DNA of 64,000 nt. It comes from Craspedostauros australis. Its lineage: Eukaryota > Bacillariophyta > Bacillariophyceae > Mastogloiales > Achnanthaceae. A program made the translations under genes and the position numbers. Shown piece by piece: positions 1-64,000 of this stretch; within the stretch, counting starts at the first letter, position 1; each line of letters starts with the position of its first letter. The stretch spans positions 2,728,001-2,792,000 of the forward strand of contig JAMXDE010000008.1 in NCBI GenBank assembly GCA_026770025.1, written 5' to 3'. The notes under the pieces were generated by a model. The model saw nothing but the letters and a program-made list of their open reading frames with translations. It was not told the DNA's origin and did not search any database.

Positions 1-286
1 GTGACTCAACTTGCGGCTCAGATTCAGCTTTCGCTGATGACTCAAGTTGTGGCTCAGGTTCTGGAGTCCTCGGAGGTTCTGGTTCAGCTTCCTGCTCAGC
101 CTTGACCTCTACCGACGCAGCGATCATTTGGGTATCGCCAATGACATCCGTGATTGGCAAGAAAGCGGATTGCATCAGCATATCGTTCTGTCGCCAGCTC
201 CACTGGTTCCATAATGCAATGATCGCGCAGCTTATAAGCAACGCCGTCGAGATGCTCTTCCTCGTCGACGATGCTCTCGTTCCCAT
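1..286 (-). CDS. N-terminal part of a membrane-anchored protein, runs off left edge
   Basis: Reading the minus strand from an ATG at 284-286 gives an open frame of 95 codons to the window edge. It starts with a short basic Ser/Thr-rich stretch, then a hydrophobic segment at about residues 14-24 (TALLISCAIIALW), then a Glu/Pro-rich region with repeated EPEP-type motifs. That layout is typical of a type II signal-anchor protein with an extended stalk, such as Golgi glycosyltransferases or sulfotransferases, but no catalytic domain is inside the window, so the function is unknown. Another frame over 96-341 is also open for 81 codons, but it is less protein-like and closes at 96. The alternative is that neither frame is coding. 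Confidence 0.45.
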   Translation of the reverse strand, partial: MGTRASSTRKSISTALLISCAIIALWNQWSWRQNDMLMQSAFLPITDVIGDTQMIAASVEVKAEQEAEPEPPRTPEPEPQLESSAKAESEPQVES

Positions 287-976
287 CGAAGCAGACCGGC
301 TCTGATGACCCGTCAGAGTCGCCCGCCGTTGCTTGCTCCATCCATGGAATGCAAGCAGACGATTTGATTGACCCGACATGATCAAATCGCTCTTCGTAGC
401 GTCTTGATGGCTGGTCGAGAATAGCGTTTCTACGAAAGGAAGAGTATCAGGTTGGTTTGCGGAGTAGCCGTGCGAACAGCGCTAGTCCTCCAACCCGACT
501 GCGCCTGAGGGGATGGAGGTCGTTGCGACGTGAAGCCGCGTGGTAATGGTACTATGGACGCATGTCGTGTGTTGATGTGTGCGCTGTGGTGGAAGAGGAA
601 CACGAAAACGATGTGTCTTGTCATTTTCCTCAACGGTCCCATCCGTGATTGATACGTCATTCGTGTCTCAAACGGACAGTTTGAGAACGTCTAATTTACA
701 GAGTTATATCATAATTGCCGTTTACCCCATTCTCAATCGTTGACAATATTCAAAGACATCCGGGACACGCTCATTTACAGACCATTTTGTAGGACCATGA
801 CAGTCCGTTTATGTAATATGTATAGTGTCTACTTCAAGTCTAGATAAAAGGTGAGTCGGATTGAAGACAAGGAGTCGCGACGCTCTGGGAATAACAAGAG
901 AAAGTACATACGGTTGGACGACTAACACTGTTACTCTATTCGAGAATAGTTGCCCCACCCAGAGCACCATCATTAG
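287..976. other. Intergenic region between the left-edge gene and the MORN gene
   Basis: No convincing gene. A 76-codon minus-strand frame (430-660) has no recognisable features and is probably chance. The stretch should hold the promoter of the left-edge gene and the 3' end of the MORN gene. Confidence 0.4.
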
Positions 977-1604
977 TTAGTCCTGAAAGACGTCCTCCTC
1001 GAATCGACCTTCGAGGATGTCGACGTCGTTCATGTGACAGATGCCTTGGCCATGCATCATCCCGTCTTTCCATTCTCCTTCGTACCACAGATCATTCATC
1101 CATACCTTTCTCCCTTTGCCTTCATGCTTGCCATGTTTCCATTCACCTTCATACCACAGGATGTCTTCGTCATTGTCGGCATATTCCATGCGCCCATCTC
1201 CGTGCGGTTGGCCATCGAGCAGATGCCCAACGTACACATCGCCATTCGTGTAGTTGACCGTTCCTTGCTCCTTGTCCCGATTATTGGCACGGTCTGCTTC
1301 GGCAATCCGACTTTGCTCCGCTTCTTTGCGAGACCGTTCCGCGTCCTCTTCCTGCTTGCGCCTTGTCTGCGTTTCGACTCGTTTCATCCACTTATCGTAG
1401 TTCTTGGTGTTGCAGATGGGACAGTATCCATCGTCACGCGCGGCCGTCATGGTGTACCCCACACCATCCACGTACATCTCGTAGCACCCATCGTCGGCGA
1501 TCGGTCGAATATCTTCGCACGCGCAGCACTTGGCGAGGCTGGAGGGGTAGCAGTGATGACCGCAGGATTTTTGTTCTCGGCTGATCATGTCCAAGTAGGC
1601 AGAT
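977..1604 (-). pseudogene. 3' part of a host MORN-repeat gene split by a retroelement
   Basis: This minus-strand frame is open from the retroelement border to the stop at 977-979. It has a Cys/His-rich segment (CCACEDI, then CPICN about 45 residues later) that resembles a zinc-binding region. A charged helix rich in Lys, Glu and Arg follows, then three to four MORN-type repeats (NGDVYVGHLLDGQPHGDG, WYEGEWKHGKHEGKG, WYEGEWKDGMMHGQG). MORN repeats usually mediate membrane or protein contact. The frame has no stop up to the element border. The continuation lies at 6921-7192, and the two flanks meet in frame once the short target duplication is counted once. The pre-insertion gene would encode about 298 residues. 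With the element in place the gene is probably inactive or makes a truncated product from an internal Met. Confidence 0.75.
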
Positions 1605-1795
1605 TGTCAATAAGACGAGTAGTGTGTGAATCAATGTTGTTCGCTAATATTATGAGATATTACATTGCTGAGCTGAGGAGTTGCGGTCTTGGCTCCTGCT
1701 AGTGTCTTGATCTGCTCTAGGAGGAAAGTGGGCGCGAGGTGCGCACTTTGCGTACGGCGGTCAGTCGGGTCACGTGCGGGACTGGAATCAATACA
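1605..1795 (-). repeat. 3' LTR of the copia element
   Basis: This 191-bp repeat matches 6730-6920 base for base as far as I can read. It begins TGTCAATA and ends AATACA on the plus strand, so the outermost TGT/ACA form a short inverted repeat. Confidence 0.92.
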
Positions 1796-4700
1796 CCCTC
1801 GCGTAACTCCCAACATGCTCTGTCTTGCTGATTTGCCGCTGTCAGGGGTAGGCTTGAGGTACACTTCTCTCATTTTTCTGTGATGGGCCGTCGGATGATG
1901 CTTCGTGAAGTAGTCGGCGAGATTGTCTGCTCCGGGGGCCCAGTAGACAATGAATTGTCCTTGCTGGATCCGGTCGCGCACCCAGTAGAAGCGCATGTCC
2001 ATTGCTCTGGTGCGTCGCTGTTTCATGGTGTTGTTGACGATGCCGGATGCGGTGGAATTGTCTGTTTTGATGGGTGTGGGCGGTTGGGTGTGGCCCAGTT
2101 CGTCCAGCGTGGTGCGTAGGGCGGATGCCGCTGTGCAGTTCAGGTAGAGCGCTCCTACTTCGGCCTCCGCCGCTGAGCTCATTACGTTCTGTATTTTGTT
2201 GCAGACCGTGTGTATGGCACCGTTGTTTGGAGGTGGGTTGGCTGGCGCCTTGGTGTCCGTCGGGGATCTACTGCTGAGGTACATGTGGCCGCCGGCTCGG
2301 CTTCTGGCCTTTGGCAGGCTCAGGTATGATGCGTCGCTGTCGACATGTAGTATCATGTCGCTGGCGGTGTACACGATGGTCGCATTGGGGTGCGTGGCGC
2401 AGTAGTCGAGTAGCTGTCGTACCCGGTTCGCTGTGTTGTGCGTGGCATGTGCTTGTTGAGTGGCGATGTCGCTGACTGCGGGAAGGATGGTTGGGTCGAC
2501 GGCTCTTGCGTAGTATAGTAGGGTTCCTACTATTTGTCGGATGCGGATGATGTCTTCTGCTGGTAGCTCCGGTGCGGTGTCCTCCAGTTTGGGTTCTTGC
2601 GTTCTCGCGCCGTAGACTGGCGCTTCGCACGGCGCTGGCGCATGTTGTGGCTTGGTGGGGATCGGATGTTGGAATTTGTGAAGCGCCTTTTTCACGTATC
2701 CTGGCATGGACAGCTCCACTTTTCTCGCGTCGTAGTCCCACTTGAGGCTGACGCCGCAGTAGAGATCGCCGTCCCACTCGATGGTGCACTTGTATATTGT
2801 TTGAAGTGCCCCGATGAGATGCTGTGCGTGCTCTTTGCCCACGTATTTGACTCCGAAGTCGTCGACGACGAGAGTGAATGTGATGGGTCTGCAGTCGTGT
2901 TTCCACAATCCTGGAGTGTGTGGGACTGGTCTGTATCCGAATTTTGCGAGGTGTTTTTGGAGCTTCACATTTGCAATTTTGCCTGCTTGTGGTAGCCCAT
3001 ACATTCCCTTGCGTACTTCGACGTACACGTTGCCCTTGTGTTCGAGCTTGTGCAGCTGGTATTGCTCGATGACCTCTGGTGGCAGCATTGCCATCGGCAT
3101 GCGCATGTATTCGTATCTGTCCATTTCGGTGTTCAGATAAAAATCCTTGATGTCGATGGTCATGAACTTTGCTCCTGGGGTGGAGACAACGCTGTTGAAC
3201 AAACACTTTGCTGTGGTGAGTTCCGCGGTTGGTGTGTGCACGTCGAAGGGGTAATCGATTAGGTTACCTCCTACGGTGAGGCGCGTGCGATGTGTTTCCG
3301 CCTTTTGTGGCCTGACGGCGCATACGATGCGGCCGTAGGTTACGGTGCGATCTCGTGGTACTGCCGACCTTGGGACGAAGAAGATTGTGTTGGTTGCCGC
3401 CGACGCCGGAATGCGTGTTCCGATGCCTTGCGCCAAACGCCCGATCTCGTTCGCGAATGATGTGTACCATTGCTGCGGGGTGTGGCCGTGGACTTTGCCT
3501 GCGATGAGGTGGCGGTATTCGTACGCCGTGCCTGTGCGTTCGTCGATGACTGCGTTCGCCGTGCTAGTTCCGCGCGTCCATTGCTTGCGTTGGATGGTTC
3601 CTGTGCGTAGCCGTGTGCGCGGCGCCGTCGCGTCGCTCGTTGTGGTTGGCGCTTGCGCCCTGCGGTCTTCGTTGTCGTCGTCGTCATCGGTGTCTGATTC
3701 GGGGTCTGAGTCTGCTTCGTCGTCGGTGACCTGTGGTGTCGCCTGGGGCACCCTCGGAGGTGTGCGCGCTGGCGTCGTGAAGGTGACGCGTTTCTGTTTG
3801 TTGCCGCCGCTGGCTGTGGTGAGCACCCTCGGAGGTGGCTCTGTCCGCACCCTCGGAAGTGGTGCTGCGGGCACTCTCGGAAGTGGTGCGGTGGGTGTTG
3901 CTGGGAGCGTCGTCTGGAAGATGTCGCTGAGCTGCTGTAGTGCTCCCAGCTGCTCGTCGCCGACTGATTGTAGTGGCGCGCAGGGTTTGGTGAGCGCTGC
4001 GGCGAGGTCGCCGGCTGCTTTGATGGCCATTTCTGCGTTGGTTGGCGTGGGCATCGCGCACTTGCTCGGCATCAACTCGATGGTGTCGGTGACGCGGACT
4101 TTGCGCGTTTTGTTGCAATACACCTTGTAGCATCGGTAGTGCTCGAGTGCTGGTGCGATGTACCATCCGGCGGATCCGTGTGGTGCCCATGTGGCTCGCT
4201 TGTTGGGCTTGTCATGGATGACTGCCTTCGTTCCTGGTGGTGCCATCGGCGTTGCGTTGAAGTCGAAGTTGCCGTGGAGCGCGTGATGTGCTGAGATGTG
4301 CGGGTTGATGCGTGACGGTCGTAGCAGGTTGAGTGTGATGTCGCACTGCGGGAGGAGCTGGCACCACAGGTGGAGTGGAAATGCCTCGTCGGCCGTGGCC
4401 AGCCCTGCGATGAAGTGGTCCTTCCAAGTGGAGATAGCTCTCTCTGCAGCGTTGCGCCGATGGATGCCCGGTGGTACAAGTTGGTATTGCATACCTTTGG
4501 ATTCGATGAGGTGCTTGAGTTCTTTCGGTGCCTCGTTGTCGAGCCGGTGAAATCGCGGTGTCATTCCGCTTCGAAGGAGAACCGTCAAAAGTTCGTCACA
4601 CGCTCGCGTGAGTTCAGTTGCGTGACGACTGCGCATCGGTCGCGAAAGAATCGCGTTGGAGTCGTGGTCGTACAACACCATGATGTACTGGTATCCACGG

Positions 4701-5344
4701 CTTGACGTCACCGGGAAGCGTCCCGTTTGATCGGTGAAGATTTTACCCGTTGGCCGATAAACGTCCATGAAGATTTCGCGTTGTTCTGTGGGATTCTTGG
4801 TGGACTGGGTGACGTGGTTACAGTGATTGCGTGTGGACCGCGTGTTCTGGTACTGTTGCCGGAGGTGCCCAGCGGCTGTGGCGGTGGAGGGTGGAAGGAA
4901 TTTTCGCACCATTTGTTCAGTCAGTCCGGGCCACGACGAAAAGAATCCTTTCTTGATGGCTGCCGTGAACGTGGATACCGCGGGGCTGAAGCAGCACTGG
5001 TGGTAATATTTGGCCAGTTCCGTCTTGGTTGACGTGTGATGGACGTGATTGGCCATTTTTGGCGATGTTAGCTTCGGCGTTTGGATGTCGATGCGATACA
5101 TGCCGTCAACTTGATGCCGACAACCGGTGTGAATCGTGTTTCCGTTTTTTCGAATTCTCACGGATTCTTGGTCGAAGTCAACCGTCATGCCGTGGTCACA
5201 CAGTTGCCCCACCGACACAAGCGCCGCGCTGGAAAGTTGTGGAAAAACTCGCGCGGTGCACGCGTGCTGCGGTACATTGGCAATGCTGACCGTGGCTCGG
5301 TGGGAAGATTGGATGCTGGATCCGTCGGGCAACGACACCGACAA
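1631..5344 (-). CDS. pol: Copia element pol polyprotein
   Basis: The frame has 1237 codons from its first Met, and the reading frame is open upstream of that Met, where an aspartic protease motif (VDSGCTSH, near 5405-5430) is found. In order it shows a His/Cys pre-integrase region, an integrase core (TDQTGRFPV and later NAAERAISTWK), a long Pro/Thr/Asp-rich linker, a reverse transcriptase with the copia LVVDDFG active site, and an RNase H domain with a C-terminal YFTKHHPT. The protease-integrase-RT-RNase H order identifies Ty1/copia rather than gypsy. The end of the frame runs into the 3' LTR. It appears complete. Confidence 0.92.
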   Translation of the reverse strand: MSVSLPDGSSIQSSHRATVSIANVPQHACTARVFPQLSSAALVSVGQLCDHGMTVDFDQESVRIRKNGNTIHTGCRHQVDGMYRIDIQTPKLTSPKMANHVHHTSTKTELAKYYHQCCFSPAVSTFTAAIKKGFFSSWPGLTEQMVRKFLPPSTATAAGHLRQQYQNTRSTRNHCNHVTQSTKNPTEQREIFMDVYRPTGKIFTDQTGRFPVTSSRGYQYIMVLYDHDSNAILSRPMRSRHATELTRACDELLTVLLRSGMTPRFHRLDNEAPKELKHLIESKGMQYQLVPPGIHRRNAAERAISTWKDHFIAGLATADEAFPLHLWCQLLPQCDITLNLLRPSRINPHISAHHALHGNFDFNATPMAPPGTKAVIHDKPNKRATWAPHGSAGWYIAPALEHYRCYKVYCNKTRKVRVTDTIELMPSKCAMPTPTNAEMAIKAAGDLAAALTKPCAPLQSVGDEQLGALQQLSDIFQTTLPATPTAPLPRVPAAPLPRVRTEPPPRVLTTASGGNKQKRVTFTTPARTPPRVPQATPQVTDDEADSDPESDTDDDDDNEDRRAQAPTTTSDATAPRTRLRTGTIQRKQWTRGTSTANAVIDERTGTAYEYRHLIAGKVHGHTPQQWYTSFANEIGRLAQGIGTRIPASAATNTIFFVPRSAVPRDRTVTYGRIVCAVRPQKAETHRTRLTVGGNLIDYPFDVHTPTAELTTAKCLFNSVVSTPGAKFMTIDIKDFYLNTEMDRYEYMRMPMAMLPPEVIEQYQLHKLEHKGNVYVEVRKGMYGLPQAGKIANVKLQKHLAKFGYRPVPHTPGLWKHDCRPITFTLVVDDFGVKYVGKEHAQHLIGALQTIYKCTIEWDGDLYCGVSLKWDYDARKVELSMPGYVKKALHKFQHPIPTKPQHAPAPCEAPVYGARTQEPKLEDTAPELPAEDIIRIRQIVGTLLYYARAVDPTILPAVSDIATQQAHATHNTANRVRQLLDYCATHPNATIVYTASDMILHVDSDASYLSLPKARSRAGGHMYLSSRSPTDTKAPANPPPNNGAIHTVCNKIQNVMSSAAEAEVGALYLNCTAASALRTTLDELGHTQPPTPIKTDNSTASGIVNNTMKQRRTRAMDMRFYWVRDRIQQGQFIVYWAPGADNLADYFTKHHPTAHHRKMREVYLKPTPDSGKSARQSMLGVTRGCIDSSPARDPTDRRTQSAHLAPTFLLEQIKTLAGAKTATPQLSNVISHNISEQH

Positions 5345-5497
5345 CGGGTTATCGTCGGGTGTTTGGCCAGTGTAAGGATCTTCAGGTCGCAGGAAATGAC
5401 TAGTGCAACCAGAGTCAACAATGGCGAGGGCAGGAGCACAGGACGGTGAAGTAGTAACAGAGAGTGCTACTTGCTTACTGTGGTCCTGCCGTGCTTG

Positions 5498-6661
5498 TCA
5501 TGCGTTCGCCGGGGCGCCTTCGGTGGACCCTCCCATCGTGTTGCTGCGAGTGGCCTCCTTCTTGTGTCCTGGCGCTGGGTTCATGCACGTTGCGCTGGTG
5601 TGTGTGATGCCCACCTTGTATCCGTGTGTCCAGCAGTAGGAGGTGTGCTTGTGCTTGCGACCTCCTTTCTTGCCCCCGTTGCCGCTGCTTGTGGCCGCAT
5701 TGGCTTGTAGTTGGGACACCATCGCCGTGATCTCGGACAACTGCTTGACGAGGTTGGCGTTGCTCTCGGTGAGCTGGGCCACGGTGTTGCGATCCGCAGC
5801 TGTGGCGGACGCGAGGTTGGCGAGCGCGTCGGCGGTCTCCGTGGCGGTGATCGCCGCATTGGCTCCTTGGAAGTTGGCGCCATTCGCTGTGGCTTGCGAT
5901 TCGCGGAGATCTTGATGAGCTGCTGCGAAGTCTCGCTTGAAGCGAGTCCATGTCTTGTCGGCGGCACTGAGAGCGCGGAAAGAACGGCAGGCTTCGGGGA
6001 ACGCTTGTGTTCGGAACACCAGGTTGTATGCCGTGGTGACGAGCTGGTGATCCGCGTACGGCGCTTTGGCAGCAGCCGCAAGATCGCGCGCAGACTCGAT
6101 TTGGGCGACGAGCACTTCGAACGGCGCCGTCGGGTCGTAGGGTGTCTTCATGGCCTTGTCGTTTTCGTCGAGGTCTTGTGGTGTGATCTTGCCGTATGTG
6201 GAGTACAGGTGGGTCAGAAGCTCGAGCGTCGTGACGTTGGCGTATCCGACGATGTTGTGGCGGAGAGTTCGCACGTACTGGTCTTCGATGGCGCCAAGAA
6301 GCTGCTGCTTGAGGGCATTGTCGACCGCGCGGTACTCTCTCCAAAGGCGCTCTTGTTCCTTGTGGATGCTGGTGGCGGCGCTGATCTGGGCTGCAGTGGC
6401 CGCGTTCGGGATGTTCGGGTGCGGTCCTGGGTTGACCGGCACGACGAATGCTGTCGCCGAATGTTCTTGGTACACCTCTCGGGAGACGGTGAGGACCAGG
6501 TATCCGAGCTGACCGTTTCCGAGGGGGCAGTGCACCGAGGCCGCATTGGCGTTGAGGACTACATTGAGTTCTGCGATGGACTCGTATGTGGGTACCCCGA
6601 CGATGGGTTCGACGATTGCCTGCGGAAAGGTGGCGAGGATCTTCTCGTGGCTGTTGGCCAT
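5498..6661 (-). CDS. gag: Copia element gag-like protein
   Basis: This frame of 387 codons follows the 5' LTR. It starts MANSHEK, is largely helical in composition, and ends with a Cys/His segment (YCWTHG, then H, then C and PGHK) that I associate with the nucleocapsid end of gag in diatom CoDi elements. Its position between the 5' LTR and pol supports gag. Pol lies downstream in a different frame, as is common in this class. Confidence 0.8.
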   Translation of the reverse strand: MANSHEKILATFPQAIVEPIVGVPTYESIAELNVVLNANAASVHCPLGNGQLGYLVLTVSREVYQEHSATAFVVPVNPGPHPNIPNAATAAQISAATSIHKEQERLWREYRAVDNALKQQLLGAIEDQYVRTLRHNIVGYANVTTLELLTHLYSTYGKITPQDLDENDKAMKTPYDPTAPFEVLVAQIESARDLAAAAKAPYADHQLVTTAYNLVFRTQAFPEACRSFRALSAADKTWTRFKRDFAAAHQDLRESQATANGANFQGANAAITATETADALANLASATAADRNTVAQLTESNANLVKQLSEITAMVSQLQANAATSSGNGGKKGGRKHKHTSYCWTHGYKVGITHTSATCMNPAPGHKKEATRSNTMGGSTEGAPANA

Positions 6662-6715
6662 GGTGATGATTTTTGGTGATGCTGGTCTTGGTGACCGAGA
6701 TTTTCAAACGTTGGC

Positions 6716-6729
6716 TATTAGCGAACAAC
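6716..6729 (-). promoter_or_regulatory. Putative primer-binding site, complementary to the element's own LTR
   Basis: The 14 bases directly inside the 5' LTR (TATTAGCGAACAAC on the plus strand) are the perfect reverse complement of 6761-6774 inside the LTR. A primer-binding site is expected exactly here. I do not recognise a tRNA 3' end complement. The geometry resembles the self-priming described for Tf1-type elements, where the 5' end of the RNA pairs with the site. This is an inference from position and complementarity only. Confidence 0.5.
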
Positions 6730-6920
6730 TGTCAATAAGACGAGTAGTGTGTGAATCAATGTTGTTCGCTAATATTATGAGATATTACATTGCTGAGCTG
6801 AGGAGTTGCGGTCTTGGCTCCTGCTAGTGTCTTGATCTGCTCTAGGAGGAAAGTGGGCGCGAGGTGCGCACTTTGCGTACGGCGGTCAGTCGGGTCACGT
6901 GCGGGACTGGAATCAATACA
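6730..6920 (-). repeat. 5' LTR of the copia element
   Basis: This is the second copy of the 191-bp LTR, and it is the 5' LTR because the element reads on the minus strand. It contains GTTGTTCGCTAATA (plus strand, 6761-6774), which is the exact reverse complement of the bases next to the LTR at 6716-6729. Confidence 0.92.
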
Positions 6921-7192
6921 GATCCCTTCTTCTGCGTCGCGTCTGTCGCAGGCGTGGTCGACACTTGGTGGGCTGCCACTTCGTGTTCGTCGCCGCCATC
7001 ATCACGATCATCGTCATTACCCAGGGTCTGCTCTTTGCGCTTGTCGTTGACTTCAACGGACGATGATTCTGCTGCTGTCAATGTTGATGAACAACCGAGC
7101 GTCATTTTCCCAAGTATTCTACTTCTGTTGCCGTTGCCGTTGTTCTTTTGTGATGGTCCTTTGTTTGTGTTTGCTGAGTGGATCGGCATCAA
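6921..7192 (-). pseudogene. 5' part of the host MORN-repeat gene, upstream of the retroelement
   Basis: The minus-strand frame begins at Met 7190-7192 (an alternative Met is at 7103-7105) and stays open to the element border at 6921. It encodes a low-complexity N-terminus of about 90 residues, rich in Asn, Ser, Asp and Glu, with no domain. Its reading phase matches the 3' part at 977-1604: across the site the codons run KKGS-A-YLD without a stop. The element lies in the same orientation as the gene, so a transcript from this promoter would read into the 5' LTR. Assignment to the MORN gene rests on the in-frame fit and on identical orientation. An undetected intron could change the exact start. 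Confidence 0.6.
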
Positions 7193-7527
7193 TACAATCG
7201 TTCCTCCCTCACATTGGTGGCTTCACATTGGTTCGGAGCAGAATATTTTCTTTTCTCAGGTGTCATTCTGTGGGTCATTCGTTTCCATGCTTGTTCATCG
7301 TTGTTGGTTCGTTGTGGCTGTTCCTCTTCGTAGCCGTGCACGCCATCATGCGTCTCAGCCCACGCAATCTCTCCAATGAGATGCGAGTCCCATACGATCA
7401 ACAGATACAAAGAGAGAGGCAGGACTGATGACATACAGGTAAGTTGCTATGTTGTACTATCGCGGGTAGGATATTATCCTGTGCTCCTACTCGACACCCA
7501 TCGAACTCGGTTACCTGAAGAAGAGCT
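7193..7527. other. Intergenic, upstream of the MORN gene
   Basis: No gene supported. Short frames on both strands overlap each other and show no domain. The region should hold the promoter of the split MORN gene and the 3' flank of the RND gene. Confidence 0.4.
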
Positions 7528-10500
7528 TCAAGCATGGAATTCATCACTCTCGCTGCTTTTTTCGCTCTTTCCGATGTTGCCGGTCTGACCAGATTCATCT
7601 TGGCCGCTCTTCGTTGAACAAACGGCCTCCGACAGCTTGTCAGCCAGATACGTCGGCTCATTCGGACCCACGCAATCTGCCATAGTCAAAAAGACGATGA
7701 ACGAGCCCACCGATGCCTGGATGACTGTCAGGAACAGAATCAAGGCGAACTTTTGGAAGAAGATGACGATGGTGAAGAGCATGATGGTGGCAGAAGAGAT
7801 GGTGGTCACCGCCGCCGCCAAGATGGATGGCCCCATGTGAATCAGAGCGTACTTGGTCCTGATCGAACGATTCGTGTCTCCTGGCAGCAGCGCGTAGGCA
7901 TGCGTGAAGTGAACCACGAAATCGACGGAAACTCCGATGAGGATGGCGAAGCAGATGGATTCGAGGAATCCCAACGTCCACCCAAGGCCGACCAAGCTCG
8001 CCGTCACGGAAGTCAGGACGTATGCGATTGCCACGATGCAGAAGAATGTCAAGACTAGCGATCTGGACGAGAGCAGGATGACGATGGCGGCGGCTGACAG
8101 CGCAATAGCTGCCGAACCGTACGCCGTGGAAAGCATGGAGGTGTTGGTGTCGTACCACCAAAAGTCAGCAGACGAGAAAAACGCTCCATTGACGGTGCTC
8201 GGGGCGCCGGCGTTCTGCTTGCTGAACCAGTTATCGACGGTGTTCCATTCGCCTTCCAGGACGTCGAATGGATCGTCGAAACTGGCACGGCTGGTGAAGG
8301 GAATAGTCACGACCTCCACCTTGCTGCCCTTGGCGAGGATGTTCATTTCGTTTGTCGCCTGGGACCAAGCGATGATGCAGGCATCGAAGTTGTTCTCGTC
8401 AACAGGCATGGCCGTCGCGCCACCACAGTTGTCGGTGTAGATTGCTTCTGGATTATCTGACGATGATTGCTCCGTCAGCCACGTATCGAATGCGACGAAA
8501 GGACACACGAAAGACGAGTCTGGAAACTTCGCGAATTCCTGCTCGAAGAAGGTGCCGCAAAAGTCTTTCAGGTAGTTCTGGGCCTCCTCTGGTGCGGCGT
8601 CAAACGAGTTGTCCAAAACCAGCTGTGACCAAGACGTTGGATCGTCTGTTGTTGTTGTTGTTGTTGTTAGAAATCAGCAGGCATTTTACCGGGCAAGGAG
8701 TTGAAATGGAGGGAAATTGTGAGAACGCGCGTTTCATGTCGGCAGAGTATCAATGCTATTGCTATCGTACTGGATGTGCAGCCACCCCACAATCGCATTG
8801 CCAACTTAGGTAGCCAAACAGAATAGAGTAGAGCAGCGCCTTCTCTCAACAGTATTCGTAGAATCCTCACCATGATCACCAGTATCGGCCGGCGTCGTTC
8901 CCCACACGACCCACGCCAAACTGCCGCCGCTGCGTGCCAGCGCATCATCGAGCAGATTCTGTCGCCACAGGTAATTGCGTTCAAATTGGTGCTTGTCGCT
9001 GATGAGACGCACGTCGGCGGAGGTTGGGAGATCCAGGGTGCTGGCGATGTAGGCGGACACGGCCAGGCCGGCCATGCAGACCACCAGCAAGGGCCAGCGG
9101 ATCAGATGGAGAATGTTGAAGTAGGAAGTGAGGATGCGTCGGATCAGACTGGGCCGTTCTTCTTCGCCATCGCTGTCAAGTCCGGACGGCTCCGCAACAG
9201 CGGCCTCGGCCTCGTCGTCGTCGTCTCCGCCTTTCCCGGCGCAGCACGCGATGCAACAGTTGGCTTGGTTGGCCATGACGCGACGATCGTAAATGCAAAG
9301 GGCCGGGAAGACGAGGAGGATGTTCATGAGGTAGTCGAACATGATGAGCAGCCCGCAGAAGATGGCGAACATCTTGATGGGTGCCACGGGGCAGATGGCC
9401 GTTCCGAAGAAGGCGATTGCCGTGGTGATAGTCGTGAGGAACATGGCCTCGGCCGCGTTTGGGAATGCGATGGCGGCAATATCTTCCGTGGGGGCATCGG
9501 GGAACTCCAGTCTCGCGTTCTTCCATTTGTCGACCGCGACGAAGATGTCGTCGGCTCCGAGCGCAAAGACGACGAAGACACCGATGAAGTTGAGGAAGGG
9601 GAAGAAGTTGAGGCCGATGGGGAAGACGTAGACGAAGTAGGCCAGCGGGAAGGAAAGGATGATCTGCAGCAAACCCAGACCCGTGAGGAAGGGGCTTCGC
9701 GTGTGGACCAAGATGGCGACGGTCGTGATGAAGGCTGAACCGACGGCCAGGGTCATGTCGCGACCGACCGCCTCATCGCTGTACTTGTTGTTAAAGTGCT
9801 CCTCCTGCGTATCGTAGGCACCTTCGACTGTGCCGCCGCCCTGATCGAACTTGTCCACAATGCCGTAGAGCGTATCAAGGGCAGATTCCGGAGTCGCGAA
9901 GACCGACGATGTGTACGAGACGCGGCGGGTTTTGTGAAAGTCTCCGTTGACCAGGAGGGGACCAAACTCCAACGGGCACGATGATGGATAGACGTAGTCA
10001 TCATCCGATGTGTAGGTATCGAGGACGTCGGCAACGCAGGTCGCCCACGTGTCTTCGGTCGTTTTCTGAAAATCTGCATCCCCCCATCCTTGGCTGAGTT
10101 CCTCGCACGTCATGTCCATGCCATTCTTGAAATGCATGCGGACGTAGAGCACCAGTCCATATGGTTGGTAGCACTCATTCTCGGTGGTGGCACACGGATT
10201 GATTTTGCAAAGGCCCCTGTCATGCAGAATTTTCTGCGTGTTGGTCTCCGCGTCGCAAATATCGCGAATGACGTCTGGACTGAGCGCGGTGTTGGAGCTG
10301 CTCTTGACCTTCCACACGGGTGATAGCCGGTACGGTTTGGCGGCGCGGCCCCAATACCAGTCCTGCTCCTCCTGGCACAATTCTTTGGTGCCCTCGCCGA
10401 CGATGGGGCGGGACGTGTTGGTGTAGTCCACCTGCAGATGACGATTCGGCAGAACTCGAGGAGATGATGATGATGATGACGATCGCGTCGCATCCGAAGC

Positions 10501-11484
10501 TGGCACGAGAAGACCGTTGCTGAATCTGCTGCGATCATTGCTGGCAGACGAGGACGCAAAGTCTGACGTTGGCTTCCACAGCCGATTCCACGAGATTGGA
10601 GACGACTGCTCTTCACCGTCGACATTCGCGTCAGAGGCAGAAGCGGAATCATCAGCAACAGCCGAGAACAGCATGGACATGACATCGATCTCTCGATGAT
10701 GCTGATCAAAGTCCTCCCGCATTTGCAGGACGTGCGACTCGGCCTCCAACCGGCGTTCCGAGATGGAGTCGTCAGTCTCCCAACCCTCCTGCACGTTGCG
10801 CTGCAAGTCTTCCCAGAACGCGGCATCCGTCGTGAAGAGATCCGCTCGGAACGTGTCGACCATGCGCGATTGCGTCTCGCGATCGGAGATGACGGTGCCG
10901 CGGCTTTGCCATCCTGCGTTGTCGGCAGCGATGGAGAAATCCCCCACCGTGAAGGCGATGACGGAGAGGCCGATGCTGATGATGAGCGAACCGATCAGGT
11001 GGATGCAGGGGCTGCGCGCCATGCGACGCGACGAGCTGTCAGTGATGGCATGGAACCAACCAGTGTGAGCCGCCGCTGTGCTGTTGCTCGTGGTGTTTGC
11101 GTCGGTGTGGTCTCCGGGCGACGACGATGTTGTCATTGCCGCTGACTTGCTCTTGTCGACGCCGTTTCCATTCCCTGTGCTGGCGTCGTCGCTGCTGCTG
11201 TCAATGAGCTTCGATGTGGATTCCGTGGAGTTGCCGTTGTTGCCATCAGCACCGTCCTTCTTCTCGTATGCGTTGTCATCCATGTTGTCATCCATGTTGT
11301 CATCCATGTTGTCATCCATGTTGTCATCCATGTTGTCATCCATGTTGTCATCCATGTTGTCATCCATGTTGTCATCCATGTTGTCATCCATACGACTATT
11401 GGTGTTGGCATCCATCGCATCCTCCGCAGTTGCTGCGGTCGCTGACTTATCCGTCATCTCTTCGTGGTTGTCAGTCATGGTCAC
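7528..11484 (-). CDS. Patched/Dispatched-like RND-family membrane protein, two exons
   Basis: Exon 1 is 8871-11484 and exon 2 is 7528-8645. The intron 8646-8870 has a GTGAGG donor and an acceptor ending CAACAG. The join is phase 1 and gives about 1243 residues. The protein has an acidic N-terminus with ten MDDN repeats (residues 32-71), a first membrane segment near 158-182, a long extracytoplasmic part with several Cys, and a membrane cluster near 585-760. That cluster holds GADD, a motif of the Dispatched/RND type that in proton-driven members carries the acidic relay. Exon 2 supplies a second extracytoplasmic part and the second membrane cluster with GVSVDF. The twelve-segment, two-lobed layout fits eukaryotic Patched, Dispatched and NPC1 relatives, which move sterols or lipids. 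The substrate is unknown. An alternative donor nine bases upstream (after GATACTG) is also in phase. Confidence 0.85.
11272..11391 (-). repeat. 12-bp minisatellite encoding (MDDN)10
   Basis: Ten head-to-tail, apparently perfect copies of a 12-bp unit (GTTGTCATCCAT on the plus strand) lie inside the first exon of the RND gene. They encode ten MDDN tetrapeptides in frame. The lack of even silent differences suggests recent expansion and likely length variation between alleles. Confidence 0.9.
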
Positions 11485-11964
11485 AACCTGTTGCTGGGGC
11501 TGTCACTGCTGCCGCTCTGTGGTCGCAATGAGGAGAATCGGAAGGCGATGGATGGATGTGCTGTGAGTCAACTGCGAGGAACGATAGTCGTATTAGTAGT
11601 CGTACTGTAGCTTGTATTGGTACCATGCGCTGTGCTCTCGGTCGTATCACTTTCTCTATCCTTTGCTCCAGATCGTATTTTGTGCTCAACCCAACGTCCT
11701 CCTCTGCTTCTTCGCTTCTGATCGTTGTCTTCCCACGAACGAGAGCGAGCGCAAAGAGTAGGTCGTCCTCGTGCTCACGGTTGGGAACAAGTCAGGCAAG
11801 AACCGTTTCCACCTGTTTCCGTCTCTTGGATGTGGGAGGGATGGTGATAGCGTCAACCAACAGGGGAGTCGCAGTGGAGATGGCCGATGCAGCGTGAGCG
11901 TGAGTTTGAGTGTGGGTGTGAGCGTGGGTGTTTGGTGGTGCGGAAAGAGACAGGTGATCGCGTC

Positions 11965-12008
11965 TGTGGTTGTGGTTGTGGTTGTGGTTGTGGTTGTGGT
12001 TGTGGTTT
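11965..12008. repeat. TGTGGT hexanucleotide microsatellite
   Basis: About seven tandem TGTGGT units with no visible interruption lie in intergenic DNA. Confidence 0.9.
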
Positions 12009-12769
12009 TGTCAACGCGGATTATTGCTTGGGCAGAAAGACCGTATGAATCTTCTGCCCTTGTCCGGGAAGTTTCGTCTAGTTTCGCTGTGTGTTGCGAT
12101 GGACTGTCGCGCCCACCAAAGTGGAATGACATCACCTGCGCTGTGTTGAGTCAGCCCTCTCCTTGGTGCGGACTCTCTTCCCGCTTGTTCTGTCAATCTT
12201 ATTGCGATTAAATGTGGCGCTTCAACTTGCGTAACCCCATTCGGGCTCATCGACTTGTTTGATGCATTGAGATTGCCTTGTTTGTACTTCCCAGAACCTC
12301 TCGGAAGTATTTTGCTTGCCGACATACGGAATCGACGGTCACCTCCAAACACATGAAATTATCAATAGCGAACATCCAGCCGCCAAATCAGTGTGACGAT
12401 AAGTGATGAGACAAAGGAGAAGGCAGAAAATGACCGGAACTCCCTCCTTGCCGCGGTCACATCCCATCCAACAACGCCTCTTCGTTGCTACCGCTTTGCA
12501 GTGCTACCGCGGTGTCGATACGTTGTACACAGTATTGCAGCGAATGTCGTCCCTACCGACGAATGACAGGCGTCCACAACTAGAAAGATACCAAATCGAC
12601 CCAATTCGCAGCCTCGGACCGCCGAGCATCCAACAACCACACCGACACCACTGACAACCACGCTGTCGTCATGAACGCAACACCCCTTCCACTTCCACTT
12701 CCACTTGAATGCCTCCCTGCCGTTTCGCTGTCTTGGCTCGTATCCAAACACTTGCCCACTCATACGAGC

Positions 12770-12782
12770 TATCATACTATAT
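12770..12782 (+). promoter_or_regulatory. TATA-like element before the JmjC-like gene
   Basis: The stretch ATCATACTATATT lies 23-35 bp before ATG 12805 and inside the longer alternative frame. It favours the downstream start but is only a sequence resemblance. Confidence 0.3.
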
Positions 12783-12804
12783 TCGCAAGAAGTACGAATG
12801 CAAC

Positions 12805-14169
12805 ATGAAGGTCGAGGTCAAGGTCAAGGACGGCACAGGAGAGGGAGCTCGCCCTCACAAGAAGTCACGTTCGTTGAACGGCGATGATGGAGACGGGGAT
12901 GATCATGAGGATGCTCACCATCATGTCGGTGATGGTGGTGGTGATGCGAAGCAACAGACCGAACAGGGGAAGGAACAGGTGCAACCCCAGTCATTGCCAT
13001 CACCACCGCCATCATCATCATTGCCATCATCATCACCCAACATCCCGACATTCGATGTCGCTTCGCCAGATTTCAACGATGACGTCTTTCGAGAAGCGTA
13101 CGAGCATTTCCAGGTCGTACATCTCACGGGCGCGCTGCAAGGACGTGACAGAGCGGACAAGGATCTGGCACAAGATCAGCGTGTGTTATCGGCCGATGAC
13201 GTCGGGCACATATACGCACAGCTCAACGAGGAGGATCAGCAATCATGGTGCATCGAGACGCAGATCAAAGACAAGACCGGCAAGCACAAGGAATCGCGGA
13301 CACCCAGCACGCCCACGACGCCCCGTGACTTCCTCAGCAACGACGTCAACCACGACAAGACAGTGGCGTACTGCAGCTTCCTGATCCAGAAAGATGCCGA
13401 TGCGTACGCTTCCCTCCTGCCGAGGCTGCCCGTGTCAACCTTGCCGTTCGCGCCGCAACTGACGTACGAACCGTGCATATGGATGTTCTTTGGCAGAAAT
13501 TGTTCCATCCATCAACAAGAGCCCATGCAAGGGCGTCCCGAACACACGGACAGCGTCTCACATGATGGAACGTGGCACTACCAGCTGGCCGGCACGAAGC
13601 GATGGCTCATCCGTCCCACGCCCAACTTGTTGCAACGTATGACCGACAGCTGTCAGACCATGGCGCAGCCATCTGCCTTGCGCGCCAGCGTCGAACTGTG
13701 GAGTCAAAGCAAGGACTGCCGCACCGTCATCGAGTGCGAACACGGTGACATCATCGTCATCAACACCAAACTGTGGTACCATCAGACGGTCATTCCGCAT
13801 CCCACCGCACGCTCCATTTCTTACGCGCGTGACTTCTGGCTGGGCACTCCGCAAATGGGAACGAGCATGTCCAACGTGGATGGCATGTACGCAACAGAAG
13901 ATGTCGTGGCCGGCACGGTCATCTTCACGGAGCACGACATGCCGGATGGGGAACTGCATCGTTCCAAGTCTGCCGCCAACTGCCAAGTCGTGGAACTGGA
14001 CGATGGCACCAGCGCCGTTGTGTCATCGCGTGACATCGTTGCGGGGGATTTCTTCTGCATACCGGAATCGTCATCGGAAGAAGATGACGACGATGGTGAT
14101 GGAGACGGGGAAGAATTTGGGACGGACGACGATGGAGGCGGACAAGATGATGATGATGAAGAAGAATAG
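12805..14169 (+). CDS. JmjC/cupin-like dioxygenase with SET-like tail
   Basis: I chose the ATG at 12805 (MKVEVKV) because a TATA-like stretch lies about 30 bp upstream. The frame is open from Met 12709. The protein has 454 residues. A disordered Asp/His/Ser/Pro-rich N-terminus (to about residue 100) leads to a cupin/JmjC-like fold. Likely iron ligands are the HTD at about residues 247-249 and the His in LWYHQT at about 326, with GTWHYQLAGTKRW in between as in cupin_8/JmjC proteins. These enzymes use Fe(II) and 2-oxoglutarate to hydroxylate or demethylate proteins. After the core come MYATEDVVAGTVIF and SSRDIVAGDFF, which resemble the two flanks of a SET domain without its middle. The C-terminus is strongly acidic. 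It faces the SWR1-like gene tail to tail. Substrate unknown. Confidence 0.7.
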   Translation: MKVEVKVKDGTGEGARPHKKSRSLNGDDGDGDDHEDAHHHVGDGGGDAKQQTEQGKEQVQPQSLPSPPPSSSLPSSSPNIPTFDVASPDFNDDVFREAYEHFQVVHLTGALQGRDRADKDLAQDQRVLSADDVGHIYAQLNEEDQQSWCIETQIKDKTGKHKESRTPSTPTTPRDFLSNDVNHDKTVAYCSFLIQKDADAYASLLPRLPVSTLPFAPQLTYEPCIWMFFGRNCSIHQQEPMQGRPEHTDSVSHDGTWHYQLAGTKRWLIRPTPNLLQRMTDSCQTMAQPSALRASVELWSQSKDCRTVIECEHGDIIVINTKLWYHQTVIPHPTARSISYARDFWLGTPQMGTSMSNVDGMYATEDVVAGTVIFTEHDMPDGELHRSKSAANCQVVELDDGTSAVVSSRDIVAGDFFCIPESSSEEDDDDGDGDGEEFGTDDDGGGQDDDDEEE

Positions 14170-14623
14170 ACCACCCAGCAACCACCTTCACGAGACAGAA
14201 ATCGAAGCAGGACCACCCGGATGTGCGAGTCGTGCAACACAACGTGGGAGCCTCGACGAAAGCAAAGGTTTTAGTGAACTTGCAGCACAGCGTCGTTTAT
14301 CACTACTATGCTCCTTTCTCTAGCTTCTATTTCTGTATCTATGGGTTTTTTGTATGTAGCTGTTTTGGGGAGAGTAATGAAGTTTGGAATTGCATCACAA
14401 ATCGACGGCCCTGTTGCGAAAGATGTGTGGAGGTTATGGTGTCGTCTTGGTTGTGCGAGATGCTCGAAGTCGGATAGACTGCGACATGGTTCATTCTCCA
14501 GGATGTTTGCGGCTGCAGTCACACCACGAGAGCCATGCTGCGAGATACGCCCCATACGTTCACCTGTGAATACTCCTACGATCGACTCGTGAGCAGGAAC
14601 ACAGACGTTTTAGCGCGATGCCA
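14170..14623. other. Convergent intergenic region
   Basis: This is the shared 3' flank of the JmjC-like gene (plus) and the SWR1-like gene (minus). I see no gene in it. Confidence 0.5.
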
Positions 14624-17600
14624 TTAATCGTCACCGAGGGTGGCCAGTGGCTTGAATCCAGGAACTGTCTTGTCGCCACACTGGAAGACCGTGTTCGATG
14701 CGCAAGTGGTCTTGCAGTCATCGCCCTTGGACATGATACCGCCAGCATTGCAGACGAGTTTGCACTTGGACACTTCGGCATGGGCGCTGGATTCCAGGAC
14801 GATTGCGCAACCGTCATTCGATTCGATCTTGCATCGAGTCATCTTGATGTTTGAATCGTTGCAGCGGATTGCATCTTGCTTGCAACCTTTTACGGTGCAC
14901 TGTGATGGTAATAAGCAGCGGAGGCGGGAAGCAGGAAACAGAAGGTTGTTGAATTGAGCAAGGCGTATCCGCGATGAAGTGGTGCATCCATATCAGCAAA
15001 GCGAGAACTTCGCACACAGAATGAAGTGGTCCAGCTGCTGCGACTCTGACTGTGCTCGTCACAAGCAACAACGCAATAGTCCATACCTCAGCGATTACAC
15101 ATGCCCGTACTTTTGCCATACATACCTGGGAGAGTTCAAGGGAAGAGCCGCCGTTCATGACGATTCCGCCATTCGATCCATTGCGAAGCACGACGTTGTG
15201 CCATCTGCCCTTGCGACCGGCCCCGGCTGCGCTCATCACGGCCCCGTCGCAACCGTTGTTGTCCAAGACACTGTGCACCATATCGATGCTACCATTCTCG
15301 CCAATTGATATAACTTCATGTGACGATGCCGGCTTGGATGACAGCTTGGGTCGTCGGAACGTGATGCCCTCAATCCAACCGCCCTTGGCATTCCAAGTCA
15401 GTGACCCACCGAGCTCGATCACCACATTGGCCGGATTGTTCTCATCACCGATCAACCGCAGCGGGAAATTGACGACGAGGCCAGGCTCCTGTACCCAATA
15501 GTGCCCATCGCTGAGCTCGATTGTATCTCCAGCGGAAGACACGGCAAATGCTTCCTGGATCGTCTTGTGATGATTAAATTCCCTCCTCTCCTTCCCGGCC
15601 AGTGCGCTCATCTCCACTGGATACACGTGGCGGACGAATTTGATATCCAGCGCTGCTCGCCTCCAATGGTGGCATACAGTGGAGCAGGATGTTCGTTCGG
15701 GAAATGGCAGGAGGTACGACATTATGCAGTACAGTGGCTTTGGTGGTATCGCCGCCCATCCTTCTGCCATGGCCACCTCGCTGGCCTCCAAATCAACGAT
15801 GACCAGTGGCTTGTCCCAGGTCGCTTCGCCTGTGTCGGCGTTGTACCAGAATGGCTTCTTGGTATTCCCATCTTGCTTCTGCGACCAGTGCTCTCCGGTG
15901 AGCCTCATCCGCTTCTTGTTGGCTCGCAGCCGCGAACGCTCACGAAGGTACAGGTTGCGCTGACGGAACAGCTGGTCAGGTGTGGGGCGTGTCGCCAGAA
16001 GGTCTCCGTAGTCAATCGCCAGACGTTCTTCGGCCGCCTTTTTGCGCTCAATTTCGTCGATGTCAATCTGATCTTCCGTTTCCATCTCCTCCAGGCGCCG
16101 GTTGTACTCTTGGATGGAATGGATCGAGTAGAATGGATCAATCTGTTCTCGGAATTTCAATCCATACTGCTCCATCCGCGACAGGGACGAATTGATGGCG
16201 TCCGTATCGATCCCCACCTTGTTCTGCCACTCGGCAAATTCTTGCTCCATGACGTTGCCATTTTCGTGCGCGCTGTCCTCGGTTTGGCTCGCGCTGCCGT
16301 TGCCTGCATCCTTTCCGGGCTTTCCAGAACCAGCCGATTGTTTTTGGCCGCCTTTCCCATTTTCTTCCTCAGTTGCCTGCTTCCCGTTGCTGTTCTTTCC
16401 GTTCTTGCCATCCGTAGGTATTGCTGTGGCTGCGCCAGTATCGCTTCTGATGTCGTCATCTTCGTTTTCAGTCTCTGCCTTGATCTCGGCATTCTCATCG
16501 AACTCTTTCAGCTCTTCCGCAGCTTCTTTCCGTGCTCCATGCAACGCCTTCACGTCGTCGTCATCTTCAAGGGCCGCCATGGCCTTTTCCATCTGCTCCT
16601 TGCTCATATCGGTCGCGTCCATGCCCGGAACATCGGCGCCATCCTCACCATTCGCATCCACCTCCATTGCATCTGCTTGCTGGTTCTGAACCCCAAGGAT
16701 GGCTTGCAGGTTGCTTTTGCTGTACACATCCGAATTGCTGTTGGTCGCATTTTCCTTTGCAGCCTCCTCCTCCTCCTCCTTCTGCTGCTGCTGCGGCTGC
16801 CCCTGTTGTTGCGCATCCTTCGTCGTTGCATCGAACTTGCCCTCATCCATCACAACAATGTCCAAGTTCTTCTTCTGCTTGGCTTTCAGAAGGATATTCT
16901 CTTCGATGGAATTCTCTGTGATGAGGCGGTAGATGTGAACGTCTCTCGTTTGGCCGATCCGATGGGCTCTGTCCTGTGCCTGCGCATCCATGGCAGGGTT
17001 CCAGTCGCTGTCGTAGAAGATCACAGTGTCGGCGCCCGTGAGATTGATCCCCATTCCACCGCTCCGCGTGCTCAGGATGAAGCAGAAAACCTTCGTGTCA
17101 TTGTTGAATCGATCCATGTAGCGCTGGCGCCGATCCACACCGGTCGCTCCATCCAGTCGCAAGTACGTGTGGCCGTGCAGATTCAGAAATGCCTCCAAAA
17201 TGTCCAACATCTTGCTCATCTGCGTGAAGATCAATGCACGGTGCCCACCTCGTTTCAGCGTGCGCAGCAGTTCGGAAAGCGTTTGAAGTTTGCCGGCATC
17301 GTACTGCACCAGCTTCTTGTCGGGAAAGAATGACGAGAGCTTTGCATGCACTCGTCGGTACGGACGAAAGTGCTCCTCGAGCGGTTCCAACAGCATGCTC
17401 TCCAAGTCTTTGACCGGAATGCTCGTGCCTGCATTTCGCAGATTCTGCGACTTGAGCTGGACCCTGCCAACGCCGACCGGAGGCACGCACATCACGAACT
17501 TGTCGATCATGCCGGTTAGATCAGATGCTCGTTCCGTGACCGATTGGCGCATCTGCAGCAAAGGTGCTGGCGTTAGCACGATGCTCGTTCCGTGACATTC

Positions 17601-20600
17601 CACTCCCTCTGAGCGCTTCAACGGTTGCTCCAAGAATGACGACACCTTGCGGCGGAGAATTTCGGGATACGGGAATGCTGGAGCGTTGCATCGCCAGAAA
17701 TTGGTGGCATTGTGAAACTCCAACTTCTCTCGTCGGTGTCGGTCAGTTGCATCGTTGAGGCTTTGCAAGAGCGAATGGAATTCTTTGGGAGTGTCCTCAT
17801 CGATGGTGTACTTGGTCGTCTGGTCCCGGCCGCCTTCGGCGCGATCATCGTCATCATTCTCCGATGTTGTGATCCGAAGCTTGCGCAATTGGGCAGCTAC
17901 CGCTGCATCGTGGGCATGGCAATACTCCAGCGACATCAAACCGCAGCTGCCGCTCCACAAAGGATGCAAGAGGAAGTCGCTGATCTTCTCCAACGGACTT
18001 GTGTCAAGGGCCGCGTCTACCGCACATCCAGGAACACGATACTCAATTGCAGGGATTACGAACGGGGTGACAACGGACCGTGGTTCGAACAGATCAGGGT
18101 GGTTGCATACCTTCCGAAGCTGCATGAGGACGTTCATCATCCCCATGAAGTTGCCGCCTTTCGTCAATGCCTGCCGCGTCGAGGATCGCGCCATGAATTC
18201 TTCGTACAGAGTCATTTGACGCCGAGACAGCTGGCACTTCACGACATGTTCGTATTTGCCCGGCATTTGCTTCTCGACGTCCTTCTTCAGTCGTCGAAGT
18301 ACGAAGGGACGGATGATGCCGTGCAGGCGATTGATGACGTCGTCGTTGCGGCTGGCATTACCTTCGATGATGTTGTTCATGGGGTTTGAGAACCAGTACG
18401 AGAACTCCTTTCTCGATCGGAAGATGTACGGCATCAGAAAGTGAAGCAACGACCACAGCTCCATGAGGTTGTTCTGTGACGAATGTCAAAAAGAAATAAA
18501 GTTAAATAAAGGAATGTGGGATGCTCGGTCGTCAGCAGAGTTGTTGGATTGGGAGTTTGTAGACGTGGATATGGATCAACACAACAACAACAATAGCACA
18601 AGACAAGACATGACAAGCAAAAGTCTGCATTCGCACATGCATCCTCCAACTTACCTGGAGGGGCGTTCCAGTCAACAGCAGGCGCCGCTGTGTATTGAAA
18701 TTGATGAGAGTCTGCCATCGCTGACTTTGAAAGTTCTTAATATTCTGCGCCTCATCCAAGACCAGGTAGTACCACCGTTTGCGTTTAAATGCGAAAGCAT
18801 CTTGGACCGCTAACTGGTACGACGTGATCACGACGTGGTACCAGTTGGTCTTCGTCCATCCAGTGCGAAGTTCCTTTCGTCTCTTGGCGGAACCGTGGTA
18901 ACACAGAACCTTCAGGCTTGGGCAAAATCTCTTCAATTCGGTTTCCCAATTGATGATGACGGATGTCGGGACGACGACCAGGTGCGGGCCCCAGATTCCT
19001 TTGTACGATGCCAAATACGAAAACAGAGTGATCGTTTGCAATGTCTTGCCCAAACCCATTTCTGTGCCATCGTTTGAAGAAATTGAATTGTGAGGGCGAA
19101 TGTAGGAGCACAGCACAGCACAGCACAGCATAGTATAATAGTATGGGATGGAATGGTGGGCGTGAGAACGAGGACAAATGTTGCAATGGTTGCGCCTTCA
19201 TCAGAAACCTCTCCTTGCTCAGCCGCTTACTCTACGTCACTCTGAGATATGCCTGCAGGAGCGAACACGTATACATTCCTTGACACAGCTGCTCGTACGT
19301 ACCATCTGCAAGAATCCCATTGAGACGTCTTGATTGGAGCGAGACCAACCAATTCAACCCGACTTGCTGGTACTTTCGTAGCTTGACCCAACCGGCCAAC
19401 AGGTACGGCCGGCTGGCAAGCGTTTGTCGCGCTCTCTCCGCTGAGGCCTCAAGCGCGCTCAACGCTTTCAAACCATCATCTGATTGCTCGCTTTGGCTGT
19501 GATCTTCCTTCGGGTTGGCCGTGCTGGATGCATTCCCAACGGTGTCGCAATCCATCTGATCCTGGCGTTGGGGGGGCTTGTTGCCATCGGTCTTTTCATA
19601 CTTGATCTCGGTCTTTGTTTCACCATTTCGATTCTGCCCTTCCATCTTTCCTTTCTTGATTTCACCAGAGTTTTCAAGATCAACTTCGGTGTGTTTCCGC
19701 TTGCGCCGAGATCTTCGCCTTGTGCCGATCGGCGATTCAGCCATCGCATCCGGATCTGGATCGGTGTCATGAGGGCCATTATCTTCGTGTGATGTACGCT
19801 GCTGTTCTATTGCAGGTTCGTCACTGTCGCCGTTCATTCGATTGTAAAGTGACAGAAGTTGTTCGATTGGTACTTCGCTCTCCGCCTTCAACATCTTCAT
19901 CTCATCCTCGTGGCTCATTTCACGGCCAAGGCGCTCCTCTGCGGCGATGGTAGTCTCATCGTCCACCAAATCCTTGGCGTCTATTTCGAACTCATCGTTG
20001 TCGGTGCTTATGGCTTGGCTGCTTGCATCACCTTCCGTCACGATGGAATCGTCATTGTCGTCTTCAGGAGGTGCATCGGTGCTTTCCACACCATCGTCGT
20101 CGTCGTCGTCGTTGGCGTTGGAGGCTTCTTGCGATGAATACAACCCCTTGTACATTGCTCGCAGCTGTTCGATCGGAATCTCGTTCTCCTGTTGGAGCAT
20201 CGCCATTTCCTCCTCATGGGACATCTCACGTCCAAGACGCTCCTCGATCTCCATCGTGGTTTCATCGTCCATGGCCTGCGCATCCGGCTCGAATTCTTCG
20301 TTGCCGTCATCGGATGGTGCTCCGTCATTCGTGTAATTGCTTGGGCCTTGGTCATTGCCGTTGCCCTTTTCCTTGTCGCTATTATCTTCCTTTGCCTCTT
20401 CTTTCTCATTGTCGTCGCTGTTGTCATCACTATCATCGTCAGCAGGACCATCGCCATTTGTCATCCCTGCGTACATCGCGCGAAGCTGCTCAATGGGTAT
20501 TTCGTTCTCTTGCTTGAGCAGATTCATTTCCGCTTCGTATGACATGTCCCTCCCAAGCTTTTCTTCTGCTGCGATGGTAGTCTCATCATCTACCTGCTCC

Positions 20601-21812
20601 ACATCCATCGGAACGTATTCTTCTGTGTCGTTGTTGCTGGCCGCTTGTTGATCGAATTGCAAATCGCTAAGAGATGCCGCAACGGACGCTTCATTTCTGT
20701 TCGTGCTGCTCTCAGCCCCATCGTTTTGTGTTGAACCAGAATCGACGTTGCGTTTACTCCGTCGCAAGGACCTTGTCTCTCGTAGTGCGGCGTCATTATT
20801 GTCATTCTCACACATTGCCGTTGCTGTTGTCGTTGTCGTTGCCATTGCCGTTGTCGTTGCCGTTGTCGTTGCCGTTGTCGTTGCCGTTGTCGTTGCCGTT
20901 GCCGATGGTTGCTGTGTCTCTGCATCATGTGCAAGCTGAGCATACATTTTGCGAAGGTCTTCGACGGACATTTCGTTATCCTTCCGTAGCAAATCCAGCT
21001 CCTGCGTCGGAGTGTATTGCTGCGGTAGATTCTCTTCCTGCTCCATTGTGGTTTCGTCATCGGCAACCATGCCAACATCTTCGAATTCGTCATCGTCGTC
21101 TCCGTTTGCCTTGCCACCGCTACCCCTGTCGAATGCGGCAACGAAATCCTCAACGTCGCTTGCGTCGCCGTCATCGTCCGCGACGTTGCCATCATCATGA
21201 TCGTTGTGGCCAGCGATACTTCCGGAGCCCTTGGTCCTCCGCGAGCTTCGAGCACTTCGAGGTGGTTGGGATTCGGTGTTTACGTCGTTAGAAACGTCGC
21301 CCGTGTGTCTCGCAAATGAAACTCGTTTGTTTTTGGCTGCGGCGGTCGCATGCTGACCCCAAGCACCGGTGGTTCCGCCGTCATCATCGCCGTTGCTATG
21401 GACGTTACTATCGCCGTTGGCAGATGGTTGCTGACCTTCTGCAATCAGCCGATGGACCACGTCATTGATATCCATCTCGGCTTCCTCGTGCAATTTCTGC
21501 AATTCCTGCGCATCTGCCACGAAGGCACCTGACATGTGTCGTTGCTGCAATTCATCGTGCTCCGCTTGACGGATCGTCGTCTCATCGTCATCGGAATCGC
21601 TGCTCTCAGGATCGAAGGACGCATCTGATCCGGAATCGGACGCCGTGGATTCGCCGTACAGCTCCGTGTCGTCCTTGCCCAAACGAAGTCGCGAATAATC
21701 AGTGACGCGAGTTTTGGATCTCCGCTTGCGTTCGGCGGCCAGAGCTTCCTCGATGGTCATTTTGTATCGTCGGTGCTTTCGTTTCTTCTTGCCACCGCGC
21801 TTCTGTTGCTGT

Positions 21813-21843
<31 letters not shown>

Positions 21844-22771
21844 TATGTTCGTGTTTAGCGCCATCATCGTCTCCCATGCGGCCATTGGCCTCCGGCGGTG
21901 AAGAATTCGGCTCGAATGCTGCAGCTGCAGCTGCCGTGGTCGTAGATGATTGACCGTGGGCATGATCATTCCCAGCCGCATGGGAATATGCGTCGTTTTC
22001 ATCAGTATCATCGACATCATCGACATCAGCATCATCACTTTCGTCGTCGTCGTCGTCGTCATCGTCATCCTGATCGACAAGCCACTTGCTGTATCGCTCT
22101 GTCTGCTTGACCAACGACACCAGCTGCTTGTTCATGGCCTTCTTGCGCTCTTCATCTGCATGCAACTTTTGCTTGTACGACACGATGCGTTCAATCTTCG
22201 TCCACCAGCCTTTCAACTCGCGTGATATCTTGCCTGCCAACCGCCGGCGCTTGAGCTCGGCTTCGGCCAATTCGCGGATGCGGCGCGATTCCTTCGTCTT
22301 GTGGAATTGACGCACGGCCGCGGCCATCTTCTTGGCGGATGATACCTGTCGCTTGCGCTCCCCCGCGAAATCGGCGCCGAGCCACATCATCTCCTTCATG
22401 AGGAAATCCCAGTGCGTGTCGCGTTTGGGTTCGAATTGGATCAAGGGACTGCGTCGCTCGTCCTTGCTGTCGACATCCGATGCCGTGGCGCTGGCCGTCG
22501 TCGCATCAGTATCGGAGACGGCGCTCTGCTTTCGTTTGGTCGACCGACGCTTCGTGTTGCGAGAGTTGGCGGTCGCCGCAGCCTTTTTCGCGGCGGCCGT
22601 CTGTTTGAGTGGATGTGGCGGAGCCGCCACTTGCGCGAGCCTCGCGGACGCACGCTCCTTGCGCTCCTCAAGCTCCTCCAGGGTCGCCAGGCCGATCTCC
22701 AGAGACATCCGGGTGGTGTCCACGGTGGACGACGACAGGGATGCTGACACCGGCATTTTCGCTATTGGCAC
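14624..22771 (-). CDS. SWR1/SRCAP-class SNF2 remodelling ATPase with WW, F-box-like and beta-helix tail
   Basis: There are four exons: 19303-22771, 18655-19061, 15126-18473 and 14624-14899. All introns are GT..AG and phase-consistent, giving about 2499 residues. SWR1 ATPases exchange H2A for H2A.Z in nucleosomes. An HSA domain (about residues 120-235, for actin-related proteins) is followed by poly-Gln and five acidic repeats with the DDETT...PIEQL motif. The ATPase has LADEMGLGKT, rebuilt across intron 1, and the SWR1/INO80-type box LDEAQNIKN. About 250 residues separate the lobes, as in split ATPases, and lobe 2 shows STRSGGMGINLTGAD and QAQDRAHRIGQ. Past an acidic Gln/Lys region come a WW domain (about 2152-2185), an F-box-like segment (LLPFPERTSCSTVCHHW) and a right-handed beta-helix of the FBXO11 type running to the end. 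The last exon completes the helix, so the tail belongs to this gene. Confidence 0.88.
20818..20905 (-). repeat. 12-bp coding repeat (GTTGCCGTTGTC type)
   Basis: A run of 6- to 12-bp GTTGCC/GTTGTC units inside exon 1 of the SWR1-like gene encodes a Thr/Ala run (TATT). It lies between two of the DDETT-type repeats and is probably an unstructured spacer. Confidence 0.8.
21803..21841 (-). repeat. CAG/CAA repeat encoding poly-Gln
   Basis: About 13 Gln codons lie in the linker between the HSA domain and the acidic repeats of the SWR1-like protein. Several consecutive pure CTG units on the plus strand may be length-variable. Confidence 0.85.
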
Positions 22772-23696
22772 AAATGGTGTATCCGCGCAGCAGTCTCCAT
22801 TCAGTTAAAACACCACTTCCTCCGACAACAGTTCCACCCACAGCGCCACCTCTGAAGATCAGCATCTAACTGCAGGTCGGATGATGTCAATCGATGAAGG
22901 AACGGATGATTGAGTGATTGAGTGGTTCAAGGGACGGATGAAGCCAGGGTCGCTCAGTCTGAAGAGTTTGGTCCTGGTCTCTCTGTTGGTGGAGGGAGGG
23001 AGAGAGAGAGGTGTCGCTCTTGTTTGCTCGATTCGCCAAGCGCTACTCTGGACTATGACTACTGTTCTTCCCCTCGATGTGAGATCTTGTGAACCGTCTG
23101 TGTTACGACTACTTGTCAAGTGAGGCACTCCCCCCTTGTCCAATTCTTCAAGAGAGAGACGAGGATCGCTGACAATGCCACTCAAAGCAACACGTACGAC
23201 TGATTGTGCCCGCAGTCACCGGATACAAACAAAGAGAGAGAGAGGAGAATTGGATGGTGTCGACAACCAGGAACACCACAACAACGAGTTTCTGCCATGT
23301 CTGCAGATCTGTGGTTCTGCGTGTTGTGTTTGGGCGGATTTTTGTTGGGCGAAACAGGACTTCGATTCGATGGACTCGAACGCCGCATCTGAGTAGTCGT
23401 ATTTGTGACGTTGTCACGACGAAGCCTTCGATCGATGGCCAGACAAAGTCTAAACTTTGTTTATCTAGGTCGAACCAAACAGAACACAGAAGAGTGAAGT
23501 GTGCAACTAGATGAAGTACCTATGCTGCAACATATTGTATAATACATACTCGGAGCATAGAGCAGAGCATGTAAATAGAGTATACCTACAATCTTTATGC
23601 ATGTTCATCCAACTAATGTTTTCAGAGAAGCACTCCTTTCTCTCCATTGCCTTGCTGCAGAGCACGACCTATCAAAAACGTTAACGCAATGGCAAC
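22772..23696. other. Intergenic, promoter side of the SWR1-like gene
   Basis: No supported gene. It contains the octamer TAGTCGTA at 23394-23401 and short GA-rich runs near 23001-23013 and 23231-23245. Its right part should be the 3' flank of the BPI-PqiA gene. Confidence 0.45.
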
Positions 23697-26600
23697 TCAT
23701 GCCTTGAACCAGCTCCTCCATTCTGGAATGTCGTCCTCGCTGTTTTCTTCGAAGGCTCGGGGTTCCGCGCCATCTCCGGAGGGGAGGTCGTTCACGTTGA
23801 CCTTGGACAGGAAGAGGCATCGTGTCACCTTCATGCCATGCAGCCTGTCGATGATGGAGGATGGACTGGTGTCCGGATCCTCGTCGACCAGATTGGGCTG
23901 CATCTGCGGATTGTTCTTGGCAATGCGCTCATGCACCGCAAACTGCGCCAATCGCAGCGCGAAGGAAACGACGGCGGAGTTCAGCAGCACTCCCACCACC
24001 AGGTACCAGCAATTGGAGGCCACCGATGCCTGCACCGAGAAGCACACCGGGTCTTCTGTGGAGTCGGCAGGCGCAAATTCGGCCAGGATACTGTTCAAGA
24101 TGTCGCATTTGTCACCGATCATGAAGTCGGCGAATGTGGAGATTTGCAGCAACGCCGCGATGATGGACAGCGCGAACACTTCCACCGCGCTCCACGCGTT
24201 GGCAATCTCGGCCATCACCAGCACCTTCTTCTGCTGTCGGATTTGCAGCGGGTAGAACATCAGCGTCGTCAGCAGCGTCAGGCACGCGATGGGCGTGATG
24301 ACCGCGTAGAAAAAGAAGGCAGCCTGGATCGCCAGGATGCCGATGCTGTGTGGATTCGCAGCGCTGTCCGACAGGAAGGTGCCGATGGACAGCAGCGAGT
24401 AGCTCGAGCTGCTGCGGTCACCCAGGGCTGCACCTCCCACACCGCCGAACTCGAATATGAAACTCTTCTTCGTGAAGCCGATGCACATGAGGCCGGCTGC
24501 ACCACCCAGCGTTGCGAGGAGCACGAACTTCAGGAACAGCGATATCCTGAACTTGGTGCCATGCGGATTGACGCCGAAGGACTGACCCAGCACGCTCACC
24601 CTCCTTGCTGACACCAAACTGAGACCTTCGTCTTGGCACTTGCGATGGTAGTACAGCATCAGATGACCCAGCAACAACGACACCGATGTCGCCAGCAGGA
24701 AGCCGTAAAATCCGCGGTGTGGTGACACGTACAGGTCCAGCACGACGGTGTCGGAAAGCTCCAGATGGTACCGGAATGCCACCATGAAGAGCACAAGGAC
24801 GTACGTGTCCACCAGCGAGAACTTGCCCAGTGCATCCAACATGAGGAGCACGCGTTCGCGTCGAGGCAGATTGACGGTGGGCACAATCCACGCCCGCAGC
24901 ATGAGCAAGAGTTTTCCGTACGGCCACATCCCACTGAACCCAACGACGAGGAAGAGCAGCGGGTAGATGCCCGCGGCGTAGAGCTGCCGGATGGTGTGAC
25001 CCAAACTGAAACCAAAGACCTCGGGCAGGCTGATGTTGTTGCCGTTGCCGAGCGCGATGTTGACATCGACGGAGGCGCCCACGCTGAGGTTGCCAGTGAG
25101 GAGCATGATAATCGTGCACACGATGAGGATTGGGACCAGATGCCGCACAATCGCTGGCACCTGCTCCGCCTTGAACAACGAGTGCGGTTTCTGTTGATCA
25201 ATGATGTGTTCCTCCATCAACCTTTCGTTGATGCCTTCGTTGATGCCCGCGACGATGTCGTCGTCTAATGCTGATGGTGATAGACAGCCCTCCAAAACCT
25301 GATCTGTCGTGGCTGCTTCGTTGGGGAGCAATGGGCGGTGCAGCTCGTCCACGCCCTGTCTGTTCAATCTGCTCATTCGTTTCGCTCTCATCACGGAGAA
25401 GAAGACGAGCTGTCCCAAAACGAAGAAGAAGCCCACAAAACCGAGGAATGGCAGATGGTCTGGTTGGTCTTCGGTAGAGGGAACGGGCGCATTCGGATTG
25501 ACGTCACCGTGGCAGATGTTGGGTGACTTCACCACCAGCTTCTCAGCCGCCTTGTTCACAACATCGAACGTGGTGTGCCACACCCATTGCATGACGGATG
25601 ACAGCATCTCCGTGACGACAGGATACTCCCTCGTGCCCAGTTTGTACTGCACGGGTTGGTGCTGTCCCTGGACGATCAAGATGGAGGTGTTGGATTCGAA
25701 TTGGCCGATGGACAACGATGCTGGCGCAACCAATCGGAGCTCGGACAGTGGCACGGCTGCACATTGTGCAAATTGGAAGATGTTCGCGAGCGATCTGGTC
25801 GCCAGCTGGTTGAGGTCGTAATCAATCCGGCTCCCTAAGTTCATCACCAGGTCGCCGACGAGCAGGGTGGAGTTGAGCGAGATGTCCAGATCGAATGCCG
25901 GCATGTTGACATCCATGCCGAACACAACCTCCGGTGACCATTTTGTATCTTGCGCGTAGATGGCGGACGAATGCAGCAAGTTGATTTCCTTCGTTAATTT
26001 CGTTGGCATCAGCACTTGCAGCTGTTCCAACGTGTCGAAGTTGTTCAACGACAGCTCGCGGATGTTGACCAGAGATCCGAAGATGCGGGATGCCAGCTTG
26101 CCCACTGCCGATGTGGAAGGATCTGATGGTTCCAGAGACTGTGGCGGTGCGTGGGTTGCCGCTGCGCCAGAATGAACACCAGCAATATTATCAGCCATAT
26201 TGTTTGCAATAGTGTCAGCATTAGCATCACCAGTGTCAACTTCATCAGAAAGATGTCGGTGATGAATGAGAACACGCGAAAGACATCCGAGATAGTCGTT
26301 GAACGATTGCATGGTCGCTCTGTCCCTGAGGAAACCGTTGATTTCGTCCAGCAGTTTCACTTGCGTAAAGTTGACAAACTGCGGATGGTCGAGGATTTCG
26401 GATGCGGGACATTCTGCTACCTTTCCGGAATGAGGATCCAGGCTCCAGGTCGAAAGAATATGCTGGAGGTAGGTATTCAGATTCCCGATGCCGTGATCGT
26501 GCGTGTACTTTCCAATGATGGTGTTGATGAGTTCGGAGTACTCGACCGAGGCCACCTGAGCGACAGCGTTGAAGAGGTTGTCCAGGTCAAGTTCCAACGA

Positions 26601-28622
26601 CGACTGCGCCGTCTCGTTGCCATTGCGTGGAACCATGCGGAAGGTATCGAGGACGAAACCCACCATCGCGTCTGGATGGACGACGACACTTTTGACCAGA
26701 GAGACCAAGCAACCGAGGTTCTTGAGTCTGTTGTTGCCGTTGGCAACGTTCCTCACCGCCTCCACTATCTGGAGCACGGACACGTCGTTCCAGTCGGTGG
26801 TCTCCGCCAGAGTTTCGAATGCCACGTGGATGTCGCGCAGAGAAAGGCTCATTTCAAAGTCTTCCTCGAGCGGCTCGCCATAGAACATGGTCCCGGGGCG
26901 TGTGTAAAGCTCCAACTTGATTTTGGTGGTGACGGTCCAGTTCGACGATTGGATGTCAGTCATCAAGGTGCCATTCTGCAGGTTGGGCTGCATCAACTGC
27001 ACATTGTCCATGTTGTCGATCCCGCTCCAATGGACGTGCGCGATGCTGATGGTCATGTTGGCACCGTACGCCAGCTGATACGTGAACTTCTGCAGTTCCG
27101 GTGGCAATCTAATCGCTATCCTTCCGCCGGTGAAGTGATTGATGGTGCCGGAAACGCCGCGGAAGAAGTAGCCGCACTCCTCTTCGTCGCACGGCTCTGG
27201 TATCCAGTCACTGAGAAAGCCCTTGTTGAGGTGAGCAAGAACGAATCCGTTGATCCACTCCATGATGTTCCGCACGACTGGTGACATGAAGCCGTTGTAG
27301 GGTGAGTTGCGCAGTGATTGCAGCTGATGTGTCGATGATGATTGTGCGAGTGATCGGCGTGAATGTCTTCTCATGTTGAATGCTGGCATATCCAACGCAT
27401 CGACGTCAGCTTCTACTTCTGCTGTTGCTACGGCCGTTGCCATTGCCGAGCCGTGCGGTGACAGCATCCGATGAGATTCAGACGATGATGTCGCTGCAGT
27501 TGCCGAAGTTGAAGGTGATTCAATGACACCATCCGTACCTTCGCCTGCGGACGGCCTCAATTGCGAATAATCGGTGACTTCACCTCCATTTTGATGACCA
27601 ACCTGACTACCATGATCAAAATGTCCTTCGACATCATCGTCTCTCGGCAAGTGGGCCTCAAACCACGGCAAGGCCTGCGACAGCAAGTCGTTGCCCTTCT
27701 CTTGGACCGTATCGTTGATGAGCGGGCAGAGCTGCGTACCGAGCGCAGACGTGATCCATCTGGAAATCGGACCCACGAACCAGTCGATAACGTGCGCAGA
27801 GATGGATCCTGTGAACTTGATGCTGTGCTTCGGCGCGCTGAGCTTGGTGCCGCATTTCGTGCATTCGGTGTGCATTGGGATTTTGACGGTGCCATAATGC
27901 GGTATTGCCTGACCCTGCACAATGATGTTCAACTCTACGGCATGGTCGTCGCCACGGATCGAGGCCTGGACGTTTCCGGAGAGGCCACCGGATGATTTGT
28001 ACTTGCCGCTGCAGGTGGCGGAGAGTCCGGAGAGGACGATGCCCAGGAGCGGGTCCTTCACACTGTCGCTCGATGGCGTGAAGGATGATGTGATGTTGGT
28101 CAGCACGAACTGAGAGCATGTCATGTCGTGGATCCTTATCATCATGTAGTCCTTGTGGAAGATCTGCTGCGGGATGGCAACCTTCAGGCGCCACAGCCAG
28201 CATGCCAACCGGTTGCTTCCCTTTGAGACATCCGTGCAGTTTGGTTCGAGATGGTCACGGATATCTGTATCGTCGCCATCGTTGAATGCATCGTAATTGA
28301 TGACATCAATGGATGGCATGCCTTGAAAGGGGTCGAACGAATTGGTGGGTGGAGAGTCCAAATGAGTCACCTGAGTCATCTCAGCGTGCTTCAAATCTTC
28401 GTTCTGGCGATCAACATTGTCGTCATCAACAATACTGCCATCAATGGTGGTATCAACGGCACTGTCGAGGGTACTATCGCGAGTGCTATCGTCTCTTGCT
28501 TGCTCCTGTGGCACAATCAAGCCAACATCCCGCGAGGGATGCAATACTTCGCTCCTGGCAAATTGCACCTTGAGGTGGAGGCACAGCACCAGCAATGCGG
28601 GGATGCTCACCATGACTCTCAT
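23697..28622 (-). CDS. BPI/LBP-like lipid-binding protein fused to a PqiA-like membrane region
   Basis: A single exon of 1641 codons starts with a clear signal peptide (MRVMVSIPALLVLCLHL). Residues about 160-345 look like a BPI/LBP/CETP barrel half: alternating hydrophobic strands, LSGLSATCSGKY, paired Cys and a C-terminal amphipathic helix. A second, weaker lipid-binding-like part follows near 450-700. A membrane region of about nine to ten segments begins near residue 1070. It contains LGKFSLVDTYVL (about 1264-1275), close to the PqiA signature GxwSMvDVfv of bacterial paraquat-inducible and lipid-transport proteins. BPI folds bind single lipids and PqiA works with periplasmic lipid-shuttling proteins, so a lipid-transfer role at the surface or an endomembrane is plausible but inferred. 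A short acidic C-terminus ends the protein. No frameshift is visible. Confidence 0.75.
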   Translation of the reverse strand: MRVMVSIPALLVLCLHLKVQFARSEVLHPSRDVGLIVPQEQARDDSTRDSTLDSAVDTTIDGSIVDDDNVDRQNEDLKHAEMTQVTHLDSPPTNSFDPFQGMPSIDVINYDAFNDGDDTDIRDHLEPNCTDVSKGSNRLACWLWRLKVAIPQQIFHKDYMMIRIHDMTCSQFVLTNITSSFTPSSDSVKDPLLGIVLSGLSATCSGKYKSSGGLSGNVQASIRGDDHAVELNIIVQGQAIPHYGTVKIPMHTECTKCGTKLSAPKHSIKFTGSISAHVIDWFVGPISRWITSALGTQLCPLINDTVQEKGNDLLSQALPWFEAHLPRDDDVEGHFDHGSQVGHQNGGEVTDYSQLRPSAGEGTDGVIESPSTSATAATSSSESHRMLSPHGSAMATAVATAEVEADVDALDMPAFNMRRHSRRSLAQSSSTHQLQSLRNSPYNGFMSPVVRNIMEWINGFVLAHLNKGFLSDWIPEPCDEEECGYFFRGVSGTINHFTGGRIAIRLPPELQKFTYQLAYGANMTISIAHVHWSGIDNMDNVQLMQPNLQNGTLMTDIQSSNWTVTTKIKLELYTRPGTMFYGEPLEEDFEMSLSLRDIHVAFETLAETTDWNDVSVLQIVEAVRNVANGNNRLKNLGCLVSLVKSVVVHPDAMVGFVLDTFRMVPRNGNETAQSSLELDLDNLFNAVAQVASVEYSELINTIIGKYTHDHGIGNLNTYLQHILSTWSLDPHSGKVAECPASEILDHPQFVNFTQVKLLDEINGFLRDRATMQSFNDYLGCLSRVLIHHRHLSDEVDTGDANADTIANNMADNIAGVHSGAAATHAPPQSLEPSDPSTSAVGKLASRIFGSLVNIRELSLNNFDTLEQLQVLMPTKLTKEINLLHSSAIYAQDTKWSPEVVFGMDVNMPAFDLDISLNSTLLVGDLVMNLGSRIDYDLNQLATRSLANIFQFAQCAAVPLSELRLVAPASLSIGQFESNTSILIVQGQHQPVQYKLGTREYPVVTEMLSSVMQWVWHTTFDVVNKAAEKLVVKSPNICHGDVNPNAPVPSTEDQPDHLPFLGFVGFFFVLGQLVFFSVMRAKRMSRLNRQGVDELHRPLLPNEAATTDQVLEGCLSPSALDDDIVAGINEGINERLMEEHIIDQQKPHSLFKAEQVPAIVRHLVPILIVCTIIMLLTGNLSVGASVDVNIALGNGNNISLPEVFGFSLGHTIRQLYAAGIYPLLFLVVGFSGMWPYGKLLLMLRAWIVPTVNLPRRERVLLMLDALGKFSLVDTYVLVLFMVAFRYHLELSDTVVLDLYVSPHRGFYGFLLATSVSLLLGHLMLYYHRKCQDEGLSLVSARRVSVLGQSFGVNPHGTKFRISLFLKFVLLATLGGAAGLMCIGFTKKSFIFEFGGVGGAALGDRSSSSYSLLSIGTFLSDSAANPHSIGILAIQAAFFFYAVITPIACLTLLTTLMFYPLQIRQQKKVLVMAEIANAWSAVEVFALSIIAALLQISTFADFMIGDKCDILNSILAEFAPADSTEDPVCFSVQASVASNCWYLVVGVLLNSAVVSFALRLAQFAVHERIAKNNPQMQPNLVDEDPDTSPSSIIDRLHGMKVTRCLFLSKVNVNDLPSGDGAEPRAFEENSEDDIPEWRSWFKA

Positions 28623-29275
28623 GGTTGGTGGCCTTCGCTTCCTCGCTTGTTTCTGCCTGCGTCTCTTGGCAGCCCAGCTCTTCTGCCTCCCTTCCGCGAA
28701 TGAATGAACGAATAAATGAATGTTGTGGAGGAATGTGGGTGAGTGGAGTATTGCAGAATAGTCGTTTGTGCGACTTCTGGACCAACGATGGCAGATTTGG
28801 TTTTGACAGCTGCAACGTTGCTGATTGTGGTGTCAACGATGAGGGGAGAGGCTGCGCGGATCATTCGCCTCTTCGTTTGTGCACAAAAGGACGAAGGAAG
28901 CGCCAGGAAATGAAAATGCCAAGTGTCACAAGAGAACATTTCACTCCGAGCTGTCGGTCGTGCGTGGTTGGAGTGCGTCTTCTTTTCTGTTCCGCAAGGA
29001 ACCGTTGGAAGATTGACATCGCTCCACTTTTGAATCAGTGGACTGGAAACAACAAGCGTTAGACCATAGACTGCCAGACGTACGACTATGCAATCGAATA
29101 ATACACTCCAAATCGAAGACATTACGAGTGGAGAGTAACATGTGAAATGCTATACGTATGTACATAGATATACATTACGATGTCGATTATGTGTACTCGC
29201 ACGCGTGCCTAGTCGAATCTGCGCCTGCGCACACGCAAGATACTATTCTATTACACTCAACAGGACACCACGACA
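28623..29275. other. Intergenic between the BPI-PqiA and TLDc genes
   Basis: No supported gene. It has the octamer TACGACTA (reverse complement TAGTCGTA) at 29081-29088, and otherwise only overlapping short frames. Confidence 0.45.
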
Positions 29276-31315
29276 TCACTCATCTTCTCCGTCCAACAGA
29301 GCATCCCCGCCACCATCTCTGCCGCGCATCTGCTCGCGATGGACGAACAGCTTGTTTTCGATGAGTCCCGATCGTAGATCGCCCAGGAAGGCCGCCTTGT
29401 CGACCTTGCGGGCCTTGTCCAGATGGGATCGGATACGATCGCGGTGGCTGTCGAGGGCTTCCATGGCGGTGGCGCCACCCAATCCCCAAACCTCCAGACC
29501 TTCCAATTCCAACCACCGGCCATTGGCGCATCCTGGTTCGGGTGTGAATGGCAACCATCGCGTGCTGTCCTCGAAGGAGGTGTCGGCTTTTCCGATGTAG
29601 GATGTGTCCAAGGCTGCGGAGACGAAGAACCGCGGTTGCTTTGCGGATCCACCAAAGCCAATGCCCTGCGCGGTGCCAGATTTCGCATTTGTCTTCATCA
29701 TGCCGTTGCCGCCATTGCCATTCCCCGTGTTGGAGTGAAAGTACTGGTAGTTGCCACCACCGCGGCGAGTTGTAGGAGTTGCATGGTACACCTCCACCTG
29801 CGGTCGCAGCATGAAGGCAAAGCAATCGCGCTTTCCAAAGAAATCGGCGCTTTTCTTCCATGCGCTCGTCGCCAACCCGCCCCACATGACGACGGTGGAG
29901 GTTTTCGTGTCGTACCCCTGCACCAGCATTAACGTCTCTCCTTTGTATCCTTGCACCGCGTGTTCCAGGCGGTTGGAGGACCAGCCATCTTTGCCGGAGT
30001 CGTAGAGGCAGTTCCACGGACTCGGTTGAAACTTGGAGTCGCTCTGCATCAGCGACCGCGGCATCATCGATGCAATGGTGAAGAGCGTCGATTCTGTCTT
30101 GAGCATCGAATCCTTGTTGCAGTTCTGCAGTGTGGGGAACACGTTGGTACGCGATTGGATTGGGCTTGTTCCAAATACGATGCGTTCCATGAAGATCGAA
30201 AGCGTCTGCGGCAACGAAGGAAACTGCTGGCTCGCCCAACTTTGGAAGTCTCCGATTGTTACGATGTCTGGAGTCTCGGCATGAGTTTTGACGAATTCCT
30301 CCAAACTCCCCACCAGCCTTGCTGATGCTTTGGTTGAGTTCTTGAGCGCTTCTGTGCGAACAACGTTACCACTGCCATCTGCCTGATCCGGCCCATCGAA
30401 TGTTCCTTGGACGATTGCATCGATCGACCGTGTTGTGATGGCCAGTTGGTAAAACAAGGCGATCAGTGCGGGGGCATCTCGAATCGGCAGACAGTTGCTG
30501 TGAGGCGGTGTTTGTGTTGGTGCATTCCCGCCACCAGCATTCGCTGCTGCCAGATGGAACAGAAGCTGAATGTAACCATCCTTGCGTGATGCAGGAGTGC
30601 GAGTACCCCTATCCATCCACGTCGATATGACGTCCGTAAATGTCTGCAATGATGATTCGGCATCGAGGTTGTCGCCGTTGAAATTCAGGTCCAAATGACC
30701 AACCATGTTGAAGGGATCTGCAGTTGTCTCACTGCCATCGCTCCCCGGCTGCACTGGATTGATACTGTCACCCAACATCGATTCCAATGCGACCAAGTAA
30801 GCTTCATCCAGTTGATCCATACTCGTTTGCAGTTTGGCATGTGCCAGCATTCTGCGAACCGCAACCTCGGGGTCATCGTCATCGCCGTCGCCGTCCTCTG
30901 CGTTTGCGTCTGTGTCACCATTCTGAGATGACCCATGTGGGTTGAAGGATGCTCCAACCACTTGGTTCTGATTCTTCTGATCCTGCTGTCCGGCCTTGAT
31001 GGATGCCTTTGCCAGCCGAAGCAGGGAACCGGCGGATGCTCCGTCATGCTTCTTGACGACATCGTCTTTCCAACACTTGTATACGGATTCCAACCAACCC
31101 AATTCCGTCCTCGTCCAACTATTCTGAACATTGATATCTCCACTGCTCCCTGACTCTTGTTGGCCCGTGCCTGCTGCAGCAACGGTGGTGGCTGCTCCGC
31201 CCGGTGCTGGCGTCTTCACGGACTCAGCATCATTTGTGCCATCGAAGAAGGCAACTATGGAATTCCACATGCCTCCGCTTGAACAGTCTGCAAGGCAACC
31301 ACTGCTCTTTAGCAT
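29276..31315 (-). CDS. TLDc-domain protein
   Basis: The frame has 679 codons. The N-terminal half is mostly helical with Asp/Asn/Gly-rich inserts and no domain I recognise. The C-terminal part (about residues 428-628) is a TLDc domain: SPWNCLYDSGKDGWS, then GETLMLVQGYDTKTSTVVMW, FGKRDCFAFMLRP and the GRWLELEGLEVWGLGG end. TLDc proteins (OXR1, NCOA7, TBC1D24) protect against oxidative stress and several bind the V-ATPase. The domain is near the C-terminus, as in OXR1. The reading frame stays open about 60 bases above the first Met to a stop, and a possible acceptor lies there, so a short 5' exon cannot be excluded. An inner Met (MWNSIVAFF) is another possible start. Confidence 0.8.
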   Translation of the reverse strand: MLKSSGCLADCSSGGMWNSIVAFFDGTNDAESVKTPAPGGAATTVAAAGTGQQESGSSGDINVQNSWTRTELGWLESVYKCWKDDVVKKHDGASAGSLLRLAKASIKAGQQDQKNQNQVVGASFNPHGSSQNGDTDANAEDGDGDDDDPEVAVRRMLAHAKLQTSMDQLDEAYLVALESMLGDSINPVQPGSDGSETTADPFNMVGHLDLNFNGDNLDAESSLQTFTDVISTWMDRGTRTPASRKDGYIQLLFHLAAANAGGGNAPTQTPPHSNCLPIRDAPALIALFYQLAITTRSIDAIVQGTFDGPDQADGSGNVVRTEALKNSTKASARLVGSLEEFVKTHAETPDIVTIGDFQSWASQQFPSLPQTLSIFMERIVFGTSPIQSRTNVFPTLQNCNKDSMLKTESTLFTIASMMPRSLMQSDSKFQPSPWNCLYDSGKDGWSSNRLEHAVQGYKGETLMLVQGYDTKTSTVVMWGGLATSAWKKSADFFGKRDCFAFMLRPQVEVYHATPTTRRGGGNYQYFHSNTGNGNGGNGMMKTNAKSGTAQGIGFGGSAKQPRFFVSAALDTSYIGKADTSFEDSTRWLPFTPEPGCANGRWLELEGLEVWGLGGATAMEALDSHRDRIRSHLDKARKVDKAAFLGDLRSGLIENKLFVHREQMRGRDGGGDALLDGEDE

Positions 31316-31699
31316 TCCAGCAACGCTGCTGAAGTAGGCTGCAAATGCGCTTCCGTCGTGTTGTATTCTGTAATTCTACTATGTAATGGTGATCGTATTA
31401 TCACACACTATGCGTGCGAGTTGATGTGTGGTCGAGTTCTTTGCCCTTGGTTGAATTCCATTGTGGTAGGTGCAACGCAATACTCGCACGTGCGACGGTG
31501 CCTGCCTCCAACAACAAGCGTCCGTTTGCGTTGTTCTTGTCCGGCCATTCCGTTTCGGGTCGTTTTTTCTTTTTGAATTGTCGAGATTCGAATCCGTGGC
31601 GAATCTGCATTTCTGATTGGTTGATTATGCACGAATAGAAAACACATGAAATTGGTCGAATGGATCGTAGACTTGTTCAGTCGTGTTTTCGAACCGAAG

Positions 31700-31894
31700 T
31701 CATGGTGATTCTCCTTTGTTCGTTCGTGTGACCGTGAGACGAAGATTGGGAAGGCGAGAAACAAGCACTTCACGAAGATTCACACGATGACCCACACACA
31801 AACGATCTGCATCCAGTTCAGGGGCGGAGTCCCACAGAGCCGCAGCACCACTGGTCGCACTCACAACACTGATCAGTGCCAGAAGAACTCGCAT
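31700..31894 (-). CDS. Possible short secreted protein or first exon
   Basis: From ATG 31892-31894 the frame begins with a good signal peptide (MRVLLALISVVSATSGAAA) and stays open for 64 codons. The rest is basic and has no domain. GT sites with fair donor sequence follow the first 32 codons, so this could be the first exon of a gene whose remainder I cannot identify. It is divergent from the DUF6940-like gene, with the two ATGs about 106 bp apart. Confidence 0.3.
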   Translation of the reverse strand: MRVLLALISVVSATSGAAALWDSAPELDADRLCVGHRVNLREVLVSRLPNLRLTVTRTNKGESP

Positions 31895-31968
31895 TTGCGT
31901 CAACACCTTCGATTCCATCGCATTGCTGTGGTTCCGGCGACATCATCAATCACGCAAGCACAGACATA

Positions 31969-31974
31969 TAATAC
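31969..31974 (+). promoter_or_regulatory. TATA-like element before the DUF6940-like gene
   Basis: ATAATA lies about 30 bp before ATG 32001, and it supports that start over the upstream in-frame Met. Confidence 0.3.
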
Positions 31975-32000
31975 CTCTCCGAACGAAGACAACGCGTGCG

Positions 32001-32900
32001 ATGCAATTCCGCCGGAAACCTCGCAAACTGAAGGACCGCCCGCTACTGCCCGTGATCATCGTCTCCACACCGATCCTCCTGATCTTCGCGATCGCCCATT
32101 TCGTGCGGGATCCTTCGTTGAATGCTGCCGCCGTCGCAGCGGATATTCAGATGAAGAAAGAAGCAGGCGTCATACCGCGAGGCCAGCTGCAGCCAGATGT
32201 CATCGTGTACAATAGCGTGGAAAGCGGTCGCAAGGATGCCGTGCGGTTCGAGGCCATGGGAGTGGAGCAGGATGGCACGAGACGCGTGCTGACCGTGACG
32301 GAGTGGGCCGAGCTGATGTCGCAGAATGACACGAAGGTTGCAACTGCCCTGGCGATGAACTTCACGCAGACGCTGAGAGACCTGCCGTTCCACGGGATGC
32401 GATGGGAGACCAAGGGTGTCACATCCGAGACGGCCCCAAGTACGAAGATGGAGTTTGCCGTGGTCAATGACGAGAGCTTGTACGAGTTCGCAGACAAGAA
32501 TCCAGATGAGCAAGCGTTTGCGAAGCATTTGCAATGCGATGGTGCTTCGCAAGATTGGAGCACGGGGGCTGTGGGCACAATGGTTCCTGGATGCGTGTTT
32601 ACGAACCTCGGTAAAAATGCTATCTTGGTATCACCGAAGAAGCTTGGAGAGAAGAAGGCGTACGGTCACCTGGCGGCGTTTGTCAGATCAGCACCAGACA
32701 ATCAGATCGCGGCATTCTGGTCACTGGTCGCCACGACGTATTTGGAAACGCTGGAGGACCGCGATGCACAAAATCCGCTTTGGCTGTCAACCGCGGGAGG
32801 TGGAGTGGCATGGTTGCACGTGCGGTTGGATGACCGACCCAAGTACTATCACTACCAGCCATTCAAGAAGGCGGCCGGCAGAGCACTGAGATGGTTCTGA
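32001..32900 (+). CDS. Membrane-anchored DUF6940-like protein
   Basis: I chose ATG 32001 (MQFRRKPRKLK) over the frame's first Met at 31923 because a TATA-like ATAATA lies at 31969-31974. The product has 299 residues. A basic N-terminus precedes one membrane segment (about residues 14-32, PVIIVSTPILLIFAIAHF). The rest is a soluble domain ending with GHLAAFVRSAPDNQ, WLSTAGGGVAWLHVRLD and RPKYYHYQPF. From memory this C-terminal signature matches DUF6940, a family of unknown function found in bacteria and some protists. The conserved His, Asp and Arg suggest a binding or catalytic site, but nothing is established. The membrane anchor is an addition to the usual bacterial length. Confidence 0.7.
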   Translation: MQFRRKPRKLKDRPLLPVIIVSTPILLIFAIAHFVRDPSLNAAAVAADIQMKKEAGVIPRGQLQPDVIVYNSVESGRKDAVRFEAMGVEQDGTRRVLTVTEWAELMSQNDTKVATALAMNFTQTLRDLPFHGMRWETKGVTSETAPSTKMEFAVVNDESLYEFADKNPDEQAFAKHLQCDGASQDWSTGAVGTMVPGCVFTNLGKNAILVSPKKLGEKKAYGHLAAFVRSAPDNQIAAFWSLVATTYLETLEDRDAQNPLWLSTAGGGVAWLHVRLDDRPKYYHYQPFKKAAGRALRWF

Positions 32901-33293
32901 CAATTATGCTGATCATGACAATGAAAACGGTAGTCGTGATGCGAAGTTCCTTCAACTTCTCTGCTCAATTTGCATATTTGAGGAGTGAGAGTGGCGATCG
33001 TTGAATACGATGACTGCGAGGGCGCCGAGAAAGAGACAGATAGGGCACTCTGCTTGCAAACTCCACAATTACATTCTTGGATGGGATGGTATGGTAAGAG
33101 ATACCAATGTTTTTGCAACAAGTTGTGCCGTAGATGCGCGGCATGAGATTGAAGCCAATTCAATTAAGTTCAATGCTGTTCGAATCTGCAACAGACCTTT
33201 ACTTCCATCCATTCCACGAATTCCATAGGTACTGCACTCATGAGGTGTCATCACCCAACTCAAGCCCACCCCTTCACATCATGTAACGTCCCA
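32901..33293. other. Convergent intergenic region
   Basis: Nothing recognisable. This is the shared 3' flank of the DUF6940-like and methyltransferase genes. Confidence 0.45.
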
Positions 33294-34076
33294 TCACGCC
33301 CTCGCAATCACGTAATACGTCGTCCCGAAATGCCACGTATCCACCTTGTCCACCACCAAGTTCGATTTCTCCAGCAGCCGATCCAAATCGCGATTCCAGA
33401 CGCATCCCCAATTCTTGGCGTGGCGTTCCGCATGCTTATCCAAATACTGCGTGATGAAATCCCACGTCTTGGATCGCCCATGTTCCAACAGCAGCACCTT
33501 CCCGCCGGGTTTGCAGACGCGCTCCATCTCATTGAGGACCTGCACAGGATCGTCGTAGCTGCACAGACCGAAGGTGTCCACGACGGTGTCGAAGGAATCG
33601 TTGGGAAAGGAGAGCTCCGAACTATCGGCTTGCAAACACGCGAATTTGGGTTTGGCTTGTGCTGCCGTCTCGGCCACCTTCTTGCGCGCCTGCAGCAGCA
33701 TCTGATCGGAAGAATCGATGAGCACGACGCGATCGACGGTTGATTTGGGATAGTAGGACAGGTTGCGGCCCGTGCCAGCGCCGACCTCCAGCACCGTGCC
33801 TTTGGCATGGAAATACAGCAGGGAACGGCGCAGCAAGTTGATGCCCATGGCCAGTTCGTCGCGTCCGATCTGCGCATCGTAGAACTCGGCGACGTGCTGA
33901 TACTGTTCGTTGCGCTTCGGGTTATCCACGAAGGAGGCGACGTCGCGCAGTCGGTGCTGCGTGTCATGCACGTCCTGCTGATTGGCCTTCATTGAGTTGT
34001 AGGCGTAGTAGCACGAGCCGATGTACACGATGCCGCCCGTCGCCAGGGCGCCGATCTTTTGGAAGTTGCTGGCCAT
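33294..34076 (-). CDS. OMS1-like membrane-anchored SAM-dependent methyltransferase
   Basis: I start at ATG 34074-34076 (MASNFQKIG), because the 27 codons above it in the open frame look like 5' leader. The product has 260 residues. One hydrophobic segment (about residues 7-26) precedes a class I methyltransferase fold: motif I VLEVGAGTGRN near 94-104, VLIDSSD after strand 2, and FDTVVDTFGLCSYDD plus KPGGKVLLLEHG as motifs IV-VI. The ubiE/Methyltransf_11 core with a single N-terminal membrane segment resembles yeast Oms1, a mitochondrial inner-membrane protein linked to respiratory-chain assembly. Mitochondrial location is inferred. The octamer TAGTCGTA lies 46 bp upstream of the start. Confidence 0.8.
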   Translation of the reverse strand: MASNFQKIGALATGGIVYIGSCYYAYNSMKANQQDVHDTQHRLRDVASFVDNPKRNEQYQHVAEFYDAQIGRDELAMGINLLRRSLLYFHAKGTVLEVGAGTGRNLSYYPKSTVDRVVLIDSSDQMLLQARKKVAETAAQAKPKFACLQADSSELSFPNDSFDTVVDTFGLCSYDDPVQVLNEMERVCKPGGKVLLLEHGRSKTWDFITQYLDKHAERHAKNWGCVWNRDLDRLLEKSNLVVDKVDTWHFGTTYYVIARA

Positions 34077-34580
34077 GATTCCTGTCACCTTGCTCCTTGC
34101 ACTTCTTCTTGCTCGTATGAGTAGTCGTATTTGTTGTGTTCGTTCGTTCCATTGCACTTGTCTGGCTTTCTGGTTGTGATGGGAGATCGAATGGATGAGC
34201 CAACCCCGTCAAGGCGAAGCGTGTGGTGCCGTCGGATGCGGAATCTTTCATTGGCTTCGCGAAGATGGGATAAGTTAGTCGTATTGGTCAATTGCCGCAA
34301 TTGCCAGCTCAGCCGCGAGGACCGCCAAGATCCTTTCTCCTCTTGGTGAATGGATTCTTGGGCGAGGACGTGGTCGTACTCGACCAATACCCCAATCTCC
34401 GACTTGCTTGGCTCAGCACCATCGGCATATAGTGCGAGTATTGTATTACATAACACTGCACTATTCCATTGATCTACCTTACGCTGCTCTCATTTGCCCA
34501 CGATGGCAACAAATATCACCACGAACTCTCGACACCACAACACATACACAGACACTTGACATGGTCACACGGTTGACCAG
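34077..34580. other. Intergenic, promoter of the methyltransferase gene
   Basis: No gene. It has two copies of TAGTCGTA (34122-34129 and 34276-34283). Confidence 0.5.
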
Positions 34581-36329
34581 CTAGTAGCTCCTGGCGTAGC
34601 GGAAGCTGCAGAATGGACATCCGTTGGTGCGTCCGCCGCAGGAGTAATCGCCTTTCGCGAGCTGGTTGTTGTGACACATGAGATCGCGCAGCATGACTTC
34701 CTGCGGCGACTGGCCCAACGGCATGCTCTGGCCGCCGTACTCCGGCGGGATATTCTCGATGGGAATCTGCTCCAGCAGCTCGTTGAAGATCTCCTCCTTC
34801 CCGCGCAGGATGCGGATCTTCGCCAGAGTGACTTCATCGACCATCGGCTTGACGACGTTCCAGATCATCTTGAACCATCCAGGGACGTTGATAACGAGGA
34901 CGCAACCGGCGCGTTCGGGATAGTGCTGCCCGGTGAAGGCGCTGCACTTCTTGACATATTCCACGCAGTCGCCGACGAAGTCCATCATGCGCATGCCCTC
35001 CAAGTCGATGACGGTGATGGATCGAGCGAAGTCATCGCGCTCCACGTACTGCCACTGGAACTCGGTGACCATGGCGTAATGACGCAGCAGGCTGGGCAGG
35101 TCTACGCCGCCTCGTTTGAGTGCTGCCAAGTCTGTTTTGGGTGGTCGTTCGTAGAACACGGGCGCTCCGTTGCGCGCTCGCAGGTGGTAGTAGTGCGGGT
35201 AATGCTGCTTGATCCAGTCAAAGTTGGGATGTGCGACCTGCAGGATGCTGTTGATCCCCGTCTCTTTGCGCCACTGCACCGTCGCCTCGAACCGACTTTG
35301 CCCTTCGACGGGATCCCCCTTGCCGGCTCTCAGGAATCGCAGCGGCAGTTCTTTCGGAACTGGTGGTGCCGGCAAAGGCGTGAAAGGATCCTCCGGTGTA
35401 TACAGCTGCGCGTGCATACCATACTCGCCCGATTGTGGCGATTGCGCAGCTCCTGCCAAGTTCGACGACGATGACGTCAACGAAGACGACGACGACGCCG
35501 GTGGGTATGGCGGAGGCGGTGGCGGAGATGACGAATGCACGACTGCATCCTTATCACACTGCTGGTGCTGCATGCCGCGCTGCGTCGGCGGGAAAGGGGG
35601 AGGCGGCGGCTGCTGCTGTTTACCATGATGCGGGTACTGTGGCGGGTGCGGCTGGTGCGGCTGATGAACGTTGTGAGCTTGCTGACCTGGTGGAACATCG
35701 CTGTAATCGAAGGTCTCGGCATCATGGAAGCCCGAGATAGAGACCGGACCAATATTGGAGCCCTCCAACGGCTGGTCTCCACCGCGGACGCCGAAGAGCA
35801 CTCTGCTGAGACTTTGACTACCGCCCTCACTGGCACCGCTGGCGCAACTGGCACCACTGGCATTGAACTTCTTCAGCAGCATGCGGCCATGCTCGTCGTG
35901 ACCATCATGCTCATCCAGCGCATCGAAGAATTGGTCCTCTGTGGGTGATGACGCAAAGAAAAGAGAATGCCACGGATCATCTGCGTACTCCACTTGTGAC
36001 GGTTCATCGTCGAATGCCAGCTGGGCCAGTATTTGGAACGCGTTGGCCTGCGTTGCAGCCTGCATCCCGTTGGCGCTGGGTTGCTGTCCTAGGAACGCGG
36101 CTCCCGAATCCATGCTCAACATGCTTGTATCGATCTCTGTCCAGAGATGTTGCTTCAGGTGTTGCTTCAGGTGTTGCTTCAGGTGTCGTGCTTCCCTCAC
36201 TCCTGCTGCTTCTTGATCAGGCTTCGCGTTCTCAACGTTCTTCGCCTTTCTCTCGTTTCTCTGCCTCTTCGTGCAGGTGTGGATGGAGAGCTGCTCGCAC
36301 GGATATATCCCTAATGCCAAGTCAACCAC
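34581..36329 (-). CDS. Sec14-like CRAL-TRIO lipid-transfer protein
   Basis: The frame has 582 codons. The long N-terminal half is disordered, rich in Pro, His, Gln and Ser, with poly-Pro runs. The C-terminal part (about residues 330-545) is a CRAL-TRIO N helix pair plus lipid-binding domain: LRFLRAGKGD, FYERPPKTDL, ITVIDLEGMRM, HYPERAGCVLVINVPGWF, MVDEVTLAKIRIL and PPEYGG. Sec14 proteins exchange phosphatidylinositol and another lipid between membranes. A Cys-rich end (DYSCGG, CPFCSF) follows the domain and could bind metal. The start is uncertain: Met 36120-36122 (MLSMDSGAA) is as likely as 36329, since the first 69 codons include a 12-bp repeat encoding KQHL. Confidence 0.85.
   Translation of the reverse strand: MVDLALGIYPCEQLSIHTCTKRQRNERKAKNVENAKPDQEAAGVREARHLKQHLKQHLKQHLWTEIDTSMLSMDSGAAFLGQQPSANGMQAATQANAFQILAQLAFDDEPSQVEYADDPWHSLFFASSPTEDQFFDALDEHDGHDEHGRMLLKKFNASGASCASGASEGGSQSLSRVLFGVRGGDQPLEGSNIGPVSISGFHDAETFDYSDVPPGQQAHNVHQPHQPHPPQYPHHGKQQQPPPPPFPPTQRGMQHQQCDKDAVVHSSSPPPPPPYPPASSSSSLTSSSSNLAGAAQSPQSGEYGMHAQLYTPEDPFTPLPAPPVPKELPLRFLRAGKGDPVEGQSRFEATVQWRKETGINSILQVAHPNFDWIKQHYPHYYHLRARNGAPVFYERPPKTDLAALKRGGVDLPSLLRHYAMVTEFQWQYVERDDFARSITVIDLEGMRMMDFVGDCVEYVKKCSAFTGQHYPERAGCVLVINVPGWFKMIWNVVKPMVDEVTLAKIRILRGKEEIFNELLEQIPIENIPPEYGGQSMPLGQSPQEVMLRDLMCHNNQLAKGDYSCGGRTNGCPFCSFRYARSY
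36148..36183. repeat. 12-bp tandem repeat near the Sec14-like gene start
   Basis: Three perfect copies of TGTTGCTTCAGG. They would encode HLKQ-type repeats if the upstream start is used, or be 5' leader if the start is at 36122. Confidence 0.85.
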
Positions 36330-36987
36330 TGTCGCTGCTCTTGCAAGAAGCTCGAGAGATCGTACTTTGTGAATGAATGAGTTGTCTCTCCAGAGTGTTG
36401 GTCGTATGCATTAATAATAGTAAGGGAGACACCCTTTCCACTCGGTTGGGCACAACTCAGCGAACCCACGTGCTGGATGACAACAATGCGCTCTTGTGTT
36501 TTGTCGTTTCTCTCCTCTTCTGGCGACGACACCCCAAACAACACTTTCTCCACCAGGGAAGTGACGGAAGCTTTGGAAACCACGACGGGAAATGTGGCGC
36601 GTCACGCAAGTCACAAGCATCATCGCCCAACCACAACAGCTGCGCGAACAAAATGTCGAATCCATTCAAAAAGGTTCTTTTTTGAAATTGCGCACGGACG
36701 AAGCGTTTAGTATACTATATGCAGATGCATTCTAGTACACCATGCAACTGCATGATACCAAATACGTGATACTTCTTGTTCTGTTTTGCATGTCTCGCCA
36801 TTTTTCTCCGAAGCCTTGTTTGTCCGATTCGTCCTTAAGGAAATGGTACACAAACAATGGTTGTGTTGTCGACATGAACGTAGTACGGTTTTCGGGATAT
36901 CTATCGTCTTCCTTGGAATCGTCCCAAGATTCATGGAGCAGCTCAACAATGTGCCAAGACGTTATGACGGTTATTGTGTGTTCCGTT
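36330..36987. other. Intergenic, upstream of the Sec14-like gene
   Basis: No supported gene. A 95-codon plus-strand frame (36742-37029) and a 102-codon minus-strand frame (36732-37040) overlap head-on, and I see no domain in either. Part of the region is AT-rich. Confidence 0.35.
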
Positions 36988-37521
36988 TTAAAGGGTTTTC
37001 CGTTGTCGGAACACATCGGAGTCACATAATCGGAACACAACGGCTCTGTGGTGCAACTCGGTGAACGTTGTCATGTGGATGTTGTCGTTGTCGGATGCCG
37101 TTTGACTGTTGTCGTTGTTGGGGCCATCTTCGTCGTCGCTCTCTCCCAGAGTGGAAGCACTGGCGCTGATGGGAAAGACGAGCATCCATGAAAGGGGCTG
37201 CTTTCTCTCAAGTTGAAGGACTGGGAAGCAACCGCAAAGCCACATGAAGCAATCCATCAACAGTGATACCTCAGGGCAAGGAGCTTCGTGCGCTTCGTGA
37301 GCTTCGATTCGCATCTTTCTCATCTCAGCTCCTTTTGATGTCGCTGCGATTGGAACTGTACGAGACGAGCTCATCGGATCCACCTTGATCGCCTTTCCCA
37401 TCACGTCCATCAAGCAGCGCAATAGTAGAAACGGCAACAGAAGCAGCAGCAGCAACAACAACCGACGCAATAGAGTGACGGAAGCGAAATTGGCACAGAA
37501 TCCATTCACAGGTCTGCGCAC
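36988..37521 (-). CDS. Possible small membrane or secreted protein
   Basis: A 177-codon frame begins with a poly-Leu hydrophobic segment (residues about 18-35), encoded by a CAG/CAA-rich run. It continues with a Cys-containing middle and an Asp/Asn/Ser-rich end (SDDEDGPNNDNS) of the kind common in genes of this window. No family is recognised. The Leu run may be a microsatellite by-product, so coding status is doubtful. Confidence 0.3.
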   Translation of the reverse strand: MRRPVNGFCANFASVTLLRRLLLLLLLLLPFLLLRCLMDVMGKAIKVDPMSSSRTVPIAATSKGAEMRKMRIEAHEAHEAPCPEVSLLMDCFMWLCGCFPVLQLERKQPLSWMLVFPISASASTLGESDDEDGPNNDNSQTASDNDNIHMTTFTELHHRAVVFRLCDSDVFRQRKTL

Positions 37522-37887
37522 TTGTGCTCGTATGGTGCTGATACATAGGCTTTAGTCAACGCAACACGGTATTGACGCAATCAACGGACATCATCAGAAG
37601 CGGACCGAAGCTGTAGAAGAAGACAGCGTCGCATCGTCTCTTGTTTTCCTGGGATTCTCCTCTATTCTGCTTCAAGACAGACAGATACATGCACACACAC
37701 GGAGAGAGAGAGAGGGAAGGACAAAGACAGGCCTGGATAATCAGTGAAAACGGAAGCAAACACAATTTTACTTCCGCAACCGACGTCAACGTCAAAGCAA
37801 CAAGACTCATTGCACGGTGCACAAGTACCGCACTCGTACTCCCTACCATCACGCATCGCATCCTGCACTTTGCACGCGCTGCGCACG
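37522..37887. other. Intergenic before the disordered-protein gene
   Basis: No gene. A short ACAC/GAGA microsatellite lies at 37689-37713. Confidence 0.4.
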
Positions 37888-39642
37888 ATGTTCCTCGTTC
37901 GGTATTGTTCGAATTCAGCGGTCGACGAGGAGCACAAGCAGTACTGCCAGCTACTCAACAGCGGGGGCCGCAACTCCGACGAATGGAACAGATCGCTCAC
38001 GGGAGATTTCCATGAGGAAGTCCAGATGCCGCACTCCAGGACACAGCGCAGACGGTTGCTGGAGCGGATTGCCATGAAGCACGCACCGCAGTTGCTCAAG
38101 AAGTTCGGCAAGAACCGCAACCACATCCCGACGCAAGACTACGACTTCGGCGACATCAATGGCAACGAGGAGCTTGACATAAATACCAGTCTGGAGTTTG
38201 GACGCTTCAACGGCGAGCACTACGTATTCGACGCCTATCAGGACATTGCTCCAGGCATCATGATGCGGACCCCCTCCCCTCGTCGACGGCAATCCATGGG
38301 AGCGTCTGGACCAGCGGCATCATTGCCGCGATCGGCGACCAATCGACCGGCCAACATCATCACGGGCGAAGCTCTGTTCACGGACAGGTTCCAAAAAGGG
38401 ATGACGCTGTCACAAGTCCAGATGCAGTCTGGACGTCCGCTGAGGGAGATTCGGCTAGATCCGACCCAGATCTCCCCCTCCATGAGCTCACCATCGTGCT
38501 CCATCGCCCACCATGACGTCGACGAACAGTACTTGCACGATGTGTTCCCACCCTTCCAACTGCAGCTGGATCTATCGTCGCCAACGCCCAACGATGTTGC
38601 TGCCACCCCGAATAACGACAACGATGACAACATTGACGCGGCCGGCAACGATGCACGCAACCCGGACAACAGCGCCGGCTTGGACAGAAGAGGCCATGCA
38701 ATGTCGAGGGTGTCACCTGCAGCGATAGCCGCGGCGGCTGTAGCGGAGCAAACCGTTTCACCAGCATTTTCAGATCCGCCCACCTTCCTTCAGTTGTCAG
38801 GTCAAACGCCGACGACCGCGACAACACCCTCACAAAGCCAATCTCGACGTCATCTGCACCTGCTGCAGCAACGACGATATCCACATCAGCAGCGACACGA
38901 TGATTGTAGATTCTTCGGGAATCAACGCGGTTCGAGATCATCGCAAGCCAAGGAATTGGACGATGGCGCCGTTTCGGGTTCAGAGGTTTGGGCAGAGGTG
39001 GTGCTTGCAGATGCCCCCGATAGCCCGTCCACGATCACAATGCCGGGATTCGAGACGACCAGCAGCGATGGTAGCAACCAGCGCTCCGCATCAGACGGGA
39101 CAGCGCGCACAACGAGCAATAGAAACAGCACCAGCACCAGCAACACTTCAGTGGTACGTAGCAGCACCAGCGGCCAGGGAAACGAAGATAGCAACGACAG
39201 CGACAGCGCAGGTGCCGATAAGGAAATCGCCCGTCCAACGACGGGTTTCCCACGACGTCAGTTGTGGAGAGAAAGCTACGACTCTCGAACAAGCTCCTTT
39301 CAGCAGCACAGCACGACCGCAGATCGCAAAGGGCGAAAAGATTCGTCGAGCGCGTACACGCGTTCCTCGTCCCATGTGGGCATCGATCACGCCTTCGGCG
39401 ATATGTCAGCACATTACGGTAAGAATCGACGCAGATCGTCCGCGTCTCGATTGGGTGAAGGTGGATCGCACGCCAAAGAAAACCGTAAGTCCGGCAACGC
39501 CCGATCCCAAGCATCGCCCGCGCACCGCCGATACGTCGATCCGTTCGACCACAAGAAAACGACGAAGGATGCCATAGATTGGGACTATTCCTTCATCCCC
39601 CTGTCCAGCAACCGAGCAGCTTCCTCCACCAACAAGCTCTAG
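37888..39642 (+). CDS. Unrecognised, mostly disordered protein
   Basis: From ATG 37888 (MFLVRYCSN) the frame has 584 codons. It is open 48 codons further up, but that part looks like leader. Residues about 1-110 look folded and helical (EEHKQYCQLLNSG, RRRLLERIAMKHAPQLLKKFG). The rest is low-complexity, rich in Ser, Thr, Asn, Asp, Gln and Arg, with many SR/RS and SP sites that could be phosphorylated. It ends with a short ordered segment (RYVDPFDHKKTTKDAIDWDY). I recognise no family. Codon use is smooth and the frame long, so I regard it as a real host gene. Confidence 0.65.
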   Translation: MFLVRYCSNSAVDEEHKQYCQLLNSGGRNSDEWNRSLTGDFHEEVQMPHSRTQRRRLLERIAMKHAPQLLKKFGKNRNHIPTQDYDFGDINGNEELDINTSLEFGRFNGEHYVFDAYQDIAPGIMMRTPSPRRRQSMGASGPAASLPRSATNRPANIITGEALFTDRFQKGMTLSQVQMQSGRPLREIRLDPTQISPSMSSPSCSIAHHDVDEQYLHDVFPPFQLQLDLSSPTPNDVAATPNNDNDDNIDAAGNDARNPDNSAGLDRRGHAMSRVSPAAIAAAAVAEQTVSPAFSDPPTFLQLSGQTPTTATTPSQSQSRRHLHLLQQRRYPHQQRHDDCRFFGNQRGSRSSQAKELDDGAVSGSEVWAEVVLADAPDSPSTITMPGFETTSSDGSNQRSASDGTARTTSNRNSTSTSNTSVVRSSTSGQGNEDSNDSDSAGADKEIARPTTGFPRRQLWRESYDSRTSSFQQHSTTADRKGRKDSSSAYTRSSSHVGIDHAFGDMSAHYGKNRRRSSASRLGEGGSHAKENRKSGNARSQASPAHRRYVDPFDHKKTTKDAIDWDYSFIPLSSNRAASSTNKL

Positions 39643-40061
39643 CCTTTCAGCGCAAAGGCGGAATTGGCAGACCACGTCGAGTAGGAAGGAATACTGAGAC
39701 CGTTTCTCCAATCGAACGAGGAGAATTCTACTTTGACCACCCCGTTGACTGCTCAGTAAGAGGAATAGAGTTGCACTTGCAGCTCATACATGAGTAGAAG
39801 ACATCTTCGTAGCCACTTGACAACAAGCACAAAACAAAGAGGAATGTTCAAGTTGTGGAGTGGCAGAGAATATGCGTCCGTGCTTATATCAGTGGATCAA
39901 AGCGCTGCTGTTATAAGTGTGTCAAGGATGCCAGAATATTGCACTCTTGTGACAGCCGAATGGACTGCTATATAACTCGCTATTCCACTCGTAGCTCAGT
40001 TCAGCCTGACTCGATTCGGCTCAGCTCAACTCAATAGTACTCTACTTGTTTGTGCAGCACT
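39643..40061. other. Convergent intergenic region
   Basis: Nothing recognisable in the shared 3' flanks. Confidence 0.45.
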
Positions 40062-41141
40062 TTAGGCGTCATCCCACTGTCTTGGATTGACACGGATCGT
40101 CATTTCGCCCTCCTGGAAGCCGTATCCGACGATCGCCTTGCAGGCCATGCGGTACAGTGGGCGTCGCCTCAATATTTGCTCCTCCTGGGTCTTGGCTGGA
40201 TTCAGCAGCCCCATGCCCGACGTGATGCTGACCACGCACGTGGCGCAGGTCCCTTCCGCACCGCAGTCGCCCATTCCGCCGCTGTCGAATCGCTCGCTGA
40301 GGGGATCGTTAAGCTTGACACCGCGCGTCAGCATGGCACGTCGCAAGTTCTCGCCAGCAAACAGCTCCAATCGCATGTCGGGTTCCTCCATGGCCGGCGG
40401 GTACTGCAGATTGATGGTGACCTTGGGCTTGCGACGCAGTCGCTTGACGGTGACCACGACCGTTTCGTTTTCCGTTTCTTGTGCCGGCAGACTCAGGATG
40501 GCATCGACGGTCTTGTCGTAACCGTAGCATTCGGTGTAGACCGAGTCCATCTCTTCAACCTGCGTGATGCCTTGCGCATCGTCGGATGTGACCGTCTTGG
40601 CGGCCTTCTGGATGGCGATACCCGCGATGGAATCGCCCGGTAGCAAGTCGCTGCCGTCCGCCGGGCTGCCATCCACGACGCCGTTGACGACGGTGATGCC
40701 CAATCCATCCTCGCGGCCGCCAGCGATTTCCAGCAATTCAATACCCAAGCCTTGTCCCAGGATGCGGGGGAATGCCACCGTCACGGTGTCGACCATGATC
40801 TCCTTTTCGGACTTTGCGGCGAGGTAGACACCTTCCTCGCGCAGGGAGGACTCCATCATGAGGACGGCAGTCCATTCTTGGGCAATGTCGTCCAGCGGCA
40901 GGTTGTACTGATTCATGTCGACGTTGACATCGCCGGCACCTTGGAATGTGCTGGCGGACGACGACGACGACGACTGCTTCGTCGATGTGGCATGCTGGAC
41001 CGTGCGGCTATGCCGTGGTTGCTGATGGAACGCAATGCCGCTGGTGAGTACGAAGGCATGCGATGTCCAGACGAAAGACGACGACGACGACAGCACAAGA
41101 AGCGCCGACGGCAGCATGAAGCGTGGCGATGGAAGGATCAT
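40062..41141 (-). CDS. Plastid-targeted PDZ and 2Fe-2S ferredoxin-like protein
   Basis: From ATG 41139-41141 the product has 359 residues. The frame opens 19 codons earlier, and a further Met at 41117 is also possible. A signal peptide (ALLVLSSSSSFVWTSHA) ends before Phe-Val, the A-F type cleavage motif of diatom plastid preproteins, and a Ser/Thr-rich transit segment follows. A PDZ-like fold (about 150-210) contains DGLGITVVNGVVDGSPADGSD. A ferredoxin-like domain has Cys ligands in C-x5-C-x2-C (GDCGAEGTCATC, about 294-305) and a fourth Cys in YRMACKAIVG (near 331). Such a domain would hold a 2Fe-2S cluster for electron transfer, and PDZ would tether a partner. Location in plastid stroma or thylakoid is inferred. 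The C-x5-C spacing differs from C-x4-C of photosynthetic ferredoxin. Confidence 0.8.
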   Translation of the reverse strand: MILPSPRFMLPSALLVLSSSSSFVWTSHAFVLTSGIAFHQQPRHSRTVQHATSTKQSSSSSSASTFQGAGDVNVDMNQYNLPLDDIAQEWTAVLMMESSLREEGVYLAAKSEKEIMVDTVTVAFPRILGQGLGIELLEIAGGREDGLGITVVNGVVDGSPADGSDLLPGDSIAGIAIQKAAKTVTSDDAQGITQVEEMDSVYTECYGYDKTVDAILSLPAQETENETVVVTVKRLRRKPKVTINLQYPPAMEEPDMRLELFAGENLRRAMLTRGVKLNDPLSERFDSGGMGDCGAEGTCATCVVSITSGMGLLNPAKTQEEQILRRRPLYRMACKAIVGYGFQEGEMTIRVNPRQWDDA

Positions 41142-44100
41142 CGTGACAAGTTGTTGGGATTGGTGGGTGATTGGATTGCGGGAACGGAAAGTATGCAAAT
41201 GCGAGGAGGAGTCCGAAACGGAGAGAGTACTCCAATGAATGACACCACCTCAATCACAAAAGCCAATTCGGATGGATGCGTTGGCCATCGACGATGGTGC
41301 GGTGAGCGAGACTGTTTCTGGCAGAACATGAACCCGCACTCACAACGCACACACAAACACGTGTTGTTGTGTGCGTGTGTCGGCAGAAAAGAAGAAAAAT
41401 GTGTTGGCGCCTTGACAACTTTGTGACGTGTTGTCGATCACGTATCTCCGCCGAGTCAGTCGACCGAGTCAAACATGTACAGATTACCTGATATCAAGTC
41501 TACACGAATGTATCAAGATGATGATGACGAAAGAAGCGAAGTGGTGAAACTCTTTTGATCGTTGCAGGGTATAATACGAGCTACGGGTTGCCTCCTTGGA
41601 TGCATGCTGATCTGCAGCGATGCCAGAAGGAACGCCCCTCATCTGCGCCTATTTTCTATAATAATTGCGTGTGCTCTATTCGAGTTCGTGTATTCTACTA
41701 TCACTGCCCGTGCCATCCGTCTCCGCGCACTCTATCGCTGCATCGCCTCTATCTCTATTCCAGACCGCCCATGTTTTGCTGAAGCCCTCTTCTTCGCATC
41801 TCTCCCGGAATCCTCACTGTGCCCGCCATTGCAGGAGTATCATGCACCAGATAGACCATAAGCGAAGAAAGATGGAAGCAAGCATTCATGGTTGAGCACA
41901 AGGTAGTATGACAGGTCTGCACACGACCCAACACAAGCTGGCATCGTAGATGGCGCTGTTTGCTCCTTTCACTTTCGTCAAAGTTGCATCAGAGCTGTTG
42001 TTTGTGGATTTAATTGCAATCAGGTGGATTCCTCGTCCTGGTTACCTTAGTATCCACGTGAACAACCGTGTGATACGATGTGCGACATCGGGATTCCAAC
42101 ATCCAAGGCGGCGACCGCGAGAAACGGCCCATGTCCCATCGATCGGAAAACGAGGTACGGACGGCTTTGATCCGGCTCCCTTGAGCCAGTCCCAGACCTC
42201 TGTCTCTCATGCGAGAGAAGAGGAATGGGGCTAGTCGGTCTGTTCTCTCCTCTTCGAAAGAAGAAGAGATTCTCGATGGATGTGGAAAACGAAAGAAGAG
42301 CAAACCGGGGTTTGCAATTCTCTCTGTGGTTTGCACCAATCGCCACCGACTGATGGTAGGATCGTTTCCATCGCGTAGGAAAGGCACCTGCCACCATGAT
42401 TGGCGAGCAAGAATCTCTCCATGCAAAGGATCGGCCTTGGACTTCGCGCTGGATTCTCGATGTGTTCGCACAAATCAGGGACGGATGTGTCAATGTTGCA
42501 TGGTAGTATCAATTGCTCGTGGTTGGGGCTTTCCCAGGCAACCTTTCGCACATGCGTGTTGGGGGGCGGAGTGCTCTACTCGAGTATGAGCACGTATGAG
42601 TACGTGTGTATGCCGCACTCCACTCTCTTTGAGGTTTCCCTCAGGATTTCAATGGAATGGGGTCCTCGAAATGGAACACTGTCAAAGACTTACTCGTTCC
42701 GAATGGTGTTGATGGCCGGCAACCTTCCTTCGTCATGAGGCTGGGAGCGTTTTCCTCTCCATCCCACCATTGCGCTTTGCTCGGGCGTCACATCCCTAAT
42801 CTTCTGTCGTTGCAAACGGAATACGTGAGTGCACAATCCGCAACGAGAAGCGCATGCATATGGCACAATCGCCAGAGGTGTCAAGCCACAGACAGTAAGG
42901 AAATGAAGGTGAAGAGAGGGTGTCAGCGGCTTGTTCCGTACACGGGGCTACTCGATTTGTCATCTGATGGCCAACCTGATGATCGACGGTTCATCGAAAC
43001 CAAGTGAAAATTGTGACGAATACACGCAAGACGTGAATCATGTTGCCCGTGACGGAAGCGTCACCCATCCGATGCGATCGAATGCCAAATCCATTTGGTA
43101 TTCTTCACAGGATCGGGCTCTACTAGGGCGTGTTCATCCATCCATTCATTCCATTCCACTCAATGAAAGTGCTGATCTCATTGAATGAAAGGTGGAGTCG
43201 TGCAAAGTTGCTTGCTCACCTCATGTCGCTTGCCGCTTGGTGCTTTGTGCTTTGTGGCTTCACCTGAAGACAACAATGATGGGAGTGTGCCTCTTCTCAC
43301 GATGCTGGTGACGGATGTTCTGTCGAGATCGAGGTCTGTTCCTTTCAGCGTGCCACACACACACGAGACCAGTTTTGTCGCCGTTGCATTTCGTTGTTTT
43401 GGTGGAAGCGCCAGAATTTGTTGGTGGGAAAGATGTAATCCAATGAGTCGATAAGAAATGGTCTGAAGATACTTCGGATGGACGTACAGATCTTGGGTGT
43501 ATTGGACTCTCCTTGTGATTTAATCAATGGGGGGCAATTTGTCGCCTTTGATGACGGGTTTGCGAGCCTGCGTCGCTCAGGAAGAGGCATTGGGAAAACA
43601 GGCAGGTATTTTACCGCAGCTTCCAATTGGCCCTTTACCGTTAAATACTGTCCCAGACGACGTCACACAGCAAACTCGATTGATCGGAGTAGTATAGTAC
43701 AATGCACCACACAATCATTTACTGGAGAATCCTCGCAGATCCTACTCGACGGTTTCTTCTCACCGGATGGATCCAAATCTTTTCACCGGCCACATCCAAA
43801 CAAAGAAAATAGTTAAAAGGAAGTCATGTGCATCCGGCAATGTTGCACACAATGTCCAATCATTACGCTCACGAGAGCAGGAGGCATACTTCTCCCTGTC
43901 TTGTTCAGAGATGTCTGAGACCGCAGTAACCGGTTAAGGACGAACATGCCTCGAGTACTCGCACGGGTGTACAAGTATGTGGCGACAATGATTGGCTGTG
44001 TTTCTTCGTTGCCATTCGCGAAGTGGACACGATGAAGAATCACCCCAATCGGGGCAAGAAGAATACGCAGTCTTAGAGTGTCCACTACGCGAGTACGAGT

Positions 44101-44184
44101 CAAGGATCCTGCGTTGATGGAACAGTCGTACAGCTTTCACGAGGAAACACCTGGCACCGCCTTCCACTGTTTGCCACTCCTATC

Positions 44185-44246
44185 GTTCTTGCTCTTGTTC
44201 TTGCTCTTGCTCTTGCTCTTGCTCGTGCTCGTGCTCGTGCTCGTGA
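44185..44246. repeat. CTTGCT then CTCGTG hexanucleotide repeat
   Basis: Tandem six-base units change from CTTGCT to CTCGTG along the run, in intergenic DNA. Confidence 0.9.
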
Positions 44247-44820
44247 GATACGAACAAAGGCATTGCGGAAGAGAGTGAGTCCTGTGGTTCACCATGCGTG
44301 GTTGGATGCCTTGACTACGAGTATGAGTGTGATAGTTGTCCACCACGATTTGCGGAAGTGTTTCGTGGGAGAGATCCTTTTCGTTCTACTTCGGACTCTG
44401 TGGCGGTACCGAGCCGCATGAGTCTCTGCTCCTCCTTTCGTGTTATGTGAAGTGTGGGCGCCCGAACTGTGTATGGAGTGGAACACTGTTGAGTGGCCTT
44501 GAAGATCGTATGCGTTTTTTGTGGTCCCGAAAGGGAGAAGACGGTGGTCAGATTTATTGCTGTTGTTCCTGTTTTTGTTCTTTGCAGTCACACAACACGC
44601 AATGAACACACAGCCACCTTGTAGAACCCTCAAGGACCAACGAAGATTGCTACCTCTCAGCAACCAACATGGAGGAGAGGCATGTCACCTATCAAGGACG
44701 TGTTGTGTAGAGCCATCGTCCTCTTCCCGTGCACCATAGCATACTTCTCTGCATGAAAGTACCCATACTCACTTCGAATGATCTTGGATCCCTTTCCGTA
44801 TCTCATAAAACAACTGTCTC

Positions 44821-44821
44821 A

Positions 44822-44861
<40 letters not shown>
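44821..44861. repeat. CAACAG hexanucleotide microsatellite
   Basis: About six tandem units lie in intergenic DNA. Confidence 0.9.
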
Positions 44862-45502
44862 GATACCATAGTACAGCATCTAACTCCAAGCAAAACAAAA
44901 GCACGGCCATCCCGAAACACACCACCAACTGATCGAAAACCGAAACGGGACGAAGTAAACGGTACGTTCATTTGTGTGCATCATGGCCGTGGCCATGACA
45001 ACGCACCACGGCACAAGGCAGCAGGTGCCCACGCGCCGTCGTGTCTGGCGTGAAGAGCCATTGCCGGGTCCAGCTTGCCAGCCACCTACACACTCCCGGA
45101 ATCGTCCTCTGCTCTACCTGGGAGCTGTTCTCATGGTGGCCCACCGATGTCGCAATGTGGCAAAGGCAGGCCATGCCGCTCCACATTACCACCACGTTCG
45201 GCAACCGCAGACTTTATTCTCGTTCTCCCTCATTCTCGCATACTCACTTATCACACGCTCATCACATTGTCCACTTGTTCGCCCATCCAAAACCACGACG
45301 CTTCTTTCAACAAACAAATCGCTGGACGGATTGCATGTTGACTCCTGTCTGATCTGGTTACGGTCAATGATGTGGTTCGTTTCCACCTATTCTTCTCATT
45401 GTACAACACGTCTGCGACCCATCTGCATCTTCGTACGCACTGTTTCGTTCCATGCAGACAACGAGGCACACTGACAAACCAAACAAACAACCGATAGCAA
45501 CC

Positions 45503-46726
45503 ATGTTCAAGATCAAGGCATCTATTATCGGCGCTCTCGTCTTTGCCAACATGGCAATGACGTTGGCTTTGGATCCAGCTGAAGATTCCGTGGTCGCTCC
45601 GCGAAGAGAGTTGAAAGCGAGTGCGCAGTCGCCAACGTCCATGCCAACATCCATGCCAACGTCGATGCCAACACCGTACCCGTCTGAGACCCCTGTTCTA
45701 CCTTCCATGCTCGTCGGCTGCCTCGAAACGCCAGGGGATGTCACCAGCAACTTCGACATGAGAAGCCCTGCGTCCGAAGTTTTTTGCGACGAGGCCGTTG
45801 GTACATGCGCCGACTTTGTGGCGGACATCGAGGCACTCCCAAACAATAAGGACAAACTCGTCAAGAGCATCTTCGCGTGCAACGCAAATAACCTGGCAAA
45901 CACGCAAGGCAACTCCCAAAGACTCTTCGACCGTGTGAAGAATGATGACTACGCTACAACCCTCATCTTGATTGCTATCCAAAACGGCGGGATCATGACC
46001 GGAGGAGGCGACGCACTCACCACAGCATGCAGTGCCGAAGGATACCCTTGCTGTCCATCCGGAGGTTGCTCATCCAACGGTGAATCGTTCACCATCACCC
46101 CAGAGTCCTGCAGAGCAATTGGCTCTTGCACCAACGTTGCTCCCGAAGCCATGATCTTCCATAGCTGCTTTGAGGAGAACTCCTGTGAGAGCTTCGGACA
46201 GTTCGACCCAGTTCGCCCGTTCAGCAGGGCTGTCCTCGGCAACAAGATTATGGGACCATTTGCGTGCACCGCTGCTTCGAGCTGCCAGAATCTTGGAAAG
46301 AACATCTACGGTTCAATTCATGTTCAGTTCGGAGCATGCAGCCAGTCGGGTAGCTGCATGGATCTCGGACGTCGTTCCAACCAGGGAAGGCGTGTGCCCA
46401 CGCCTGTCATTGCTGACATCATCATCGGAGAAGCTGCATGCCGAGGACCAAATGCGTGCAGGAATGCCCACAGAGGCGATTCCAAGATGGATGGAAGCCT
46501 TTTTATTGGGGACCTTGCGTGCGCGTTGACAAGTAGCTGCGATGGTGTCGCTTACAGTGACGCTGCCGTTGATGACCTTGTCATTGCTCCAGATACCTGC
46601 AGGTCGGCAAACAGCTGCCAAGACTGTGTCAAAATGGACATGTGTCCCAAACCCGCGTGGTCTACCTATACCATCACTGATGAAGGCACGGACTGCCCGG
46701 TGCGAAACACAGCTGCGTGCTCTTGA
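45503..46726 (+). CDS. Secreted cysteine-rich protein with SMPT linker
   Basis: From ATG 45503 (MFKIKASIIG) the product has 407 residues. The frame is open 17 codons earlier. A signal peptide (IIGALVFANMAMTLA) is followed by a low-complexity SMPTSMPTSMPTP linker, which recurs in secreted proteins of diatoms. The mature part has over 20 Cys in spaced pairs such as GxCxxxxSC and ACxxxxxC (CRAIGSCTN, CFEENSCES, CTAASSCQN, CSQSGSCMD, CRGPNACRN, CALTSSCDG, CRSANSCQD). This looks like about seven copies of a small Cys-pair repeat of about 40 residues. Between copies are beta-strand-like stretches (FTITPESC, IIIGEAACRG, LFIGDLACA), suggesting a disulfide-pinned beta-solenoid. Function unknown, and an extracellular or wall-associated site is likely. 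Confidence 0.75.
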   Translation: MFKIKASIIGALVFANMAMTLALDPAEDSVVAPRRELKASAQSPTSMPTSMPTSMPTPYPSETPVLPSMLVGCLETPGDVTSNFDMRSPASEVFCDEAVGTCADFVADIEALPNNKDKLVKSIFACNANNLANTQGNSQRLFDRVKNDDYATTLILIAIQNGGIMTGGGDALTTACSAEGYPCCPSGGCSSNGESFTITPESCRAIGSCTNVAPEAMIFHSCFEENSCESFGQFDPVRPFSRAVLGNKIMGPFACTAASSCQNLGKNIYGSIHVQFGACSQSGSCMDLGRRSNQGRRVPTPVIADIIIGEAACRGPNACRNAHRGDSKMDGSLFIGDLACALTSSCDGVAYSDAAVDDLVIAPDTCRSANSCQDCVKMDMCPKPAWSTYTITDEGTDCPVRNTAACS

Positions 46727-47889
46727 GGTGTTCATAGTTATGGCGTGTGCAGGAAGAGACGTCCAGCAACGGCTCAAATGGAACACTATCTCGAATGCTC
46801 AGTCATTGAGAGGATAGTGTTCTGATGGTTGATCACCCAGCTTGAGCTTGATGGTCTCCCCGATCACTCTCATCGCACACTTGCTATTGATGAATGGATT
46901 GATAACCGAAACGAGTGGATGGTACATGGAGGTGCTGCTTACGCGTCTATCGCCATCACCATCACCACCACCTGCCTCGGAAGGTCTCTATTCTTCGACC
47001 AGAACATAGCAAGCACTTTGCAACGCACAACACAAACATAAATGACATTACCACACTACTTACTTGACGACACCAGAGCATGCGACACTAGTCTTACGTG
47101 TACCCTTTCGTTGTTGAGCTCCAACTATTTGTGCGATAAAGTGTTTGTGCCTGTCTATTGGAATGCGAAGTAGAGGGCGAAGCATGAAGACTCATAGTAG
47201 TACGACTATCAAGGTTCACGCATCTCCAAAATCATTCATGTATTATACCTCTATTGTTTTTCCCAAGAACAATTTTCAGATCTGTTGGATTGATTGTTCC
47301 TATTGTACACGAGATCTCAGCACCAACGCTCTTTTACATAGGGAATCTTTGTGCGAGGAACCTTGTTCGCACGACCATAGTCCCCTGAAGATGCAAAGAT
47401 CCAATTGACGTTGTTGGCGCTCACATTCGTGAAGCGCTCTGGTGATTGAAGGAGATCTGAAGACTTCCTGATTATTGGTGCTTCTTTGGCAAACATCTCT
47501 CTCTCTCTCTCTCTCTCTCTAGATTTAATTTCAGTGGTATGCTTCTGATGGACGAACAGACGAGAGGTTGTTTCGAATGACACATCGCCGATTTCTTTCA
47601 CACTGACAATGTTGCTGACTTCACCACGAAAAAATATGGCCGTCCATCAACAACAACAGTGATGACGGTGACGTTGATGATGTTGGATCTGCAGAAACCA
47701 CCCAATTTCTCATTTTGGCTTTCCAAACCACAACCATTCGACAATCATCACTTGATCAGCATTTGATCAGCAACCCAACTAAACTGCTGCGTTGATTGTT
47801 CGAAACCCACACAACAACCATATCATATCGCACAGCATTGCAGACTCACAACTATTGCACAAGCTGTTGGCACAAAGATAGAGAGGAAG
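46727..47889. other. Intergenic before the heme lyase gene
   Basis: No supported gene. It has the octamer TACGACTA at 47201-47208 and a CT dinucleotide run at 47497-47521. Confidence 0.45.
47497..47521. repeat. CT dinucleotide microsatellite
   Basis: About twelve CT units lie in intergenic DNA. Confidence 0.9.
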
Positions 47890-49461
47890 ATGGGAGGTGG
47901 ACAATCCAAGCCAGCGAGCGCAGCCAATGCCGCCAACCCGGCTGCAGCCATCGATGCCAACGTGAATGGCAATGACATGAAGAAAAGCGTCAACGTTGAG
48001 CAAACCGAGAGTGTGAGCAGCAACAGGATCGATGGCAACAAGGACGATAGCGAATCCAAGTGCCCGATGCACAACAGCGATGGAACGTACAGCTACAGCT
48101 GGCGATCGATATTCCAGGCTGCGAAGGTCCATGGTGTGGACGCCAGAAAGCCGCTGACCAAAGAACAATTGGATATCGCGGTTCCATCAGATGGCTCATC
48201 CAGGAATGCCCCTTCCGCAGCAGCAGCAGCAGCAGCAGCACCGGAAGGGTGTCCCGTCAAGCATCAACCAGCATCAACGGATGGATGTCCTGTGAAGCAC
48301 GGCGGATCGATGCAGGACCTGCAAAAGCATCCCATGTACAACGTGTACTCGCAACCCATCGACAAATCCAACAACATGCCCACATCCAACGTCAATCAGT
48401 TGCCAGCATCGACCCAGAAGTCGGAACTCTCGACGCACCGCGTGTCGTCCAACATCCCCAAAGGCGGTGGCGGCGGCAACAGTGAGGATAGTTCTGCCTC
48501 CACATGGACCTACCCCAGCCCCCAGATGTTCTACAACGCTCTCGTGCGCAAGGGCAAGGCGGGCGACACGGGCGAAGAGGACATTGCCACGGTCGTGGCG
48601 TTGCACAACAACATGAACGAAAAGACGTGGCGGCAGGTCGTGGAATGGGAGCGCCAGATCTGCGGGCCCAACTCCAACCCCAAGCTCCTCAAGTTCACTG
48701 GCCGTCCGCACGATCTGTCGCCCAAGGGATATCTCAAGCATCACCTGCTGGGACATCCCCTGCCGTACGATCGTCACGATTGGACGATCGTGCGCACGGA
48801 TGGCACGACCATGCGGTACGTCATTGATTACTACTACGACGAGACGTTGGCCAGCGAGGACGAGGCGTCGGCCATGCCCAAGTTGCAGGATCACAACGCG
48901 ACGCCCAGTTTGCTCATCGATGTGCGTCCGGCGTTGGATTCACCGCAGGCGCTGTGGCATCGCGCTGTCACCATGCCGTCGGCGCATATGCAAGGCCAAA
49001 CGACGTTCGATTACCTCCCGATGCAGGCCTCCAAGACCCTGAAGACGCAAGTCGATGAATCCATTCAAGTGTGGCAGTCCATCCAGGGTTCGCGGAAGCA
49101 GCAGCAGCAGCAGCAGCAGCAAGAACGAGAGGAAGATATTCCGGAGATTTCTGATGCCGAAGCCATCAAGATTGCCACATCTTTCGCCAAGGCCTTGTCG
49201 CAATGCCAGCAGCTCCAGACTCGCGTCGACAATTGCACTACTGAAGAGGAATGCAGCCGTGCCAGCGTGGATCTGACCATTTGCATGGGCAACGAACTGT
49301 GTCCCGTCCAGCACACGGCGCTCATTCAATCGTTGCAATCGGACGACGACGACGATGTCAAGATCGACGCCGCCTTGGAACGACTGACGGAATGCGTCAT
49401 GACACAGACCGTTCAGCGACATCATGCGAGCATGCAGCATCCCGAGCGATTTGAAGCATAA
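47890..49461 (+). CDS. Cytochrome c heme lyase (holocytochrome c synthase) with CX9C tail
   Basis: The single exon encodes 523 residues. It attaches heme to apocytochrome c in the mitochondrial intermembrane space. The N-terminus MGGGQSKPAS fits the MG start common in this family. Three Cys-Pro heme-binding motifs follow (KCPMHNS, GCPVKHQ, GCPVKHG). The catalytic core (about residues 200-380) has WTYPSPQMFYNALVRKG, NNMNEKTW, WERQICG, LLKFTGRPHDLSPKG and HPLPYDRHDW, which holds the conserved heme-ligand His, then YVIDYYYDE and DVRPALD. After a poly-Gln run (about 397-406) an extra domain has Cys spaced C-x9-C, C-x9-C (about 438-468) with a fifth Cys, as in twin CX9C proteins oxidised by Mia40. 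Typical heme lyases of about 270 residues lack this tail. The frame is complete. Confidence 0.92.
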   Translation: MGGGQSKPASAANAANPAAAIDANVNGNDMKKSVNVEQTESVSSNRIDGNKDDSESKCPMHNSDGTYSYSWRSIFQAAKVHGVDARKPLTKEQLDIAVPSDGSSRNAPSAAAAAAAAPEGCPVKHQPASTDGCPVKHGGSMQDLQKHPMYNVYSQPIDKSNNMPTSNVNQLPASTQKSELSTHRVSSNIPKGGGGGNSEDSSASTWTYPSPQMFYNALVRKGKAGDTGEEDIATVVALHNNMNEKTWRQVVEWERQICGPNSNPKLLKFTGRPHDLSPKGYLKHHLLGHPLPYDRHDWTIVRTDGTTMRYVIDYYYDETLASEDEASAMPKLQDHNATPSLLIDVRPALDSPQALWHRAVTMPSAHMQGQTTFDYLPMQASKTLKTQVDESIQVWQSIQGSRKQQQQQQQQEREEDIPEISDAEAIKIATSFAKALSQCQQLQTRVDNCTTEEECSRASVDLTICMGNELCPVQHTALIQSLQSDDDDDVKIDAALERLTECVMTQTVQRHHASMQHPERFEA

Positions 49462-49770
49462 TAACTGTCTGTGACATTTGAGTCGCAGGGCGATTGAATA
49501 GCGCATAGAGTGGCACGCATTTCTAACTATGGAAGTTGCGTGCGGAATACAGAATAATAGTACGATTGCAATAGCTGATATTGTAGCCAATTTAGGAGTA
49601 AAATATTGCATTGTGGTATGGCATGACATAGCGTGGCTGTGCGAGCTTTATCGTGGGATGTTGATTGTTGTTCTTGTAGAGCCTGTGGAGAATTCAAGTG
49701 CGACAACATGTAGATGGACACCATTGCTTCGGACACATCACCGTTGCTCAATGCACACGCCTTCCCAGCC
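49462..49770. other. Convergent intergenic region
   Basis: Nothing recognisable between the two stop codons. Confidence 0.45.
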
Positions 49771-51014
49771 TCAATCCAAGAACAACGTCGTCACCAACAT
49801 GTCGAGCGTCTTCGCCTCCTTCGTCGCCTCGATGACGGTGGTACTCTCGTGAAACGCAAAGCTGATGAGCTGGTCGGTCTGGCTGAGGAGGTAGGAATTG
49901 CAGATGCGCGATGCCACGTCGAGGGACATGCCGTCATTCTGCGGCATCTCGATGAGATCGTCGACCTTCTCGAGGAGCTCCTGCGATTCCTTGGGTTGCT
50001 TCTCCAGGGATTGGGGCAGCACGACGGTGAGCAGGTCCTCGCGTTCCGCGCGCAGGGCCCCGCGGATCGTGGCAGCGTGGGTTCCGCCCGCACCGGACGT
50101 GTAGACGTGGTTGCCGCTCAAGACGAGGGCGTAGGCGCTGTGATGTGATACGATACATTGCGATAGTGTGGAGTGGAGTAGAGTATATCGCGTTGTTTGT
50201 TGACACGAGTTTGGAATGCAAAAGTGAGAGAGGGAAAGAGAGTGGAGTCAGTTGGGGGTGAATGGAACAATGTGAAATGAAATGAGATTGGCATCAGTGG
50301 TTGCCCGCTTTCCGATGTGCGTGTGTTTGATGATGGTACTGTCTCACGCAACCGACAAGACCGACACAACACAACAGAAGCAACACACATCACGAATATG
50401 AATGATCCCAGAATACACCACAGTGCAATTCATCACCCGCCTTGAATGATTCGGCTTGATATCAGCTTGCAAGAGTCCATGTTTGCATTGTATGGCATTG
50501 TGTGGCATGGCATGGTATGACATCGATAGAATACGTACAGCAACTCGATGATCTGCTGATGCAAGTAGCTGCAATGACGCGTCCCGAGTATGCAATACTT
50601 CTGAGGACCCTGCTGCTGGATGGCAGCGAGCTCCTTGAGGATATCCGTGACGCTCTGCTCCTTTTCCTTGACTCGAAGCTGCGGTTTGCCGACGTTGGCC
50701 GTTTCTCGTTGAAGTTCCAGACGTTCCGACGGATCGTACTCGCCCAATCCGTCGTACCCATCGTCGTTGCCTCCAAAGAGGGTGGAATTGCCATCCATTT
50801 CGCTGTTTGTGTCATCACTCTGGATTGCATGCAACGCACTGCCCGCTCGAGTCGGAAGGTGCCGGAACTGCGACCAAGCTGTTTGTGGTCGTGCAAGCGA
50901 CCGCCGGCTGGAATGTGAGCTTTGCGTCGACGCCACAGAGAAGGAACGTGCGACTTCCCACTGCGCCGACAATGTTGCCAATACAATGACCACGATCGTG
51001 TGCATGCGTCGCAT
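49771..51014 (-). CDS. Plastid DprA/SLOG-like protein, two exons
   Basis: Exon 1 is 50540 (or 50539) to 51014 and exon 2 is 49771-50137. The intron 50138-50538 (401 bp) has a GTACGT donor and an ACAG acceptor, and splits a Leu codon (phase 2). The product has about 280 residues. Start choice is Met 51012-51014 (MRRMHTIVV); Met 51047 is possible. A signal peptide ends ARS-FSVAS, an A/S-F type plastid motif, followed by a Ser/Arg-rich transit region. The conserved domain begins KYCILGTRHCSYLHQQIIELL and continues after the intron with YALVLSGNHVYTSGAGGTHAATIRGAL, the glycine-rich Rossmann-like core of SLOG/DprA proteins, then LTVVLPQSLEKQP. Close relatives in cyanobacteria and plant plastids are annotated as DprA-like recombination mediators, although that role is unproven. 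Confidence 0.82.
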
Positions 51015-51454
51015 GGAAGATCGTCCGTGACTTAATCTCGTCGTCATCTTGCTGTGTCGCGACTTGGCATGTGACTGTGCACGACAACACTGGATGGTAC
51101 CAGCATGAATGCCACACTCGTGGTCCAGCATACTCCCCTCCATCGGTCGCTTGGGATCTTTCCGCCACAATCCTTGATCGATGCCCTGCTGAACGATCTG
51201 ATCCACAAGTATGAGTATGAGTATGAGCCGACCAATCCACTCAAGAGTACCTCAAGCGTATCTTAACTCAACTCAATTCAAATGAACACAATTCAATAGT
51301 CCGATAAGATGTTATGCCGCAGCTCTCCTCTGGATCATTCCAAGAGCAGACGCGATCATCCCAGTCTTCTCTTCTCTTGTGCAACAGTCCAATCCAAGGG
51401 CCAACCCCCACAGCCAACGACAAGGAGGGGTGTCGATGATGCCATCGGAATTCT
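51015..51454. other. Intergenic between the SLOG gene and the inverted-repeat element
   Basis: No gene seen. It holds the promoter side of the SLOG-like gene. Confidence 0.4.
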
Positions 51455-51622
51455 GGGGCTTCCGGTAAAACGGACTATCGGACTAACGAACAGCATCACT
51501 ATTTGGTTAACGGACGATATTAGTCGTGAATGCGAAATTCTTAGTCATGATTGGAATGTCGTACTTGGCGTTTATGGTTTATGCAATCCGTGATTGAATT
51601 GTCTCTAGCCTACAGCGAAAAA

Positions 51623-51766
51623 AAAAATGCCCTAAAATAAGGCACCTTTTGAAAAGATGCCCTATTTAGGGCACGTTTTGAAAAGGTGCCCTATTTAAGG
51701 CACGTTTTGAAAAGGTGCCCTATTTAAGGCACGTTTTGAAAAGGTGCCCTATTTTAGGGCACGTTT
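51623..51766. repeat. First array of five 29-bp palindromic units
   Basis: Units have the form GAAAAGG then TGCCCTATTTAAGGCA then CGTTTT. Each unit is close to its own reverse complement, with the core GTGCCCTATTTAGGGCAC. The first unit is more diverged and starts in an A run. Confidence 0.92.
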
Positions 51767-51984
51767 TGTTTCACAATAGCCCAGCCACGATGGGCACATT
51801 CCACAAAGCCATCAACGGGGAACGATGTGGACGTCACTGAATGACGAATCAGAACACTAATACTTATCGTCAACTTGGCGTGACATGCCTTTGATAATCC
51901 TCTGTCGTCGCGTTGTTGCGCGGGATTTGCTCTTGCTCTTTCTGTCGTCCAATCGGCTGCGAACAGCGACATGTGGGTGAGGGA

Positions 51985-52131
51985 GAAAAGGTGCCCTATT
52001 TAGGGCACGTTTTGAAAAGATGCCCTATTCAGGGCACGTTTTGAAAAGGTGCCCTATATAAGGCACGTTTTGAAAAGATGCCCTAATTTAAGGCACGTTT
52101 TGAAAAGGTGCCCTATTTTAGGGCATCTTTT
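51985..52131. repeat. Second array of five 29-bp palindromic units
   Basis: The unit and strand orientation match the first array, with a few substitutions (ATTCAG, ATATAA and AATTTA cores). Variants keep the inverted symmetry of TGCCC/GGGCA in most units. Confidence 0.92.
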
Positions 52132-52283
52132 GACATCGCACAGATACGAGTCGCGAGTGGCGACGACAATGTCTGAAGGACATGGCAATCAAGACTAATA
52201 AAATCTCATTCACGACTAACAGTGTTCGTAAGTCCGTTAAAATGCACCCGAACCACCATGTCCGGCAGTTTACCGGAAGCCCC

Positions 52284-52761
52284 TGATGATCGGAGACATC
52301 ATGGTTGATCGGCGCGCCTCTCGATCTTTTTCTTTTCGCGCAGATCTTGTGCGTTTTTAATAAAACACTTTGTCAGTACTGAGAAATAGTGACACACAGT
52401 AACAGAATCATTCACGAATTATCAATACTACGATGGATGTGGGTAGAGCAAACATCATACTCATCGTCCTGCGGCGAAAGCATCATTGTGTTGTTGATCG
52501 TATTGCACTACGACTAATCCTATAATATGAGTTACTCTACACACGACGTGATATGCATATTCCTACTTGTTCTGCAAAAGCACTCCCCCTCACTTGATGG
52601 GAGAACAGCACATCGGGTCGTTAACGATGTGCGTCAGCGGCGTTTCAGCTCGTTTCTGGCTTGGCTGTTGTTGTGCAGTGATACAATGCATGCGGAAGGA
52701 TCAATTGAAACAAATGAATGGCACGGGTGTGAGTGTTTCTGAATATTCTGCATCACACAAA
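52284..52761. other. Intergenic after the inverted-repeat element
   Basis: No supported gene. It has the octamer TACGACTA at 52509-52516. A 71-codon plus frame (52527-52742) shows no features. Confidence 0.4.
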
Positions 52762-55700
52762 TCACAATGCCACGCCATGTCCAATCTTACCAATCGCCGT
52801 CTCCGCTGCCGCCTCGATTTTATCTTCCTTCGGCAGCAACTCTTTCGCGGTCTTGCCGGCCTTGTTCTTGAGATCGGCATTGACATCGATATTTTCCGAG
52901 CTCAGCACGTAGCTCATGAGGTCCCTGTAACCACCGGCGCAGGCAAGATGCAACGGGGTGTCCCCGTCGTTGTTGGGACCGTTGAAGTTGATGTTCGTGG
53001 GGTTGGTTTCGACGGCCTTGCGCACCCACTTCAGGTCGCCGGTGCGGCAGGCCAGATGCAGGGGCGTGTCACCGTCGGTTTTGTTGCGGACGTTCATGTC
53101 GATGGTGACGTCGTCGGACTCCTTCAGGAAGGTGACGACATTCTCGTGACCGTAGCGGTGCGCAAGGTGAAACCCGGTGTCACCATCGACGTTCTGGATG
53201 TTGACGCCGACCTTGCCTTCGTCACCGTCGGAGAAGTAGTTGAGGAGGCTGCGCGTGCCGAAGCAGCATACCAATGACACGAACCCTTTGGGTTTCTTCG
53301 TGTCGTCTTCCTCCTTTTTGTCATCGGCCGGATCGGACGCGAGGAAGTACTGCACGATGTTGAGATGCCCGTAGCGGCATGCCAGATGGAAGGGCGTATC
53401 GCCGTGGTTGTTCTTCTTGTTGGGTTCCGTCTTGATCTTATCCGACTCCACCAATGCGCGCGTCCATTCGAGGAATCCCGATTGGCACGCGAGATGCAGC
53501 AGGGTGTCCGTCCTGTTGTTCGTCTTGTTCTTGATGCCGGCCTTCGTCTGCGACGATTGGATCAGGGTGCGCAGCCAGGCGGCGTCGGCCGAACGACAGG
53601 CCAGATGCAACGGCGTGAGGCCGACACTGTTGCGAATGCTGAGATCGACCTTGGCGCGTGGCGATTTGAGGAAGTAATCGGCGACGTCCTTCTTGACGTA
53701 CCGGCAGGCCAGATGCAGCGGCGTGTTGCCGTTGCTGTTTTGGATGTTGACGTCGGGCCGCAGTCGGTCGGACTCGATCAAGGTGCGCACCCAATGCAAG
53801 CTGCCTGCCCAGCACGCCAGATGCAACGCCGTGTTGCCGTTGTCGTTTTGCATGTTGACGTCGATGTCGGCCTTGGTGCATTTGATCAGGTAGGCTCCGA
53901 CCTCCTTGTGTCCATGCCAGCAGGCCAGATGCAGCGGTGAGTTCCCGCTGTTGTCGCGGATATTGACATCGATGTCGGCCTGTTCCGATTCGACCAGGTA
54001 CTCGACCGCGTCGCGCTGTCCATGCCAAAAGGCGAGATGCAGAGGCGCCTTGCCATTTTTGTTTTTGATGTTGCCATCGATGTTGGTCTCGTCGGACTCC
54101 ATGAGGAAGGCCACGACGTCCTTCTGTCCATACTGGCACGCAAAATGGAGCGGCGTATCGCCATCTTCATTCTGAATGTTGACGTTGACCTCCGTCTTGT
54201 CCGACTCCACCAGGTACTCCACGGCGTCCCTGTGACCATAGCGACAGGCAAGATGACACGGCGTGTTGCCGGCCTTGTTGGTGATGTCCGCATCGATATG
54301 GATCTTATCCGATTCCATCATGAATTCGACGATGGCCTTGTGGCCGCTCATGCAGGCGAGGTGCAGGGGCGTGTTGCCCTTGGTGTTTTGGAGGTTGGCG
54401 TTGGCCTTGATATTTTTGGATTCGACGAGGCATTGCAGGACGTCGGCGTGGCCGTGGCGGCAGACGAGATGCAGCGGCGTGTCGTTGTCGTCATTGTTGG
54501 GGACGGTGGCATCGAGCGTGGTGCGTCCCGATTGCGCGAGGTATTCGATGGCCTCCTTGTGACCGAATCGGCAGGCGAGGTGCAGGGGTGTGAAGCCGTC
54601 CTCGTCGCGGATATTGACGTCGAGATTGGCCTTGTCGGACTTGACGAGGTATTCCACGACGAGCCTGCGGCCGTTGCGGTAGGCGAGATGGAGGGGCGTG
54701 TTGCCCTGGCTGTTCTGGACGTTGACGTCGGCATGCGTCTTGGTGGATTCGACGAGGTAGGCCACGATGGTCGCGTGTCCGGATCGGCAGGCGTAATGGA
54801 GGGCCGTGTTGCCGTCGTTGGCGCGGATGTTGGGATCGACGTTGGTGTGCTCAAAATCCACGAGCTGGCGCACGAGATCCAGGCGTCCGCTCTGACATGC
54901 AAAATGGAGCGGCGTCTTGCCGTCGCTGTCGCGGATGTTGAGATCGAGGTTGACGGGGTCTTCGTGAACCAGGATGCGGATCTTCTCCGCGTCGCCATTT
55001 TGGCATGCGACGTGGACGGGGGTGTTGCCGTTGCCATCGCGGATGTTGGCGTTGAATTTCATCTCGGCCATCATGGCCATGTAGGGCAGCAGACCGGGTA
55101 TGTTGCTGGCGCATGCGTAGTGGATGGGCGTCTTGCCGTGCTTGTTCTGAATGTTGACATTGATGTTGTCGGGATCCGCCTCGAGCAGGGCCTTGATGGA
55201 ATCGGCCTGATTGTGGACGCAGGCGTAGTGCAGCGCCGTGTCGCCGTCGCCTATGTTCTGCTCGTTGATGTCTAGATCGACCATCTCCGATGCCAGCAGG
55301 TACTTGACGATGTGCTTGTGCCCGAAGCGAGACGCCAGATGCAGCAGGGTCTTGCCGTCGTTGTCTGTGAGCTCGAAATCCACCTTGTTGCGGCCCGTCT
55401 CGATGAAGGCCTTGACCCAGTCCACGTCGCCCGACCAGCAGGCCAGATGCACCGGCGTGTTGCCGTTGTTGTCCTGGATGTTGATGTCGATGGCGAGATC
55501 CTTGTTGGCCATGAAGTAGGTGACGAGATCGAAGTGCTTGTACCGCCATGCCAGATGCAGGGGAGTGTTGCCGTTGCTGTCCTGCACGTTGATGTCGACG
55601 GTGCCGCCGTTGAGCTCCACCAGGTACTTGACGAGGTCGATGTGACCGAAGCGGCATGCGAGATGCAGCGGCGCGTCCCCTGATTTGCTCTGGATGTTGA

Positions 55701-56115
55701 CGTCGACCTGGCCTGGCTTGGCCTCCACCAGCGTGCGCACCCAGTCGAAGTAGCCCGACCAGCAGCACAGGAAGAGGGGCGTCTCGCCGTTCCGGTTCTG
55801 CACGTTGACGTCGATGTCGAAATGATCCGACTGGACGAGGTAGTCGAAGAGCTCCTTCCTTCCGTACCAGCAGGCAAGGTGCAGCGAGGTGTCGCCGTCG
55901 CTGTTCTGGCTGTTGACATCGACCGTGGCGTCGTCGGCTTCGAGCAGAGCCTTGACCGCCTCCACCTCCTCCATCTGGCAGGCCTCATGCAGCTTGTTGC
56001 CCGGCACGCTGGAGCTGCTGAAGCTCGCTCTGCGGTTGTATTCCGCCTTGGCCGGATTCATGGTCTCGTCTCCGTTCATGCCCTCTGCTGGTGTGTTATG
56101 TGTATGCACAGCCAT
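52762..56115 (-). CDS. Ankyrin-repeat protein with about 28 repeats
   Basis: A single exon of 1117 codons. After a short N-terminus (to about residue 40), ankyrin repeats run almost to the end. I count about 28 copies, each with a NGNTPLHLACRYGH-type signature and then VEYLVES-type helices, plus half-repeats at each end (KLHEACQMEEVEAVKALLE at the start). The unit is about 37 residues because of an extra DVNIQN-type hairpin. One unit near residue 955 (KPKGFVSLVCCFG) is degenerate. No other domain or membrane segment is seen, so it is probably a scaffold or binding protein. The partner is unknown. Met 13 (MNGDETM) is an alternative start. Confidence 0.9.
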   Translation of the reverse strand: MAVHTHNTPAEGMNGDETMNPAKAEYNRRASFSSSSVPGNKLHEACQMEEVEAVKALLEADDATVDVNSQNSDGDTSLHLACWYGRKELFDYLVQSDHFDIDVNVQNRNGETPLFLCCWSGYFDWVRTLVEAKPGQVDVNIQSKSGDAPLHLACRFGHIDLVKYLVELNGGTVDINVQDSNGNTPLHLAWRYKHFDLVTYFMANKDLAIDINIQDNNGNTPVHLACWSGDVDWVKAFIETGRNKVDFELTDNDGKTLLHLASRFGHKHIVKYLLASEMVDLDINEQNIGDGDTALHYACVHNQADSIKALLEADPDNINVNIQNKHGKTPIHYACASNIPGLLPYMAMMAEMKFNANIRDGNGNTPVHVACQNGDAEKIRILVHEDPVNLDLNIRDSDGKTPLHFACQSGRLDLVRQLVDFEHTNVDPNIRANDGNTALHYACRSGHATIVAYLVESTKTHADVNVQNSQGNTPLHLAYRNGRRLVVEYLVKSDKANLDVNIRDEDGFTPLHLACRFGHKEAIEYLAQSGRTTLDATVPNNDDNDTPLHLVCRHGHADVLQCLVESKNIKANANLQNTKGNTPLHLACMSGHKAIVEFMMESDKIHIDADITNKAGNTPCHLACRYGHRDAVEYLVESDKTEVNVNIQNEDGDTPLHFACQYGQKDVVAFLMESDETNIDGNIKNKNGKAPLHLAFWHGQRDAVEYLVESEQADIDVNIRDNSGNSPLHLACWHGHKEVGAYLIKCTKADIDVNMQNDNGNTALHLACWAGSLHWVRTLIESDRLRPDVNIQNSNGNTPLHLACRYVKKDVADYFLKSPRAKVDLSIRNSVGLTPLHLACRSADAAWLRTLIQSSQTKAGIKNKTNNRTDTLLHLACQSGFLEWTRALVESDKIKTEPNKKNNHGDTPFHLACRYGHLNIVQYFLASDPADDKKEEDDTKKPKGFVSLVCCFGTRSLLNYFSDGDEGKVGVNIQNVDGDTGFHLAHRYGHENVVTFLKESDDVTIDMNVRNKTDGDTPLHLACRTGDLKWVRKAVETNPTNINFNGPNNDGDTPLHLACAGGYRDLMSYVLSSENIDVNADLKNKAGKTAKELLPKEDKIEAAAETAIGKIGHGVAL

Positions 56116-56130
56116 GTGTTCCCACTATTC

Positions 56131-56184
56131 TTGTTGTTGCTATTGCTATTGTTGCTATTGTTGCTATTGCTATTGTTGTTGCTA
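56131..56184. repeat. TTGCTATTG-type microsatellite upstream of the ankyrin gene
   Basis: Imperfect tandem TTGCTA/TTGTTG units lie 16-70 bp before the ankyrin start codon, probably in its 5' leader. Confidence 0.85.
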
Positions 56185-57263
56185 CGATTGGTGCTATTAA
56201 TGTGTCGTAATGTTGTATTGTTGTGTAGTTGTCTGTTCTGCAGAAATCAAGAAATGAATGAGGTTGAGCGCATTTGAATGAGTTGAGATGGATTGGTGGA
56301 AAGTGGAAGCGCAGCAAAGAATGAGAAAGAAGATCACATGAACGACGATCAAGACTTTCTCATCCAGCCATTCCTCCCATCCGAAAGAACGCTCTTGCAG
56401 CCCGCAACCGTCTTGGTACTCTCTCTCTCTCTCTCTCTCTGGAGACGACGGCACTGCTTGAATCTTGGGAACTTCAATGGAAAGGACTCCACGCATTGGC
56501 AATACTCACTCTTGGTGGATTCTCTTCGTGCAATGCCAACCAAGTATCACGGGATGGTTTCTTGCTCAACAGCTGTCTACTACTATGATGATGATGATGA
56601 TGATGATGGTGCAGACCTGAGTACTATTGGCAACTCGCAATGTCATGGATGGGAATCGTGAGAAAGGATGGACGGTCCTTTTGAGTGGCGGTCTCTGCCT
56701 CTGTCCCTGCGCAAATGCCAGTGCGCGTTGGATTGGGAGTGTCTTTGGGTACAGGCAGAGTACGCAGTGGTCATCGAATGGTGGACGGCAGTCCTTGTTG
56801 TTCTTCTCTCAAACAGCAACGGCAACGGCAACGATGAAGGCGCCTGTGTTCCTCTGTGCTGTTTCATTTTCATTTCTTCCATCGCCATGGTTTTGTTCAC
56901 GATTCTTGTTCGCTGCGAAGCGACATCACGGCATGCAGTTTCACGTGTCCGTCTTTGGCTTCTTGGCGATACCATCCGCCAAACACGAATTTGGCAACAA
57001 ACCTGTCCCGTTTTGTCGTGTTGTTTCCGTTCCTGTATTGATGACGTCAGCATCAAACGACGAACCAGCAAAGAGTCGTGATTTGAATACTTCGAACGCA
57101 AGTTGCTGAATAGTTGGTCCTTCTAACATTTGGTACTCCCCGTTGTGAATTGGAGGTACTGTGCAAGAAGTCTACATGTTGGAAACAAGAGGTTCGTCCA
57201 AGACCAAAAACGATGAGTATGCGCGTGTTGTTTGTCGGACAGGATTTAAAGTCATTGGGATTG
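56185..57263. other. Intergenic, upstream of the ankyrin gene
   Basis: No supported gene. A CT dinucleotide run lies at 56419-56440 and an ATG trinucleotide run at 56586-56609. Frames on both strands at 56627-57109 overlap and show no domain. Confidence 0.4.
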
Positions 57264-57971
57264 ATGGACATGGAGGATCATGGCATGTCGGTTCGATTGT
57301 GGCCGGCATGGTTGCCGCTGTTGCTTCTCCTCTGCGAGTCTGTCAGCGTCGCACAGACGCTATCACCGACGATGTGCAACACTCCACCAGCGCCCATCAA
57401 GGTGGACAGGTCAAACAAAACCGGCATTTCAATCGGAATGAGTTCGCTGCGATGTCTGGGTGGATTGCGCCCCACACAAGATGCGGTATCGTTGCACATT
57501 GCCATGACACATGCGGCGGCAACGAGAGACTCTTCCACCCCAAAGGCCATGGCCTCGGACTATTCCTGTTCCGTGGGTGGGTGTGGGTGGGCAAACGGTT
57601 GGGCAGAGCCAAAGAGGAACGCAACGCACCGCAACTCTGGAGTGGAAGAACCAAGCGAGCCAAATTATTCTTGTGGATTGGTGGTGGCACCGAACATGGT
57701 CGCTGCACCGGGCCCACTGTCAACGTCGGACATAAACTGCAGCAGCAACAACAGCAAGGTGTGCACATCGTTCCGTCAACACGAAGAGCGACACTTTGGA
57801 CTGGTCGTGATCCTTTGTTTCCGACTCTGGAGCTTCCGATGTCTGGAATGTCCACTTGTAGTTGCACCTTCTTGCTACGATTACAATGCAGGCATCACTC
57901 ACACAGAGTGCACGATTCCGAGCAGTTGTTGCTGCGTTTCCGCCAATTCATCTCTCTATCTGTACTCTTGA
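57264..57971 (+). CDS. Possible secreted cysteine-containing protein
   Basis: From ATG 57264 (or 57285) the frame gives 235 codons. It begins with a good signal peptide (WPAWLPLLLLLCESVSVA, then QTLSPT). The remainder is rich in Ser, Cys, Asn and Pro with several potential N-glycosylation sites, but no family is recognised. A second frame over nearly the same interval (57161-57976) is also open, which weakens the case. The signal peptide is the main support. Confidence 0.4.
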   Translation: MDMEDHGMSVRLWPAWLPLLLLLCESVSVAQTLSPTMCNTPPAPIKVDRSNKTGISIGMSSLRCLGGLRPTQDAVSLHIAMTHAAATRDSSTPKAMASDYSCSVGGCGWANGWAEPKRNATHRNSGVEEPSEPNYSCGLVVAPNMVAAPGPLSTSDINCSSNNSKVCTSFRQHEERHFGLVVILCFRLWSFRCLECPLVVAPSCYDYNAGITHTECTIPSSCCCVSANSSLYLYS

Positions 57972-59500
57972 TTTGATCGTCGTCTCTGAGACTCTGTCTC
58001 TTTTTGTCTATCGCTACTTTGGTCTTCTGCCGTGTGTGGGTACGAATTGAGTTTGTCTTGGCTCGCATCATGATGTTTACAAGCACGACGCCCGCTCGTC
58101 AAGGGTTGGCACGCACGAGCTACTATACATGTATTCGTACGACTATGACACGACGGGAGTACGCACGGTCGCATGGCATCGCACCACATCCGACACAGTG
58201 GCAGCCTTCAGTCTGAGCCCCGGTACAACTCGTTGCGCGCAGAGTACTCGTCGCTGACGACATGCGGGATGCAAGCATGATGACCCATGAAAGACTGAAG
58301 AAGGAATGGAGGATTGGCACAGCCGACAACAAACCGGGCGCACGATGCCTCCCTGGGCTGGATAATAGTAGTACTGACACGAGCCCGCAAGGAGAATCAA
58401 AAGGACGCGGCGAACGATGTTTGTTCGCGCTGTTCGTGTGACCATCATAGGGAAGAGCAGCCGAGTCTGCTCCGCGCGCGTACCCTGATCTTACGACGGC
58501 TCCTCGCGCCTCGCATAGCTCGTATGGGCGTTGGTATCCGAAAGATGAAACTGCTTGATGTCCTGCCAGAAGGTGGAAGATCGCAAGTATGGAGAGTGGA
58601 TTGTGTTGTGCTTGCTCCTTGGTGGCTCTTTCCATGTTCACCTTTCGACAGGATCGAAGTGGCAAGCGAAATGCCAAAGAGACGATGATGTGTTCATGCA
58701 GAGAAGGATCCGTTTGCGCATCATCGTTGTTCCATCAGTTTGTGTGACTGTTTTTTTTGGATGCGCAACGGTCCCAACTGACAACAACGCCCTTCTAGCA
58801 GAATTCTCTCAGCCCGAAGCGGTCATGTTTCCACTTATGCATTCGGCAAAACAATCAGATTGATACGAGCCTCAGCATAAGTGAAATCTCGCCGGTTGAC
58901 CGAAGCGGTCATCAGGCACATATGGTGTAGACAATCTGTTGGGCCAACGCCAAATCGGATTAGTCTCCCACTGTTCGTCGAAGCAGGAGGCAGTAGGGCG
59001 TCCGTGAGAAGCGTAGAAATGTCAAAATGTGAGGACGATTTTGTGTTTCCTCAGAAACACTGTGTGATGAATGTCGCATGTTGTCTTCGCGGGGTTTGAA
59101 GTTGGTCGTTGATTGTCGTTGCTGTTGTTGAACTGTTGAACTGTTGCGGAGCCTCCCACGAGTCCACCAGCTTGGAGGAGTATGTTTGGCGTGTCAAGCA
59201 GAGCATTGCGCGATGTGTGATGCCTGTGTTCTGTGTGGTGTGATGTTGTGTTCCCTCTCTGTTCGACATCGTCTTGTGCCCGTATTTCGGCGTTGGCCAA
59301 CGCTGTCCACATGAACGCGCCATGTGTGTGGTGGTCGATGAACCGCCGCGACGACACTGCCTTCATTTCATTTCACTCGATTTCATTTCGCTCCAGGCTG
59401 CGCCATCCTCATTCTCACAATTTTCAACACAGAGCAATTGAAACCCAAGCCAAACCAATTCAAGCCAGCCCGAGCCAAGCCAAACACTTCCCATCTCATC
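57972..59500. other. Intergenic region
   Basis: No supported gene. It has the octamer TACGACTA at 58138-58145. A 184-codon minus frame (58123-58677) has no domain and overlaps others. Confidence 0.4.
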
Positions 59501-60409
59501 ATGATTGCGCACACAACAACCTCAAGCCCAACCTCGGTCACAGGCGCAGTACCCATGCGTGCCATGTACCCAACGAAGACAATGACCGCGGCAGCACCAC
59601 AGCAGTACGGCGCATCGCCAGCACCCGTTGCCACGCAGTACAACCGATTCCCTGCGGTGACCAAGCCGATGATCTTCTCCCCGCTCCCACCGATGCCACT
59701 CTCGCTGGCCACGCTTCCTCTGTACCGCCAATGGAACGGAACAGCAGCACCATCAAGAGCACTCGCCCATCCATTCGCCACCACGATGCATCACAGAATC
59801 GTCACACCTGGCAACACCTCTCCATTCCATGGCGCAACGCCAGCACCAGCAATGGTAGCAACGATGGCGCGTCTGCACCCTGCGTCGGCACCAGCAAGCC
59901 CATCGCACTTGCCACAGCAGCCTCCTTCAGCTCTCACAACAAGAACGCCTCCAAAAACTGCCAACAACCCTTCCATCCACAGCACGTCGCGTCCACGATC
60001 GAAACCGAAGACGAAGCGAGTGACCGCACGACCACGCGCAATTTCGCTCGACACGTCCACATCACCGCTCATGGCACTTTCCGAAGCCGTGGCGATCGTC
60101 GAAGCCAAGACGGTGTCACCGCACAAGGCATCGCCAAACCGCCGCGGACCATTGAAGAAGAGGATCATGATGGACCGCAGAAGCCAGCATCTGCGACGCA
60201 ACAGCTGTCCCGTCGTCACCACCACGACAAGAGGCGGCTTTCCCATGCCATGTTTCGGCAAGAACAAGGCCGTCACGATCTGCACGTCGCGCAATTTCCA
60301 ATCCTGCAAGGAACTCATTTGGAAGAAGAGCCTGCGCAAGGAGATGCAGGTCCGAAAGCAGCGACGGGCGATGCAGCAGCAACAGCGACAGCCACAGCGA
60401 TCGTGCTAG
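59501..60409 (+). CDS. Unrecognised basic, disordered protein
   Basis: From ATG 59501 (MIAHTTTSS) the frame gives 302 codons. The frame opens 21 codons earlier, in a repetitive CCAAGCC-type leader. The composition is Pro, Ala, Thr and Ser-rich, becoming Arg/Lys-rich. A short C-terminal segment looks conserved (GGFPMPCFGKNKAVTICTSR, then SCKELIWKKSLRKEMQ). A competing frame on the same strand (59233-60438) is longer but has the composition of a shadow. No family is recognised. Nuclear location is possible from the basic clusters. Confidence 0.5.
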   Translation: MIAHTTTSSPTSVTGAVPMRAMYPTKTMTAAAPQQYGASPAPVATQYNRFPAVTKPMIFSPLPPMPLSLATLPLYRQWNGTAAPSRALAHPFATTMHHRIVTPGNTSPFHGATPAPAMVATMARLHPASAPASPSHLPQQPPSALTTRTPPKTANNPSIHSTSRPRSKPKTKRVTARPRAISLDTSTSPLMALSEAVAIVEAKTVSPHKASPNRRGPLKKRIMMDRRSQHLRRNSCPVVTTTTRGGFPMPCFGKNKAVTICTSRNFQSCKELIWKKSLRKEMQVRKQRRAMQQQQRQPQRSC

Positions 60410-62223
60410 AGAGACAATCTTCAGTTCATGACTCATAGGTAGCACAGCCCACATGTTGGGATCAGTCAACAAACACCATCGAGAGGAGAGTTTGTCCATC
60501 CGATACCCCCCAACGGCAAAAGCCTCGAGGCAGAACTACGTAAACCAATTTTGTACCCCAATTCGCAGCATAGAATAGTTAGTAAGCAATAGCAGTATAA
60601 TAACACCAAAGCATCCGCATCCGCGTCCTTATCCGCACTGCGTGTTTTCATCAAGGGCTCGGCACAGCCTACTCTACAGCTCGGTCCATTCAATGATGCA
60701 TGATACTATTACTATCGCAAGCAGACTCGCAGATGCTGTTGGTGGAGAGAGGCCCCCGCAACCAGAGCTCACACTTGACGCACATCGCACCTCGCCGAAG
60801 CGAGTGCGATCCGGATGCACCGTCACCTTCACTGGAGTGCCCGATCCTCCGCGATCGGAGAATCCAATGTGCGATGGGTCTCCAAGTATGGCCTCTCGCA
60901 ATGGAGATAGTGCATCTCCGCCCCTTTTACTGGCCATGGGTATGCGTGTATCGCGCCACTGCCCAGCCGGTTTGATCCACCATCGGCACCGTGTTTGGGC
61001 TTATCGGATTGACGGCTTGCAGTGTTGGCGGCGACAATTCATCTTTGATCTCTCTAGAACGAAGTTAGATTGCGTGACTCGTCCAAGTCACGAGGTGGTC
61101 ATCGCGAATGACGCACCGTTGACGGCCAGTCGCCATCATCCCGATACGGACAGAACACAATTCGAAACGAGGCGGTTTCGTGCTGACACACGAGGTGCGG
61201 TCCTGTGAATTGCTGCGGACGTTGCAGAGGCATTCCATCGCATTGGCTGTATGGCCCCATTCAGGATAGAATCGTACGTTTTTGCGGATTTGACATCGTA
61301 AAACGTGATATTTTTAGATAACGATACAGCGTGTTGTCAATTAGGGTTAGATATATTTAGCTAGCTTATACGACACAAATACCTGGCTGACTTGTCTTCA
61401 CCGCGGACGAAATTGATGACGTCTTTGACGGTCGATATCAGACGGCAATGGAATCCAATGGTGTGGATGGTGACGTTGTCGCAGATTCGGTGTTGCCTTG
61501 ATTCCTTGCGTTGTTGGTGATTTGGTTCTGTTGTGTGCTTCCTTGTTGTGTCAAACAGCACAGCGTTGGTGGCAGCGTTGGTGGCAGCGTCCCTGCACGT
61601 CCATGTTCACAGCAACAGCAACACTTGCGAATACCACACAACACAGTATTATATAATGTAATGGATCACAGTGGCTTATCCTGTGGTATGCAAAATATTG
61701 TATGATATTATACTATTTAATGTTAAGCTTAGTTTGTACATACAAAGTCCTGCGCAACCTGTATCTCTCTCCTTGCTGAGCTGATGGCACGACGCGGAAA
61801 GAGACTGGTGGCGGTAGTGTTGTTTCCTTTGTTGTGTTTCAGTGCTTGTCGGTTGATTTTGACCTTTCCTGTTGTGGCAGCCATCATTGTGCAAATCGCA
61901 ACACGATTTGGGCTGGAAGAAGGCACCAAATGACCACATTTTTTCCAATTCCATGGTTCCGTTTGCATGATCTGGCGTCAGAGCACGTTTTGGTGCTTCT
62001 GATCCTGGTGGTGGGACAGACGTTGAATTAGTCATTTTGAGGGATCGAGCAGACACAAACAACACGAGAATGGGCTCTACTGTCAAACCATTATAATGAC
62101 GAGAACCCAAAAAACACAAGCCAACGATAACACTAACAAAAACCAAATCCAAAACAAAAACTCTGACACCAGTACAGATTCTACGGAATCCTCAAGTAGG
62201 ACGAGAACAGCAACAAACCGACC
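60410..62223. other. 1.8-kb stretch without a supported gene
   Basis: No convincing gene. It has an AT-rich part around 61260-61380 and 61680-61740, and a twice-repeated 15-bp unit GCGTTGGTGGCA... near 61562-61590. A 188-codon plus frame (60642-61208) shows no domain. Confidence 0.4.
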
Positions 62224-64000
62224 ATGACGTCAAAAAACGGCACAAGTTTGAAGCAACATCCCAACGATAAGGAGCACTCTACGAACCAAAGCATGGCATC
62301 AGTAACAGCAGGAGGACCTAAGCCACCTCCAGAGCCAGATCCGAAGGTTGTGGAGGCAGAACTGATGGAGAAACAGAACAGAATAGCCATCCAGTGGCAC
62401 GAACCGGAGACATCACGATGGAAAAAGCTCCCAAAGCGGGTGGCAGAGAACGCCAAGGCAATCAAAGCGACCGACGTCTACGACGAGGGTCCATCCTCCC
62501 TGCACGACAGAGCCAAACGGATGTACATCCAGAAAGCGGAGTGGGAAGGGAAGGACAAGGCCAAAGCGTCGGCACACATGCCAAGCACGCAGGAACTCGC
62601 GGAATTCTTCCAGAAGGTGATGGACGGGCGAACGAACAAATTCGGCACACACCGAGTGGCTCAGGACGCTCCCCAACGGGTAAAAATCAAGCAATTGGTG
62701 GCGGACCTCTCCAAAACAGACCCGGCCGAATGCTTCAAGATGGAGATGCACACAGACGGCAAATCCATGGCGCGTAACCAAATGACACTGGCGTGGGCAG
62801 CGGCGGTACGATACATGGGATGCCAATTCTCCGATGTCGTCATGGCACAAGAAGCATCTTCGGATAGCGACGACGACATGGACGGAATCCAACTGGAATC
62901 GATACTGGTCAAACGGACAAGGCAGACATCGCTCACCCAACACGTGGTCAAGACGCCCCCAAAACACAAAGTGAGGGTGATAGCACCAGATGAAACATCC
63001 AACACGGCAGCACCAGAAGACAAGGACCCCACCAACAAGGAACCTTGGGTTCGCGTGAGAGCTTCCTCTGTACAGATGATGGCAACCCCAAAAAGGAAGT
63101 TCAATGAACGATTCGACCTCCGGCTGACCATTCCAAAAAACTCATCCACGCCAATCCGAGACTTCCAATCCAGGTTTGAACTTTGGTTCGACCACGCTCT
63201 GACCATCGAACCAAAGCTGGTCATATACCCTTGGTACAAAAGACACAAGTCCGCAGGCACTATCTCAGACAGCGAGCCAATTCCCACGAACTGGGACGAA
63301 CTCAAGAAGTTTGTATGCCGAGCGAAACCCAACCCAAAAGAGACAGACGTCTACATGCAACTGAAACTGGGCGGCAGTCAGAACCTGAATGCACTCACCA
63401 GTCGACGAGCGGAGATGGAGGGAGGATACGCAACAGGGGAATACGCGTACATCAGAGACCTGAAGGATGCGGAGAACATCACCGATGTGGGCTTTCTAGC
63501 ATACTCAGGAAACTTCACCAACGCAAAGCAGACCATCGGGGTGATCAACAAACTCCTGGAGAAAATCCAGCCCAAGTTGAAGGTAGGAGGAAGGACCAAA
63601 TTCCTAGGACAGGTATCAGACGAAGCAAGAGAAGAACACAAAAAGAACGGAGGCACATGGATAAACACTCCATGGGTGGCCTTACATCTCCATGCGAATA
63701 CCACGCATGCCCGGAAAGTGGCGAAAGCCCTGGGCAAGGTGTTCAACACGAAAGGAGCCGACCGAGGAGGGCTGAACTACAGGTTCGTACCGAACCCAGG
63801 AACAGCTACCATTGGCGCCGACACCGCGACGAAGCTCAGAAAGATGACACGAAAGCACCAACGCTACGTCAAGCAGCTCAAACGGTTCCGACTGGATGGC
63901 GACGTAATGCTGGACACCAAAGATGGGCGCACAGGGACAACCACCCTGCGAGAGTTCCTCAGCCAACAACAAACGCCGGAGGGAAACCCGTTCATCCATG
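62224..64000 (+). CDS. Transposon-associated ORF, N-terminal part, runs off right edge
   Basis: Translating from ATG 62224 I find no stop in 592 codons to the window end. The protein starts MTSKNGTSLKQH and is hydrophilic. It contains a helical block (LHDRAKRMYIQKAEWEGKDK), an acidic SDSDDDMDG linker, and then a folded-looking region with FNERFDLRLTIPKNS, FQSRFELWFDHALTI, WDELKKFVCRAKPN, VGFLAYSGNFTN and WVALHLHANTTHARKVAKALGKVF. From memory this order (R-DL-KYLPRA, LGYS, LHIE..ARK) is shared by proteins that precede reverse transcriptases in diatom genomes, so I suspect the 5' part of a non-LTR element. The reverse transcriptase itself is not in the window. Antisense frames at 62413-63332 are shadows. 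A host gene is the alternative. Confidence 0.55.
   Translation, partial: MTSKNGTSLKQHPNDKEHSTNQSMASVTAGGPKPPPEPDPKVVEAELMEKQNRIAIQWHEPETSRWKKLPKRVAENAKAIKATDVYDEGPSSLHDRAKRMYIQKAEWEGKDKAKASAHMPSTQELAEFFQKVMDGRTNKFGTHRVAQDAPQRVKIKQLVADLSKTDPAECFKMEMHTDGKSMARNQMTLAWAAAVRYMGCQFSDVVMAQEASSDSDDDMDGIQLESILVKRTRQTSLTQHVVKTPPKHKVRVIAPDETSNTAAPEDKDPTNKEPWVRVRASSVQMMATPKRKFNERFDLRLTIPKNSSTPIRDFQSRFELWFDHALTIEPKLVIYPWYKRHKSAGTISDSEPIPTNWDELKKFVCRAKPNPKETDVYMQLKLGGSQNLNALTSRRAEMEGGYATGEYAYIRDLKDAENITDVGFLAYSGNFTNAKQTIGVINKLLEKIQPKLKVGGRTKFLGQVSDEAREEHKKNGGTWINTPWVALHLHANTTHARKVAKALGKVFNTKGADRGGLNYRFVPNPGTATIGADTATKLRKMTRKHQRYVKQLKRFRLDGDVMLDTKDGRTGTTTLREFLSQQQTPEGNPFIH

Follow-up and report, generated by a model that had tools for sequence, protein, structure and literature searches.

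Described Elements Related to the Locus

The canonical PIF/Harbinger group is described by a TWA target duplication (PMC4482050). The NuwaI group is described as having a CWG duplication, termini that usually start with GGG, an inverted repeat of 12–61 bp, and a second gene with a Myb/SANT domain. In its source paper, NuwaI was reported from animals only (16 genomes), and the main text contained none of the stems subterminal, tandem, or palindrom.

Repeated or protein-binding motifs near the ends have been described in three other systems. The MtPH-A6-4 subfamily of PIF/Harbinger in Medicago truncatula is reported to have subterminal tandem repeats (PMC2213677). As described in the text covered, these differ from the present arrays in having 60-bp units with a triplicated motif, 2–35 copies, and opposite orientation where they occur at both ends; the word stem palindrom was absent from that paper (PMC2213677). 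The accessory protein of zebrafish Harbinger3_DR is reported to bind a subterminal motif, to interact with the transposase, and to be needed together with it (PMC9710019, PMC2836001). It differs in its 9-bp motif and Myb-like protein, and an array was not described in the text covered. In Galileo (P superfamily), tandem repeats near the ends were reported to contain several transposase binding sites by footprinting and EMSA (PMC3688188). According to the text covered, Galileo differs in its unrelated transposase with a THAP domain and in the location of the sites within long inverted repeats.

No description of palindromic subterminal arrays in Harbinger elements was found in the open literature searched, mostly at listing level, with subscription papers and Repbase Reports outside its scope. 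Subterminal tandem repeats have already been published for PIF/Harbinger (Medicago), so the palindromic units described here represent a new variation on a known kind of array.

Structure of the Short Element

The window, that is, the whole stretch of 64,000 nucleotides analysed here, contained an element of 827 bp at 51456–52282. The 3-bp target site CTG was duplicated on its flanks at 51453–51455 and 52283–52285; the left duplication was assigned from the flank sequence and from CWG at 13/13 end-to-end short copies. The preliminary description had placed the ends at 51455 and 52283. Its inverted ends were found, but its exact limits shifted, since the first G and the last C belong to the CTG duplication. 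The left terminal inverted repeat lay at 51456–51560 (plus strand) and the right one at 52179–52282 (minus strand). The termini began with GGGCTTCC, and the first 14 bp (GGGCTTCCGGTAAA) were perfectly inverted. The imperfect repeat of ~105 bp, as previously described, reached ~51560 and 52179 on its inner sides. The longest frame wholly within the element was 72 aa, and there was no transposase gene. A long minus-strand ankyrin-repeat frame was observed at 52762–56115, ~480 bp from the element. The genes found in the window (ankyrin, SNF2 with F-box, TLDc) suggest that the genome is eukaryotic.

Two subterminal arrays were located at 51627–51768 and 51985–52133, both assigned to the plus strand and each composed of five palindromic units with a step of 29 bp, in some cases 30 bp. 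The centre between them (51769–51984) had no arrays, and its right part corresponded to the segment of the autonomous element that starts at position 5117; neither the centre nor the target duplications were assigned a strand. The outermost left unit was degenerate. Each unit consisted of two dyads, roughly RTGCCYTA...TARRGCAY and TTTTGAAAA. Dyad matches were found at 24/29 positions, a score reached by 0/5000 shuffles (fractions of 0.0002 and 0.0004 in repeat runs). The two arrays of five near-palindromic 29-bp units noticed earlier were thus recovered, but their supposed symmetry was not: the spacers showed that both arrays run in the same orientation, without mirroring. The autonomous copy L009 gave the same result, with 45 direct versus 0 inverted shared repeated 9-mers.

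Conservation within the unit was examined in a profile of 16 distinct 29-mers from 35, with ten 30-mers omitted. The segments TTTT.AAAA and TGCC.TA varied slightly at most. Several tolerated changes fell at dyad-related sites, namely positions 16 and 23, positions 11 and 28, and the centre. The profile was also asymmetric: position 24 varied in 4/16 and its partner 15 in none, and position 28 varied only once. The 18-bp core gave 188 matches with up to 2 mismatches on both strands of the 74.8-Mb genome (90 contigs), versus 0 for the reversed pattern. Because the core equals its reverse complement apart from 2 positions, a single place may score on each strand, and the matches represent fewer than 188 places. 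Among the core matches listed, at least one (C40:604373) lay outside the copies returned by the genome search described below, with remnants of the accessory gene ~400 bp away.

Copies in the Genome

A genome search with the full element returned 8 copies at 100% over the full query (including that in the window), a further 4 at 89%, and numerous partial copies, which ruled out a one-off repeat. Thirteen end-to-end short copies, the window's among them, were compared. Nine showed no difference at any aligned base, although the C73 copy among them lacked three units; the remaining four showed 94.4–96.4% identity to the window element. All 13 had matching CAG or CTG on both flanks. With two autonomous copies added, a 3-bp CWG duplication (CAG or CTG) was present at 15/15 tabulated copies, and no target preference beyond CWG was clear among the 15 sites.

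Eight short copies had 5/5 units (left/right), two had 6/6, and single copies had 4/6, 5/3, and 5/2. The 5 + 5 balance noted before therefore holds for the window element and is not a fixed trait; autonomous copies have 6/7. The differences among copies suggest that units were gained or lost by slippage or by recombination between units.

Matching flanks were less regular in diverged copies. Only one of the eight tabulated (L053) had the same CWG on both flanks. Three (C66d, C64a, C64b) had CTG on one flank and CAG on the other, one (C66a) had CAG and CAC, and three (L028, L059, L060) had one altered flank. These older related copies count against a clean fit. Three further copies with matching CTG (in L051, L054, and L056) had a common flank sequence nearly equal to that of L053; since the flanking sequence is shared or almost so, they probably derive from one insertion. 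Diverged copies of 648–649 bp in L052, L054, and L055 were flanked by CTG and CAG on opposite sides, with no simple duplication. Two partial copies, L025 (C57) and L026 (C7), shared the flanking bases at the intact end and are therefore probably one insertion later duplicated with its surroundings.

In L028, L059, and L060 (363–365 bp) and, by eye, in L053 (392 bp), both ends were fused through two or three units. Their structure suggests that they arose by recombination between the two direct arrays. The earlier proposal of recombination-prone DNA was borne out in part: unit numbers differ by 29-bp steps, and some short relatives resemble array-to-array fusions.

Autonomous Relatives and Class Assignment

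Two autonomous copies, one of 5588 bp on C21 and one of 5591 bp on C5, were found with 99.95% identity to each other. Both had the ends of the short form, arrays of 6/7 units, a transposase gene, and an accessory gene encoding 358 aa. The transposase of the C21 copy contained the DDE_Tnp_4 domain (PF13359) with an E-value of 1.6e-14 and 54.3 bits against a cut-off of 24.8. Three uninterrupted 328-aa transposase frames were found (C1, C5, C21). D167, D246, and E279 were invariant in a 9-member alignment, and we take them to be the catalytic residues. In L009, two more frames of 186 and 229 aa were observed at 2573–3829; they gave no Pfam match above cut-off and had counterparts in the F2 group at ~24–42% identity.

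A nested pair on C1 contained one autonomous element within the transposase gene of another (L011 5044 to L012 1630; C1:2401043-2406629). The empty site GTGAGCTGGCCAAA in L009 and L010 had one CTG, and the occupied site on C1 had CTG on both sides of the insert. The outer element of the pair was flanked by CAG on both sides.

The short form corresponded to positions 1–310 and 5117–5588 of the autonomous element, with ~82–85% identity in the outer parts. Because it matches these two end blocks, it is an internal-deletion derivative. Judged from the alignment, the junction of the ~4.8-kb deletion lies in the centre, 51769–51984.

The three-dimensional structures of both proteins were predicted. 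The transposase model (mean pLDDT 62) gave no match at E 0.001 in a structure search, and sequence searches against solved structures gave none at E 1. The accessory protein model (mean pLDDT 84) gave weak matches only, none at E 0.001, and the best hit of a profile search of solved structures was an unrelated protein at E 0.056. No Pfam DNA-binding domain was found in the accessory protein. Myb or SANT folds were absent among the listed structural matches, all of which were weak, and this leaves room for a Myb/SANT domain.

These results identify the element as a short, recently active, non-autonomous transposon of the PIF/Harbinger (PHIS) superfamily. The autonomous partner encodes a DDE_Tnp_4 transposase. 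The termini are inverted with a duplication within the 0–3 bp of the superfamily at 15/15 copies, although 7/8 diverged copies lacked a matching pair. As in a MITE, the element is short, lacks a transposase gene, and has its ends in common with an autonomous element. The TWA duplication of the canonical group was not observed, the target being CAG or CTG in 15/15. The element is most like NuwaI in its termini and CWG target. Both have a 3-bp CWG duplication, termini starting with GGG, and separate transposase and accessory genes. The 14-bp perfect repeat falls within the 12–61 bp of NuwaI, and the imperfect repeat of ~105 bp is longer. The autonomous lengths are of similar order (~4.5 kb on average in NuwaI versus 5.59 kb here). 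NuwaI has a Myb/SANT accessory protein, a domain that was not detected in the accessory protein here. The preliminary description had regarded the locus as an inverted-repeat mobile element of unrecognised family and had proposed an assembly search. That search yielded multiple copies sharing both arrays and ends, target duplications, an empty site, and autonomous relatives that revealed the class.

Arrays in Other Harbinger Groups

At least 125 transposase matches were present in the genome. Twenty transposase loci together with L009 and L010 (22 loci) were assigned visually, rather than from a tree, to ten groups, F1–F10, according to their transposase identity, ends, and arrays; the present element belongs to F1. 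CWG duplications were found at L040–L042, L044, and L047 in a search open to any 3 bp, and at L037, L039, and L043 in a search restricted to CWG, with L037 and L039 agreeing with homology limits. In the open search, matches at L030, L031, and L035 were low-complexity or false and were discarded.

Arrays were found on both sides in F1 (29 bp), F2 (11 bp), F5 (21/9 bp), F7, F8, and F9 (20 bp; its right array extends to the edge of the stretch examined), and on one side only in F3 (20 bp) and F10 (10 bp). Arrays are not universal, since F4 showed no tandem array near its delimited ends and that of F6 was weak. Their orientation was direct in F1, F5, F7, F8, and F9 and inverted in F2. At least five repeated 9-mers were common to both flanks at 12/22 loci (6/10 groups, those with arrays on both sides), versus 4/426 between-group pairings; when four instead of three repeats were required, the values were 11/22 loci and 4/426. 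Low-complexity repeats raise these scores at F2 loci, and all 4 between-group pairings join F2 with F7.

Both element ends could be delimited in five groups, in which the main arrays began 130–217 bp from each end, at similar distances on both sides. The left and right distances were 161–183 and 149–167 bp in F1, 131–157 and 130–156 bp in F5 (over all rows), 210 and 216 bp in F6, 165–180 and 164–177 bp in F7, and 168 and 173 bp in F8. Minor two-copy array rows lay at other distances. Single ends gave, by subtraction, ~250 bp in F3 and 168 bp in F9.

The gene layout bears on whether the arrays serve as promoter, repressor, or terminator sites for the genes of the element. In L009, the transposase gene occupies 4580–5566 on the minus strand, and the right array (~5750–5952) lies upstream of it. 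However, both arrays of F5 and the visible array of F3 are situated past the gene 3' ends, and those of F2 lie upstream of both genes; a promoter feature confined to one side of the genes was thus rejected. The gene-less short copies also retain both arrays. Transcription control is improbable. Genes and arrays are oriented differently to one another from group to group, so array position follows the ends and not promoters.

An action through structure, either DNA cruciforms or hairpin RNA that promotes excision or enters small-RNA silencing, would agree with the strong single-strand folding of both F1 arrays with DNA parameters (z −11.2 and −13.0; 0 shuffles as stable). However, when nine units from eight groups were scored, only that of F1 was more palindromic than shuffles. 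The eight others, from F2, F3 (twice), F5, and F7–F10, were no more so, although their arrays are similarly placed, and rescoring of the F10 and L047 units with exact units gave p 0.14, 0.16, and 0.92. Dyad symmetry is thus no general need, and a structural role is very improbable.

Predicted Role of the Arrays

The account that we consider reasonably probable is that the element is a recently mobilised non-autonomous PIF/Harbinger transposon, formed by internal deletion of the ~5.59-kb autonomous element, whose palindromic units are predicted to bind an element-encoded, end-marking protein. This agrees with the transposase-binding sites suggested in the preliminary description. The deletion kept both ends and both arrays. 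An element-encoded DNA-binding protein would load both subterminal arrays, recruit the transposase, and assist synapsis of the ends. The binder may more likely be the accessory protein, with two modules, or possibly the transposase. The position of the arrays, their retention in deletion derivatives, and the uneven and partly symmetric conservation of the unit point to end sites. The direct arrays, which do not mirror the inverted ends (those of F2 are inverted), count against this reading, as do the asymmetry of the unit profile, the lack of a tandem array in F4, the non-palindromic units of other groups, and the lack of a Pfam DNA-binding domain in the accessory protein.

The arrays might instead be neutral minisatellites that arose and became homogenised within the element through replication slippage or gap repair and do not contribute to transposition. 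Unit number varies among near-identical copies (5/5 versus 5/2 at 100% aligned identity), different groups have arrays of unrelated sequence, F4 has no tandem array, and the Medicago authors tied the MtPH-A6-4 subterminal repeats to abortive gap repair (PMC2213677). A neutral origin does not fit well with the similar distance of the arrays from both ends in five groups, with the strongly uneven conservation within the unit, or with the retention of left and right arrays in short and long copies alike, and we consider it unlikely.

For the end-site reading, a broader form can be put forward only tentatively. The CWG-target Harbinger elements here may share an undescribed end architecture, in which a tandem array ~130–250 bp from each inverted end is read by a two-module, helical, non-Myb/SANT accessory protein, with a unit code particular to each lineage and palindromic in F1. 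If so, lineage-specific codes would keep the ends distinct from those of co-resident families. To our knowledge, little is known about how PIF/Harbinger proteins locate the correct ends and how many related families coexist without cross-mobilising. Several families with similarly placed arrays, different units, and diverging accessory proteins make the question testable by array and protein swaps.

Co-divergence of units and accessory proteins was considered and rejected as support. Across 8 loci, unit similarity and accessory-protein identity were correlated (r 0.73, 19/2000 permutations; r 0.75, 26/5000 with exact finder units). The correlation was −0.47 with one locus per clade, and the F3–F7 units were alike although the accessory proteins were 18–21% identical. 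Co-divergence is not counted as support because the signal came wholly from F7–F9. A half-site common to F1 and its nearest transposase relative, F2, was also rejected (unit score 4 versus 4.5 in shuffles; p 0.897 and 0.882).

In F4, ~550 bp close to one side of the L035 locus (791–1335) matched the end region of the L036 locus (5454–5997) in direct orientation with ~79% identity, and part of L034 matched both.
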